Shown: piece by piece, positions 1 through 40,737 of the stretch | Position numbering within the stretch: the first letter of the stretch is position 1 | Layout of the letters: each line of letters begins with the position of its first letter | From: Peptococcaceae bacterium | GTDB taxonomy: Bacteria; Bacillota; Peptococcia; DRI-13; PHAD01 | Assembly (NCBI GenBank): GCA_024655825.1 | Contig: JANLFJ010000030.1 | Coordinates: 1 to 40,737, forward strand | DNA: 40,737 nucleotides | Direction of reading: 5' to 3' | Program-made: the position numbers and the translations under genes | The notes under the pieces: generated by a model | Database searches by the model: none | Seen by the model: only the letters and a program-made list of their open reading frames with translations | What the model was told of the DNA's origin: nothing

Positions 1-68
1 ATGCTTGATTTGCGATTAGAAAATCATAAAAATAGCTTACATCGCAAAAAGCTCAACCTCAGAATCAA

Positions 69-97
69 TTGACAGCAGCTTAATATTGTCATATAAT
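69..97 (+). promoter_or_regulatory. Consensus sigma-A promoter of tRNA-Trp
   Basis: TTGACA at 69-74 and TATAAT at 92-97 are separated by exactly 17 bp. Both hexamers match the consensus. The tRNA-Trp begins 18 bp after the -10 box, so this is its promoter. Confidence 0.9.
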
Positions 98-115
98 ATG
101 TTTTGCGCAGTAAAC

Positions 116-191
116 AGGGGTGTAGCTCAATTGGTAGAGTAGCGGACTCCAAATCCGTTGGTTGCGGGTTCGATTCCTGCCGCCCCTGCCA
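116..191 (+). tRNA. tRNA-Trp (anticodon CCA)
   Basis: This is a complete 76-nt cloverleaf. The acceptor stem AGGGGTG (116-122) pairs with CGCCCCT (181-187). The D stem is GCTC/GAGT, the anticodon loop is CTCCAAA with anticodon CCA, and the T arm is GCGGG/CCTGC around TTCGATT. The CCA end is encoded (189-191). A consensus promoter precedes it and a terminator follows. The 3' flank has short direct repeats that may mark an integration site. Confidence 0.97.
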
Positions 192-201
192 TAAGAAAAC
201 C

Positions 202-236
202 AAGTCTTGCAAGGTTTGCGAGGCTTTTTTATTTTT
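202..236 (+). terminator. Rho-independent terminator after tRNA-Trp
   Basis: A 10-bp stem (202-211 with 217-226, two G-U pairs) closes a 5-nt loop. A T-rich run follows (225-236). Confidence 0.85.
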
Positions 237-260
237 CTTGATAAGTGTCTTTTAGAGGAA

Positions 261-286
261 TTGCCGACTATTTGCCGACTATTGCC
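261..286. repeat. Direct repeats TTGCCGACTA spaced 11 bp
   Basis: TTGCCGACTA occurs at 261-270 and 272-281, with a third partial copy TTGCC at 282-286. The 11-bp period is one helical turn. The position just 3' of a tRNA gene suggests arm-type integrase sites of a past element. That reading is an inference, since no integrase gene is visible nearby. Confidence 0.5.
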
Positions 287-321
287 CCGAAATGATACAT
301 TAAGCTACTATAAGATACGTT

Positions 322-489
322 AAAAAATAAGACACTAGCGCGAGCGTCTCAACTGCGTTAATGCCTTACAATATCAGGGTGGCTCCTGCCATTGCCTTCT
401 CCGAATCCGAGACCCCAATTCGGACGCAGAATACTTTCCCTGACTCAGCCTACCAGCAACATTGTCGGCTTCGCTCCGACGATTGGCTA
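322..489 (-). ncRNA. Candidate ~168-nt structured RNA, class unknown
   Basis: A minus-strand promoter (496-525) is followed by a series of pairings. GTCGG/CCGAC pairs at 464-468/476-480, ACAAT/ATTGT at 368-372/461-465, and TCAGGG/CCCTGA at 374-379/438-443. TCCGAAT/ATTCGGA pairs at 400-406/418-424 and TGGC/GCCA at 380-391. A terminator hairpin (330-335/344-349) then leads into T-rich sequence. The pairings are nested and compatible. There is no plausible protein: the 77-codon plus-strand frame has no Shine-Dalgarno site. I do not recognise the RNA class. Exact ends are estimates from the promoter and the terminator. Confidence 0.5.
330..349 (-). terminator. Terminator of the candidate small RNA
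   Basis: AGACGC and GTGTCT (minus strand) form a 6-bp stem with an 8-nt loop. It is followed on the minus strand by TTATTTTTTA (321-330). Confidence 0.6.
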
Positions 490-495
490 ACTCTA

Positions 496-525
496 ATTAT
501 GACTTGCCCGGGGCGGTGCTGTCAA
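496..525 (-). promoter_or_regulatory. Promoter of the candidate small RNA
   Basis: On the minus strand TTGACA (520-525) and CATAAT (496-501) are 18 bp apart. The DNA just upstream of the -35 box is AT-rich, like an UP element. No ORF follows, which supports an RNA product. Confidence 0.65.
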
Positions 526-616
526 GTAAAAATACTTAACACCTTTTTAACTTATCTATCGCCCGGACAAACTCTTTGTATCCGCTTCCCTTAAATACGG
601 TAATAAGCTTAGAAAA

Positions 617-900
617 TTAGGATAGGGGGCGAAATTTAGCCGCCGACCCTCCTACACCACCGTACAAGCCGGCCTGGCATACGGCGGTTCGCCAGAATGA
701 GCGTACTTCGAGTACCTTTGTGTCAGGCTTACCAAACCAAGGCTTGTAAGGTATTCATTGGTTAAGGTGCGACTTAAGATAGGGCTATTGGAGATTCTCC
801 AGTAGCCTTTTCTTGTGTTGGCGTATTCCCATGCTTTACGGTTATCTATTCCGAGTCTTACGAGATTATCATGTCTCGTTTTGATTTTCCGCCACTGTTG
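617..900 (-). mobile_element. 3' remnant of a group II intron
   Basis: The fragment contains the end of the intron-encoded reverse transcriptase. It is followed by a hairpin with the form of domain V (655-690, CCGCCGTAT pairing with GTACGGTGG) and one with the form of domain VI (617-653, GGGTCGGCGG pairing with CGCCCCC). The 3' boundary is near 617. Everything upstream of codon 1 of the fragment (above 900) is unrelated AT-rich DNA, so the 5' part of the intron and most of the RT are gone. Confidence 0.8.
652..900 (-). pseudogene. Group II intron reverse transcriptase/maturase, C-terminal fragment
   Basis: The 82-codon open frame reads like the C-terminal end of bacterial group II intron proteins. 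It contains KTRHDNLVRLGIDNRKAWE, then YANTRKGYWRISNSPIL, then RTLTNEY and a final RYSKYAHSG. This is the maturase tail that normally follows domain X. An in-frame TAA sits at 901-903, directly before the recognisable part, and no start codon is present. The last 12 or so codons run into domain V, as is usual. Full-length relatives have about 400-600 residues, so this is an inactive relic. Confidence 0.85.
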
Positions 901-976
901 TTAAACAGCAAAATATAAGAGTAATAGATGGCTGATTTTAGTCAAAATAAATGATTATGATTAAGGCTGACTGGAT

Positions 977-1010
977 AGAATATCGTGACGGAGAAAAGTC
1001 ACGATATTCT
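977..1010. repeat. Perfect 13-bp inverted repeat
   Basis: The arm starting AGAATATCGTGAC (977-989) is repeated inverted at 998-1010 around an 8-bp loop. It lies between the group II intron relic and the DUF6431-like ORF. It could be a terminator without a T-run or the end structure of an insertion element. Confidence 0.7.
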
Positions 1011-1029
1011 GTTATTATGGGGGGGAAAA

Positions 1030-1072
1030 GAAGAGAAAACGCTCGTGGTTTGGGTCCCCGCGTCTTCTCTTC
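1030..1072. repeat. Second inverted repeat (13 bp, one mismatch)
   Basis: GAAGAGAAAACGC (1030-1042) pairs with the inverse at 1060-1072, with one mismatch and a 17-bp loop. It ends 9 bp before the DUF6431-like ORF. Confidence 0.6.
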
Positions 1073-1081
1073 TCGTAGAAA

Positions 1082-1327
1082 ATGGTTAAAATGCACCATT
1101 TCCAAATAACGATACAAGAATATTCTAACCGGGGAAAGGAAAATTTATTCCCTGATATTTACAGATGTCCTAATCCAAGCTGTCGATATGAAGGAAGACT
1201 ACATCGGCATGGTTTTTACACAAGAAACGGATTAGGGTTATCCGCATCATATATTGTGGTAATTCAGCGCTATTACTGTCCTGTCTGCAAAAACCCCCTT
1301 TATAGAAGGCCGCCGGTTACGATATAA
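1082..1327 (+). pseudogene. Truncated DUF6431-like (transposase-associated zinc-ribbon) protein
   Basis: This is an 81-codon ORF with two CxxC-type knuckles: CPNPSC, followed by the family-like stretch YEGRLHRHGFYTRNG, and then CPVCKNPLY. That layout matches the N-terminal part of DUF6431 proteins, found next to or inside transposase-like genes of Firmicutes. The family name is from memory. The frame stops shortly after the second Cys pair, where full-length members continue. No Shine-Dalgarno site precedes the ATG. It is probably a decayed insertion-sequence fragment. Confidence 0.5.
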
Positions 1328-1453
1328 TTCAGCCATTATTTTAACTTTAACTTACTACAATTAATTTGCGTCTAATTAGCCTTTATTTCTGCCACTTTTC
1401 CCTTGAAAATGCTGCTCATCTTCTCTGCTGATTCTTAGCTCGATAAAAGAGAT

Positions 1454-1475
1454 AAGCAGCCGATTAAGGCTGCTA
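1454..1475 (-). terminator. Weak terminator-like hairpin after hicB
   Basis: AGCAGCC (1455-1461) pairs with GGCTGCT (1468-1474) around GATTAA. On the minus strand the T-rich stretch TATCTCTTTT follows. It sits just past the hicB stop codon. Confidence 0.45.
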
Positions 1476-1482
1476 TAAGAAT

Positions 1483-1860
1483 TTAGTTGACGCCTAGTTT
1501 TTCTTTTAGTGCGTCCTGAAGCACTTTAGATAGACTAATTCCAGCTTCAGCAGCTTTGGAATCCATCCAACTAGGTATACTAACAGTACGACGCACTGCA
1601 CGATTATCGCGTATCTCAGCACGAATGAGACTTGCAAATTGGCCGTCGGCAGTAATTATATTCTTAATATCACTCGGTGCTGGAATTTGTTCGTTTTCAT
1701 CCAGTAAATATTCAATCCATTGAGTTAGTGCTTTTTGAGCCATATACATAGCGTTAGCCAATGATTTACCTTCGCTGATACAACCGGGTAAATCCGGAAA
1801 GGTAATTGTATAACTGCCATCGCTGTTGTGTTCGAAGATGGCTGGATAAATGTAATCCAT
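1483..1860 (-). CDS. hicB: HicB family antitoxin
   Basis: The protein has 125 residues. The N-terminal half has the HicB partial RNase H-like fold signature: YPAIFEHNSDGSYTITFPD, LPGC, then an E-G-K-S-L helix start. The C-terminal third (from about RRTVSIPSW) looks like a ribbon-helix-helix DNA-binding segment. HicB proteins neutralise HicA and repress their own operon. The gene is second in the operon, 64 bp after hicA, and has its own AAAGGAG site before ATG. Tandem palindromes inside the hicA promoter are likely its operators. The family assignment is firm. The RHH end rather than HTH is my reading. Confidence 0.9.
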   Translation of the reverse strand: MDYIYPAIFEHNSDGSYTITFPDLPGCISEGKSLANAMYMAQKALTQWIEYLLDENEQIPAPSDIKNIITADGQFASLIRAEIRDNRAVRRTVSIPSWMDSKAAEAGISLSKVLQDALKEKLGVN

Positions 1861-1924
1861 AAGAGCATCTCCTTTCTGTAGTAAATTATTATTTTTATAT
1901 TATGATCCCCTTGTGGGGCAGAGT

Positions 1925-2101
1925 CTATTTCAACCCCGCGTTCTTGAAGATTTGTCTTGCAGTGTTTTCGTTTATCTCTCTGTGCCTTGGGACTTGCACG
2001 GCTCTTTTATTTGGAGCTTTGTAGATTGTATGGTCTCCATCGTCCCGTATTTCTCTAAAGCCGTTTGATTCGAGCATCCTTACCAAGTCCCGGCGTTTCA
2101 T
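1925..2101 (-). CDS. hicA: HicA family mRNA interferase toxin
   Basis: This 58-residue protein starts at ATG 2101 after a strong GAGGAGGT site. It has the HicA double-stranded RNA-binding-like layout: MKRRDLVRMLESNGF, then RDDGDHTIYKAP with the presumed catalytic His24, then VPRHREINENTARQIFKNAG. Known HicA proteins cleave mRNA and tmRNA and are blocked by HicB. The gene order hicA-hicB is typical. The frame is intact, so the system could be functional. Confidence 0.9.
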   Translation of the reverse strand: MKRRDLVRMLESNGFREIRDDGDHTIYKAPNKRAVQVPRHREINENTARQIFKNAGLK

Positions 2102-2129
2102 CGTTTTCTTACCTCCTCTCTACTTTTTT

Positions 2130-2158
2130 ATTATATTACGTAAATTACGTAATGTAAA
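2130..2158 (-). promoter_or_regulatory. hicAB promoter with tandem TTACGTAA palindromes as spacer
   Basis: On the minus strand -35 is TTTACA (2153-2158) and -10 is TATAAT (2130-2135). The 17-bp spacer (2136-2152) consists entirely of two 8-bp palindromes, TTACGTAA-A-TTACGTAA. A repressor bound there would block RNA polymerase directly. HicB is the obvious candidate (inference). Confidence 0.85.
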
Positions 2159-2313
2159 CATAAATACAAAGAAGAATATTTGCGTAGTAAAAATAAAGAC
2201 CGAGAGGCCCAAACCTTTTTGTAAAATGGTTTTAATACAATAGCTGGAAGCCTTAACCCGCTGCATATCAACACCATCCGTAACTGTTTTTATTTTAAAA
2301 TTATTACCGTATA

Positions 2314-2592
2314 GTTACTCACAGTATTCGTTGATTATTATGTAACATGGTACACAAAAAAAGCAGGAGAGGAGTTACGAAAATGCGAGTAACTAAAGAA
2401 CGCGAAAAGAAAGGCTGGAGTAAGGGCGAACTATCGCGGCGTAGTGGTGTGGGGCTAAGCGAAATCAGCCGCATAGAAGCTGGGAAACTGTTTCCTTACC
2501 CCGGCTGGCGCCGAAAAATTGCCGACGCCCTGGGCAAACCGGAGGAAGTCCTGTTCCCTGAATACTGCACAAAAAAGGAGGTGTAATGTAAC
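2314..2592. promoter_or_regulatory. Scattered GTTAC/GTAAC half-sites around the XRE gene
   Basis: GTTAC or its inverse occurs at 2314-2318, 2342-2346, 2374-2378, 2389-2393 and 2588-2592. The pair at 2373-2378/2389-2394 forms a 6-bp inverted repeat across the start codon. This could be an operator for the XRE regulator, but 5-bp motifs are weak evidence. Confidence 0.3.
2383..2586 (+). CDS. XRE-type HTH regulator
   Basis: This is a small 67-residue protein. I start at ATG 2383 because GGAGAGGAG lies 8 bp before it. An ATG 36 bp further upstream has no such site. It contains one Cro/C1-type helix-turn-helix: VTKEREKKGWSKGELSRRSG, then VGLSEISRIEAGK. It probably regulates the remnant element that includes the following excisionase-like gene. 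No partner domain is present. Confidence 0.8.
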   Translation: MRVTKEREKKGWSKGELSRRSGVGLSEISRIEAGKLFPYPGWRRKIADALGKPEEVLFPEYCTKKEV

Positions 2593-2593
2593 T

Positions 2594-2839
2594 ATGCCGC
2601 GCATGAGGACAATTGCTCAAGCCGTTGCGCAACTCAAGGAGCAGGACCCCGGCAGCTCCGTCTCAGAATAGCGGATTAGACAGATAATCAAAAGCGGTAA
2701 ATTACCTTGTCACCGGGCCGGGAATAAATACCTCCTGGATATGGACAACTTAGAAGATTTTTTAAAAAATCCTCCCCCAGAAGCCGCACCAGCCGTTCCC
2801 GAGTTTGGCAAGCTACGCTCGGTTACGGTTAGGCGGTGA
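2594..2839 (+). pseudogene. Excisionase-like winged-helix protein with in-frame amber
   Basis: From ATG 2594 the frame reads MPRMRTIAQAVAQLKEQDPG, then SSVSE and TAG (2669-2671). It continues as RIRQIIKSGKLPCHRAGNKY, LLDMDNLEDFLKN, and a Pro/Ala-rich tail to TGA at 2837. This is the AlpA/Xis-like helix-turn-helix used by phage and integrative-element excision or regulatory proteins. The TAG sits where relatives usually have an aromatic residue before the IRQ helix, and TGG to TAG is one base change. The rest of the frame is intact over 81 codons, so the lesion is probably recent. Confidence 0.7.
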
Positions 2840-2843
2840 TTAC

Positions 2844-3017
2844 ATGAATCAGCATCGTTTATATAGTTTGCTTAAAGGCTATCGCCTAACCCTGGAACTG
2901 ATCGCGGAAGTTCAAACAATGGACCCCGAAGAAATGCGCCGGGGAGTTTTGGAATTCTTGACGATGCTTTATTACAACGGTGATCCAAATGGCCCTGGGT
3001 TAGCTGGCCGACCGTAA
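2844..3017 (+). CDS. Small hypothetical protein (57 aa)
   Basis: The start at ATG 2844 follows AGGCGGTGAT, a near-consensus ribosome site. It lies 4 bp after the stop of the excisionase-like gene, so the two were probably co-transcribed. The sequence is mostly helical: MNQHRLYSLLKGYRLTLELI, then MDPEEMRRGVLEFLTMLYYN, and a Gly/Pro tail GDPNGPGLAGRP. I do not recognise the family. Context suggests a cargo or control gene of the remnant mobile element. Confidence 0.5.
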   Translation: MNQHRLYSLLKGYRLTLELIAEVQTMDPEEMRRGVLEFLTMLYYNGDPNGPGLAGRP

Positions 3018-3020
3018 GTT

Positions 3021-3745
3021 GTGAGCCGGCTGAAAAACTTCCTCCTTATTGCATATATACCGCTCGTCATGGCTGTCCTGTGCCTCGACCATAAACTGCC
3101 GGGCGTGACGGTCCTGCGGTCCTGCGCTGGGTTAAATTTGCTCTTTTGCTCTTTTTGTTTATTGCCGCGTTTGTAATTGAAAAGCTTTTTCGCGAACAAT
3201 ACACTTTTCTTCTCGCTATGTTTTTTGCGGTTTCCGGAGATTTCTTCTTTACCATAAAACTTACTTTTTCTCCACCTGAAAACCTGCCTTTAATCCTTGG
3301 AACAGCCAATTTTCTTGCCGCTTACCTCTGCCTGATCGCAGCATTCCAAAAAAACCCCCGTTATGACCGCTGGGAGCTTTTTGCCCTCTGCCCTTATCTC
3401 ATCACCTGCCCTTCGATTTTTCTGAAGTTCGGTGGCATAATTACCGGAGCCGCATTCTGGGGGAGTCTGGCATTCGTTTTTGTTCTCTGCTATATGGCCT
3501 GGAGATCGGCCTGTACAATCAAAGAAGGATACTACAGCCTGAAATCCTCCCTGCTGATGGCCTTATCGGGGCATCTTATGCTCATCAGCGACCTTGCCGT
3601 GGGAATAGCCGTGTTCGCTTACGGGGCAAAAGGCTTTTCTCCAGTGCTGGAAAACATCATCTGGGGCACCTTCCTTCCGGCCTGGGCCATCATCATGTGC
3701 CTGATCTGCGAAAAACACCTGCTGCGCCGCCAGTGCCGCCGTTAA
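3021..3745 (+). pseudogene. YhhN family membrane protein, frameshifted by an 8-bp tandem duplication
   Basis: A frame from GTG 3021 gives an N-terminal transmembrane segment (VSRLKNFLLIAYIPLVMAVL). The body of the protein lies in another frame, open from 3095 to 3745, with repeated hydrophobic helices and an SGDFFF / SGHLMLISDLAVG pattern like YhhN/TMEM86 (lysoplasmalogenase-type) proteins. GGTCCTGC occurs twice in tandem at 3110-3125. Removing one copy joins the frames exactly into a 238-residue protein, the usual family length. As it stands, the protein is either truncated or made from a weak TTG (3146) start. Confidence 0.75.
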
Positions 3746-3769
3746 AAAAACGGTTAACCAGTCACAAGC

Positions 3770-3809
3770 AAAAGGACCGACCATAACAAGATATGGGCCG
3801 GCCCTTTTT
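3770..3809. terminator. Bidirectional terminator between the YhhN gene and the EF-G paralogue
   Basis: The stem AAAAGGACCGACCATA pairs imperfectly with TATGGGCCGGCCCTTTTT. T-runs on both strands let it serve the two convergent genes. Confidence 0.8.
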
Positions 3810-3843
3810 ATAGTTTCACATTCTTTCTTTTCCGTTTCTGGTT

Positions 3844-5889
3844 TTACTTTTGGGTTTCCTGCTCGCGTTTCGCGTTTTCGATTATTTCTTTTGAAATTTG
3901 CTGGGGAACATCTTCATAGTGATCAAATTCCATAGTGAAACTGCCCCGCCCCTGGGTAATGGATTTCAGGTCGATGGCGTACCGGTACATCTCCGCAAGA
4001 GGAACCTGGGCTTTAACAACTTGCCACTTACCCTGCGGCTCCATTCCAAGTATGCGGCCGCGCTTGCCGTTCAAATCGCTGATGATGTCGCCCATGAACT
4101 GTTCGGGGACATGAACCTCAACGTTCATAATTGGCTCCATTAGGACGGGCTTGGCTTTTTCCACACCCTTTTTAAAGCACATATGGGCGGCAATCTTAAA
4201 AGACATTTCGGAAGAGTCAACCTCATGGTAGGAACCATCAAAAAGCGTCACCTTGATGTTTGTCATGGGATAGCCGGCCAGTATACCTTCGGCCATCGCT
4301 TCACGCACACCTTTTTCCACGGCCGGATGATAGTTCTTGGGCACAACTCCGCCAAAAATCGTCTCTTCAAATTGAAATTCCTGGTCGGGCAGCGGCTCGA
4401 AGCGCAGCTTAACGTGGCCGTACTGGCCATGCCCGCCGGACTGTTTTTTGTGTTTATATTCGAACTCGGCGCTCCCTCTGATTGTTTCACGGTATGGCAC
4501 CTTCGGCGTCCGGGTGTTCACTTCGACGCCGAACTTGCGCTGCAGCCTCTCGATCGTGATGTCCAGGTGCTGCTCTCCCATCCCCGTAAGAAGGGTTTCT
4601 TTCGTCTCGGTGTTTTTTTCCAGTCGAAGAGTAGGGTCTTCTTCCACCAGCCTGTTAAGAGCAGTGCCGACTTTATCTTCATCGTTGCGCGACTTTGCTT
4701 CCACGGCAACTGAATATGTCGGAGCCGGGAATTTAACCCCTTCCAGCAATCCGGTCTTATCCTTTACGCCAAGCGTATCGCCTGTAGTGGTTTCCGAAAG
4801 CTTCGCAATGGCCACTATGTCTCCGGCTTGGGCCTCGGTCACTGTATCCTGGTTCTTGCCTCTCATTACCATCAACGAACCAAAACGCTCATCTTTTTCC
4901 TTATTGACATTATACACGGTGGAATCGCTTTTCAAAACGCCGCTGACCACCCGCACAAAACTGAGCTTGCCGACAAAGGGATCGGCCAGTGTTTTAAATA
5001 CTACGGCCGCCAGCGGTTCGGAATTCAAATCCTCGCCTTCCGCTCCGACAGCGTCCAGCGGGGAGGGCATCAATTCAATAATCGCGTCCACAAGTGGCTG
5101 TATCCCGATATTTTTCAATGCCGACCCGCAAAAAACCGGAACAACCTTGGCCTGCATGACGCCTGCTCTTAAACCCCTGTGCATTTCCTCGTCGGTGAGA
5201 GGTTCCCCTTCCAGGTACTTCATAAGCAGTTCATCATCACCTTCAGCGGCTGTTTCCATCAAAGCCTCCCTGTACTTTTCCACCTCTCCCTGCATGTCTT
5301 CCGGCACTAGGATTTCCTTTATCTTGTTCCCTTCAAACTGGTAAGCTTTCTTTTTAAGAATATCCACAACCCCGGAAAAGCTGTCTTCATTTCCTATGGG
5401 CAGCATTAGCGGCGCAATGTGATGGCCGAAACGTTCTTTCAGGTTATCCACCACCCGGTTGTAGCTAGAATTCTCTCTGTCCAGTTTGTTTACAAAGATG
5501 ATGCGGGGAAGCTTTGCTTCTTCCGCGGCATCCCAGTGAACTTCTGTCTGGACCTCTACTCCGGCCACCCCGTCGACAACCAGGATTATGCTGTCCACGG
5601 CCCTCAGCGCGCTTCTCACTTCACCAATGAAATCGGCGTATCCAGGGGTATCCAGAACGTTGATCTTGTGGTCCTTCCACTCGACGGGAGCGAGAGCAGT
5701 ACTCACCGTAACCTTTCTTTTTATTTCCTCCGGAAGATAATCTGTTGTGGTGGTACCGTCATCAACTTTTCCCAGGCGCGTGGTATGGCCGGCATTATAA
5801 AGCATGGCCTCGGCAAGTGAGGTTTTGCCCGCGCCGCCGTGAGCCAGGATGCCCACATTTCTTATTTTACTGCTTGGGTAAACTCGCAA
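3844..5889 (-). CDS. Elongation factor G-like GTPase (EF-G2 type)
   Basis: This 681-residue protein has the full five-domain EF-G layout. The P-loop is AHGGAGKTS (16-24), the G3 motif DTPG (80-83) and the G4 motif NKLD (134-137). The effector region KRKVTVSTA replaces the canonical RGITI. The altered P-loop (GGAGKT instead of DAGKT) and switch I place it in the EF-G paralogue group of Firmicutes and Actinobacteria rather than with FusA. Start TTG 5889 has AAGGAGG upstream. It stands alone, away from the str operon. Its role in translation is not established, and ribosome binding is inferred from the family. Confidence 0.85.
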   Translation of the reverse strand: MRVYPSSKIRNVGILAHGGAGKTSLAEAMLYNAGHTTRLGKVDDGTTTTDYLPEEIKRKVTVSTALAPVEWKDHKINVLDTPGYADFIGEVRSALRAVDSIILVVDGVAGVEVQTEVHWDAAEEAKLPRIIFVNKLDRENSSYNRVVDNLKERFGHHIAPLMLPIGNEDSFSGVVDILKKKAYQFEGNKIKEILVPEDMQGEVEKYREALMETAAEGDDELLMKYLEGEPLTDEEMHRGLRAGVMQAKVVPVFCGSALKNIGIQPLVDAIIELMPSPLDAVGAEGEDLNSEPLAAVVFKTLADPFVGKLSFVRVVSGVLKSDSTVYNVNKEKDERFGSLMVMRGKNQDTVTEAQAGDIVAIAKLSETTTGDTLGVKDKTGLLEGVKFPAPTYSVAVEAKSRNDEDKVGTALNRLVEEDPTLRLEKNTETKETLLTGMGEQHLDITIERLQRKFGVEVNTRTPKVPYRETIRGSAEFEYKHKKQSGGHGQYGHVKLRFEPLPDQEFQFEETIFGGVVPKNYHPAVEKGVREAMAEGILAGYPMTNIKVTLFDGSYHEVDSSEMSFKIAAHMCFKKGVEKAKPVLMEPIMNVEVHVPEQFMGDIISDLNGKRGRILGMEPQGKWQVVKAQVPLAEMYRYAIDLKSITQGRGSFTMEFDHYEDVPQQISKEIIENAKREQETQK

Positions 5890-6118
5890 TTATTAGCCCC
5901 TCCTTCAGGAAGATATTTTTGCAGCGGCTGTCTTCAATAAAAGCAGGCATGAAGATTATAAAACTATCTATTAATTATACCTCATAAATTAAAAAAATCC
6001 TCCTTTTTAATTATGACAAATTTAGCGGGATTTGACACCAATCGCCTTTATTGTCTTGAGATTTTTTTCTCGCTTTCAACATAGTAATTGTTAGGCAGAT
6101 ATTGAGGGGAGAAAGGCT

Positions 6119-7645
6119 TTGAGGAAACAATCATTCTTAAAGGGCGCCTTCATTCTCGTTTTGGCCAGTGTTATTGTTAAAGCCCTGGGTTTTTTATATC
6201 AAATCATAATAATCAGGTTAATCGGGACAGAAGGGATCGGCATTTTTAACATGGTCTATCCTCTTTATATCGCGGCGCTGGTTATTATAACTGCCGGCCT
6301 GCCGCTGGCCGTTGCCAAGTTCGTCTCGGAGGAAACTGCCCGCTCCAACTATCCTGCTGCCGAAAAAACCCTGGGCATGGCCGCAGTAGCCCTTTTACTG
6401 CTGGCTACCTGCGGCGCATTTCTTTTGATTATCTTTTCCCCGCGCTTAATCAGGGCACTATACACGGATACCCGTGTTGTCCCTTCGTTTCTGATCCTGG
6501 CCCCGTCGCTGGTTTTGGCAGCCCTTTCTTCGTCCGTCAGGAGCTTTTTTCAGGGAATGCAGGATATGAGGCCAACCGCCGCTGCGCAGCTGGTCGAGCA
6601 GGTAATACGCTTTGCCTTGGGCATTGCTCTCGTTCATTTCCTCTTTCCGTTTGGACTGACCTGGGCGACATTAGGTCTATCGCTCGCCATCCTCTGCAGC
6701 GAGATCGGCGGTTTTATTTATTTGTGGTACCATTTCCAAAAAAATTCCCATACGGGCAGGCTCCTTGCGCTGCCGTCGCCGCCGGCGCTTTTCAAACTGT
6801 TTTCCTTTGGCCTTCCGGTTACCGTCACCAGGACGGTTTCCACCATCATGACCGCCGTTGAAGCAGGTTTAATCCCACGCCAGCTAATGAAAGCGGGGTT
6901 TTCCGTCTCCCAGGCTACTTCTTTTTACGGGGAACTGACCGGGGTTGCTTTTACCCTCTTAATGATCCCCTCGACTCTCTCCTTCTCCCTCGCCACCTCA
7001 ATACTCCCTGCGGTTTCTGAAGCGCAAAGCAAAAAACACAGCGAACTTTTGCAGCAGCGGGTTTCCGATGCTTTAGGGATCACCCTGCTTGCCGGCGTAC
7101 CAAGCGCCTTAATCCTCTTTTACTGGGGACCGCACATGACCTCTCTGCTTTTTAATGCTCACCAGGCCGGTTTCCTGTTGCGTATCCTGGCCCTGGGCAG
7201 TATCTTTCTCTACCTGGCCCAGACATCTTCAGGCATCCTCCAGGGAATGGGGTCGGTTATGACCATCTTTTTCACAAGCCTTGCCAGTGGAGTGCTTCGC
7301 CTGTCTGGTATTTACTTCTTTGGAAGCCACCCGGTTCATGGTCTAACTGCTATTGCTTTCAGCTACGTAACCGGTTTTGTCGTTATTGCCTTCTTAAACC
7401 TGCTGGCCGTAAAACAAAAATCCGGGTTCTGTCTTGAACCGGTTTTCTACATGCGTTTGTTCCTGGCCAGCCTTGTTGTCGTTTTTCTGCTGAAATCAAC
7501 TACCCCCCTGCTCGGGGAAAATGTTCTTGTTTTGATACTCCTCACCTTGCTTTGCGGGGCTGTTTTTTTTACCGTCCTTATCTTGTCCGGCGATAAATAC
7601 AGCAGGATTATCCTGGGCCAACTGCTGAGATTAAAAAGAAATTAA
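6119..7645 (+). CDS. spoVB: Stage V sporulation protein B / MurJ-like flippase
   Basis: The 508-residue polytopic membrane protein has about 14 hydrophobic helices and the MATE/MOP-superfamily polysaccharide transporter layout. The N-terminus KGAFILVLASVIVKALGFLYQ and the RLIGTEGIGIFNMVYPLY stretch are typical of SpoVB and its relatives YtgP and MurJ. In Bacillus, SpoVB is needed for spore cortex peptidoglycan, probably flipping lipid-linked precursors. Start TTG 6119 is preceded by GAGGGGAG. The gene converges on surE with overlapping 3' ends (7642-7645). Several paralogues usually exist, so sporulation specificity is probable rather than certain. Confidence 0.85.
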   Translation: MRKQSFLKGAFILVLASVIVKALGFLYQIIIIRLIGTEGIGIFNMVYPLYIAALVIITAGLPLAVAKFVSEETARSNYPAAEKTLGMAAVALLLLATCGAFLLIIFSPRLIRALYTDTRVVPSFLILAPSLVLAALSSSVRSFFQGMQDMRPTAAAQLVEQVIRFALGIALVHFLFPFGLTWATLGLSLAILCSEIGGFIYLWYHFQKNSHTGRLLALPSPPALFKLFSFGLPVTVTRTVSTIMTAVEAGLIPRQLMKAGFSVSQATSFYGELTGVAFTLLMIPSTLSFSLATSILPAVSEAQSKKHSELLQQRVSDALGITLLAGVPSALILFYWGPHMTSLLFNAHQAGFLLRILALGSIFLYLAQTSSGILQGMGSVMTIFFTSLASGVLRLSGIYFFGSHPVHGLTAIAFSYVTGFVVIAFLNLLAVKQKSGFCLEPVFYMRLFLASLVVVFLLKSTTPLLGENVLVLILLTLLCGAVFFTVLILSGDKYSRIILGQLLRLKRN

Positions 7646-8427
7646 CCCGGCGTTTTTATCTCCAGCCGTTCAAAACCGGCTGATTTGATCCGGTTGATGA
7701 GCCGGTAATTAGTCAAATCAAAGTGAATGGGAGAGACCGAAACATAATTTTGCTCTACCGCCACCACATCAATTTCCGGATCTACCTCGTCGTGGGGAAT
7801 AAGATCTCCTTTCAGCCAGAAATATACATTACCCCTGGGATCAACCCGCCTGTCGAATACATTTTTATACTCGCGCATGCCCAGGCGGGTCACTTTGAAA
7901 CCTCTTATCTCTTTTTTGTCTACCGGCGGCACATTGACATTGAGAAGCGTATCCGGCGGCAGCAACTCTTTTTTCTTTTGCAAATGGCAGGCCAGGGTAA
8001 AGGCTGCTTCCGCAGCCGCGCCGTAATCGCCATACTCATCGGAGGCCAGAGAAACAGCGATTGAAGGTATTCCGAGAACAATCCCTTCAATCGCCGCCGA
8101 TACTGTCCCCGAATAAATCACATCCGTGCCCAGATTTGGGCCGCTGTTTATCCCGGAAATCACCAGCCCGCACTTTCCGATCAATTCCTGCACGGCCAGT
8201 TTGACGCAATCAGCGGGCGTTCCCATCACGGCCCAGGCGTTATTAACCCCTTCAAAATTCATCCTCTTGATACGTATGGGATCCCTGACGGTAATCCCAT
8301 GACCTGTGGCGCTTCTTTCCTCAGCAGGAGCAACTACCGCCACTTCGCCCAGCCCCTTCATTTGTCGGGCCAGGATTTGAAGCCCGGGCGCCAGAATCCC
8401 GTCATCATTCGTTACCAGGATCAGCAT
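7642..8427 (-). CDS. surE: 5'/3'-nucleotidase SurE
   Basis: The protein has 261 residues, normal for the family. The metal-binding start LVTNDDG (Asp8, Asp9) and the loop ISGINSGPNLGTDVIYSGTV are diagnostic. SurE dephosphorylates nucleoside 5'- and 3'-monophosphates and is cytoplasmic. It is the last gene of a folE / DUF4264 / surE run on the minus strand with short gaps. The start has AAAGGAGG 5 bp upstream. Confidence 0.95.
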   Translation of the reverse strand: MLILVTNDDGILAPGLQILARQMKGLGEVAVVAPAEERSATGHGITVRDPIRIKRMNFEGVNNAWAVMGTPADCVKLAVQELIGKCGLVISGINSGPNLGTDVIYSGTVSAAIEGIVLGIPSIAVSLASDEYGDYGAAAEAAFTLACHLQKKKELLPPDTLLNVNVPPVDKKEIRGFKVTRLGMREYKNVFDRRVDPRGNVYFWLKGDLIPHDEVDPEIDVVAVEQNYVSVSPIHFDLTNYRLINRIKSAGFERLEIKTPG

Positions 8428-8460
8428 GTATCCTCCTTTGCATCAAGCAAGTAGAACTTT

Positions 8461-8646
8461 TTAGAACTCGTAAACATTAATTTTCATCGTGTTCGTTTCT
8501 TTGCTCTTTGTCAGTCCAAGCATTATATGCTTATCCTTGATGTTTTTATTTAAAAAATCAATAACCTGGTACATTTCGTCATAGTACGGAAAGCTTTTTG
8601 TCGCAAGCAAAACGAGCTTGGCCTCCTTTCCTTCCTGCCCTTCCAT
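8461..8646 (-). CDS. DUF4264 (YpmA-like) small protein
   Basis: The 61-residue protein contains KLVLLATKSFPYYDEMYQ, VIDFLNKNIKDKHIMLGLTK and a C-terminal KINVYEF. This matches the short YpmA/DUF4264 family of sporeforming Firmicutes, whose function is not known to me. It lies between folE and surE with gaps of 25 and 33 bp and has its own AGGAGG site, so it is probably co-transcribed. Confidence 0.75.
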   Translation of the reverse strand: MEGQEGKEAKLVLLATKSFPYYDEMYQVIDFLNKNIKDKHIMLGLTKSKETNTMKINVYEF

Positions 8647-8671
8647 GTGAACCTCCTGTTTTGCGTTGTAT

Positions 8672-9235
8672 TTAACGGTTGCCGTGAATAAGCGCCAGCG
8701 CTTCCGCCCTTGTGGCTTCCTGCGTCCTGAAAATGCCCCTTACGGCTGAAGTTATGGTTTTGCTTCCCGGTTTGTTCACACCTCTGATGGTCATACACAT
8801 GTGCTCCGCTTCAATGACCACGATCACCCCGTAAGGCCTCAACCCTTTCATAACGGTATCGGCTATTTGCGTGGTCAGCCGCTCCTGCAGCTGCGGCCGG
8901 CGCGCGTACACGTCTACCACCCTGGCCAGCTTGGACAGTCCCGTTACCTTTCCGTTGCGCGGTATGTAAGCCACATGGGCCTTTCCGAAAAAAGGCAGCA
9001 GGTGGTGTTCACAAAAAGAATAAAGGGGTATATCCTTTACCAGGACCATCTCCTCATGCTGTTCGGTAAAGCTGACCTCCATGTGCTGTTCGGCATCCTG
9101 CCCCAGGCCGGAAAAAACCTCCTCGCACATTTTTGCATAGCGATAGGGCGTTAATTTCAACCCTTCCCGGTCAGGGTTTTCGCCGATTGCCTCCAGTATT
9201 TCCCTTACCGCCTTTTGAATCCTGTCCAGGTCCAT
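8672..9235 (-). CDS. folE: GTP cyclohydrolase I (type IA)
   Basis: The 187-residue protein starts at ATG 9235, with AAGGAG 8 bp upstream. A TTG directly before it is less likely. It converts GTP to 7,8-dihydroneopterin triphosphate for tetrahydrofolate synthesis. Zinc and active-site motifs are present: [19 protein letters not shown] and the late ...[20 protein letters not shown]. Both Cys ligands and the catalytic His residues are retained. It is the first gene of a run with the DUF4264 gene and surE. Confidence 0.95.
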
Positions 9236-9290
9236 CAAAACTGCTCCTTTTTTTCGTAATAATACGCTATTATTCTAGCACAATTCCCTT

Positions 9291-10430
9291 TTATTCTAAA
9301 CCAAAAGCTTTATTATAACAATCCACCGCCAGCTTATTTGCGCCAAGCTCTTCATAAATCTGGGCAAGTGATGACCAGGCAATTTTTTTCCATTCCTGTT
9401 TATTTTTCAGGTGCTCGATGGCCTCGATGGCTTCCAGGTAGTTCTCCTGTTTTTTGAGACAGCAAACAAGATTATAGGCGATCTGGGGGTCACCTGCAGA
9501 AATCGCCAGTCCCCGGTAATAATGCTTTTCTGCCGTTTTTAAGTCCTCCATGCTTTCGTAAACCCAGGCAATATTATTTAACACCTCGGGGTCTTTCGAA
9601 TTCTTCGCCATTATATTTTTTAGTATTTCCAGCGCTTGTCCTGCCTCTCCTTTTTTTGCATAAACGGCAGCCATGTTAAGCAGTGCTTCTCTATTATTCG
9701 CATCCAGGGCCAGGGCTTTCCGGTAATAACAAAGGCTTTCCTCGTACTTATTAAGCATCCCGTAACAGAAACCCAGCGCCGCAGCTATTTCTGCCTGGTC
9801 CTCACCGCCCTTAATTTTATGCAGCAGGACCGCCGCTTCCTTGTACCGCCCAAGCCTGATGTACACCGTGGCACAGTTATAAAGTATCGTCCCGTCGTTT
9901 TTTATAATCTTGACCGCTCTTTCCAGGTAAGACAAAGCTTGAACCGGCTCGTTCTGTCCAAGGCAGCACAGCCCGAGGTTATTCAATGTTCCGGCGTCTT
10001 CCGGTTCTTGCTCCAGGCACTGCCGGAAGCATTGAAACGCTCCCTCATAATCCTCTCTTCTTAACCTGATCTCTCCCTTGGCATAAAGCGCTTCCCACAG
10101 ATTACCGCAGTTTTTCAAGGCCTCATCATAAAACTGTTCCGCCATGTATAAGCAGCCCATCTCCTCGCTTGATCTGCCCAACCAGTACAGGTTCCTGGCA
10201 TCTCCACGGCCCATTCTTGCCGCCTGCGCAAAAGCGCGGTAAGCTTTTTCCCACTGCTTCTGCCTGGCATAGAGCGCTCCAAGAGTGGACCAGTCTTTAT
10301 AATTGACCCTTTCCCCTTCTATAACCTTCCCCTGGTAATAAAGGGCCTTCTTACCGCTGCCAGCGAGCTGAAAAAGCACGGCCATAGTTTTAAAATAACC
10401 CTGTTTCAGGCTGTTTTTAATTTTAAACAT
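9291..10430 (-). CDS. Tetratricopeptide repeat protein
   Basis: About 379 residues if started at ATG 10430. The frame is open to 10553, but the extra N-terminus looks non-coding and the ribosome site at 10430 is poor (GGTGG adjacent). Nearly the whole protein is TPR helices, about ten repeats with the W/L-G-Y-A-F-A-P spacing, for example NNLGLCCLGQNEPVQALSYL and LLNMAAVYAKKGEAGQALEI. No signal peptide or enzymatic domain is visible. TPR arrays bind proteins, but the partner is unknown. It is divergent from the TIGR04086 gene. Confidence 0.85.
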   Translation of the reverse strand: MFKIKNSLKQGYFKTMAVLFQLAGSGKKALYYQGKVIEGERVNYKDWSTLGALYARQKQWEKAYRAFAQAARMGRGDARNLYWLGRSSEEMGCLYMAEQFYDEALKNCGNLWEALYAKGEIRLRREDYEGAFQCFRQCLEQEPEDAGTLNNLGLCCLGQNEPVQALSYLERAVKIIKNDGTILYNCATVYIRLGRYKEAAVLLHKIKGGEDQAEIAAALGFCYGMLNKYEESLCYYRKALALDANNREALLNMAAVYAKKGEAGQALEILKNIMAKNSKDPEVLNNIAWVYESMEDLKTAEKHYYRGLAISAGDPQIAYNLVCCLKKQENYLEAIEAIEHLKNKQEWKKIAWSSLAQIYEELGANKLAVDCYNKAFGLE

Positions 10431-10610
10431 CCACCAACAACCCCCTAGACAAAGGATAAGGATATAATCATCTTCAACTATATTCAACGCATTTTTACCA
10501 TTTCCTTCCATCTTGACAGTTTTATTATCATCTACCGCCCTGCTAAAAATCATATTTGTTAATTACCGGCATATTGATAATATAAAAACCATGTGAGGTG
10601 AACACTGCAC

Positions 10611-11015
10611 ATGAGCAAGATTTCGCCAAGAACCCCATCCCCTGAAGGGTTTCAAATAACCAGCGTAGTAAAAGGACTGAGCTGGGCCCTGGTCATTACC
10701 ATATTCCTGGGAATAACTATCAGCCTGTTACTGCAGTTTACCTCTCTTTCCGAAACCCTTTTACAGAACTTTTCCGCATTCATTTTTTTCATCAGCATGT
10801 TTTTCGGCGCTACCGTTGGCGCCCGGTCCGCAGGCAGCAAAGGGCTGCTTCACGGCCTTTGTGTAAGCGCGCTATACCTGGTGCTTGTCCTACTAACCGG
10901 ACTGATCTGGAGCCCGGAAACATTTACGTTTGCCGGCCTGTTAAAAAGAACGGGGTTTGCCGTGCTGGCAGGAATACTGGGAGGTTTTACAGGGATCGGC
11001 CTGGCGGCAAAATAG
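10611..11015 (+). CDS. TIGR04086 family membrane protein
   Basis: This 134-residue protein has four predicted transmembrane helices, with small-residue turns (SMFFGATVGARSAGSKGLLHG) and a Gly-rich end (LAGILGGFTGIGLAAK). This fits the TIGR04086/YrzE-like family found in sporeforming Firmicutes next to preprotein-translocase or tgt genes. Its function is unknown. The start has GAGGTG upstream. A strong hairpin terminator follows directly, so it is monocistronic. Confidence 0.75.
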   Translation: MSKISPRTPSPEGFQITSVVKGLSWALVITIFLGITISLLLQFTSLSETLLQNFSAFIFFISMFFGATVGARSAGSKGLLHGLCVSALYLVLVLLTGLIWSPETFTFAGLLKRTGFAVLAGILGGFTGIGLAAK

Positions 11016-11027
11016 CCAAAGAAAAGG

Positions 11028-11057
11028 AAAATGGGAGTACCGCGATACTCCCATTTT
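11028..11057 (+). terminator. Terminator of the TIGR04086 gene
   Basis: A perfect 12-bp stem (AAAATGGGAGTA with its inverse) closes a 6-nt loop CCGCGA and ends in TTTTATTT. The A-rich left side makes it potentially bidirectional. Confidence 0.9.
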
Positions 11058-11133
11058 ATTTGACTATTCTTTTTAAAAAATTACGCATGAATTTGGGCAG
11101 GGGGATAAAATAAACAGCTTTAATATCCTTCAC
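11056..11133 (-). CDS. Possible 25-residue protein, translationally coupled
   Basis: GTG at 11133 overlaps the TGA of the upstream membrane protein (sequence GTGA). GGAGGG lies 7 bp before it, inside the end of that gene. The product reads MKDIKAVYFIPLPKFMRN, then FLKRIVK: short, basic and amphipathic. The stop codon falls in the shared terminator. An ATG 15 bp upstream is also in frame but has no ribosome site. I do not recognise it. The overlap geometry is the main reason to list it. Confidence 0.35.
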   Translation of the reverse strand: MKDIKAVYFIPLPKFMRNFLKRIVK

Positions 11134-11705
11134 GTCGGCACCCTCCATCTCATATTCTTTTCAAAATATTTTATTGCCGACTTCAAAAATGGTGACTGTC
11201 TGCCGGAAATTAATGCAGCGGCGGCAAAAATTCCCGCCCACCATAAGCCCTCCGCCCAGCTGGAAAAAAACAAAAGAAAAAATAAAAACGACGCCTGCCA
11301 TAACTTCAGGCCTTTCTCCAGGTCCCTGCTCGCCAGCCAACTGACCGCCAGCACGGTAAGCGAACCCTGGAAAACCTGCACTTTTTGAGCCGCCATCAAC
11401 CCTAAAACCGCCAGCCACGGCGTAAAAAAAAGTCCCTTAGCCTTCCGCACAGCCAGGACATTGCCGATAACATACAGCCCGGAAGCCGCCAGGAATTCCC
11501 TGTTTCCATTTTTTAAAAAAAGCCCCCAGGCATATCCTTTCAAAAAAGCAAAGACCCATGCCAGAATGAATACAAGCAGCCCCAAATTGTCCTTAAAGAC
11601 CATCCATCCAGGATGAGGATAAACCATTCTCCTGCAAAGACGGTCCAACGAAGCCTCTTCATTCAACAAGAAACCCGCTGCTAAAGATAACGCTGCCAGG
11701 AACAC
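11130..11705 (-). CDS. Unknown integral membrane protein
   Basis: The protein has 191 residues with about five hydrophobic helices, including LGLLVFILAWVFAFLKGYA and a Trp/Phe-rich helix near 150. It has a basic C-terminus (KYFEKNMRWRVPT). The start is probably GTG 11705, with GGGGGG 9 bp upstream. I recognise no family. It follows pssA on the same strand after 59 bp, so a lipid or envelope context is possible but unproved. Its stop overlaps the start of a 25-residue ORF. Confidence 0.6.
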   Translation of the reverse strand: MFLAALSLAAGFLLNEEASLDRLCRRMVYPHPGWMVFKDNLGLLVFILAWVFAFLKGYAWGLFLKNGNREFLAASGLYVIGNVLAVRKAKGLFFTPWLAVLGLMAAQKVQVFQGSLTVLAVSWLASRDLEKGLKLWQASFLFFLLFFSSWAEGLWWAGIFAAAALISGRQSPFLKSAIKYFEKNMRWRVPT

Positions 11706-11764
11706 CTGATGGCACCCCCCTGTCCACTATATCTATATGCCGGACAAGCAGGGTTATGATTATA

Positions 11765-12268
11765 TCAGTACTTCGGCACCTTAATATTACTTATCATCAG
11801 GTACGACAAAACAATCGAGGCCACGGCGTAAAATCCCAGGGGCAGACGGTTAGACAGCAAGACAAATATTGCCATCATCGGCCCGGCAAAGGTTATCGGC
11901 ACCCCTACAAAATACGTCTTGATGTTAAGCACATTGAAACGCGCCAACCTAATGGCTCCACAAAGCGCAAAGAGAGTCGAGATTATTAATCCCAAGTAAC
12001 CCATATTATTCAGGATGCTGGCATAAGTCAGCAAAGCCGGGGCTACTCCGAAAGAAACAAGGTCCGCCAGCGAATCCAATTCCTTTCCGAAATCGGAAGT
12101 AACCTTCAGGCGGCGAGCCAGCCTTCCGTCCATTCCATCCAGAACCATGCCGAACAAAATAGCGACAGCCGCCTCTTTATAATGCCCCTCCATCGTAAAC
12201 CAGAGCGAGGTTATGCCGAAAACCAGGTTTACCAGCGTAATTATGTTGGGAATCAATTTTTTATCCAT
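11765..12268 (-). CDS. pssA: CDP-diacylglycerol-serine O-phosphatidyltransferase
   Basis: The 167-residue membrane enzyme starts at ATG 12268, overlapping the psd stop. It carries the CDP-alcohol phosphatidyltransferase signature DG(x2)AR(x8)G(x3)D(x3)D, seen as DGRLARRLKVTSDFGKELDS followed by LAD. It transfers the phosphatidyl group from CDP-diacylglycerol to serine, making phosphatidylserine. The downstream psd product then gives phosphatidylethanolamine. The overlap with psd means coupled expression. Hydrophobic helices follow the motif, as is normal for the family. Confidence 0.93.
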   Translation of the reverse strand: MDKKLIPNIITLVNLVFGITSLWFTMEGHYKEAAVAILFGMVLDGMDGRLARRLKVTSDFGKELDSLADLVSFGVAPALLTYASILNNMGYLGLIISTLFALCGAIRLARFNVLNIKTYFVGVPITFAGPMMAIFVLLSNRLPLGFYAVASIVLSYLMISNIKVPKY

Positions 12269-12917
12269 ACTGCACCCTCCCGATGATAGTCTTTCCACCT
12301 CTAACTTTCTGTCCGGGTTCAACTGAAACGATCGATGCCCTGGGCAAGTATACTTCCACGCAGGAACCGAACTTTATCAAGCCGAAGCGCTGGCCCTGCT
12401 CAAGCCTGTCGCCTGCTTTTACCCAACAAACGACCCTCCTCGCAATGAAGCCAGTCACTTGAACCACCAGGAGCGCAGTACTCGCGCTCGTTTCGCTCCG
12501 AATCCCCACATAATTTCTCTCATTTAACTGCGAGGCATGCCCTTTGAACGCCGGCAAGAACTTTCCCGGCTGGTAATGAACGTATTCCACCCTGCCTTGA
12601 ATAGGGCTCCTGTTGACGTGGACATTAAAAACATTCATAAAAATGCTGACTTTTACGGCAGGTCCCTGCAAGTAGCGGGGTTCTTCCACCTCTTCCACGA
12701 TAAGCACAACTCCATCCGCCGGGGAAATTACCTCTCCGGGCGCTGCCTGTGCGTTTCTTTCCGGATTTCGAAAAAAATAAAGAACAAAAACAGTAAAAAA
12801 GGCCGGCAATAGGGCTGCCAGGTAACCAAACAACAAATAGGCAGCAGCCGCCAGCACAATCCCGGCGATAACAAAAGGGAAAGCATCCGGCATGACTGGC
12901 CAATTGTCTCTTTTCAA
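12261..12917 (-). CDS. psd: Phosphatidylserine decarboxylase (short archaeal/Bacillus type)
   Basis: It has about 218 residues from TTG 12917, where AGAGGAA lies 9 bp upstream. The frame is open to 12956, so an ATG start is possible. A pair of N-terminal hydrophobic helices (FPFVIAGIVLAAAAYLLFGY...) precedes the catalytic domain with ISPADGVV, NVFNVHVNRSPI and the self-cleavage site FGSCVEVYLP. Cleavage at Gly-Ser yields the pyruvoyl cofactor. The enzyme makes phosphatidylethanolamine and is membrane-bound. It is the first gene of the psd-pssA pair and follows dinG by about 65 bp. Confidence 0.92.
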   Translation of the reverse strand: MKRDNWPVMPDAFPFVIAGIVLAAAAYLLFGYLAALLPAFFTVFVLYFFRNPERNAQAAPGEVISPADGVVLIVEEVEEPRYLQGPAVKVSIFMNVFNVHVNRSPIQGRVEYVHYQPGKFLPAFKGHASQLNERNYVGIRSETSASTALLVVQVTGFIARRVVCWVKAGDRLEQGQRFGLIKFGSCVEVYLPRASIVSVEPGQKVRGGKTIIGRVQYG

Positions 12918-12981
12918 TCCTTCCACTTCCTCTCTGTTATGTTCTAATTTTATCATCTTTTTCTATTCAGGTAAAAGAGAT

Positions 12982-15774
12982 TTACTTCTTCAGACCAAAC
13001 TTGTCGAACCACTCCTCTATTTTATCAACGACCAAGCGGGTATCACCCGCCAAAAATTGGTGATGGGGAAGGGAATTAATGAAAATCCGGCCGTATTTCT
13101 TTTTGATCAGCCTGCTGTCAAGCACAACGACAACCCCACAGTCATTTACGGATCTTATCAGGCGTCCGTAACCCTGCCTGAACTTCAACACGGCCTGCGG
13201 CAAGCTGTAGTGATAAAAGCCGTCCTTGCCCTCACTGACCAATTCCTCCACCCTGGCCTCTGCCAGGGGATGGTTGGGAGGAAAAAACGGCAGCCTCACA
13301 ATGACCAGCGAGGTAAGCGACTGGCCCGGCAGGTCAACCCCCTCCCAAAAAGTCCCGGACCCGAAGACTACTGCTTGCCGGTTGTTTTTCAACTCATCGA
13401 CAAGCGTGTTCCTCCGCCCGTTGACGCCGTCGGCATATAGTTCCAACCCGGCCTGTCTTAAAGGCTCAACCAGGTTTTCAAACATGTAGCGCATTTGTTT
13501 ATGAGAGGTAAACAGCACCATCGTACTGCCCCTTGTTGTTAAAAGGAGCTTTTGCAGGGCCCCGGCAACAGCCATATTGTAACTTTCTTCTCCGCTTCGG
13601 GCGGGATCGGGAAGACTCTCGTCAATCAGCAAAAGGGCTTGCTCTTCGTAAAAAAACGGCGAGGGCGCCTCGAGCGTATCCACCAGTTCCACCGGTATGC
13701 CCAGCTGTTCAACGAGATAATCAAAACTTTCCTCCACGCATAAAGTGGCTGAGGTCAGGACAACCGAAGTCTTTTTGGTAAAAAGCATATCATGAAACAG
13801 TTCTCCCATTTTTAGAGGCGTGACATTAAGGCGCAGGTCGTTTTTGGCGGTGTCTTTTTCGAGCCAGTAGACCTTGTTTTTTGCCTGTTCCCCGGAAAAA
13901 AACACCCTGGCGAGTTCATAATCAGTCTTCAACTTGCCGTGAAGAGTCCTGAGCATCCGCAAGGGTGAAATCCCCTCGCCGGTTTCGCCGTCTTCAAGGG
14001 CAGACAGCAGAAAATGAAGGCGGTCAAGAAACCGGGCTGCGCCTAAAAGCAGGTTGTCAAACATCACTTCCAGCACCTGCCACCACCGTTCCGTTCTGGT
14101 CCGTTCATGCACCCTGAGCGTCTCAATCGCCTCGTTTTCAAGAAAATACTTCTTTATCTCTTCTCCGTCCTCATTAATCCGCGAAATCAACGCTTCCAGA
14201 TCACGGATAGCCGAAAGCATCTCTTTCGCCGCAACGTTTTCCTTATTAGCCCTGGCCGAAAAATGCTGTTTCCAAAAATGAAGGAGCCCCGTTTTCAACA
14301 CTATATCCCGTTTATTCTGCAGCCGGGCCATCCTTTTGAGAAAATCTTGCAGGGAGAAAACCTCTCCGAACAGCCTGGTCCCTTCCTCTTCCAGGTGATG
14401 AGCCTCGTCCACGATAAGATACTGGTAGTCCGGCAGGATGTTTTCGCCCGTTTTAAGATCAGACAAAAGCAGGGAATGGTTGACAATGATAACATCGGCC
14501 TCCTGCGCCTTTTGCCTGGCTTTTTGGTAAAAGCATTCATCACCGAAAGGACAGGCAGCGCCCAAACAACTCTCGCTGGATGAGGACAGCTGCTGGTACA
14601 AATCAATTTCCGGTTCCCACAAGTTAATGTTATCCCTGTCTCCCGTTTTATCAGTGCTCATCCAAAGGCTGACCCTGGCCATGAACAACTTTTCCGGCCA
14701 GGACATGGATGCAGCGCTTTCTTGGGCTATCTTCCACTTATACAAACAAAGATAATTGTTGCGGCCTTTTAAGACAGCGGCTTTAAATGGTATCCCCACT
14801 TTTTTTTGCAAAAACTCGACTTCCTTTTTAAACAATTGTTCCTGCAAGGAAATGGTATGAGTGGCTACCACAACCTTCTCCCCCTGCGTTAAAGACCACA
14901 CAACACCTGGCGTGAGATAAGCCAGGGACTTCCCGACTCCCGTGCCGGCTTCCACAAGTAGATGGCGTTGCTGCTGGAAAGCCTTGGCCACGCCTTTCAC
15001 CATCTTAACCTGCTGCGCCCTTACCTGGTAATCTTTTAACCCTGCGGCAATCCTGCCGCCCGGCTGAAACATTCTTTCCAGCCCAGCAATGTCCCACTCC
15101 AGTTCATGCTCACCGGCAGCATTCGCCTCAGGTGAACCCGTATCCGGCTCAACGCATAAATCAAAATAATAATGACCTTTTTTCTCCTTCAGTATTTCTT
15201 TGAACAGTCCAGCTAAGCCGTTGTTCTCCTGTTCAAAAAAATGCGCCGTTCCCAGGAGGATATTCAGGGGAAGCGACCTGACCTTTTCCAAAAGGTGGAA
15301 AAAAAGTCTTTCCAGCGCGAGAACATCGGGCAAGGCCCGGTGCGACATTTCCACTGGAATAGACAATTCCCTGGAAAGGTGGCGAAGGCTGTACGAATTT
15401 GATCGGGGATAAATCAGCCTGGAAAGCTCAACCGAGTCAATCCGTTGGTTTTCCAGACGCCTGCCCAAGGCTTCTTCAATAAAGCCAATATCAAACCCGG
15501 CATTGTGAGCAACTAACACCCTGCCGTCCAGTATTCTCATCAGTTCTTCCTTAATTTCCTCAAAAGACGGGGCCTCCTGCACCATGGACTGATTTATCCC
15601 GGTCAGGGCTGTAATATACAGCGGCATCTTAACCCCGGGATTAACCAGAGTATTGAATACTTCGCGTGTGCCTGCCTTGTTTTTTACAACTGCGGCTATC
15701 TCAATTATTTTATCAATCCGGGGGTTAATACCCGTTGTTTCCACATCAAGGAAAACCCACTCAATGTCCTTCAT
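12982..15774 (-). CDS. dinG: DnaQ-type exonuclease / DinG-type helicase fusion
   Basis: In this 930-residue protein, residues 1-165 form a DEDD exonuclease domain (DVE at 10-12, VAHNAGFD, HRALPD). The rest is an XPD/DinG superfamily 2 helicase. It has Walker A AGTGVGKS (276-283), DEAH (456-459) and a late helicase motif QGYGRLIRS. Cys343, Cys403, Cys408 and Cys414 have the spacing of the XPD/DinG iron-sulfur cluster. It unwinds 5' to 3' and probably trims DNA or RNA ends. This fused form is usual in Firmicutes, though some lack the cluster. It starts 11 bp after ahcY. Confidence 0.92.
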   Translation of the reverse strand: MKDIEWVFLDVETTGINPRIDKIIEIAAVVKNKAGTREVFNTLVNPGVKMPLYITALTGINQSMVQEAPSFEEIKEELMRILDGRVLVAHNAGFDIGFIEEALGRRLENQRIDSVELSRLIYPRSNSYSLRHLSRELSIPVEMSHRALPDVLALERLFFHLLEKVRSLPLNILLGTAHFFEQENNGLAGLFKEILKEKKGHYYFDLCVEPDTGSPEANAAGEHELEWDIAGLERMFQPGGRIAAGLKDYQVRAQQVKMVKGVAKAFQQQRHLLVEAGTGVGKSLAYLTPGVVWSLTQGEKVVVATHTISLQEQLFKKEVEFLQKKVGIPFKAAVLKGRNNYLCLYKWKIAQESAASMSWPEKLFMARVSLWMSTDKTGDRDNINLWEPEIDLYQQLSSSSESCLGAACPFGDECFYQKARQKAQEADVIIVNHSLLLSDLKTGENILPDYQYLIVDEAHHLEEEGTRLFGEVFSLQDFLKRMARLQNKRDIVLKTGLLHFWKQHFSARANKENVAAKEMLSAIRDLEALISRINEDGEEIKKYFLENEAIETLRVHERTRTERWWQVLEVMFDNLLLGAARFLDRLHFLLSALEDGETGEGISPLRMLRTLHGKLKTDYELARVFFSGEQAKNKVYWLEKDTAKNDLRLNVTPLKMGELFHDMLFTKKTSVVLTSATLCVEESFDYLVEQLGIPVELVDTLEAPSPFFYEEQALLLIDESLPDPARSGEESYNMAVAGALQKLLLTTRGSTMVLFTSHKQMRYMFENLVEPLRQAGLELYADGVNGRRNTLVDELKNNRQAVVFGSGTFWEGVDLPGQSLTSLVIVRLPFFPPNHPLAEARVEELVSEGKDGFYHYSLPQAVLKFRQGYGRLIRSVNDCGVVVVLDSRLIKKKYGRIFINSLPHHQFLAGDTRLVVDKIEEWFDKFGLKK

Positions 15775-15785
15775 GGCATCCTCGC

Positions 15786-17039
15786 TTACAAAGCCCAGTC
15801 TTCCAGGTATTCTTTCTGTGCGCTTGTCAGCTCATCAATCTCCAGGCCCAGTGCCTCAAGACGCAGTTGAGCCACCTTCCTGTCTATCTCATGAGGAACA
15901 GGCTGAACTCCCTGTTTCAGGCTGCCTTTATGCCTGTTCAAATAAGCCAGAGAAAGTGCCTGAAGGGCAAAAGAGAGGTCCATGATTTCCACGGGGTGAC
16001 CGTTGCCCGAGGCAAGGTTAACCAGTCTTCCTTCCGCCAGCAAAAAAAGCTTGCGCCCGTCTCTCATCACGTATTCTTCGATCCCCGGCTTGATCAGGCG
16101 GCTGGAAACGGAGCTTTCACGCAAATCCGGTTTACTTATCTCAACGTCAAAATGGCCGGCATTTGCCAGGAGAGCACCGTCCGGCATCACCTCAAAATGC
16201 TCTCTGCGGATAACGTCGCGGTTTCCGGTAACCGTCACAAAAACATGTCCGATTGCGGCGGCTTTCTTCATTGGCAGGATTTCAAACCCGTCCAGCAGGG
16301 CCTCATTTGCTTTGATGGGATCAACTTCCACAATAATGACCCTTGCGCCAAGTCCTTTCGCCCGCATCGCCACACCTTTGCCGCACCAACCGTAGCCGGC
16401 GACAACTACATTTTTCCCGGCCACGACAAGATTCGTGGTGTGCATTATGCCTTCCCAAACAGACTGCCCTGTACCGTAACGGTTATCGAACAGGTATTTC
16501 ATATAGGCGTCATTTACGGCAATAACCGGTATTTTAAGCACCCCGGCCTTTTCCATGGCTCTTAAACGCGACAAACCGGTGGTGGTTTCTTCACAGCCGC
16601 CAACGATACCGGGAAGTAGGCTGCTGTATTCCTTGTGGAGGAGAGCAAGAAGGTCACCCCCATCGTCAATGACGAGGTTTGGTTCGCAGGCGAGCGCCTG
16701 CCTGTGGTGGTGTTGATATTCTTCTCCTGTCGCCCCGCGCCACGCGTAAGCCCTGATCCCGTCCTCCACCAGAGCGGCAACAACATCGTCCTGAGTTGAA
16801 AGCGGGTTGGAGGCAGTTGCCGTCACATCCGCGCCGCCCGCCTGCAAAACCTGGGCAAGATAACCCGTTTTTGCTTCCAAGTGAAGACAAACAGCAATCT
16901 TCTGCCCGGCAAGGGGTTTTTTCCTGCTAAAATCGTCCTTTATCATGTTTAAAACCGGCATAAAATTTTTTACCCAGTCAAGTTTAGCCCGGCCGGCCGG
17001 CGCCAGGCTGATGTCCCGGATACTTGATTTTTCAGACAA
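15786..17039 (-). CDS. ahcY: Adenosylhomocysteinase
   Basis: It has 417 residues from TTG 17039, chosen because AAGGAGG sits 7 bp upstream. The frame runs on to 17075. The enzyme splits S-adenosylhomocysteine into adenosine and homocysteine with bound NAD. Motifs seen: [34 protein letters not shown], the NAD loop [20 protein letters not shown] and the C-terminal [17 protein letters not shown]. It is slightly shorter than eukaryotic forms because it lacks the extra segment. A SigA-like promoter precedes it. Confidence 0.96.
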
Positions 17040-17104
17040 TTCAATTCCTCCTTGTAAACAGATACTTTCCCTCAATTTAAGACAGAATTGTTCACGGTAT
17101 TATT

Positions 17105-17132
17105 ATTCTACCAGATTTTCCCGGGGTGTTAA
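17105..17132 (-). promoter_or_regulatory. Probable ahcY promoter
   Basis: On the minus strand TTAACA (17127-17132) and TAGAAT (17105-17110) are 16 bp apart. They lie 66 bp before the ahcY start codon. Confidence 0.6.
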
Positions 17133-17209
17133 ATTTATTTATGACCAGCAATATTCAACTTGTGCGGCAGCTTTTGTTATGCCACAATATCGTTTGAGGT
17201 GATGTCAAT

Positions 17210-17530
17210 TTGGAGATCAAAGAAATGCAGTCACGTGTCGACGACTGGATCAGCCAATTCGAGGAGGGTTATTGGCAGCCGGCAAGCATGACCCTTCGCC
17301 TGGTGGAGGAGGTCGGTGAACTGGCCCGCGAAGTCAACCACCTCTTCGGAGAAAAAACAAAAAAACCGGAAGAAGCACAAACCGACCTGGAACTGGAGCT
17401 TGGCGACATCCTGTTCATTGTGCTTTGTTTTGCCAACGCCCAGGAGATTGACCTTGAAAGAGCCTTCCTCAGGGTAATGGAGAAGTATTACCACCGGGAC
17501 GCCAATCGCTGGACAAGAAAAAAGACTTAA
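17210..17530 (+). CDS. MazG-like nucleotide pyrophosphohydrolase
   Basis: The protein has 106 residues. Start TTG 17210 follows GAGGTGA by 7-8 bp. The all-alpha MazG fold shows the metal-binding pattern LVEEVGELARE and LELELGDILFIVLCFAN (E-x2-E and E-x2-D). Such proteins hydrolyse NTPs or dNTPs to monophosphates and pyrophosphate. The specific substrate here cannot be told. It is divergent from ahcY and just upstream of tRNA-Arg. Confidence 0.85.
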   Translation: MEIKEMQSRVDDWISQFEEGYWQPASMTLRLVEEVGELAREVNHLFGEKTKKPEEAQTDLELELGDILFIVLCFANAQEIDLERAFLRVMEKYYHRDANRWTRKKT

Positions 17531-17553
17531 AGCTCTGCCGGCATTATTTGTCT

Positions 17554-17582
17554 TTGACTTTTCCCCCTTTATGTTTTATAAT
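17554..17582 (+). promoter_or_regulatory. Promoter of tRNA-Arg
   Basis: TTGACT (17554-17559) and TATAAT (17577-17582) are 17 bp apart. The tRNA starts 27 bp downstream. Confidence 0.85.
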
Positions 17583-17609
17583 TTTTTTGCCGCTTTATTG
17601 CGTCCATGT

Positions 17610-17684
17610 GCGCCCGTAGCTCAGTGGATAGAGCGCTGGCCTCCGGAGCCAGGTGCGTAGGTTCGATTCCTACCGGGCGTACCA
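17610..17684 (+). tRNA. tRNA-Arg (anticodon CCG)
   Basis: GCGCCCG pairs with CGGGCGT. The anticodon stem CTGGC/GCCAG encloses CTCCGGA with anticodon CCG, and the T loop is TTCGATT. The CCA is encoded. A promoter and a terminator bracket the gene. Confidence 0.97.
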
Positions 17685-17699
17685 TTTTGATACGTGTTT

Positions 17700-17725
17700 C
17701 TTCCGGCAAAACCGGAAGTTTTTTA
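17700..17725 (+). terminator. Terminator of tRNA-Arg
   Basis: CTTCCGG pairs with CCGGAAG around CAAAA and is followed by six T residues. Confidence 0.9.
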
Positions 17726-17760
17726 TTCGGTCTTCCCAGGCTTAATGCCCGGTCTGCTTC

Positions 17761-18222
17761 TCATCTCAAACCGGTAAAACCATTCTGCCGGAACGCTTCA
17801 TAAACCAGTATAGCCACGGAATTGCTGAGGTTCAGGGAGCGAACACCCGAACGCATGGGAATTCGCACAGTGCGGTCAGGATAGCCCCCCAGCAAACAAT
17901 CAGGCAAACCCCTGGTCTCTTTGCCGAAAACCAAAAATGCGCCGGGGGGATAAAAGACATCCGTATAGCGTTTCCCTCCGCTGGTTGTGGCCAAAAACAG
18001 CAGTGACCTCTCGGCTTTATCAAGGAATTCGTCGATATTCCTGTAAATGTGCACATCAAGCAGGTGCCAGTAGTCCAGCCCGGCTCTTTTCAATTGCCGG
18101 TCGTCGATAGAGAATCCCAGCGGTTCCACAAGGTGGAGACTGCAGCCGGTAACGGAACAGGTTCGAGCTACATTCCCCGTATTCGCTGGGATTTCCGGTT
18201 CAACCAGCACAATGTTAAACAT
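17761..18222 (-). CDS. trmL: tRNA (cytidine/uridine-34 2'-O)-methyltransferase
   Basis: The protein has 153 residues. I choose ATG 18222 (AGGTGAG upstream) over a GTG 9 bp earlier. SpoU-class knotted methyltransferase signatures are clear: VLVEPEIPANTGNVARTC at the start, FGKETRGLP in the middle and RIPMRSGVRSLNLSNSVAI at the end. It methylates the wobble ribose of leucine tRNAs using S-adenosylmethionine. It overlaps the 3' end of the YkgJ-like gene, so the two are coupled. Confidence 0.93.
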   Translation of the reverse strand: MFNIVLVEPEIPANTGNVARTCSVTGCSLHLVEPLGFSIDDRQLKRAGLDYWHLLDVHIYRNIDEFLDKAERSLLFLATTSGGKRYTDVFYPPGAFLVFGKETRGLPDCLLGGYPDRTVRIPMRSGVRSLNLSNSVAILVYEAFRQNGFTGLR

Positions 18223-18895
18223 CGCTCTCACCTTTGCCGCACAGTTCTGTCCAGAGTTCCGGGGTTACCATGTCAACCAGTAGAATATCACTAAACTCCG
18301 CCTTCCCTGTCCAGGCGTTTTCCGGCCAGTCGGCAGCCTGCACATCCGGGGCGTCGGCTTCGTGAATCGCCGCCTCCGTTCCCCCGGCTGCAATCCACAG
18401 ACGCACCAGTTCGTCCTCCCCCGTGTTGACAACAGCTTCCCTCAGCTTTGCAGCCCTGGGAGAACAGGCGGTACAAATATACGTCCGGCAGACAAGAAGT
18501 CTTTGTTGATAATGAAGACACCTCTTTTTTTTCTTATCCAAAAAAATGCAGTCACCTTCATAATCGCGGGCTAAAACAATATCTACAGACCGGCCTGAAA
18601 CGGCGATATAAGTAAAGCGCCTCAACAGTTCAGCAAAATCCAGGGCGGGAGCCAGCTTTTTATGCATCGTTAATACATCCACGCTTGTTAGGGGCATCCT
18701 CTCCCGGCAGCAAACATCACACCCTTCACAGCTGGATTTTCTCGCTCTTAAGCGGTCAAAATCGGCCGTGAGGATATAATCTCCCAGTGCCGCACAGTAA
18801 TCGTCCACACTAGCCCCCTCGTCACACACCCGGATATCAAGACCTTTTATGCCGTTCTTTCTGTAAGGTACAACCTCAACTCTGCCCTTGCTCAT
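18215..18895 (-). CDS. YkgJ-like cysteine cluster protein
   Basis: The 226-residue protein has the Cys pattern of YkgJ/UPF0153 zinc- or iron-chelating proteins: SSCEGCDVCCRE, then GDCIFLDKKKKRCLHYQQR and LLVCRTYICTAC. No membrane segment is visible. The family probably binds Zn or an Fe-S cluster, but its function is unsettled. The C-terminal 70 residues are outside the conserved core. It is upstream of and overlaps trmL. Confidence 0.8.
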   Translation of the reverse strand: MSKGRVEVVPYRKNGIKGLDIRVCDEGASVDDYCAALGDYILTADFDRLRARKSSCEGCDVCCRERMPLTSVDVLTMHKKLAPALDFAELLRRFTYIAVSGRSVDIVLARDYEGDCIFLDKKKKRCLHYQQRLLVCRTYICTACSPRAAKLREAVVNTGEDELVRLWIAAGGTEAAIHEADAPDVQAADWPENAWTGKAEFSDILLVDMVTPELWTELCGKGESDV

Positions 18896-19043
18896 AAGTT
18901 CTTCCCCACCGGAGATTTTATGATAACATTTTTTACCATTATGGCAATACTATAAACGAAGCATCCAGCGCGTGGCACCTTGATTATCTTAACAGCAATA
19001 ATCTAACTCATCAAGCAGATTTATATGTTGGAGGTGAAAATTA

Positions 19044-19205
19044 GTGGTTGAATATGCCTGTCCCTCTTGCGGCAAAAAGTCGAGACTTCCCGATTTCTGC
19101 TGCGGCCAGTCTATGGTCCAAAAAGGAAAGTATTACTGCGACTCCTGCCAGTCCCAGTCAAGCAAAGAAGGCGCATGCTGCGGTTCTCCCATGCGGATGA
19201 TTTAA
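19044..19205 (+). CDS. Cys-rich 53-residue zinc-ribbon-like protein
   Basis: GTG 19044 follows GGAGGTG with an 8-bp gap, an excellent ribosome site. The 53 residues contain nine cysteines. Two CxxC pairs (CPSC and CDSC) look like a zinc ribbon, and two adjacent CC pairs (FCCGQS, ACCGSP) repeat a CCG motif before a hydrophobic residue. The stop is followed by a strong terminator, so this is a stand-alone gene. I do not recognise a named family. Metal binding is an inference from the Cys spacing. Confidence 0.7.
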   Translation: MVEYACPSCGKKSRLPDFCCGQSMVQKGKYYCDSCQSQSSKEGACCGSPMRMI

Positions 19206-19230
19206 CACGCTCTGTTTCCTGGAATATGCT

Positions 19231-19272
19231 AAAAAAGAAGGCCTGTTTCATCAAAAAAGCCTTCTTCTTTTT
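19231..19272. terminator. Bidirectional terminator (mini protein / ylqH-like)
   Basis: AAGAAGGC (19235-19242) pairs with GCCTTCTT (19259-19266), with A-tract and T-tract flanks. It lies between convergent genes and serves both. Confidence 0.85.
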
Positions 19273-19535
19273 TATCGTTTTTCATTCTCCAACCTGTAAA
19301 TAAAGGCCAGGACCCTGGCAACAGCCTCATACAACTGGGGGGGTATTTCTGTACCCGGAGGAAACTTAACCAGCCTGTCCACCAGTTCTACATCTTCAAC
19401 CACCGGGATACCATAATTTCGGGCCAGGTCCAGTATTTTTTCGGCCACGTATCCTTCCCCCACCGCGACTATTCGCGGCGCACCATGCTGCTGCTCTTTC
19501 TGATAATTAAGGGCTACGGCTTTCTTCTTCGCCAT
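19272..19535 (-). CDS. FlhB C-terminal-like protein (YlqH type)
   Basis: This 87-residue protein corresponds to the cytoplasmic C-terminal domain of the flagellar export switch FlhB. It has KKAVALNYQKEQQHGAPRIV, then EGYVAEKILDLARNYGIPVVED, and the late FPPGTEIPPQLYEAVARVLAFIY. There is no membrane part. The self-cleavage NPTH motif of FlhB is absent. It follows a FliK-like gene 11 bp upstream, the same arrangement as ylqG-ylqH in Bacillus. Its role outside flagellar export is unknown. Confidence 0.85.
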   Translation of the reverse strand: MAKKKAVALNYQKEQQHGAPRIVAVGEGYVAEKILDLARNYGIPVVEDVELVDRLVKFPPGTEIPPQLYEAVARVLAFIYRLENEKR

Positions 19536-19546
19536 ACCGTTTCACC

Positions 19547-20311
19547 TTAAACCTTTATATCCAGGCTGATGTCCTGTTTCCTGGGGAAAATAGGCCCTGA
19601 CATCACCGGGACTATTTCCACCGCTGCAATGACTGCCTGGATTTCATCTTTTCTTTCTCTTAATATGCTTTCGGTTTCCGGCAGTTCAGCCCAAATGCGT
19701 GCAAAGATATTTTCCTCCACCATTTTTATGGCCACTTCTATCCGTCCAAGCGTATTCATGTTAAGTCCCATCCATATCTCATAAACATCCTTGCTGGAAT
19801 GCTGGCTTTTATACCGGTTTATTTCTATTCTTTGTAATTTTTCTTCATTTAAACCCGCATTAAGCAAAACAGCCGCCACCAGGTGGGGATCAAGCAGGTA
19901 ACGAAGCCCCGTTTTTTCTTCCACCGGTATTCTTTTTAAGGCGCTTATCAGTTTGCCGGTCTCTTTTTCCCCGGTTATACCTTGCCTGGCCAGCAGCTGC
20001 TTAATGCCGCCCGTGATGGTTTCTTCTTTTTCCACAGGAAAAAACGGAATTTTTTTAAGGAGCACGGCCTGGTCTTTTGGGCCGAGAACAATAAGTTTTA
20101 TCACTTCGCCGGTTTCCAGCGGTATCTCTGATTTGGCCAAAAAGCTCCTCTCCCCCACTTGCAAGAGATAGACATCACCTTCCTTGCCTGCAACCAGGGC
20201 CACAACCTCCTGCCCTGCCGCCAGTTTTAAGACCGTTTCCCAAGCGGTGCCGTCAGGGTTTTTTAACATTGTAACCAGGTTAGAAAAACTATTTTTTATT
20301 TCCAGTCCCAT
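19547..20311 (-). CDS. YlqG-like protein, FliK-related C-terminus
   Basis: The protein has 254 residues. The N-terminal 100 residues are beta-rich (QEVVALVAGKEGDVYLLQVG, then FLAKSEIPLETGEVIKLIVL). The C-terminal part contains EIWMGLNMNTLGRIEVAIKM, resembling the hook-length control (FliK) C-terminal domain that contacts FlhB. It is paired with the FlhB-like gene, which supports a YlqG assignment. The partner relationship is inferred from this pairing. It is 32 bp downstream of the DegV gene. Confidence 0.7.
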   Translation of the reverse strand: MGLEIKNSFSNLVTMLKNPDGTAWETVLKLAAGQEVVALVAGKEGDVYLLQVGERSFLAKSEIPLETGEVIKLIVLGPKDQAVLLKKIPFFPVEKEETITGGIKQLLARQGITGEKETGKLISALKRIPVEEKTGLRYLLDPHLVAAVLLNAGLNEEKLQRIEINRYKSQHSSKDVYEIWMGLNMNTLGRIEVAIKMVEENIFARIWAELPETESILRERKDEIQAVIAAVEIVPVMSGPIFPRKQDISLDIKV

Positions 20312-20343
20312 TTTTTACCACCGCTTTTTCATGACCTGGCTGT

Positions 20344-21183
20344 TCAATAAAAGAGCAGCCCTATCGTCCCGGCGCCGGCATGGGTGCCTACTACCGCCCC
20401 AACCTCGCCGATAATATGCTCCGAGTAATTCAGTTCCGAAACCAGCTTCTGATGAAACTTAACCGCCTCGTCAAGGGCATTGGCATGAACGAGAGCGCAG
20501 CGAATCGGTCCTTTTTTTTGCGAATACTCTTTAACAAGCTGGAAAATTCTTTCCAGGGCCTTCCCCTTTCCTCTCACTCTCTCAAAGGGAGTGACGAACC
20601 CGTCTTCAAAAGTCAAAATCGGTTTGACATTTAAGACTGTTCCCAATAGGGCCGATGCCCTCCCGATACGGCCGCCTTTGGCCAGGTTTTCCAGCGTGTC
20701 GACCACAAAATATGTTTTAACTTTGCTCATGGTTTCAATCGCAGTTCTTTCTACTTCATCCACGGATTTTCCGTCCCTGGCGGCCCTCGCAGCAGCCAGG
20801 ACGACAAGCCCCAGGGCCATTGACACCATCTTGCTGTCGAGAACCCTGATGTCCCTGCCGGGTAAAGAATTCTTGGCCATAAGCGCCGATTGGAACGTCC
20901 CGCTCATACGTGCTGAAATATGAATGGAAACAACATTGGAACCGTCTGAGGTCAATTCCTCATAGGCGTCTTTGAATTCTCCGGGCGACGGCTGTGACGT
21001 TCTCGGCAATTGCTCGGAAGCGGCCATTTTTTCATAGAATTCCTTTACCGTAATATCCAGGCCTTCCCTGTAAATCATGTCGCCAAACACGACTTTCAAC
21101 GGCACAACCCTGATGTCCAGTTCATTCACTAAAGAAGAAGGCAAGTCGGCAGTGCTATCCGTAACTATTTTTACCCGTCCCAT
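20344..21183 (-). CDS. DegV family fatty-acid-binding protein (FakB-like)
   Basis: This 279-residue protein of normal family length has the DegV pattern VKIVTDSTADLPSSL, QPSPGEF, SIHISARMSGTFQSA, LDSKMVSMALG and GKGGR-like LAKGGRIGRASALLG, and ends in THAGAGTIGLLFY. DegV proteins bind a fatty acid and present it to the FakA kinase. The kinase gene is directly upstream with a 20-bp gap, which fits a FakA/FakB pair. The bound fatty acid is unknown. Confidence 0.9.
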   Translation of the reverse strand: MGRVKIVTDSTADLPSSLVNELDIRVVPLKVVFGDMIYREGLDITVKEFYEKMAASEQLPRTSQPSPGEFKDAYEELTSDGSNVVSIHISARMSGTFQSALMAKNSLPGRDIRVLDSKMVSMALGLVVLAAARAARDGKSVDEVERTAIETMSKVKTYFVVDTLENLAKGGRIGRASALLGTVLNVKPILTFEDGFVTPFERVRGKGKALERIFQLVKEYSQKKGPIRCALVHANALDEAVKFHQKLVSELNYSEHIIGEVGAVVGTHAGAGTIGLLFY

Positions 21184-21203
21184 CCGGTCCCACCCCTTTT
21201 ATC

Positions 21204-22820
21204 CTATTCCAAAGAAATCAAGTAATAATAAAGCGGCTGACCCCCAAAATGGAGTTCAAAATCAACCCACGGGTACAGTTTGGAAAGCCTCTCCACCATT
21301 TCACGGGCTTCTAATTCCTGAACATCCTCCCCGTAATAGATAGTAACCAGCTCATGACCTTCTTTCAGGTTTTGAGCAACCAGCCCTTCCACCACCTGCG
21401 AGGCCTCGCAGCCGGTAAAGGCCAGCTCACCGTTGCACAATCCAATTACCTGGCCCTTTACAATCTCATGACCATTGAAACTGGAATCCCGTACCGCATA
21501 TGTGACTTCCAGGGTTACCACCTGGTTTCCGGCATCTTCCATCTTCTGCCTGTTCTGTTCCAACCCGTTTTCAGCATTAAAGGCCATCAAGGCTGCTATC
21601 CCCTGGGGTATACTTCTTGTCCTTACCACCCGGCATGGTTTGGCGACCGCTTTCGCAGCCTGCTCAGCGGCAAGCACCACATTGCTGTTGTTCGGTAGAA
21701 TAAGCACTTCTTCGGCCAAGATATTTTCAACCGCCTCCACAAAATCACGCGTGCTGGGATTCATGGTTTGTCCACCCTCTATCACCACATCGACGCCGAG
21801 GCTTTTAAAGATTTCTATAAGTCCCGCGCCCACAGCCACGCCGACCAAGCCCAGGCGCTTAACGGCGCGAGCCCTCGCCTGCATCTCCTGGCTCTGTTCA
21901 CTCATGTTGTGAATCTGTATCTCGTGCAGTGTGCCGAGGCTGGTGCAGAAATCCAGCACTTTCCCGGGAGAATTGGTATGGATATGTATCTTTCCAGTAT
22001 CCGCATTGCCCACAACCAGAATACAATCGCCTTTATCCGCCAAAAAGGCCCGGATATCTTCAAGAACGAGCGGTTCTTCTTTTCTTTTCAAAATAAATTC
22101 GGTGCAATACTGGTACTCCAGGATTTCATCGTTCTGATACTGGATCGGCGACCTTTCAGGTTCTTCCGCCGTGTGCTGTCCGGGATCGCCTGCGCACTCC
22201 TCCCCTTTTATTACCTTCAGCATACCCTCCAGAATGTAGACCATGCCTTGCCCGCCGGCATCAACCACCCCGGCCTGTTTCAGCACGGGCAGCATATCCG
22301 GGGTTTTTTTCAGGGCAAGCAAGGCTCCCCGGTAGGCGGCTTCAAAAACGGATTCCAGGGTACTGCCCGGCAGGTCGGCAGCTTCCTCTGCATAACGGGC
22401 AGCTTCCCGCGAGACGGTTAATATTGTTCCTTCCACCGGGTTCATGACTGCCTGGTAAGCGGTTTCCACCGCAGTCCTTAAGGCAACGGCTAGCTCCCTT
22501 GCGTCAAGTTCCGTTTTTCCCTCAGCTGCCCGCGCAAAGCCGGCCATCAATTGAGAGAGGATGACTCCCGAATTGCCCCTGGCGCCCATGAGCGCTCCAT
22601 GAGAGACTGTTTTCGCCGCTCTTTCAATGCTGCCGTCCTCGTCCTGTTGAATGGCTTTGCTAGCGGAAGTCATCGTTAAACTCATATTAGTTCCGGTATC
22701 CCCGTCAGGCACCGGAAAAACATTGAGTGAATCGATAAAAGCTTTTCTCTCTTCCAAATACTTACCGGAAACAACCACCAGCCTGGCCCACAAACGGCCA
22801 TCTAAGCTCCCGCTTTTCAC
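21204..22820 (-). CDS. fakA: DhaL/DAK-domain fatty acid kinase FakA-like
   Basis: It has 538 residues from GTG 22820, which has GGAGGGG 9 bp upstream. The frame extends to 22907 without a ribosome site. The N-terminal DhaL domain has the Mg-nucleotide motif VPDGDTGTNM (Asp39, Asp41) and GARGNSGVILSQL. A middle EDD/DegV-like domain and a C-terminal domain follow, as in Bacillus YloV/FakA. It phosphorylates fatty acids delivered by DegV proteins. The usual upstream Asp23-type gene is absent here. Confidence 0.9.
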   Translation of the reverse strand: MKSGSLDGRLWARLVVVSGKYLEERKAFIDSLNVFPVPDGDTGTNMSLTMTSASKAIQQDEDGSIERAAKTVSHGALMGARGNSGVILSQLMAGFARAAEGKTELDARELAVALRTAVETAYQAVMNPVEGTILTVSREAARYAEEAADLPGSTLESVFEAAYRGALLALKKTPDMLPVLKQAGVVDAGGQGMVYILEGMLKVIKGEECAGDPGQHTAEEPERSPIQYQNDEILEYQYCTEFILKRKEEPLVLEDIRAFLADKGDCILVVGNADTGKIHIHTNSPGKVLDFCTSLGTLHEIQIHNMSEQSQEMQARARAVKRLGLVGVAVGAGLIEIFKSLGVDVVIEGGQTMNPSTRDFVEAVENILAEEVLILPNNSNVVLAAEQAAKAVAKPCRVVRTRSIPQGIAALMAFNAENGLEQNRQKMEDAGNQVVTLEVTYAVRDSSFNGHEIVKGQVIGLCNGELAFTGCEASQVVEGLVAQNLKEGHELVTIYYGEDVQELEAREMVERLSKLYPWVDFELHFGGQPLYYYLISLE

Positions 22821-22976
22821 CCTTTTGTCCCCTCCGGTGGATGAACTGCTGACATGTCCAGGTTGGGTTTCTTGGGCAGCCGCTGCCCTGGTCACAAGTA
22901 TAGACATTACTATTATAAGCTTTAAGATAAAACATCGTCAATTTATTCTAAAACGGCGCTTTATGAGCACTAATAC

Positions 22977-23004
22977 TTGCCTTCGACATAAGACATACTA
23001 TAAT
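22977..23004 (+). promoter_or_regulatory. Promoter of the unknown protein gene
   Basis: TTGCCT (22977-22982) and TATAAT (22999-23004) are 16 bp apart. The coding start is 26 bp downstream and GAGGTG precedes it. Confidence 0.6.
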
Positions 23005-23029
23005 ACCGAAATAGCGAGGTGCTGACGCA

Positions 23030-23692
23030 ATGGTGCAAATAGACGACGCCGGCAGCGGGAGCCTGGTCGGAGGGACAGGGATAGGTGTCATGCGCAAAGA
23101 AACAGAGGAATACCTTTTCAGGATTATTCCCCCCGTTTTTTTTCGAGAACCTTTTTTCACGCAAAAAAAATACCAGCAATATGTAATAAAAATTGTCAGG
23201 TGTTCCTTTGAAAGGCTTAATGTTACAACAGACGAACCCATTCAGGTTTGCCGCGGTTACGTTTTCGACGCGCTTCGCCGCTGGCTTGACAACCAGGGTT
23301 ATGCCTGGACAAGCAGCAAAATAGATGGTCCGCTGCAAATCAAGGTTGAAGAATCCTTCAGCGACTATGTAATAAAACTGGGCCTGCCCCGCAGCTTTGT
23401 TCAACATGCCCGCTACGCCTTCGGTTTTCACCGGTTGTTGAAGTGGGTCTTTGCCGATTTCGAAAACCGGTCCCGGCTATGTAAAACAGGCTGGAAAAGC
23501 TGGCGCAAATGGTCGCGTGTGCCTTTTCGAGTCTACGCCGGCGTGTTGGAAAAAGAAGCTTACTGCTTGAAATGCGGGCAACTTATCAACAAACATGAAA
23601 ACGCCGTAATTCTCGAATACATCACCAACAGGTCCTGGAACGTTCCCCTTCACCCTGGCTGCTGCCCGTATCAATTAAACCAGCCAAAATAA
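23030..23692 (+). CDS. Unknown protein with C-terminal Cys knuckle
   Basis: The protein has 220 residues, with ATG 23030 preceded by GAGGTG. No family is recognised. It is rich in aromatic and basic residues, including KTGWKSWRKWSRVPFRVY. Near the C-terminus CLKCGQLI and later HPGCCP could bind one zinc atom. There is no membrane segment or signal peptide. It is monocistronic with its own promoter and ends 2 bp from the convergent glycoside-hydrolase gene. Confidence 0.65.
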   Translation: MVQIDDAGSGSLVGGTGIGVMRKETEEYLFRIIPPVFFREPFFTQKKYQQYVIKIVRCSFERLNVTTDEPIQVCRGYVFDALRRWLDNQGYAWTSSKIDGPLQIKVEESFSDYVIKLGLPRSFVQHARYAFGFHRLLKWVFADFENRSRLCKTGWKSWRKWSRVPFRVYAGVLEKEAYCLKCGQLINKHENAVILEYITNRSWNVPLHPGCCPYQLNQPK

Positions 23693-23694
23693 GA

Positions 23695-24897
23695 TCATTC
23701 AAGCAGGGCTTCTTTCGTATACCTGTTACCAGCGTTCCAGAGCATCCATTCCTCCAGTCCGGAATCATAAGCAGCCCTGATCTGGGCCCTGACTTCTTCC
23801 CTGCCGTATGCAGGGCTTCCAAGGTCGAAATCTTGCAGCCACGGTCTCAGAAGGACGCCCGTGTGACCTGATTCATTAATCTTCTTGAGCCCGTCAAACA
23901 GGGCCTGCCTAACCACTTCGTAGGGGTGACCGTTAGGATTGTTAAACCCGTAGTTGCCGGGCCCATAATGCGAAGGGTAAACCATTGGGCAGATATAATC
24001 AACCTGGGAAATCACCTTCTCAAACTTCTGCCCCATGCCCATGTCATCAAGCGTCAGCGTAGTTAAACCGAAAACATCCGCCGCAAGGAAAACGTTGTAT
24101 GGCTGTAGTTCAGTCCGGGCGTATCTTAAAAATTCCTGAATAACGTCCTCCTTTTTCTGTCCTCCGGCAAAAGGATAAACCGCGTTCTTTACATCGCCGT
24201 CGGTGGGAAAGCGAACATAGTCAAACTGTATCTCGCGGAACCCCACCTTGGCCGCCTCCTTGGCCACATCAACCGCATATTTCCAGACTGTTTCACAATG
24301 AGGATCCACCCAGGCCAAGCCTTTCCTGTCGCGCCACAACCCTCCGTCTTTCCTTTTTATCGCCAGTTCCTGCTTTCTTTCGGCCAGTACTGGATCTTTA
24401 AACACGACAATGCGGGCAATTGGGTAAATATTTTTAGTGTACAGCACCCTCATCTTTTCTTCAAAAGCCTGGCCTGTGCCGTGCGTCCTGGCCTTAATCT
24501 CCCGGGCCAGCGGGATGTCAAAATCAAAAGCAAGGATTCCGCTGTCATCTTTCATATCGACAACCAGCGCGTTCAACTCAGTGGTGTCAACAAGGTCAAT
24601 CAGGTACGGAAAAAGGGTGCTGCTGTAAACGGCACTGCCGCTCATGTAAATGCCTTTAACCTTAACCGGTTCTTTGGAAATGGGGCGATTGTCCCCCGCA
24701 AAAAAACGTTTGGCATAATGAACCTTCTCCTCCAGCGGTATGATTCGGGAAGAGTCGCGCAGGGTTTGCTGGTAAGCATAATTCTGCCTTGCTTCCTGCA
24801 CGCCGCCTGGGGATATGGCGCTGAAAGTATAAAAAGCAACAGTCACAACTGACAATAAAACAATGACCATTCCGGCAAAGAAGTATTTTTTCAACAT
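23695..24897 (-). CDS. DUF4015 putative glycoside hydrolase
   Basis: It has about 400 residues. ATG 24897 is chosen because GGGGAG is 9 bp away. ATG 24906 touches that site directly. One N-terminal membrane anchor (FFAGMVIVLLSVVTVAFYTF) is followed by a TIM-barrel-like domain: VKGIYMSGSAVYSS, VVDMKDDSGILAFD, IQFDYVRFPTDG, LAADVFGLTT and VDYICPMVYPSHY. This matches the DUF4015 family of extracytoplasmic glycoside hydrolase-like proteins. The substrate is unknown. The D in FDYVRFP is a likely acid residue. Confidence 0.85.
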   Translation of the reverse strand: MLKKYFFAGMVIVLLSVVTVAFYTFSAISPGGVQEARQNYAYQQTLRDSSRIIPLEEKVHYAKRFFAGDNRPISKEPVKVKGIYMSGSAVYSSTLFPYLIDLVDTTELNALVVDMKDDSGILAFDFDIPLAREIKARTHGTGQAFEEKMRVLYTKNIYPIARIVVFKDPVLAERKQELAIKRKDGGLWRDRKGLAWVDPHCETVWKYAVDVAKEAAKVGFREIQFDYVRFPTDGDVKNAVYPFAGGQKKEDVIQEFLRYARTELQPYNVFLAADVFGLTTLTLDDMGMGQKFEKVISQVDYICPMVYPSHYGPGNYGFNNPNGHPYEVVRQALFDGLKKINESGHTGVLLRPWLQDFDLGSPAYGREEVRAQIRAAYDSGLEEWMLWNAGNRYTKEALLE

Positions 24898-24991
24898 TCG
24901 CTCCATCTCCCCGATTATGACAGGCTAAAACTATATTCGACAATCTCTGGCAGTTTCCTACTTATTCCCTTTTGCCAAATTATGCTATACC

Positions 24992-26587
24992 TCAACCGGC
25001 TCTTTTTATTTCTCGTTCCACTTCGCTTAACTGCGCCAGCAGCCGCTGTAACGTGCGGGTATCTTTACCCGGTACCCTGGCCAGTTCTTCGATTTTATGC
25101 TTGATAGCCTGGAACGCAAGCTCCAGCTCTGGCATCTCCTTCACTCCAGCAGGTGCTGCCAGTTCCGGCGCCTTTTCAAACGCATCGGTTTCCAGGTCAT
25201 ACTGCGCGCCGTAAGCTGGAATTTCAGCATGCTGGCCAGTCTCGCTTTGAATAACTCTCTGCAGTGTCTCCAGGGAATCCGTTTCACCGTGCACCAAAAA
25301 GAGCTTTTCAGGTTTTTTCTTAAATGCCTTGAGCCATTCCAACAGCCCTTTCTGGTCGGCATGGGAAGAAAACCCTTCGATCTTAACTATATCCGCTCTC
25401 ACCGCAACTTCTTCACCGTGTATTCTCACCCTCTTTTCCCCTTCCAGGATCCGGCGGCCAAGAGTGCCCTCAGCCTGGTAACCAACAAAGAGTATGGTCG
25501 ACTCGGGACGCCAGAGATTGTGCTTTAAATGGTGTTTTATTCTTCCGGCGTCGGCCATACCGCTTGCCGAGATGATAATGGCGCCTCCTTTGATTTTGTT
25601 TAAGGCCATGGATTGCTCCGCAGTGATCACATAGTGCAGGTTGGGCCACTGGAAGAATTTTTGAGCCTCTTCCCCTGATACCTGGCAGAAAGCCTCGTCT
25701 GTGCAAAATTCGTGGTTATTTATAAACACCTGGGTCGCTTCGACAGCCATGGGGCTGTCGATATAAACGTCCACATGCGGTATTCGTCCTTGCTCGCTCA
25801 GCATTTTCAAATCAAAGATTAAATCCTGCGTTCTTTCCACGGCAAAAGAAGGCACGATGAGATTCCCTCCTTTTTTCAGGGTCGACTTGATCACGCTTGC
25901 CAAGAGATCCAGCTTGTTTTCCGCCTCCAGGTGATAACGATTCCCGTAAGTCGACTCCATGACCACAATATCCGCGACATATATCTTTGTCGGATCATCT
26001 ACTATCGGTTGATTGATATTGCCGATATCGCCGGAAAAGACGATCTTGCGTTCTTTTTCCCCTTCCTGCGCATATAATTCAATCATCGCCGAGCCCAGGA
26101 TATGCCCTGCATCCTGGAACCTGACCTTTATGCCCGGCGCGAGTTCAAGCGTTTCTTCGTAACCGCAGCCCCGGAAATTTTCCTGGCAGCGCCTGGCATC
26201 ATCCACGGTATAAATAGGCTCCAGCAGTTTACTGCCGCTGCGCATATTCTTCCTGTTTTTTCTTTCAACTTCCATTTCCTGTATATGAGCACTGTCGGGC
26301 AGCACAATGCTGCACAGCTCGGCCGTCGCCTTGGTGGTGTAAACCGGGCCTTTAAAACCATGCTTGAAGAGCTTGGGAATCAGGCCGCAGTGGTCCACAT
26401 GCGCGTGCGTTAGCAGCACAAAGTCAATTTCGGCAGGGTTAAACAAAAACTCCCCGTAGTTCCTCTCTTTTAACTCCTTTGAACCTTGGAACATCCCACA
26501 GTCCACAAGGAATCTGGTTTTGCCCACGGTTACCAAAAAACATGAGCCGGTAACGGTACCAGCCGCACCGCAGAATCTTATCTTCAT
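24992..26587 (-). CDS. Beta-CASP metallo-beta-lactamase RNA nuclease
   Basis: This 531-residue protein has the MBL motif THAHVDHCG (His61, His63, Asp65, His66), followed by GHILGSAMIELY, FSGDIG, the beta-CASP block with PSFAVERTQDL, SASGMADAGRIKHHL and the final GFSSHADQKGLLEWL. This is the CPSF-73/YSH1-like family of metal-dependent endo/exoribonucleases rather than RNase J, which is longer. The C-terminal 60 residues form a helical extension. The target RNA is unknown. Confidence 0.9.
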   Translation of the reverse strand: MKIRFCGAAGTVTGSCFLVTVGKTRFLVDCGMFQGSKELKERNYGEFLFNPAEIDFVLLTHAHVDHCGLIPKLFKHGFKGPVYTTKATAELCSIVLPDSAHIQEMEVERKNRKNMRSGSKLLEPIYTVDDARRCQENFRGCGYEETLELAPGIKVRFQDAGHILGSAMIELYAQEGEKERKIVFSGDIGNINQPIVDDPTKIYVADIVVMESTYGNRYHLEAENKLDLLASVIKSTLKKGGNLIVPSFAVERTQDLIFDLKMLSEQGRIPHVDVYIDSPMAVEATQVFINNHEFCTDEAFCQVSGEEAQKFFQWPNLHYVITAEQSMALNKIKGGAIIISASGMADAGRIKHHLKHNLWRPESTILFVGYQAEGTLGRRILEGEKRVRIHGEEVAVRADIVKIEGFSSHADQKGLLEWLKAFKKKPEKLFLVHGETDSLETLQRVIQSETGQHAEIPAYGAQYDLETDAFEKAPELAAPAGVKEMPELELAFQAIKHKIEELARVPGKDTRTLQRLLAQLSEVEREIKRAG

Positions 26588-26684
26588 CCTGCTTCCATCC
26601 TTTCTTGGGGAAGAATAATCTTCCTATTTCGTCTTTTTTCAACATTCATTTTTATTTTAACATAAATAATGCCTCCCGCTTTTC

Positions 26685-26731
26685 AAAAAAATCACCGGAT
26701 ACCCATCATGCTGGATGGCATCCGGTGATTT
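26685..26731 (-). terminator. Terminator of trpB2
   Basis: AAATCACCGGAT (26689-26700) pairs with ATCCGGTGATTT (26720-26731). A small nested hairpin, CCATC/GGATGG, lies inside. Seven T residues follow on the minus strand. Confidence 0.9.
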
Positions 26732-26781
26732 GCTTTTTGCTGTTAAAGACTATACTTCCTCGTCTAAAGCCCCGACATTCT

Positions 26782-28143
26782 TTAAACTTCCGGCAGTTTA
26801 TCTATATTCCTTTTTAATTCTTCTTCACTAAGCTCGGCATCCTCGAGATTCCCGGAAAGATAATTCTCATAGGCCGACAGATCCAGGTGGCCGTGACCGC
26901 TCAAATTGAAAACAATACAGCGAGACTCGCCGGCCTCTTTGGCTTCCAGGGCTTCATCCACCGCAGCCTTAACGGCGTGAGCCGACTCCGGCGCAGGCAA
27001 AATCCCTTCCGTCTGGGAAAAGAGTACAGCCGCCTCGAATACTCCTTTTTGTTTATAGGCCCTGGCCTCCACAATCCCGTCATGATAAAGCTGGCTTACC
27101 AAGGGAGCATCCCCATGATACCTTAACCCACCGGCGTGAATGCCGGCTGGCGTAAATGAATGACCGAGCGTATACATCATCAACATGGGAGTTATACCGG
27201 CCACATCCCCGTAGTCATAAGCAAATTTCCCCCTGGTCAGCGTGGGACAGGCTGCAGGTTCAACCGCCATCAAGCGAACCTTTTTCCCGGCCAGTTTATC
27301 GGGTACAAAAGGAAAGGCGATACCCGCAAAATTGCTTCCTCCCCCGCAGCAGCCTATAACCACATCCGGGTAATCATCAACCATTTCCAGCTGGAGCTTA
27401 ACTTCCTGCCCGATGACGGACTGGTGAAGACAAACATGATTAAGGACGCTTCCCAGGGAATAATTGGTATCGCTCCTCCCCGCTGCATCTTCGACCGCCT
27501 CGCTGATGGCAATGCCTAATGTCCCGGGAGTATTTGGCTGTTCTTCCAGTATTTTTCGCCCTACAGATGTTTTCGGACTGGGGCTAGAAATACACTCCGC
27601 GCCATAAACCTGCATGAATGAACGCCTGTAAGGTTTCTGCTCGAAGCTGATCCTGACCATATAAACGGTGCATTGAAGGTCAAACATCTTACAAGCCAGA
27701 GACAGCGCTGTTCCCCACTGGCCAGCTCCTGTTTCTGTAGACAGGCGTTTGATCCCTTCTTTCTTATTGTAATAAGCCTGCGGCACAGCGGTGTTCAATT
27801 TGTGACTGCCGACCGGGCTTACCCCTTCATACTTGTAGTAAATACGGGCCGGCGTATCCAGCGCTTTTTCCAGGCTACGAGCCCGGTAAAGCGGTGAGGG
27901 TCTCCATTTTTTGTAGACCTCCCTTACTTCTTCCGGAATTTCGATAAACCTCTGCGTGGATACCTCCTGCTCAATTAGAGCCATGGGGAAAATGGGTGCC
28001 AGGTCCTGGGGCTGTAATTGCTTTTTGGTCTGCGGGTTCAACCCGGGCTGGAGCTTGTTCGGCATATCAGCCTGCACGTTATACCACGAACGGGGTATTT
28101 TCTCTTCGGGCAAAATGATTTTTGTCATCTCTTCTTTTCTCAT
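26782..28143 (-). CDS. trpB: Tryptophan synthase beta-like PLP enzyme (TrpB2 type)
   Basis: This 453-residue protein has the long TrpB2/TIGR01415 N-terminus ([13 protein letters not shown]... [15 protein letters not shown]). The PLP lysine lies in [11 protein letters not shown], followed by [12 protein letters not shown] and the phosphate-binding [13 protein letters not shown]. It condenses serine with indole, and TrpB2 enzymes usually act without TrpA. No other trp gene is nearby. A 600-bp structured stretch precedes it, which could include its leader. ATG 28143 has GAGGAGA upstream. Confidence 0.92.
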
Positions 28144-28236
28144 CTTTCTCTTCTCTCCTCTGCTTTTGATAATTGGTATTTAAATATGCTTTAGTTTATC
28201 ATAAAACGCGCAAAAAATTCAAGTAAGGCCTGGTGC

Positions 28237-28255
28237 AAAAAAACGAACAATCGTT
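28237..28255 (-). terminator. Weak terminator at the end of the structured RNA
   Basis: AACGA pairs with TCGTT (28242-28246/28251-28255) around four nucleotides and runs into T7 on the minus strand. It lies 94 bp before the trpB2 start, so it could end an independent RNA or act as an attenuator. Confidence 0.5.
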
Positions 28256-28746
28256 AAACGTTAAACAAATGGGAAAAGGGTAAGCTTTCTTTGATTCCTT
28301 ACGGAACCCGCTTACCCTTTCCCCGCGAGATGGTACTCCAGTGGAATACGCCCTCCTTTTTTCCCTGAAACGGCCAGGAAACTTTCTCGTTTCCTTATCC
28401 TTGTTCGAACCCCTCTCTTACCGGTCCCAGGAACCCGGTAAGTTTCCCTTAGCGGCCTGTGCGGCGGCTATTTTTTCGAAAAGCTGGTGCGCTTTCCGGG
28501 TTCGCGGGGGAATTCGCCGTCCTTTGGCTCATCTGTTATCTGGTTTTACCGCCAGTACACCGGAATCACTGCTTTTTTATGGTTTTACCATAAAAATTCA
28601 GTTTCCTGCTCGACACCTTTTTGCCTTTCGGCATCTCGGCTGTCGTTCTTTGAATACTTCGCAAAACCCCTTGCAGATTTGCAAAGAACAGTTAATCGAA
28701 CTTTCAGGGTTACCAGGTTAACAACCGGGTGGTTATTTCCTGGTTG
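28237..28746 (-). ncRNA. Candidate ~510-nt highly structured RNA, class unknown
   Basis: It begins at the expected start site of a consensus promoter (28753-28781). The first 33 nt form a near-perfect two-part hairpin (28712-28744). Then come CAAAGAAC/GTTCTTTG (28682-28689/28645-28652), a CGACA-CC/GGTGTCG stem (28611-28617/28638-28645) enclosing TGCC-GAAA-GGCA, and a 43-nt hairpin with a 10-bp stem (28562-28606). Further hairpins lie at 28540-28555, 28417-28442 and 28377-28394, with a 14-15-bp stem at 28271-28323. AACGA/TCGTT plus seven T residues (28237-28255) could end it. The GAAA tetraloop exists only on the minus strand. I find no signature of RNase P RNA, tmRNA, SRP RNA or a T-box. It could instead be the trpB2 leader. 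Confidence 0.6.
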
Positions 28747-28752
28747 ATTCTT

Positions 28753-28781
28753 ATTCTAAAGTAAAAGTTCTCCTCTGTCAA
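28753..28781 (-). promoter_or_regulatory. Strong promoter of the structured RNA / trpB2 leader
   Basis: On the minus strand TTGACA (28776-28781) and TAGAAT (28753-28758) are exactly 17 bp apart. The DNA upstream of the -35 box is AT-rich and includes the dyad GAATTTT/AAAATTC (28793-28809). Confidence 0.8.
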
Positions 28782-28971
28782 TGGCTTTATGTGAATTTTT
28801 ATAAAATTCGTATATATTATCTCATTAATCATATTCCCATCAAAAATGTTCGTCTTTTATAGTCCCGGATGCGCGCAAATGCCTTTTTCACCATATTTTT
28901 AGCTGACTGTAATTCGTGTTTTCAAAAAACCGCTCCCGTCCATTCACAAATCAGCGAATCAGCGAACAAAA

Positions 28972-28997
28972 TAACAGGGAGCCTTCGCTTCCTGTTA
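28972..28997 (-). terminator. Terminator overlapping the citrate synthase stop
   Basis: TAACAGG and CCTGTTA form a 7-bp stem that includes the TAA stop codon. TTTTGTT follows on the minus strand. Confidence 0.55.
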
Positions 28998-30368
28998 CCT
29001 TTCGGATAGGGGCACGTATCTCTTTATTTCAGCCACATTTTTATAAGCCGGCCTGATTATTTTTCCTCCGCTGGCCAGTTCTTCTATGCGGTGAGCACAC
29101 CATCCGCCGATCCTAGCTATGGCAAACAGCGGCGTATACAGTTCCCGGGGTATGTTCAAAGCCTTGTAGACAAACCCGGAATAAAGGTCAACATTTGCGG
29201 CCAGGGTAACCTTCTCGTTTCTCACCTCGCTGAAAACAACGGAGGTGAGTCTTTCCACTTCCGAGTAAAGATGAAATTCTTTTTCCGCTCCTTTTTCTTT
29301 GGCCAATTCGGCCGCTTTTTTCTTCAACAGAACCGCCCTGGGGTCTGACAACGTATAAACCGCGTGCCCCATCCCGTAAATGAGGCCGGAGCCGTCGTTC
29401 GCCTTCTTGTTAACAATGTCGTGGAGATAAGCTTTCAGTTTATCTTCATTATCCCAATCCCGGACATTGGCCTTGATATTCTCCATCATTTCCAGCACCT
29501 TAAGATTGGCTCCGCCGTGTTTGCCGCCTTTCAGCGAACCCACGGCGGCAGCAATGGCAGAATATGTATCCGTGCCGGTCGACGTGACCACCCTGGTGGT
29601 AAATGTTGAATTGTTTCCTCCCCCGTGTTCCGCATGGAGGACCAGCGCGAGATCGAGAAGCTCCGCCTCAAGCCTGCTGTATTCGCAGGTCGGGCGCAGC
29701 ATGTATAATATGTTTTCCGCCGTGCTCAATTCTTCGCGCGGCGTGTGTATAAATAAACTCTTGTTATCATAATACCTGGATTTTGCCTGGTAACCGTACA
29801 CGGCCATGGTTGGAAAACGGGCAATCAATTCAATTGAGTGCCTGAGCACACTTTTTAAGCTCAAATCATCAGGATCGCGGTCGTAGCAATATGCGGCCAG
29901 AACGCTCCTGGCCAGCATATTCATGATGTCCCTGCTGGGAACTTTCAACATCATATCCTCGGTAAAACCGTCCGGCAGTTTCCTGTTTTCCCCTAATATA
30001 TTTACAAATTCTTCCAGCTCATGACGATTGGGCAAAACGCCGAAAAGCAAAAGATAGTTTACTTCTTCAAACCCGTACCTCCCGTCTTTTTGAAAACCTT
30101 CGATAATCTCCTTTATTTCGATGCCTCTGTAGTATAATTTGCCTTCATCCGGCACCTTTACGCCGTTGTCCATGCGGTAGCCATGGACATCTCCCACTCC
30201 AGTCAGGCCAACCAGCACCCCTGTGCCGTTGTTGTTCCTCAAACCCCGTTTTACATCATATTTATGGTACAAATCAGGATCAATACGGTTGTTTTTTTCC
30301 GCCAGCCTGCTCAAAGCATCAAATCTCGCTGAGTTGACTTTCGCATGGTTATTGAATGCCAGATGCAT
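28995..30368 (-). CDS. Citrate synthase
   Basis: It has 457 residues from ATG 30368, chosen because CGGAGG lies 9 bp before it. The frame extends 11 codons further up. Catalytic features are present: LHAEHGGGNNS (His), YGMGHAVYT (His) and AANVDLYSG (Asp). The tail RIGGWCAHRIEELASGGKII carries CoA- and citrate-binding residues. The enzyme condenses acetyl-CoA and oxaloacetate, and 2-methylcitrate activity cannot be excluded. It is longer than most bacterial forms because of an N-terminal extension of about 50 residues. A palindrome in its promoter suggests repression. Confidence 0.9.
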   Translation of the reverse strand: MHLAFNNHAKVNSARFDALSRLAEKNNRIDPDLYHKYDVKRGLRNNNGTGVLVGLTGVGDVHGYRMDNGVKVPDEGKLYYRGIEIKEIIEGFQKDGRYGFEEVNYLLLFGVLPNRHELEEFVNILGENRKLPDGFTEDMMLKVPSRDIMNMLARSVLAAYCYDRDPDDLSLKSVLRHSIELIARFPTMAVYGYQAKSRYYDNKSLFIHTPREELSTAENILYMLRPTCEYSRLEAELLDLALVLHAEHGGGNNSTFTTRVVTSTGTDTYSAIAAAVGSLKGGKHGGANLKVLEMMENIKANVRDWDNEDKLKAYLHDIVNKKANDGSGLIYGMGHAVYTLSDPRAVLLKKKAAELAKEKGAEKEFHLYSEVERLTSVVFSEVRNEKVTLAANVDLYSGFVYKALNIPRELYTPLFAIARIGGWCAHRIEELASGGKIIRPAYKNVAEIKRYVPLSER

Positions 30369-30422
30369 CCTCTTGTTCCTCCGTTCATTTCTGCAATTCA
30401 TTCATGCAAGTATTTTAGCATC

Positions 30423-30451
30423 ATTGTATACAATAATACGCGTATAGTCAA
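30423..30451 (-). promoter_or_regulatory. Citrate synthase promoter with palindrome on -10
   Basis: TTGACT (30446-30451) and TACAAT (30423-30428) are 17 bp apart on the minus strand. A perfect 12-bp palindrome, ATTGTATACAAT (30423-30434), covers the -10 box. The form resembles operators of FadR-type GntR regulators. The actual repressor is unknown. Confidence 0.7.
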
Positions 30452-30507
30452 TCCTTTTTTTCTTTGAATACTGTATTTTCTACTGCGCAACAATCACTTG
30501 CCGCTTT

Positions 30508-30759
30508 TTACCCGCGCGACTCCTCTTCACTGGTTTGCTCTTGTTTTGCTTCCAATATTTCCCTGGAAATGTTCAGCACGCTTTCCGGTACATATAAATC
30601 AACGCCAAAAGAAGAAACACCCATGAACACTTTAAGAAACCCTCCGGCCCACCTGTACTTTCTCAGTAAAGGAATCCCGTAAAAGCCGAACATCGATTCA
30701 ATAACATCCGCTTCCCGGTCATCTTCGATTTGAGTTAAAAATGCCCACTTTTCAGTCAT
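30508..30759 (-). CDS. DUF2007-like small protein
   Basis: The 83-residue protein reads KWAFLTQIEDDREADVIESM, then FGFYGIPLLRKYR, GVDLYVPES and AREIL-like ISREILEA. This is the layout of DUF2007 'putative signal transducing' proteins, which have a PII/ACT-like small fold. It has an acidic tail. It is 47 bp after the GNAT gene on the same strand and has its own GGGGGA site, so it may belong to that operon. Confidence 0.7.
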   Translation of the reverse strand: MTEKWAFLTQIEDDREADVIESMFGFYGIPLLRKYRWAGGFLKVFMGVSSFGVDLYVPESVLNISREILEAKQEQTSEEESRG

Positions 30760-30806
30760 AACATCCCCCGGTTATCAAAATTTCCATGTTTTTTGTGGCG
30801 TTGGCT

Positions 30807-31262
30807 TTACAGCAATTTAACCAGGCGGTACCCTTTTTCTCCATCAGCATAATATTTTTCCAAAACCTTTTGCAGTTTAAACCCCAGACCCTGATACAAC
30901 CGGACTGCCTTCCCGTTGGATGTTCTTACTTCCAGGCTTATTCTGGAAAAATACGGAGAAAAATCTTTTAACCTTCCTTCCAGGTACTTCCTGGCCAGTC
31001 CCCGCCCTTCATAATCCGGCAGCACGCATAAAGAATACAGCCTGATCGTTCGGCTGTTTTTCCTTGTCAGGTATGCCGCATACCCGGCCATACACCCTCC
31101 ATACTCCAGCACGTCAAGAATGATCGACCCGTTCGGGTTAATCACCATCCGCCTCATGGCACGTTTTGAAAATGCATCGCCCTGCGGGAAACATATTCTC
31201 TCCATTTCCACCAGCTTGTCCAAGTCTGTCCAAAATGCCTTACGAACCAAAAGCTCACTCAA
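30807..31262 (-). CDS. GNAT family N-acetyltransferase
   Basis: The 151-residue RimI-like protein has the acetyl-CoA loop VLPDYEGRGLARKYLEG and the late motif EVRTSNGKAVRLYQGLGFK. The start TTG 31262 overlaps the TGA of the ATP-grasp gene (TTGA), a sign of translational coupling. In families where GNAT genes accompany RLAN and ATP-grasp genes, the acetyltransferase is thought to cap the ligase product. The substrate here is unknown. Confidence 0.88.
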   Translation of the reverse strand: MSELLVRKAFWTDLDKLVEMERICFPQGDAFSKRAMRRMVINPNGSIILDVLEYGGCMAGYAAYLTRKNSRTIRLYSLCVLPDYEGRGLARKYLEGRLKDFSPYFSRISLEVRTSNGKAVRLYQGLGFKLQKVLEKYYADGEKGYRLVKLL

Positions 31263-32137
31263 ATCTCTTCACCCGCGAGGTAGCGAACGATGTTTTTATA
31301 TATTTCCGGGCTGGCCTGATCTTCGTTGCCCGCATCGATATTGGGATTGTCGTTCACTTCAATTACGTAGTATTCTCCATCGACTTCTTTAATGTCCACA
31401 CCGTACAAACTGTTCCCAATCGCTTTTGCCGCATCGGCAGCGATTTTAAGCAATTCCGGCTTGGCTTCTTCAATCCTTACCCCCACCACTTTGGACAGCT
31501 CTCCATTCTCGGCGCGATCCATCGTTCTCCATGTGTTTTGGGCGAAAACATACTTTACAACCGCCTGAACCTTTCCGTTCAGGAGAATTACACGCCAATC
31601 ATACTCGCTTGGGATGTACTGCTGAACAATAATTCGGTCCGCTCTTCGCAAGAACTTTTTCCCGACCATTACAAACTCGTCATAAGAATTAACCTTTTCG
31701 ACGTAATGCGAAAAGCTGCTGTTGGGAGCTTTTAAAACGAGAGGAATGCCCAGCCCCTCAAACAGCTCACGCGCGTTCTCCCTCGTAACCTCCTTATTGT
31801 CCAAAAAAATTGTTTCCGGCACCGTTATCTGCCGCTGGATCAGCCGCTTGTACATGTTTACCTTGTCGCAGCAAATGCGTATGCTTTCCGGTTCGTCAAT
31901 AACACGCTGCCCCTGCATCTGGGCCAACCTGGCCACCACGTAACTTGTGTTCAGCGGATCGGTAAGGGCTCTGATAAAAACGGCATCGTAATTATGGAGG
32001 TACTTCAATTCGTGGCGAAAGAGAAAATCCAACTGGTGTCCCAGCTCAAAAGCAGCCATTCTGTAGTTCGTCAGGGCGGCCAGTTCCACCGAACTCCTGA
32101 TCGTGTATCGTTCCGTAAAAATTGCTATCTTTGCCAT
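31259..32137 (-). CDS. RimK-like ATP-grasp ligase
   Basis: The 292-residue ligase has an N-terminal domain with FIRALTDPLNTSYVVARLAQ and VIDEPESIRICCDKVNMYKRL. The ATP-grasp core follows: IPLVLKAPNSSFSHYVEKV (glycine-loop equivalent), IVQQYIPSEYDWRVILLNGK, and the metal ligands in YGVDIKEVDGEYYVIEVNDNPN. Such enzymes join a carboxylate to an amine, as RimK does with glutamate, through an acyl phosphate. It overlaps the RLAN gene by 13 bp and the GNAT gene by 4 bp. Confidence 0.88.
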   Translation of the reverse strand: MAKIAIFTERYTIRSSVELAALTNYRMAAFELGHQLDFLFRHELKYLHNYDAVFIRALTDPLNTSYVVARLAQMQGQRVIDEPESIRICCDKVNMYKRLIQRQITVPETIFLDNKEVTRENARELFEGLGIPLVLKAPNSSFSHYVEKVNSYDEFVMVGKKFLRRADRIIVQQYIPSEYDWRVILLNGKVQAVVKYVFAQNTWRTMDRAENGELSKVVGVRIEEAKPELLKIAADAAKAIGNSLYGVDIKEVDGEYYVIEVNDNPNIDAGNEDQASPEIYKNIVRYLAGEEI

Positions 32138-32751
32138 GTCCCCATCTCCTCCAGCATCTTCTTTTCCTTCAGAGTAAGTTCATCATAGGGCAGCGGCTCG
32201 ATAGCGGAAAACAGGTACTCATCGGCCGTTACAATCACCCTGATCCTCATGAGCGGCAGGTGAAACGCCTTGAAAACCGACATGGCAAAAGCAGTGTATT
32301 CCTTTTGAAGTGTCAGCCCCAAAAGTGAGCGAACCACATCGATCCTGTAGTCGGCAGGCAGCCTTTGACAGATCGTGGCATACTTGCCACCCATGGTCAC
32401 TCTTTTTAAGTCTTCTCCCATATTTTCCTTCTCGATGATTACTTCGCACTTGGAAGTAAAAGGATTGATAGGATAAGCCAAGATAGGGGGTGTCAGTTTT
32501 TCAGTCACGATTTCGTGAACAGGTGTTTTAATGCCTGAAAACTCCGCTTTTTTCATGGCCAGAGGAACAACATAGGCGTCAAGCGCCTCCTCCGTGGTCG
32601 GCCTGATGTTGATCCCTGAAAGTTCACAGTCCAACGACTTGTAGTAGCCTTCGGTCAGGTAAGTATAGTCGCCGAACATGTTGTATAAATAAGTGTCATC
32701 GCTGTTCAGCCTGTACAGAATAATTTCTCCTCCCATTTTTTTCCAAATCAT
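32125..32751 (-). CDS. RLAN-domain protein (RimK-like ATP-grasp N-terminal domain)
   Basis: The 208-residue protein matches the RLAN domain: YLYNMFGDYTYLTEGYYKSL, then RPTTEEALDAYVVPLAMKKA, AYPINPFTSK, CQRLPADYRIDVVRSLLG and RVIVTADEYLFSAIEPLPYD. In many genomes the domain is fused to a RimK-like ligase. Here it is a separate gene overlapping that ligase. It probably recruits or positions the substrate. The start is uncertain: ATG 32751 touches its GGGGGAG site and ATG 32736 is 15 bp away. Confidence 0.85.
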   Translation of the reverse strand: MIWKKMGGEIILYRLNSDDTYLYNMFGDYTYLTEGYYKSLDCELSGINIRPTTEEALDAYVVPLAMKKAEFSGIKTPVHEIVTEKLTPPILAYPINPFTSKCEVIIEKENMGEDLKRVTMGGKYATICQRLPADYRIDVVRSLLGLTLQKEYTAFAMSVFKAFHLPLMRIRVIVTADEYLFSAIEPLPYDELTLKEKKMLEEMGTWQR

Positions 32752-32847
32752 CTCCCCCTGTACTGCTATACTTATTTTAATTCCTCTGCAAACAAAAGTA
32801 TATTAAAAATCGGTTAAATATTTTCACCTTTTAATCTGCAAACCGGC

Positions 32848-32895
32848 CCAAAAAGGCCCACCGGCAACTGCTCGCCGTGTTGCCGGTGGGCCTTT
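32848..32895 (-). terminator. Strong terminator of the GntR gene
   Basis: A perfect 17-bp stem (32852-32868 with 32879-32895) closes a 10-nt loop and is followed by T5 on the minus strand. Confidence 0.93.
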
Positions 32896-32906
32896 CCACC
32901 GTTCGG

Positions 32907-33602
32907 TTACGTGTTATGATGATTTAAATACCTGACAAATGCTTCGCCGGCTTTTTGCTTGTGTTTCCTTACAATTTGCTCGACCTTTTCACCATCGCCC
33001 TCTTCCAGGGCGCGCATAATGTCCTCATGCTCCCGGAGGGAATTTTCCGGCCTTTCACGGTCAAAGGCAAAAACGGCCCTAGTTCGTTCACTGCCATCCC
33101 ACATCTCAAATATCATTTTGTAAAGCCGTTTGTACGGCGAACACTGGTAAAGCAGCCGGTGAAAATCGCGGTTAAGAAGGCCATACCTGACCGCATCCCC
33201 TTCTTTTATGCACTCGCGCATTTCTGCTATTACCCCATTGAGACGTTCCATAACCTCGGGAGTCAAATTCGGCAAAGCTGTTTTGGCCGCATAACCCTCC
33301 AGAACACTCCTGATATTGAAAATCTCCTCGGCGTCTTCAGCGCTGAAAGTGGACACCTGCGCTCCCGTATGAGGCGTTATGGTGACAAGTCCCTGGGCCT
33401 CCAACATTCTTATGGCTTCCCTCACCGGGATTTCCGATACCCCAAGGTCGCCGGCTATTTTCTTGAGAACCAGCCTTGTGCCGGGTTTAAGATTGCCGTT
33501 GACAATGTTTTCCCGCAACACGTTATAAACAGCTTCAATCTTTGTGGTGATAAACTGTTCCTTGTTAATAAAATTCAGTTCGCTAATGGCCATCCCCTCC
33601 AC
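32907..33602 (-). CDS. GntR family (FCD/FadR subfamily) regulator
   Basis: In this 231-residue protein, an N-terminal winged helix (ENIVNGNLKPGTRLVLKKIA, LGVSEIPVREAIRMLEAQGL) is followed by an all-helical FCD ligand domain with the Asp/His pattern in RSVLEGYAA, NRDFHRLLYQ and HEDIMRALEEGD. It binds DNA as a dimer and responds to a small carboxylate ligand in most relatives. It is the last gene behind the HMGL and DUF6282 genes, so it probably controls that operon. An internal ATG at 33593 is a possible start. Confidence 0.9.
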   Translation of the reverse strand: MEGMAISELNFINKEQFITTKIEAVYNVLRENIVNGNLKPGTRLVLKKIAGDLGVSEIPVREAIRMLEAQGLVTITPHTGAQVSTFSAEDAEEIFNIRSVLEGYAAKTALPNLTPEVMERLNGVIAEMRECIKEGDAVRYGLLNRDFHRLLYQCSPYKRLYKMIFEMWDGSERTRAVFAFDRERPENSLREHEDIMRALEEGDGEKVEQIVRKHKQKAGEAFVRYLNHHNT

Positions 33603-33615
33603 AACAATCCACAGC

Positions 33616-34836
33616 CTAACTGCCGGATTTTTTTGCCTGTTTCCTGTATTTTTTAAGTAAGCCTAAAAATTCTTCGTCAGTCAAATACCTCTTTTTTTCA
33701 ATCCCCATATTTTTTACGTCTTTCAACAAATTGCTCTTGCTTTCCTGATCAAGTTCAATTTCCAGCGCCTTCAACTTCATTTCAATCGACGTTAAGCCGC
33801 TCTTCTTCCCAAGAACCAGCCTAGGTTCGCGTCCCAAGAACCCGGGATTTATCGCGAACATGGCCAGGGGAGCCTTAAGCAGGGTATCTGCTCCTATTCC
33901 CGATTCCCGCGTAAAATTTCCTTCGCCCACAATAGGCTTGTTCGCCGCCAGCCTGAATCCCGTCATGGTTTCGACCAGTCCTGACAGCTCCACCAGTTTT
34001 TGCATTTCAATCCCCAGCTCCACACCAAGAAGCAATTGTAAAGCGGCGGCGACCTCTTCCGTGGCGCAGTTGCCGGTTCTTTCGCCTATCCCATTCATAC
34101 AGCAGTGGACGACCTCGGCTCCGGACAATACAGCCTCAATACTTCCGGCCAGGGACAGTCCAAAGTCGTTGTGCGTATGTATTTCTACGGGAAGTTTTGT
34201 TTTTTCTTTCACATACCGGGTTAAATAGCGGATGGCCATAGGCAGAGCAGACCCCATCGTATCTACGAGTCCTATCGAATCGGGCGGACATTCGGCCATG
34301 ATGACCGAAAGAAACCTGTCCAGGTCAGTTTCGTCAGCCCGGGTCGTATCGTAAGGAAACAAGACAGTATACAGCGAGTACTCCCTTGCCGCTTGAATTC
34401 CCTTAAGGCTCATCTCTATTACCCTGTCCACTTCCCACTTGAACTGCAGTTCAAGTTTCGGTTTGCCAATGGGAACTTCGATCACGACACCGTCTGCGCC
34501 GCAGTCTGCGGCCATTTTTATGTCTTCGGCCATAGCTCTGGCAAAAGAAAACACCTGGGTCTTTAAGCCCAGTTTTTTTATCTCTTCGATGGCGGACCTG
34601 TCCTCTTCGGAAACGGCGGGCATGCCAGCTTCAATGCGGTGGATGCCCGCTTCGGACATCCTTCTGGCGATCTCAACTTTTTCATCTTTTTTTAAAACGA
34701 TACCCGGAGTCTGTTCTCCATCACGCAAAGTGGCGTCATGCAGCTTTATTCCCGGTTTAATGTCAATCCCGCGCCTTACTTCATCACAAAAATTGTAATT
34801 GCTAATCCACCAGTTCTCGTTCTTCCAGTAATTCAT
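33616..34836 (-). CDS. HMGL-family acyl transferase (isopropylmalate/homocitrate/citramalate synthase-like)
   Basis: The protein has 406 residues and a TIM barrel starting with LHDATLRDGEQTPGI (Arg38-Asp39 catalytic/metal pair). It has the metal-binding HTHNDFGLSLA and GIGERTGNCATEEV motifs, then a C-terminal helical linker with NFTRESGIGADTL and LGKKSGL. These enzymes condense an acyl-CoA with a 2-oxo acid. The C-terminal regulatory domain of LeuA is missing, as in homocitrate synthase and Re-citrate synthase. The substrate cannot be assigned from sequence. AGGAGGAG precedes the ATG. Confidence 0.85.
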   Translation of the reverse strand: MNYWKNENWWISNYNFCDEVRRGIDIKPGIKLHDATLRDGEQTPGIVLKKDEKVEIARRMSEAGIHRIEAGMPAVSEEDRSAIEEIKKLGLKTQVFSFARAMAEDIKMAADCGADGVVIEVPIGKPKLELQFKWEVDRVIEMSLKGIQAAREYSLYTVLFPYDTTRADETDLDRFLSVIMAECPPDSIGLVDTMGSALPMAIRYLTRYVKEKTKLPVEIHTHNDFGLSLAGSIEAVLSGAEVVHCCMNGIGERTGNCATEEVAAALQLLLGVELGIEMQKLVELSGLVETMTGFRLAANKPIVGEGNFTRESGIGADTLLKAPLAMFAINPGFLGREPRLVLGKKSGLTSIEMKLKALEIELDQESKSNLLKDVKNMGIEKKRYLTDEEFLGLLKKYRKQAKKSGS

Positions 34837-34934
34837 TCTTTTGTCTCCTCCTATGCTATTATACTCCTAATATCCGGGCTGTTTCTATAAATATTTATCC
34901 GGAGCACAGCCGGCTGTTCAGTTGTCTCTTTAAC

Positions 34935-35816
34935 CTATATTGAAAGCAAGCGGGCCGGATTCTCCCTGGTCATAAGTTCAATTTCCTGTCGTTTAATGCC
35001 AAGATTAGCCAAAAGCTGGCAGTAAACCCTCAACCCTTCCGTCGGCGAAGGATGAACCGTCTGGCCGTAATCCGTAATCAGGCAGCAGTGCTCCGCCCCT
35101 ACCTCCCTGATAACACTGGCTATTTCCTGGGGATCCTGCCTCCCATTGTGCGGCGAACACACCCCAAAAGACAAGGAAAGCGTTGCTCCCAGTTCCGCCA
35201 GTTCTTTAAGAACCCCTATCGTAAAGTCTTCCAGCCAGGCATTGGGATGAGTCACCTCCAGTTTTTTAAATCCGGCTTTCTTGCTCTCCCTGGCCAGCGC
35301 AAGCGCTTCCTGCGGCGATATATGACCGGTTCCCAAAATTACGTCATATTCCTTGCAAATATTGATAATCTCCCCTATTTCTTTCTTCAGAACATTGTTC
35401 TCATCCAGGATGCGCATGCCCTTTCGCGCATAACCGAAAGTGGAACCATTCACATAATGGCCAATCCAATGGCCTTTTTGGGCTTTTTCCAGTGCATACC
35501 CGGCATCGACGGTCGGAAGCCAGACCATTTTCCCTCCCGCCCTGGCTGTGGCCATAACACTCCTGGGATTGAGCTCGCCGTTGCACTCATTTAGAGCAAT
35601 ACCTCCAAAAACCCTGACTCCTTCAACCACTCTGGTGGCCGCATGAGCGGAGGCTACTGTCGAAGATAGATGTGTTTTAATAACTATTGCCTTCATACCT
35701 GCCCTGGCCGCTTCCTGGGCCAGGGTGATACTATCGCCATATCGCTGGACATAGTCCGGTCCAACATGGATATGTAGATCGATGGCGCCCTCTAAAAAGC
35801 TGTAATCCGCAAACAT
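34935..35816 (-). CDS. DUF6282 metal-dependent hydrolase (amidohydrolase-like)
   Basis: The 293-residue TIM-barrel protein begins with the metal motif DLHIHVGPD (His15, His17). It continues with KTHLSSTV, GIALNECNGELNP, GTGHISPQEAL, VTHPN and LITDYGQTVHP, giving further His and Asp ligands. This is the DUF6282 branch of the amidohydrolase-type superfamily. The reaction is unknown. It is first in an apparent operon with the HMGL and GntR genes. AAAGGAG precedes the ATG. Confidence 0.75.
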   Translation of the reverse strand: MFADYSFLEGAIDLHIHVGPDYVQRYGDSITLAQEAARAGMKAIVIKTHLSSTVASAHAATRVVEGVRVFGGIALNECNGELNPRSVMATARAGGKMVWLPTVDAGYALEKAQKGHWIGHYVNGSTFGYARKGMRILDENNVLKKEIGEIINICKEYDVILGTGHISPQEALALARESKKAGFKKLEVTHPNAWLEDFTIGVLKELAELGATLSLSFGVCSPHNGRQDPQEIASVIREVGAEHCCLITDYGQTVHPSPTEGLRVYCQLLANLGIKRQEIELMTRENPARLLSI

Positions 35817-35848
35817 ATGCTCTCTCCTTTGACTAAATAATTTAACTT

Positions 35849-35880
35849 AAATATATTATATATGATATAGCAATATATTT
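35849..35880. promoter_or_regulatory. 9-bp inverted repeat upstream of the DUF6282 operon
   Basis: AAATATATT (35849-35857) is repeated inverted at 35872-35880. It lies about 35 bp before the DUF6282 start, in an AT-rich region that must contain the operon promoter. It is a candidate GntR operator, weakened by the base composition. Confidence 0.35.
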
Positions 35881-36025
35881 TTATTGATCTTTTACTGCTT
35901 TTTGCGCATTATTTGTCTAATTTTTTTTACATATTAGCAGGAATAGTCCTATTTTGAAAGAATTTAACATAGTAAAAATCTCAACAAAACACTTTAACTA
36001 TACTGAAAATACGGGAGGAACTTAT

Positions 36026-36871
36026 ATGGCTAATTTTACCATGCTTGATCACGTTCTGAAAGTGGCCCCCCTGGTCAACCAGCTAACCCAGGCAGATGTC
36101 GGAATAGCCGTAAGCGACCTGGAAAAATGGCTTTGTTATTACCCGGCCCGAACCCTCGATTTGAAAGTACAGGTGGGCGCGCGCGTGCCTGAAGGCACCG
36201 TAACATACGAGGCCATGAGAACAAAAAAAAGAGTCGTCCAGGAAATAGACTCAAAGAATACCAAGTACGGCCTGCCGTATATTGGCGTTGGCCTCCCCAT
36301 CCTTGACGAAAACGGAGAAGTAATCGGCGGAATTGGGGTTACGGAAAACACGGAACGCAAAGAGTTCCTGCTTAATACTGCCAAGGAACTTGAAAAAAGC
36401 CTCCAGGGAATTCAATCCTCGATGCAGGAAATCGCCGCCGAAGCCGAAGAACTGTCCGCTACCAGCCAGGAACTAAAAGCAATATCTGACGAAACCGCTG
36501 CAAGGGTTGGGGAAACTGCAACAATTCTTTCCTTTGTCAAAAACATAGCCAACAGGATAAACATTCTCGGGCTTAATGCCTCCATTGAAGCGGCCAGGGT
36601 CGGAGACGCGGGAAGGGGTTTTAACGTGGTAGCCAACGAGGTGCGCACTCTCGCCAGGGCAACCAATGAATCAACCGGCCAGATTTCAACAATAATTGAA
36701 AAAATAAAAGAGGGAATCAACTCCACAAATTCAGCCGCCGGCATGGTAAAAAACGTTACCCAGGAACAAGCGGAAAAACTTGCCGCTATCAATCCCATCC
36801 TCGAAAACCTGGCAATCCTGGTGGAAAAACTGACAAAAGCGTCCGAGGATTTATCCAGAGGGACTAAATAG
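36026..36871 (+). CDS. Soluble methyl-accepting chemotaxis-type protein
   Basis: It has 281 residues from ATG 36026, which has GGGAGG upstream. The frame begins 24 codons earlier without a ribosome site. No membrane segment is present. The N-terminal 115 residues look like a small PAS/CACHE-like ligand domain (PARTLDLKVQVGARVPEGTV, GVGLPILDENGEVIGGIGV). The C-terminal half is a coiled coil with the hairpin tip NILGLNASIEAARVGDAGRG and FNVVANEVRTLA. The signalling domain is short. It likely talks to CheA in the cytoplasm. Confidence 0.88.
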   Translation: MANFTMLDHVLKVAPLVNQLTQADVGIAVSDLEKWLCYYPARTLDLKVQVGARVPEGTVTYEAMRTKKRVVQEIDSKNTKYGLPYIGVGLPILDENGEVIGGIGVTENTERKEFLLNTAKELEKSLQGIQSSMQEIAAEAEELSATSQELKAISDETAARVGETATILSFVKNIANRINILGLNASIEAARVGDAGRGFNVVANEVRTLARATNESTGQISTIIEKIKEGINSTNSAAGMVKNVTQEQAEKLAAINPILENLAILVEKLTKASEDLSRGTK

Positions 36872-37087
36872 CCCTGCAGCGGAAGATGTTATTAGCAGGT
36901 GACATCTGCTCCCAACGATTTGGAATCAGCATCGAAGAATTCGTACAGTTTACTTTTGAGATGATGGATACCTTCCTACAGCAGTGAAGAAGTCAGCCAC
37001 ATTAAAAAAGAATAGCTCGACGCTTTATTAGGTTATCTCCCATTTAAACCCATCGTTGAACCCGACGAAGAGCTTGGGGGATATACG

Positions 37088-37306
37088 GTGGCCGTTAACG
37101 AAATTGACCTGTACGGGGAAGGTAATACCTATGAAGAAGCGGTCAATGACCTTATCGACAGTATTCAGGAATACCTGGCCATCTACGTAAAACAAATTGA
37201 GCTTATATCTAAAGCGGAAACCAGAGAGAAAAATTTGTATCTCCTTAAACTCTTAAGATGTAATAACGACAGAGAAGAAATCAGGAAAGCGTTAGGACTT
37301 CAATAG
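37088..37306 (+). CDS. Antitoxin-like protein with HicB-type fold, N-terminus probably damaged
   Basis: From GTG 37088 it has 72 residues: VNEIDLYGEGNTYEEAVNDL and IDSIQEYLAIYVKQIEL. The layout is the HicB-like beta-beta-alpha unit. The same frame is open back to 37016 (LDALLGYLPFKPIVEPDEEL) and supplies the missing first strand. A TAG at 37013 cuts it off from a further plausible stretch (SEEVSHIKKE). There is no start codon in the lost part, so the gene looks truncated by a nonsense mutation. The next gene overlaps by one base. Confidence 0.5.
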   Translation: MAVNEIDLYGEGNTYEEAVNDLIDSIQEYLAIYVKQIELISKAETREKNLYLLKLLRCNNDREEIRKALGLQ

Positions 37307-37587
37307 TGCCGATAAGATTTTCACACGGAGAAATCAAGAGATTACTTGCTCACTTCAATATGAGACCTTCCCGAACCGGCAGCACTCTCTACTGGGGTTA
37401 TGGCAAAGACGGCATCTGGCGAACATGCAAATTTGACTACCATAAAGACAGTGAAATACTTAAAGCCGGCACGGCCAACGCCATAGCCCATACCCTAAAA
37501 TTCAAAAACGTACTGGAAATGAAAAACGTTATGCTAAACGAATTAGGTATCGACAACACCAGCAGCTTTTTCTCCAAAAAACTCTAA
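37306..37587 (+). CDS. Putative toxin-like partner protein
   Basis: The 93-residue protein starts at GTG 37306 in a TAGTG overlap with the upstream gene. FSHGEIKRLLAHFNMRPSRT, then GSTLYWGYGKDGIW, FDYHKDSEILKAGTANAIAH and a last helix resemble a HicA-like small fold. The GSH catalytic His of HicA is replaced here by GST. The pairing with a HicB-like protein supports a toxin-antitoxin module, but activity cannot be claimed. Confidence 0.5.
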   Translation: MPIRFSHGEIKRLLAHFNMRPSRTGSTLYWGYGKDGIWRTCKFDYHKDSEILKAGTANAIAHTLKFKNVLEMKNVMLNELGIDNTSSFFSKKL

Positions 37588-37631
37588 AATGCGAACCTCC
37601 TTTCAAATAGAATGCGTATAAGATAATTCTA

Positions 37632-37664
37632 GCGCCCCTGTTTTCTATATTTTACCAGGGGCGC
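37632..37664. repeat. 9-bp inverted repeat GCGCCCCTG / CAGGGGCGC
   Basis: Arms at 37632-37640 and 37656-37664 enclose a T-rich 15-bp loop. No T-run follows. It overlaps the 3' end of the small minus-strand ORF. Confidence 0.6.
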
Positions 37665-37864
37665 GTCATATAATCAAAATAACCTCCCGTAGATTTAAAA
37701 CGAAGATTTGCTTCCTGCCGATAAACTATAGGAATATCATACTCATCATTATCACGCGGTTCAGTTTTCGTCACTTTTACTGATAGCACCTCTAGCGGTT
37801 CAACGTTTAATACAATGACTGGTCTTGGCAAATATTCATCTGGTTTTTCTTCTACTAATACCAC
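37652..37864 (-). pseudogene. Fragment resembling a PemK/MazF-like protein
   Basis: A 70-codon frame from GTG 37864 contains PRPVIVLNVEPLEVLSVKVT, then KTEPRDNDEYDIPIVYRQEA and NLRFKST. The order 'RPV-hydrophobic strand-KVT-x-PR-x3-YD' is reminiscent of PemK-like toxins. The end (GGYFDYMTRPW) runs into an inverted repeat and looks unrelated, so the C-terminus is probably lost. It is next to the tRNA-Leu scar. Assignment is tentative. Confidence 0.35.
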
Positions 37865-38024
37865 CTTCTAATACCTTTTTCACATGTATATTTCGACATC
37901 CATTGGGCTTTGTCCCGCTAATAATCAAGAACTTTTTAAGCAGACTCATATCCAAAAATATCATTTTTTAACGGGGGCTAGACTGCTCCGCTAGATTTTT
38001 GGACGAATCTAGTGCGAATAAAAC

Positions 38025-38059
38025 AAGGGCTTCGGCATTTGAAGAATGCTGAAGCCCTT
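38025..38059 (-). terminator. Terminator of the original tRNA-Leu gene
   Basis: A 15-bp stem with one mismatch (38025-38039 with 38045-38059) has a 5-nt loop and is followed on the minus strand by GTTTTATT. It lies 15 bp after the tRNA CCA end. Confidence 0.85.
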
Positions 38060-38073
38060 GACAATGTTGGGCT

Positions 38074-38131
38074 TGGTGCGGCTGAAGGGACTTGAACCCC
38101 CACGTCCTTGCGAACACTAGAACCTGAATCT
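38074..38131 (-). other. attachment-site scar: 3' half of tRNA-Leu(CAG)
   Basis: The minus strand carries the 3' half of a tRNA-Leu. It contains the anticodon loop TTCAGGT with the 3' anticodon stem TCTAG, a long variable arm (TGTTCGCAAGGACG), the T arm GGGGGTTCAAGTCCC and an encoded CCA. Upstream of about 38131 the 5' half is replaced by unrelated AT-rich sequence, so the gene is not functional. This is what a tRNA-targeting integrase leaves at the distal end of its element. The element lies at higher coordinates and the host chromosome at lower ones. Confidence 0.85.
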
Positions 38132-38231
38132 TTTAAAACGATTTTTTCCAACCTTGCCATATTAGGATTTATACCTTGGTATTACTGGTTTTGGCGACAA
38201 TTAAACTTATCGTTTTGCATCGTAAAAAATC

Positions 38232-38267
38232 ATAGTTTTTTATAGTTTTTAGCCTAAAATTAGCCTA
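38232..38267. repeat. Direct repeats ATAGTTTTT and TTAGCCTA, 10-11 bp apart
   Basis: ATAGTTTTT occurs at 38232-38240 and 38242-38250. TTAGCCTA occurs at 38249-38256 and 38260-38267. They lie about 100 bp inside the element from the tRNA scar, a usual place for integrase arm sites. Confidence 0.45.
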
Positions 38268-38274
38268 TAAAAAA

Positions 38275-38296
38275 CACCTTGGATCACTCCTCGGTG
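38275..38296 (-). terminator. Possible terminator of the XRE gene
   Basis: CACC/GGTG plus GG/CC form a broken stem, and a T6 run follows on the minus strand. Confidence 0.5.
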
Positions 38297-38322
38297 CTCT
38301 TTGCGACATAAGAATGCATTTA

Positions 38323-38682
38323 TTACATCCTTCCTTTTAACAAAACAGATTTAATCTTAATTTTTTCATCCTCATCCAACTCCTTAAACACCCTGGCAAA
38401 TGCAAGCACGGCGTCTTTATCTTTTTCCTCGTAATCCCTTAAGTTTATCTTGATTTGTAATTGAGATTTATCTGCTGCATGTTTCAAGGCTTCATATGTT
38501 TCTGAATTTAATGAATATAACTCAGCAATTTTTTCCGGCCATTCTTCAGGAACATTGCGTTTCCCTACCTCAACCGCAGATAAATACGCCGGAGTAACGC
38601 TCAATTTGTCTGCCATGTCTTTTAAAAGTTCATTATTATCTATTCTAAGCTTACGACACAGCTTCCCAAATTGCGTTAACAT
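38323..38682 (-). CDS. XRE family regulator of the integrated element
   Basis: It has 119 residues from ATG 38682, preceded by GAGGAGG. The frame is open to 38751, through the promoter. The N-terminal HTH (TQFGKLCRKLRIDNNELLKD, then MADKLSVTPAYLSAVEVGKR) is followed by a helical domain with EEWPEKIAELYSLNSETYEA. It resembles phage-type repressors common in Firmicutes. It has its own strong promoter and sits just inside the attachment site. Confidence 0.85.
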   Translation of the reverse strand: MLTQFGKLCRKLRIDNNELLKDMADKLSVTPAYLSAVEVGKRNVPEEWPEKIAELYSLNSETYEALKHAADKSQLQIKINLRDYEEKDKDAVLAFARVFKELDEDEKIKIKSVLLKGRM

Positions 38683-38722
38683 AATTAACCTCCTCTCATT
38701 TTTAAATATTTCTCCTTGGCTA

Positions 38723-38751
38723 ATTATAACAAATAATGTACAGCCAGTCAA
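38723..38751 (-). promoter_or_regulatory. Promoter of the XRE gene
   Basis: TTGACT (38746-38751) and TATAAT (38723-38728) are 17 bp apart on the minus strand. The small dyad CAAC/GTTG lies just upstream and may be an operator. Confidence 0.8.
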
Positions 38752-38866
38752 CTATTTTTGTTGATTATTGAAACAAATAAAAAGAGGCCCTTTTCGGAGC
38801 CCCTTCCATGGTATTCACTATATCACTATATATAGTTAAAGTGGTATCCTACTGAGCAGAATAATA

Positions 38867-39433
38867 TTACCTCCCTTCCTTCATTCTCCTAAGCATCGCC
38901 CAAACTTCTTTACGCAACACAGCCCGGTTCGGGTCACTCCCATCACTGATACCATTTTCAACCGCCCATTGCCGGTCTTCCTCAAAGGGGTCTTTCAATG
39001 ATACCGGACCCACCTGGTTGGCGATTCCCAGGTACTCAGCGGGGTTGATATCGTTCCGCTTAGTCCAGTCTCCGTCCCACACCTCAAAATGCAGGTGCGG
39101 TCCTGTAGCGCTGCCGGTAGCACCCTGGATGCCAAGCTTGTCCCCGGCGACAACCAGCTGCCCAGCGGTGACAGCCACCTGGGCAAGATGGGCGTACAGC
39201 ACATCATGGCCGTCAACCTGCCGGACAATGACATAATTGCCCCAGCCGGTAGGGTCCGCTCCCTTGGATCCAGGAGAGAATCTTGCCCGGATAACTACCC
39301 CCGGGCTGACAGCATAAATACTTTTGTCCGCGCCATCAGCAACCACATCTATACCAGGATGATATCCTTTGCGGTATTGTGAATTTTTGCGCCCGTACTC
39401 CTGAGAGATGCGTCCGTTTTTTACTGGCAGCAT
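38867..39433 (-). CDS. M23 family endopeptidase (endolysin)
   Basis: It has 188 residues from ATG 39433, with GGAG 9 bp upstream. A GTG two codons earlier directly abuts the previous stop. LytM-type zinc residues are His25 and Asp29 (HPGID), with His82 (YAHL) and His113-Leu-His115 (PHLHFE). It cuts peptidoglycan cross-bridges. There is no signal peptide, so it needs the holin encoded just upstream. The last 35 residues (RQWAVENGISDGSDPNRAVL and RKEVWAML) resemble part of an SLH wall-binding repeat. Confidence 0.9.
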   Translation of the reverse strand: MLPVKNGRISQEYGRKNSQYRKGYHPGIDVVADGADKSIYAVSPGVVIRARFSPGSKGADPTGWGNYVIVRQVDGHDVLYAHLAQVAVTAGQLVVAGDKLGIQGATGSATGPHLHFEVWDGDWTKRNDINPAEYLGIANQVGPVSLKDPFEEDRQWAVENGISDGSDPNRAVLRKEVWAMLRRMKEGR

Positions 39434-39439
39434 GGCCAC

Positions 39440-39685
39440 TTACTCCTTTGCGTTTTTGGTAGTAGAGTACAATCCTGCCGCAGATAGCCCCACAGCCGAG
39501 CCTATTATGATGCTTTGCAAAGGTTCCCAGCCTTCCTGGGCGCCATATGCGCTGGCAATCAATACGCCCAACAACCAAGCTACTAGGCCCATATACTTAT
39601 GCGCCGATTCAGGGATTATTGTTTTTGCTAATGCCACAATGGCAATAATTAAAGGCACTACAGCCACTCCATAGATACTTTCCAT
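39440..39685 (-). CDS. Holin-like membrane protein
   Basis: The 81-residue protein has a hydrophobic N-terminal segment (YGVAVVPLIIAIVALAKTII), a second one (MGLVAWLLGVLIASAYGA), a third Gly/Ala-rich stretch and a charged C-terminus (STTKNAKE). This is the size and layout of phage holins. It ends where the endolysin gene begins and follows a coiled-coil membrane protein, a typical lysis module. AGGAGG precedes the ATG. Confidence 0.7.
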   Translation of the reverse strand: MESIYGVAVVPLIIAIVALAKTIIPESAHKYMGLVAWLLGVLIASAYGAQEGWEPLQSIIIGSAVGLSAAGLYSTTKNAKE

Positions 39686-39687
39686 TT

Positions 39688-39915
39688 CTACATTCCTCCT
39701 AATTTTTCCGCAATCTCATCAATCCTGTGATGCGCAGATTTTGTAGACTGCTCCACCACAACCATGCGCTCGATGAGGGAGTTATGCTTGTCCACTTTTT
39801 TCTCAAGCTCTTGTATCCGGTAATTTGTAAGCTTATTTGCGGTTAGTATGCCGCCGAGAGTGCCTATCCCGGTACCGCAAAATGATAAAAGAGCAACCAT
39901 AACCTCAGTGTTCAA
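39688..39915 (-). CDS. XhlA-like coiled-coil membrane protein
   Basis: The 75-residue protein has one N-terminal membrane helix (VMVALLSFCGTGIGTLGGIL) followed by a coiled coil (RIQELEKKVDKHNSLIERMV, then HHRIDEIAEKL). Small proteins of this kind, such as XhlA, sit beside holins in phage lysis modules, though XhlA has its helix at the C-terminus. Start TTG 39915 has GGAGGGGG upstream. Confidence 0.6.
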   Translation of the reverse strand: MNTEVMVALLSFCGTGIGTLGGILTANKLTNYRIQELEKKVDKHNSLIERMVVVEQSTKSAHHRIDEIAEKLGGM

Positions 39916-39918
39916 TCT

Positions 39919-40596
39919 TTACCCCCTCCTCACGATAATAATCTTACCGTTGATATAATTAACGGTATCCCCAAATCCCTCATGAGTATGCCGGGTAGGG
40001 GTGTAAGTGCGTCCCTCGATAATCCTGGGGGCCGCATCCTTGTCCACCAGTACGCCGTTGACGTTGTACTCCAAGCTGCCGGGCACCAGCACCTGGTATT
40101 GTAGGCCGCATAGGCACATGTAGTATGGATGAGGCTCAGCAGATTTGACCATCTTAGCTATATCACAGGCAAAATCCTCATAGCTTGGTATCCACCAATA
40201 GTTTGTATCTGCTGCCAGTCCTGCCCCGCCGCCATACCGGCCAGCCAGGTCCAGGGCATGGCCTGTTTCCCGGGCCCACTCCTGCCACTTGGATAAGTCG
40301 TCGCCCAGCAGCTCAAGATGCAGGCAATGCCCGGCCTCGTGAGCCCATATATCTACCTGGGCAATCAAGTCGCGGTCACTTTCCGGCAGAACATCGACCA
40401 TGGGGATATAGACATATTTGCGGTTTGGGTCAGTGTGTGGGTTACTGCCGTTGACAACACCCGGGTTAGGATTGTACCCCAGATATACCGTCCAGGCCTG
40501 TAAGATGTCCTGGATATTTGGGATGATCCGCTCCATCGGCTCCAGGGCATACTGGCGAAAAATGTCCTGGTATTTTGACGATCCGATAAGTTGCAT
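39919..40596 (-). CDS. Phage-associated HEAGH metalloprotease with possible stalk domain
   Basis: In this 225-residue protein, HEAGH (86-90) is a zincin motif. A downstream SYEDFA (Glu140) is a likely third ligand. The C-terminal 55 residues (EYNVNGVLVDKDAAPRIIEG, then RTYTPTR) resemble the small beta domain found in 'stalk' or copper amine oxidase N-terminal repeats of Clostridia. No signal peptide is seen. It heads the lysis-module run with a strong AAAGGAGG site. I know no characterised relative. Confidence 0.65.
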   Translation of the reverse strand: MQLIGSSKYQDIFRQYALEPMERIIPNIQDILQAWTVYLGYNPNPGVVNGSNPHTDPNRKYVYIPMVDVLPESDRDLIAQVDIWAHEAGHCLHLELLGDDLSKWQEWARETGHALDLAGRYGGGAGLAADTNYWWIPSYEDFACDIAKMVKSAEPHPYYMCLCGLQYQVLVPGSLEYNVNGVLVDKDAAPRIIEGRTYTPTRHTHEGFGDTVNYINGKIIIVRRG

Positions 40597-40615
40597 GGCT
40601 ATCCTCCTTTCATGG

Positions 40616-40645
40616 GCATAAAAATACCGCCCTATTATGAGGCGG
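40616..40645 (-). terminator. Terminator before the lysis module
   Basis: CCGCC (40627-40631) pairs with GGCGG (40641-40645), and TATTTTTATG follows on the minus strand. Confidence 0.7.
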
Positions 40646-40664
40646 CTTACTGCGCATTTTAGTC

Positions 40665-40737
40665 CTACAGTTCAATAATCAATTTGTCATTTTGCACTTT
40701 ATCTTCTCGCGTTTCTAAGACAACCGTTCCGGTAAGC
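40665..40737 (-). CDS. C-terminal end of a gene cut by the window edge
   Basis: The frame is open from the edge to TAG at 40665-40667 and ends in VLETREDKVQNDKLIIEL. A terminator follows directly. The element context suggests a phage structural protein, but only 23 residues are visible. Confidence 0.5.
   Translation of the reverse strand, partial: LTGTVVLETREDKVQNDKLIIEL

Follow-up and report, generated by a model that had tools for sequence, protein, structure and literature searches.

The locus between trpB2 and the citrate synthase gene of a Peptococcaceae bacterium raises the question of whether it encodes an RNA in its own right or an elaborate leader of trpB2 and, if the former, what such an RNA might do. 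By the window we mean the whole stretch of DNA that was analysed, i.e., 40,737 nucleotides of contig JANLFJ010000030.1. Within it, positions 28746-28237 of the minus strand correspond to a predicted folded RNA of roughly 500 nt with start and stop signals of its own. Its predicted features, with the short frame and upstream box discussed below, are as follows.

28794-28808, minus: CodY-like palindrome AATTTTATAAAAATT, 13/15 to AATTTTCWGAAAATT, 12 nt upstream of the -35 element
28753-28781, minus: promoter TTGACA-17-TAGAAT (TTGACA 28781-28776, TAGAAT 28758-28753, predicted +1 near 28746)
28712-28744, minus: P0, two-part 5' hairpin (predicted fold; relatives have an equivalent hairpin of other sequence)
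28702-28709, minus: P1 5' strand CCCUGAAA, which closes the core domain
28371-28701, minus: branched core domain, of variable size across relatives
28363-28370, minus: P1 3' strand UUUCAGGG, pairing with CCCUGAAA
28352-28360, minus: Shine-Dalgarno sequence AAAAGGAGG, whose GAGG part pairs, with covariation, with the region of codons 4-5
28333-28349, minus: P4 hairpin GUAUUCC-ACU-GGAGUAC, which holds the start codon
28312-28341, minus: mini-ORF CUG GAG UAC CAU CUC GCG GGG AAA GGG UAA (MEYHLAGKG*), with a non-AUG start
28271-28324, minus: P5, 15-bp terminator-type stem (28324-28310 with 28285-28271), with compensatory changes
28293-28308, minus: P5a, inner hairpin of P5, with compensatory changes
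28237-28254, minus: small 4-bp hairpin and seven Ts (28243-28237), a back-up terminator under the terminator-scan threshold

The RNA locus in the window

An earlier note on this DNA had described the promoter and its +1 at about 28746; both are present as described, and the promoter is near-consensus, with a score of 11/12 in a promoter scan. The hairpins it had listed are also found on the minus strand (the two-part hairpin at 28744-28712, TGCC-GAAA-GGCA with its GNRA loop and an AU-rich hairpin of 10 bp), its stem of 14-15 bp at 28271-28323 is the 15-bp P5 stem, and its last hairpin followed by seven Ts exists but is weak. The fold of the minus strand reaches -194.2 kcal/mol (z = -8.8 against dinucleotide shuffles), with the complementary plus strand folding less strongly (z = -5.9), and two divergent relatives give z = -6.0 and -6.7; judged by the scores of the window and these relatives against shuffles, the fold of the RNA goes beyond chance. 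Several relatives, G024 and G028 among them, carry a T-run directly after the long P5 stem, which makes this stem, rather than the small 3'-most hairpin, probably the main terminator. The core in the window also contains a tRNA T-loop-like sequence, GGUUCGAAC (28403-28411), that is absent in the relatives inspected.

Relatives and distribution

The separate RNA postulated in the earlier note matches no Rfam family at gathering thresholds, nor plausibly any at relaxed ones. The covariance models of Rfam 15 gave zero matches to the window RNA at gathering score and none plausible at E <= 10; in particular, it did not reach the gathering cut-off of the OLE, GOLLD, ROOL, raiA or intron families, and the OLE, GOLLD and ROOL types that the note had brought up stand as analogues only. 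The relatives overlap no Rfam 15 family at gathering, and relaxed E-values yielded only implausible weak matches. Neither RF00023 nor ARAGORN finds a tmRNA in the window, phage and plasmid collections contain no match to the RNA, and our search of the literature found no account of such a family.

Our own covariance models (R1 for the 3' domain, R2 and R3 as broader successors) raise the family count to some 30 copies, distributed over at least 14 Bacillota genera, mainly Peptococcaceae-like anaerobes. A DNA search within the family found the copy of HGW-Firmicutes-12 (G001), which keeps the promoter, the CCCUGAAA/UUUCAGGG closing pair and the 3' hairpin and lies upstream of a beta-CASP metallo-beta-lactamase gene, and an order-level search found that of Peptococcaceae UBA6129 (G024), upstream of trpB2. 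A DNA pattern detected one copy in UBA5774 and two in HGW-Firmicutes-11, in tandem and 344 nt apart, and the covariance models detected those of G028, G017 (four), G018 (three), G129, G194, G399, G459, G473, G445, G430, G474, G475, G467, G067, G188 (two), G242, G343 and G079. At L053:5640-6280 the tandem copies, compact and 344 nt apart, have separate promoters and an identical mini-ORF, MQYSPKKG. Two copies (G017d and G467a) are near-identical and share the same flanks, possibly through shared descent or through mis-binning of MAGs. Carriers are a minority: on inspection, 10 of 398 genomes in a phylum-wide sample were accepted as true, and this patchy spread implies that the RNA is not essential. 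Copies can also decay, as is evident from a truncated one (L080:4960-5150) that lies just 3' of a purF-like gene and lacks both promoter and 5' domain.

A number of candidates were set aside. Those at L023, L031, L033, L036, L089-L093, L098, L099, L103 and L104 are plain terminators with no Shine-Dalgarno sequence or upstream domain, and the single match in a pattern scan of viral contigs is a chance one. A second match in G399 (L035; L081:5002-5067), upstream of a TPP riboswitch and with no Shine-Dalgarno sequence or mini-ORF, may be a remoter copy. A separate, ordinary tmRNA occurs in 15 of 18 carriers; in G000, G024 and G018 none scores above the Rfam cut-off, though G000 is 99.5% complete, and assembly gaps could explain this. 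The idea that the RNA replaces SRP RNA was dropped, as a normal SRP RNA lies near it in G430.

Genomic neighbours

The gene downstream of the RNA is trpB2 in two copies only, those of the window and G024. Elsewhere, the downstream genes on the same strand encode a beta-CASP nuclease, signal peptidase, epimerase, DUF5050 protein, sigma-54 activator, acyltransferase, GGDEF protein, GntG aldolase or DUF3048 protein, those on the opposite strand encode GroEL, CobT, TrpB1 or a bacterial PH-domain protein, and at least six copies (G017a, G017b, G473, G474, G343 and H11b) face a convergent gene. The RNA therefore cannot serve as an obligatory leader of one particular gene. The elaborate trpB2 leader that the earlier note had offered as its second reading is thus disfavoured, there being no conserved downstream association, and its first reading, a separate RNA, is borne out by homologues that keep promoter, fold and 3' hairpin beside unrelated and sometimes convergent genes. 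A link to PLP enzymes (trpB2, threonine aldolase) was considered and rejected, since the neighbour in G474 is an ordinary, convergent trpB1 and the aldolase of U5774 is just distantly related to that of G129. On the upstream side, where the window has citrate synthase, L002 and L009 have a divergent DUF4931-type gene.

Conservation of the structure

Compensatory changes, which the earlier note had named as a check on its proposal, are abundant among the homologues. In alignment A7, which comprises 22 members, 27 of the 32 consensus pairs of the 3' domain have changed on both sides with pairing retained, and 91.6% of cells are paired; sliding the partners by one to three columns lowers this to 40-50%. 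Because the members were aligned to a model, structure is somewhat favoured, but slid and shuffled controls still leave a large margin. P5 has compensatory changes in 12 of 15 pairs, P5a in five of six, and the helix between the GAGG of the Shine-Dalgarno sequence and codons 4-5 has three of its four pairs changed on both sides. Outside the 3' domain, five further helices recur with differing sequences, and the upstream order of P0 hairpin, P1, P2 and P3 recurs across relatives in the same manner. Each of P0-P3 is represented by 7 to 17 distinct 5' strands; P1, for example, occurs as CCCUGAAA/UUUCAGGG, ACCUC/GAGGU, CCCAUU/AAUGGG and GUCUC/GAGAC. None of 2000 strand swaps matched the observed pairing for any helix, although the strands were hand-picked by eye for complementarity, so that the result speaks for recurrence at the same place and not for unbiased significance. 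Assignments of P2 and P3 are restricted to the relatives, the core of the window clade being more diverged. Overall, core length ranges from about 175 to 390 nt with poorly kept sequence, and the best-conserved part is the module formed by the Shine-Dalgarno sequence, the frame and P4/P5.

We regard a real, stand-alone structured RNA family as close to certain, and its predicted structure and independence as well supported by these comparisons. The family is not in Rfam, and the mini-ORF, the covarying sequestration of the Shine-Dalgarno sequence and the CodY-like box go beyond the earlier note.

A short frame within the terminator module

All well-formed copies have AAAGGAGG or a near variant, a start codon about 6-11 nt further on, 6-9 codons and a stop. 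The start, in the apical loop of P4, is never AUG; it is UUG, or CUG in the window, G001 and G024. The mini-ORF sits just before the terminator and its frame ends within the 5' arm of the terminator stem, so that 27 copies display the sequence layout of a ribosome-mediated attenuator, a Shine-Dalgarno sequence with a short frame overlapping a terminator. In these 27 copies an in-frame stop occurs within 10 codons, and stops are few in the other two frames over the same span. Where the GGGUAR/GGAUAR motif of the P5 arm is used as the stop, its distance from the start is 21, 24 or 27 nt, a multiple of three in every case; in copies that have lost the motif or in which an indel has put it out of frame (G017, G018, G459, UBA5774, G188a and G343), another in-frame stop is found. 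Exceptions are G188b and G018c, with no UUG or CUG start, and the truncated G467c, which lacks promoter and 5' domain.

The predicted peptides include MEYHLAGKG (window), MEYQLTGKG (G001), MENHSAGKG (G028), MKYTSGNG (G399, read from the second of two UUGs, the one aligned with other copies), MQYTSRNG (G473), MQYVLESKG (G129), MEIHQEVKG (G474) and MQYDLE (G017c). All six copies from R3, which were found after the mini-ORF idea had arisen, show the mini-ORF (MEYTSKNG, MQYNRTG, MYSTSPN, MRSFRKG, MQSLTGKG and MQYDLE); five are independent and the sixth, MQYDLE, is from a paralogue of the known G017/G018 copies. Because the Shine-Dalgarno sequence pairs, with covariation, to codons 4-5, peptide sequence is largely set by pairing, and the object of selection appears to be the frame, with the peptide largely dictated by P4/P5. 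We consider it likely that the mini-ORF is under selection.

Promoters and CodY-like boxes

In almost every copy, TTGACA or TTGACT is followed at a spacing of 17 nt (18 in G001) by a near-consensus -10 element. The -35 element of G343 is weaker, G188b yielded no promoter, and the contig with the G194 copy does not reach its upstream part. The CodY-like box of the window occurs at the same spot in G001 and G024. A fit of at least 12/15 to the CodY consensus (12-13/15) is seen in 11 of 24 upstream regions, as compared to a mean of 0.6 and a maximum of 5 in shuffles; the boxes lie just upstream of, or overlap, many promoters, and roughly every second upstream region lacks one. Copies of the G017/G018 type have a similar box across the -35 element, partly a by-product of TTGACA. 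A CodY gene is present in 16 of 16 carriers tested, which is compatible with CodY control without being diagnostic, as CodY is expected in these bacteria. The putative boxes, predicted from the consensus, suggest that the RNA is made when nutrients run low.

Proposed mechanism and alternatives

The reading that we favour, tentatively and at a little under an even chance, is that of a stand-alone RNA under nutrient control with a ribosome-operated switch at its 3' end. The gene would have a strong promoter and an intrinsic terminator, and the 5' part of the RNA, with P0 followed by P1 closing a branched core, would be a domain of the ligand- or protein-binding type. In the unbound state, P4 would conceal the Shine-Dalgarno sequence and start codon, and P5 would form and end the transcript. 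If a 30S subunit captures the Shine-Dalgarno sequence instead, the frame of 6-9 codons would be translated from its weak UUG or CUG start, and the ribosome would reach termination on the 5' strand of P5 and keep both P4 and P5 open. Two exclusive states would result, one with P4/P5 folded and the ribosome site hidden and the other with an initiating and then terminating ribosome, so that the state in which the RNA exists, or its fate, would depend on initiation capacity; candidate outputs are termination, RNA stability, sequestration of ribosomes or an effect of the core on a target. Comparison among copies shows the predicted stand-alone gene, the fold, the sequestration helix and conservation of the frame; translation in vivo, CodY control and action in trans are inferences. 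The broader proposal of a class of starvation-controlled, ribosome-engaging RNAs that act in trans and sense free ribosomes through the hidden Shine-Dalgarno sequence and its 6-9-codon frame is possible but rather doubtful.

About a one-in-four prospect, in our estimation, is a large RNA with a catalytic or scaffolding role, comparable to OLE, GOLLD or ROOL, whose activity would reside in the core and for which the mini-ORF would be an accessory to release or turnover. Size, ornate fold, an own promoter and patchy spread in anaerobic Bacillota would suit such an RNA, whereas the poorly kept core, of such variable length, next to a best-conserved Shine-Dalgarno/frame/P4/P5 module would not. It is unlikely that the peptide is the product, as a signal or toxin with the remaining RNA as its regulatory leader: the frame is kept and endings such as -KG, -NG and -DG are conserved, but the sequence follows RNA pairing, the peptides range from MQYDLE to MEIHQEVKG and MRSFRKG, and there is neither a signal sequence nor a linked exporter. 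We assign the same low likelihood to a cis attenuator of the next gene (trpB2 in the window), its terminator opened by translation of the mini-ORF; the overlap of the mini-ORF with the terminator arm and the trpB2 genes of the window and G024 agree with it, and the unrelated or, in at least six copies, convergent genes elsewhere do not. A decayed mobile element, e.g., a group II intron or an IS-associated guide RNA, is very improbable. Some genomes are multicopy, HGW-Firmicutes-11 has its tandem pair and one copy is truncated, but no Rfam intron or guide-RNA model matches over the RNA, neither transposase nor reverse transcriptase is among the identified flanking genes, and the strong constraint on fold and promoter disfavours such an origin.

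Comparison with known systems

The few large structured bacterial RNAs that lack an assigned function have proved hard to explain, and a multi-genus family with a built-in, testable module for interaction with the ribosome offers a concrete handle on function: a single codon change distinguishes translation-dependent from structure-only models. Labelling such RNAs noncoding may overlook frames under ten codons. OLE, GOLLD, ROOL and raiA are likewise long, strongly folded, frequent in Gram-positive anaerobes and of unclear function; the RNA described here differs in its conserved Shine-Dalgarno sequence and mini-ORF within a terminator module and in the variable size of its core. RNAIII/hld and SgrS are dual-function RNAs, i.e., regulatory-type RNAs with a small reading frame. 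VcdRP is another (PMC8672173). Unlike in these, the frame here has 6-9 codons, a non-AUG start and a sequence dictated by RNA pairing, and no target is known. With tmRNA (RF00023) the RNA shares the size of a stable RNA and a short internal frame, but it has a Shine-Dalgarno sequence and start codon, and its carriers mostly have a separate tmRNA. Trp-type leaders, uORFC motifs and odc1 share with it a short frame that overlaps RNA structure and terminator, and odc1, a uORF motif, also has a UUG start and a sequestered ribosome site (PMC8632094); unlike these attenuators, the RNA stands alone, its frame is 3'-terminal after a domain of 175-390 nt, and its downstream genes are unrelated or convergent. 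It is clearly assigned to none of these groups and resembles the ornate RNAs in size and spread, the attenuators in its 3' module and the dual-function RNAs in its frame.
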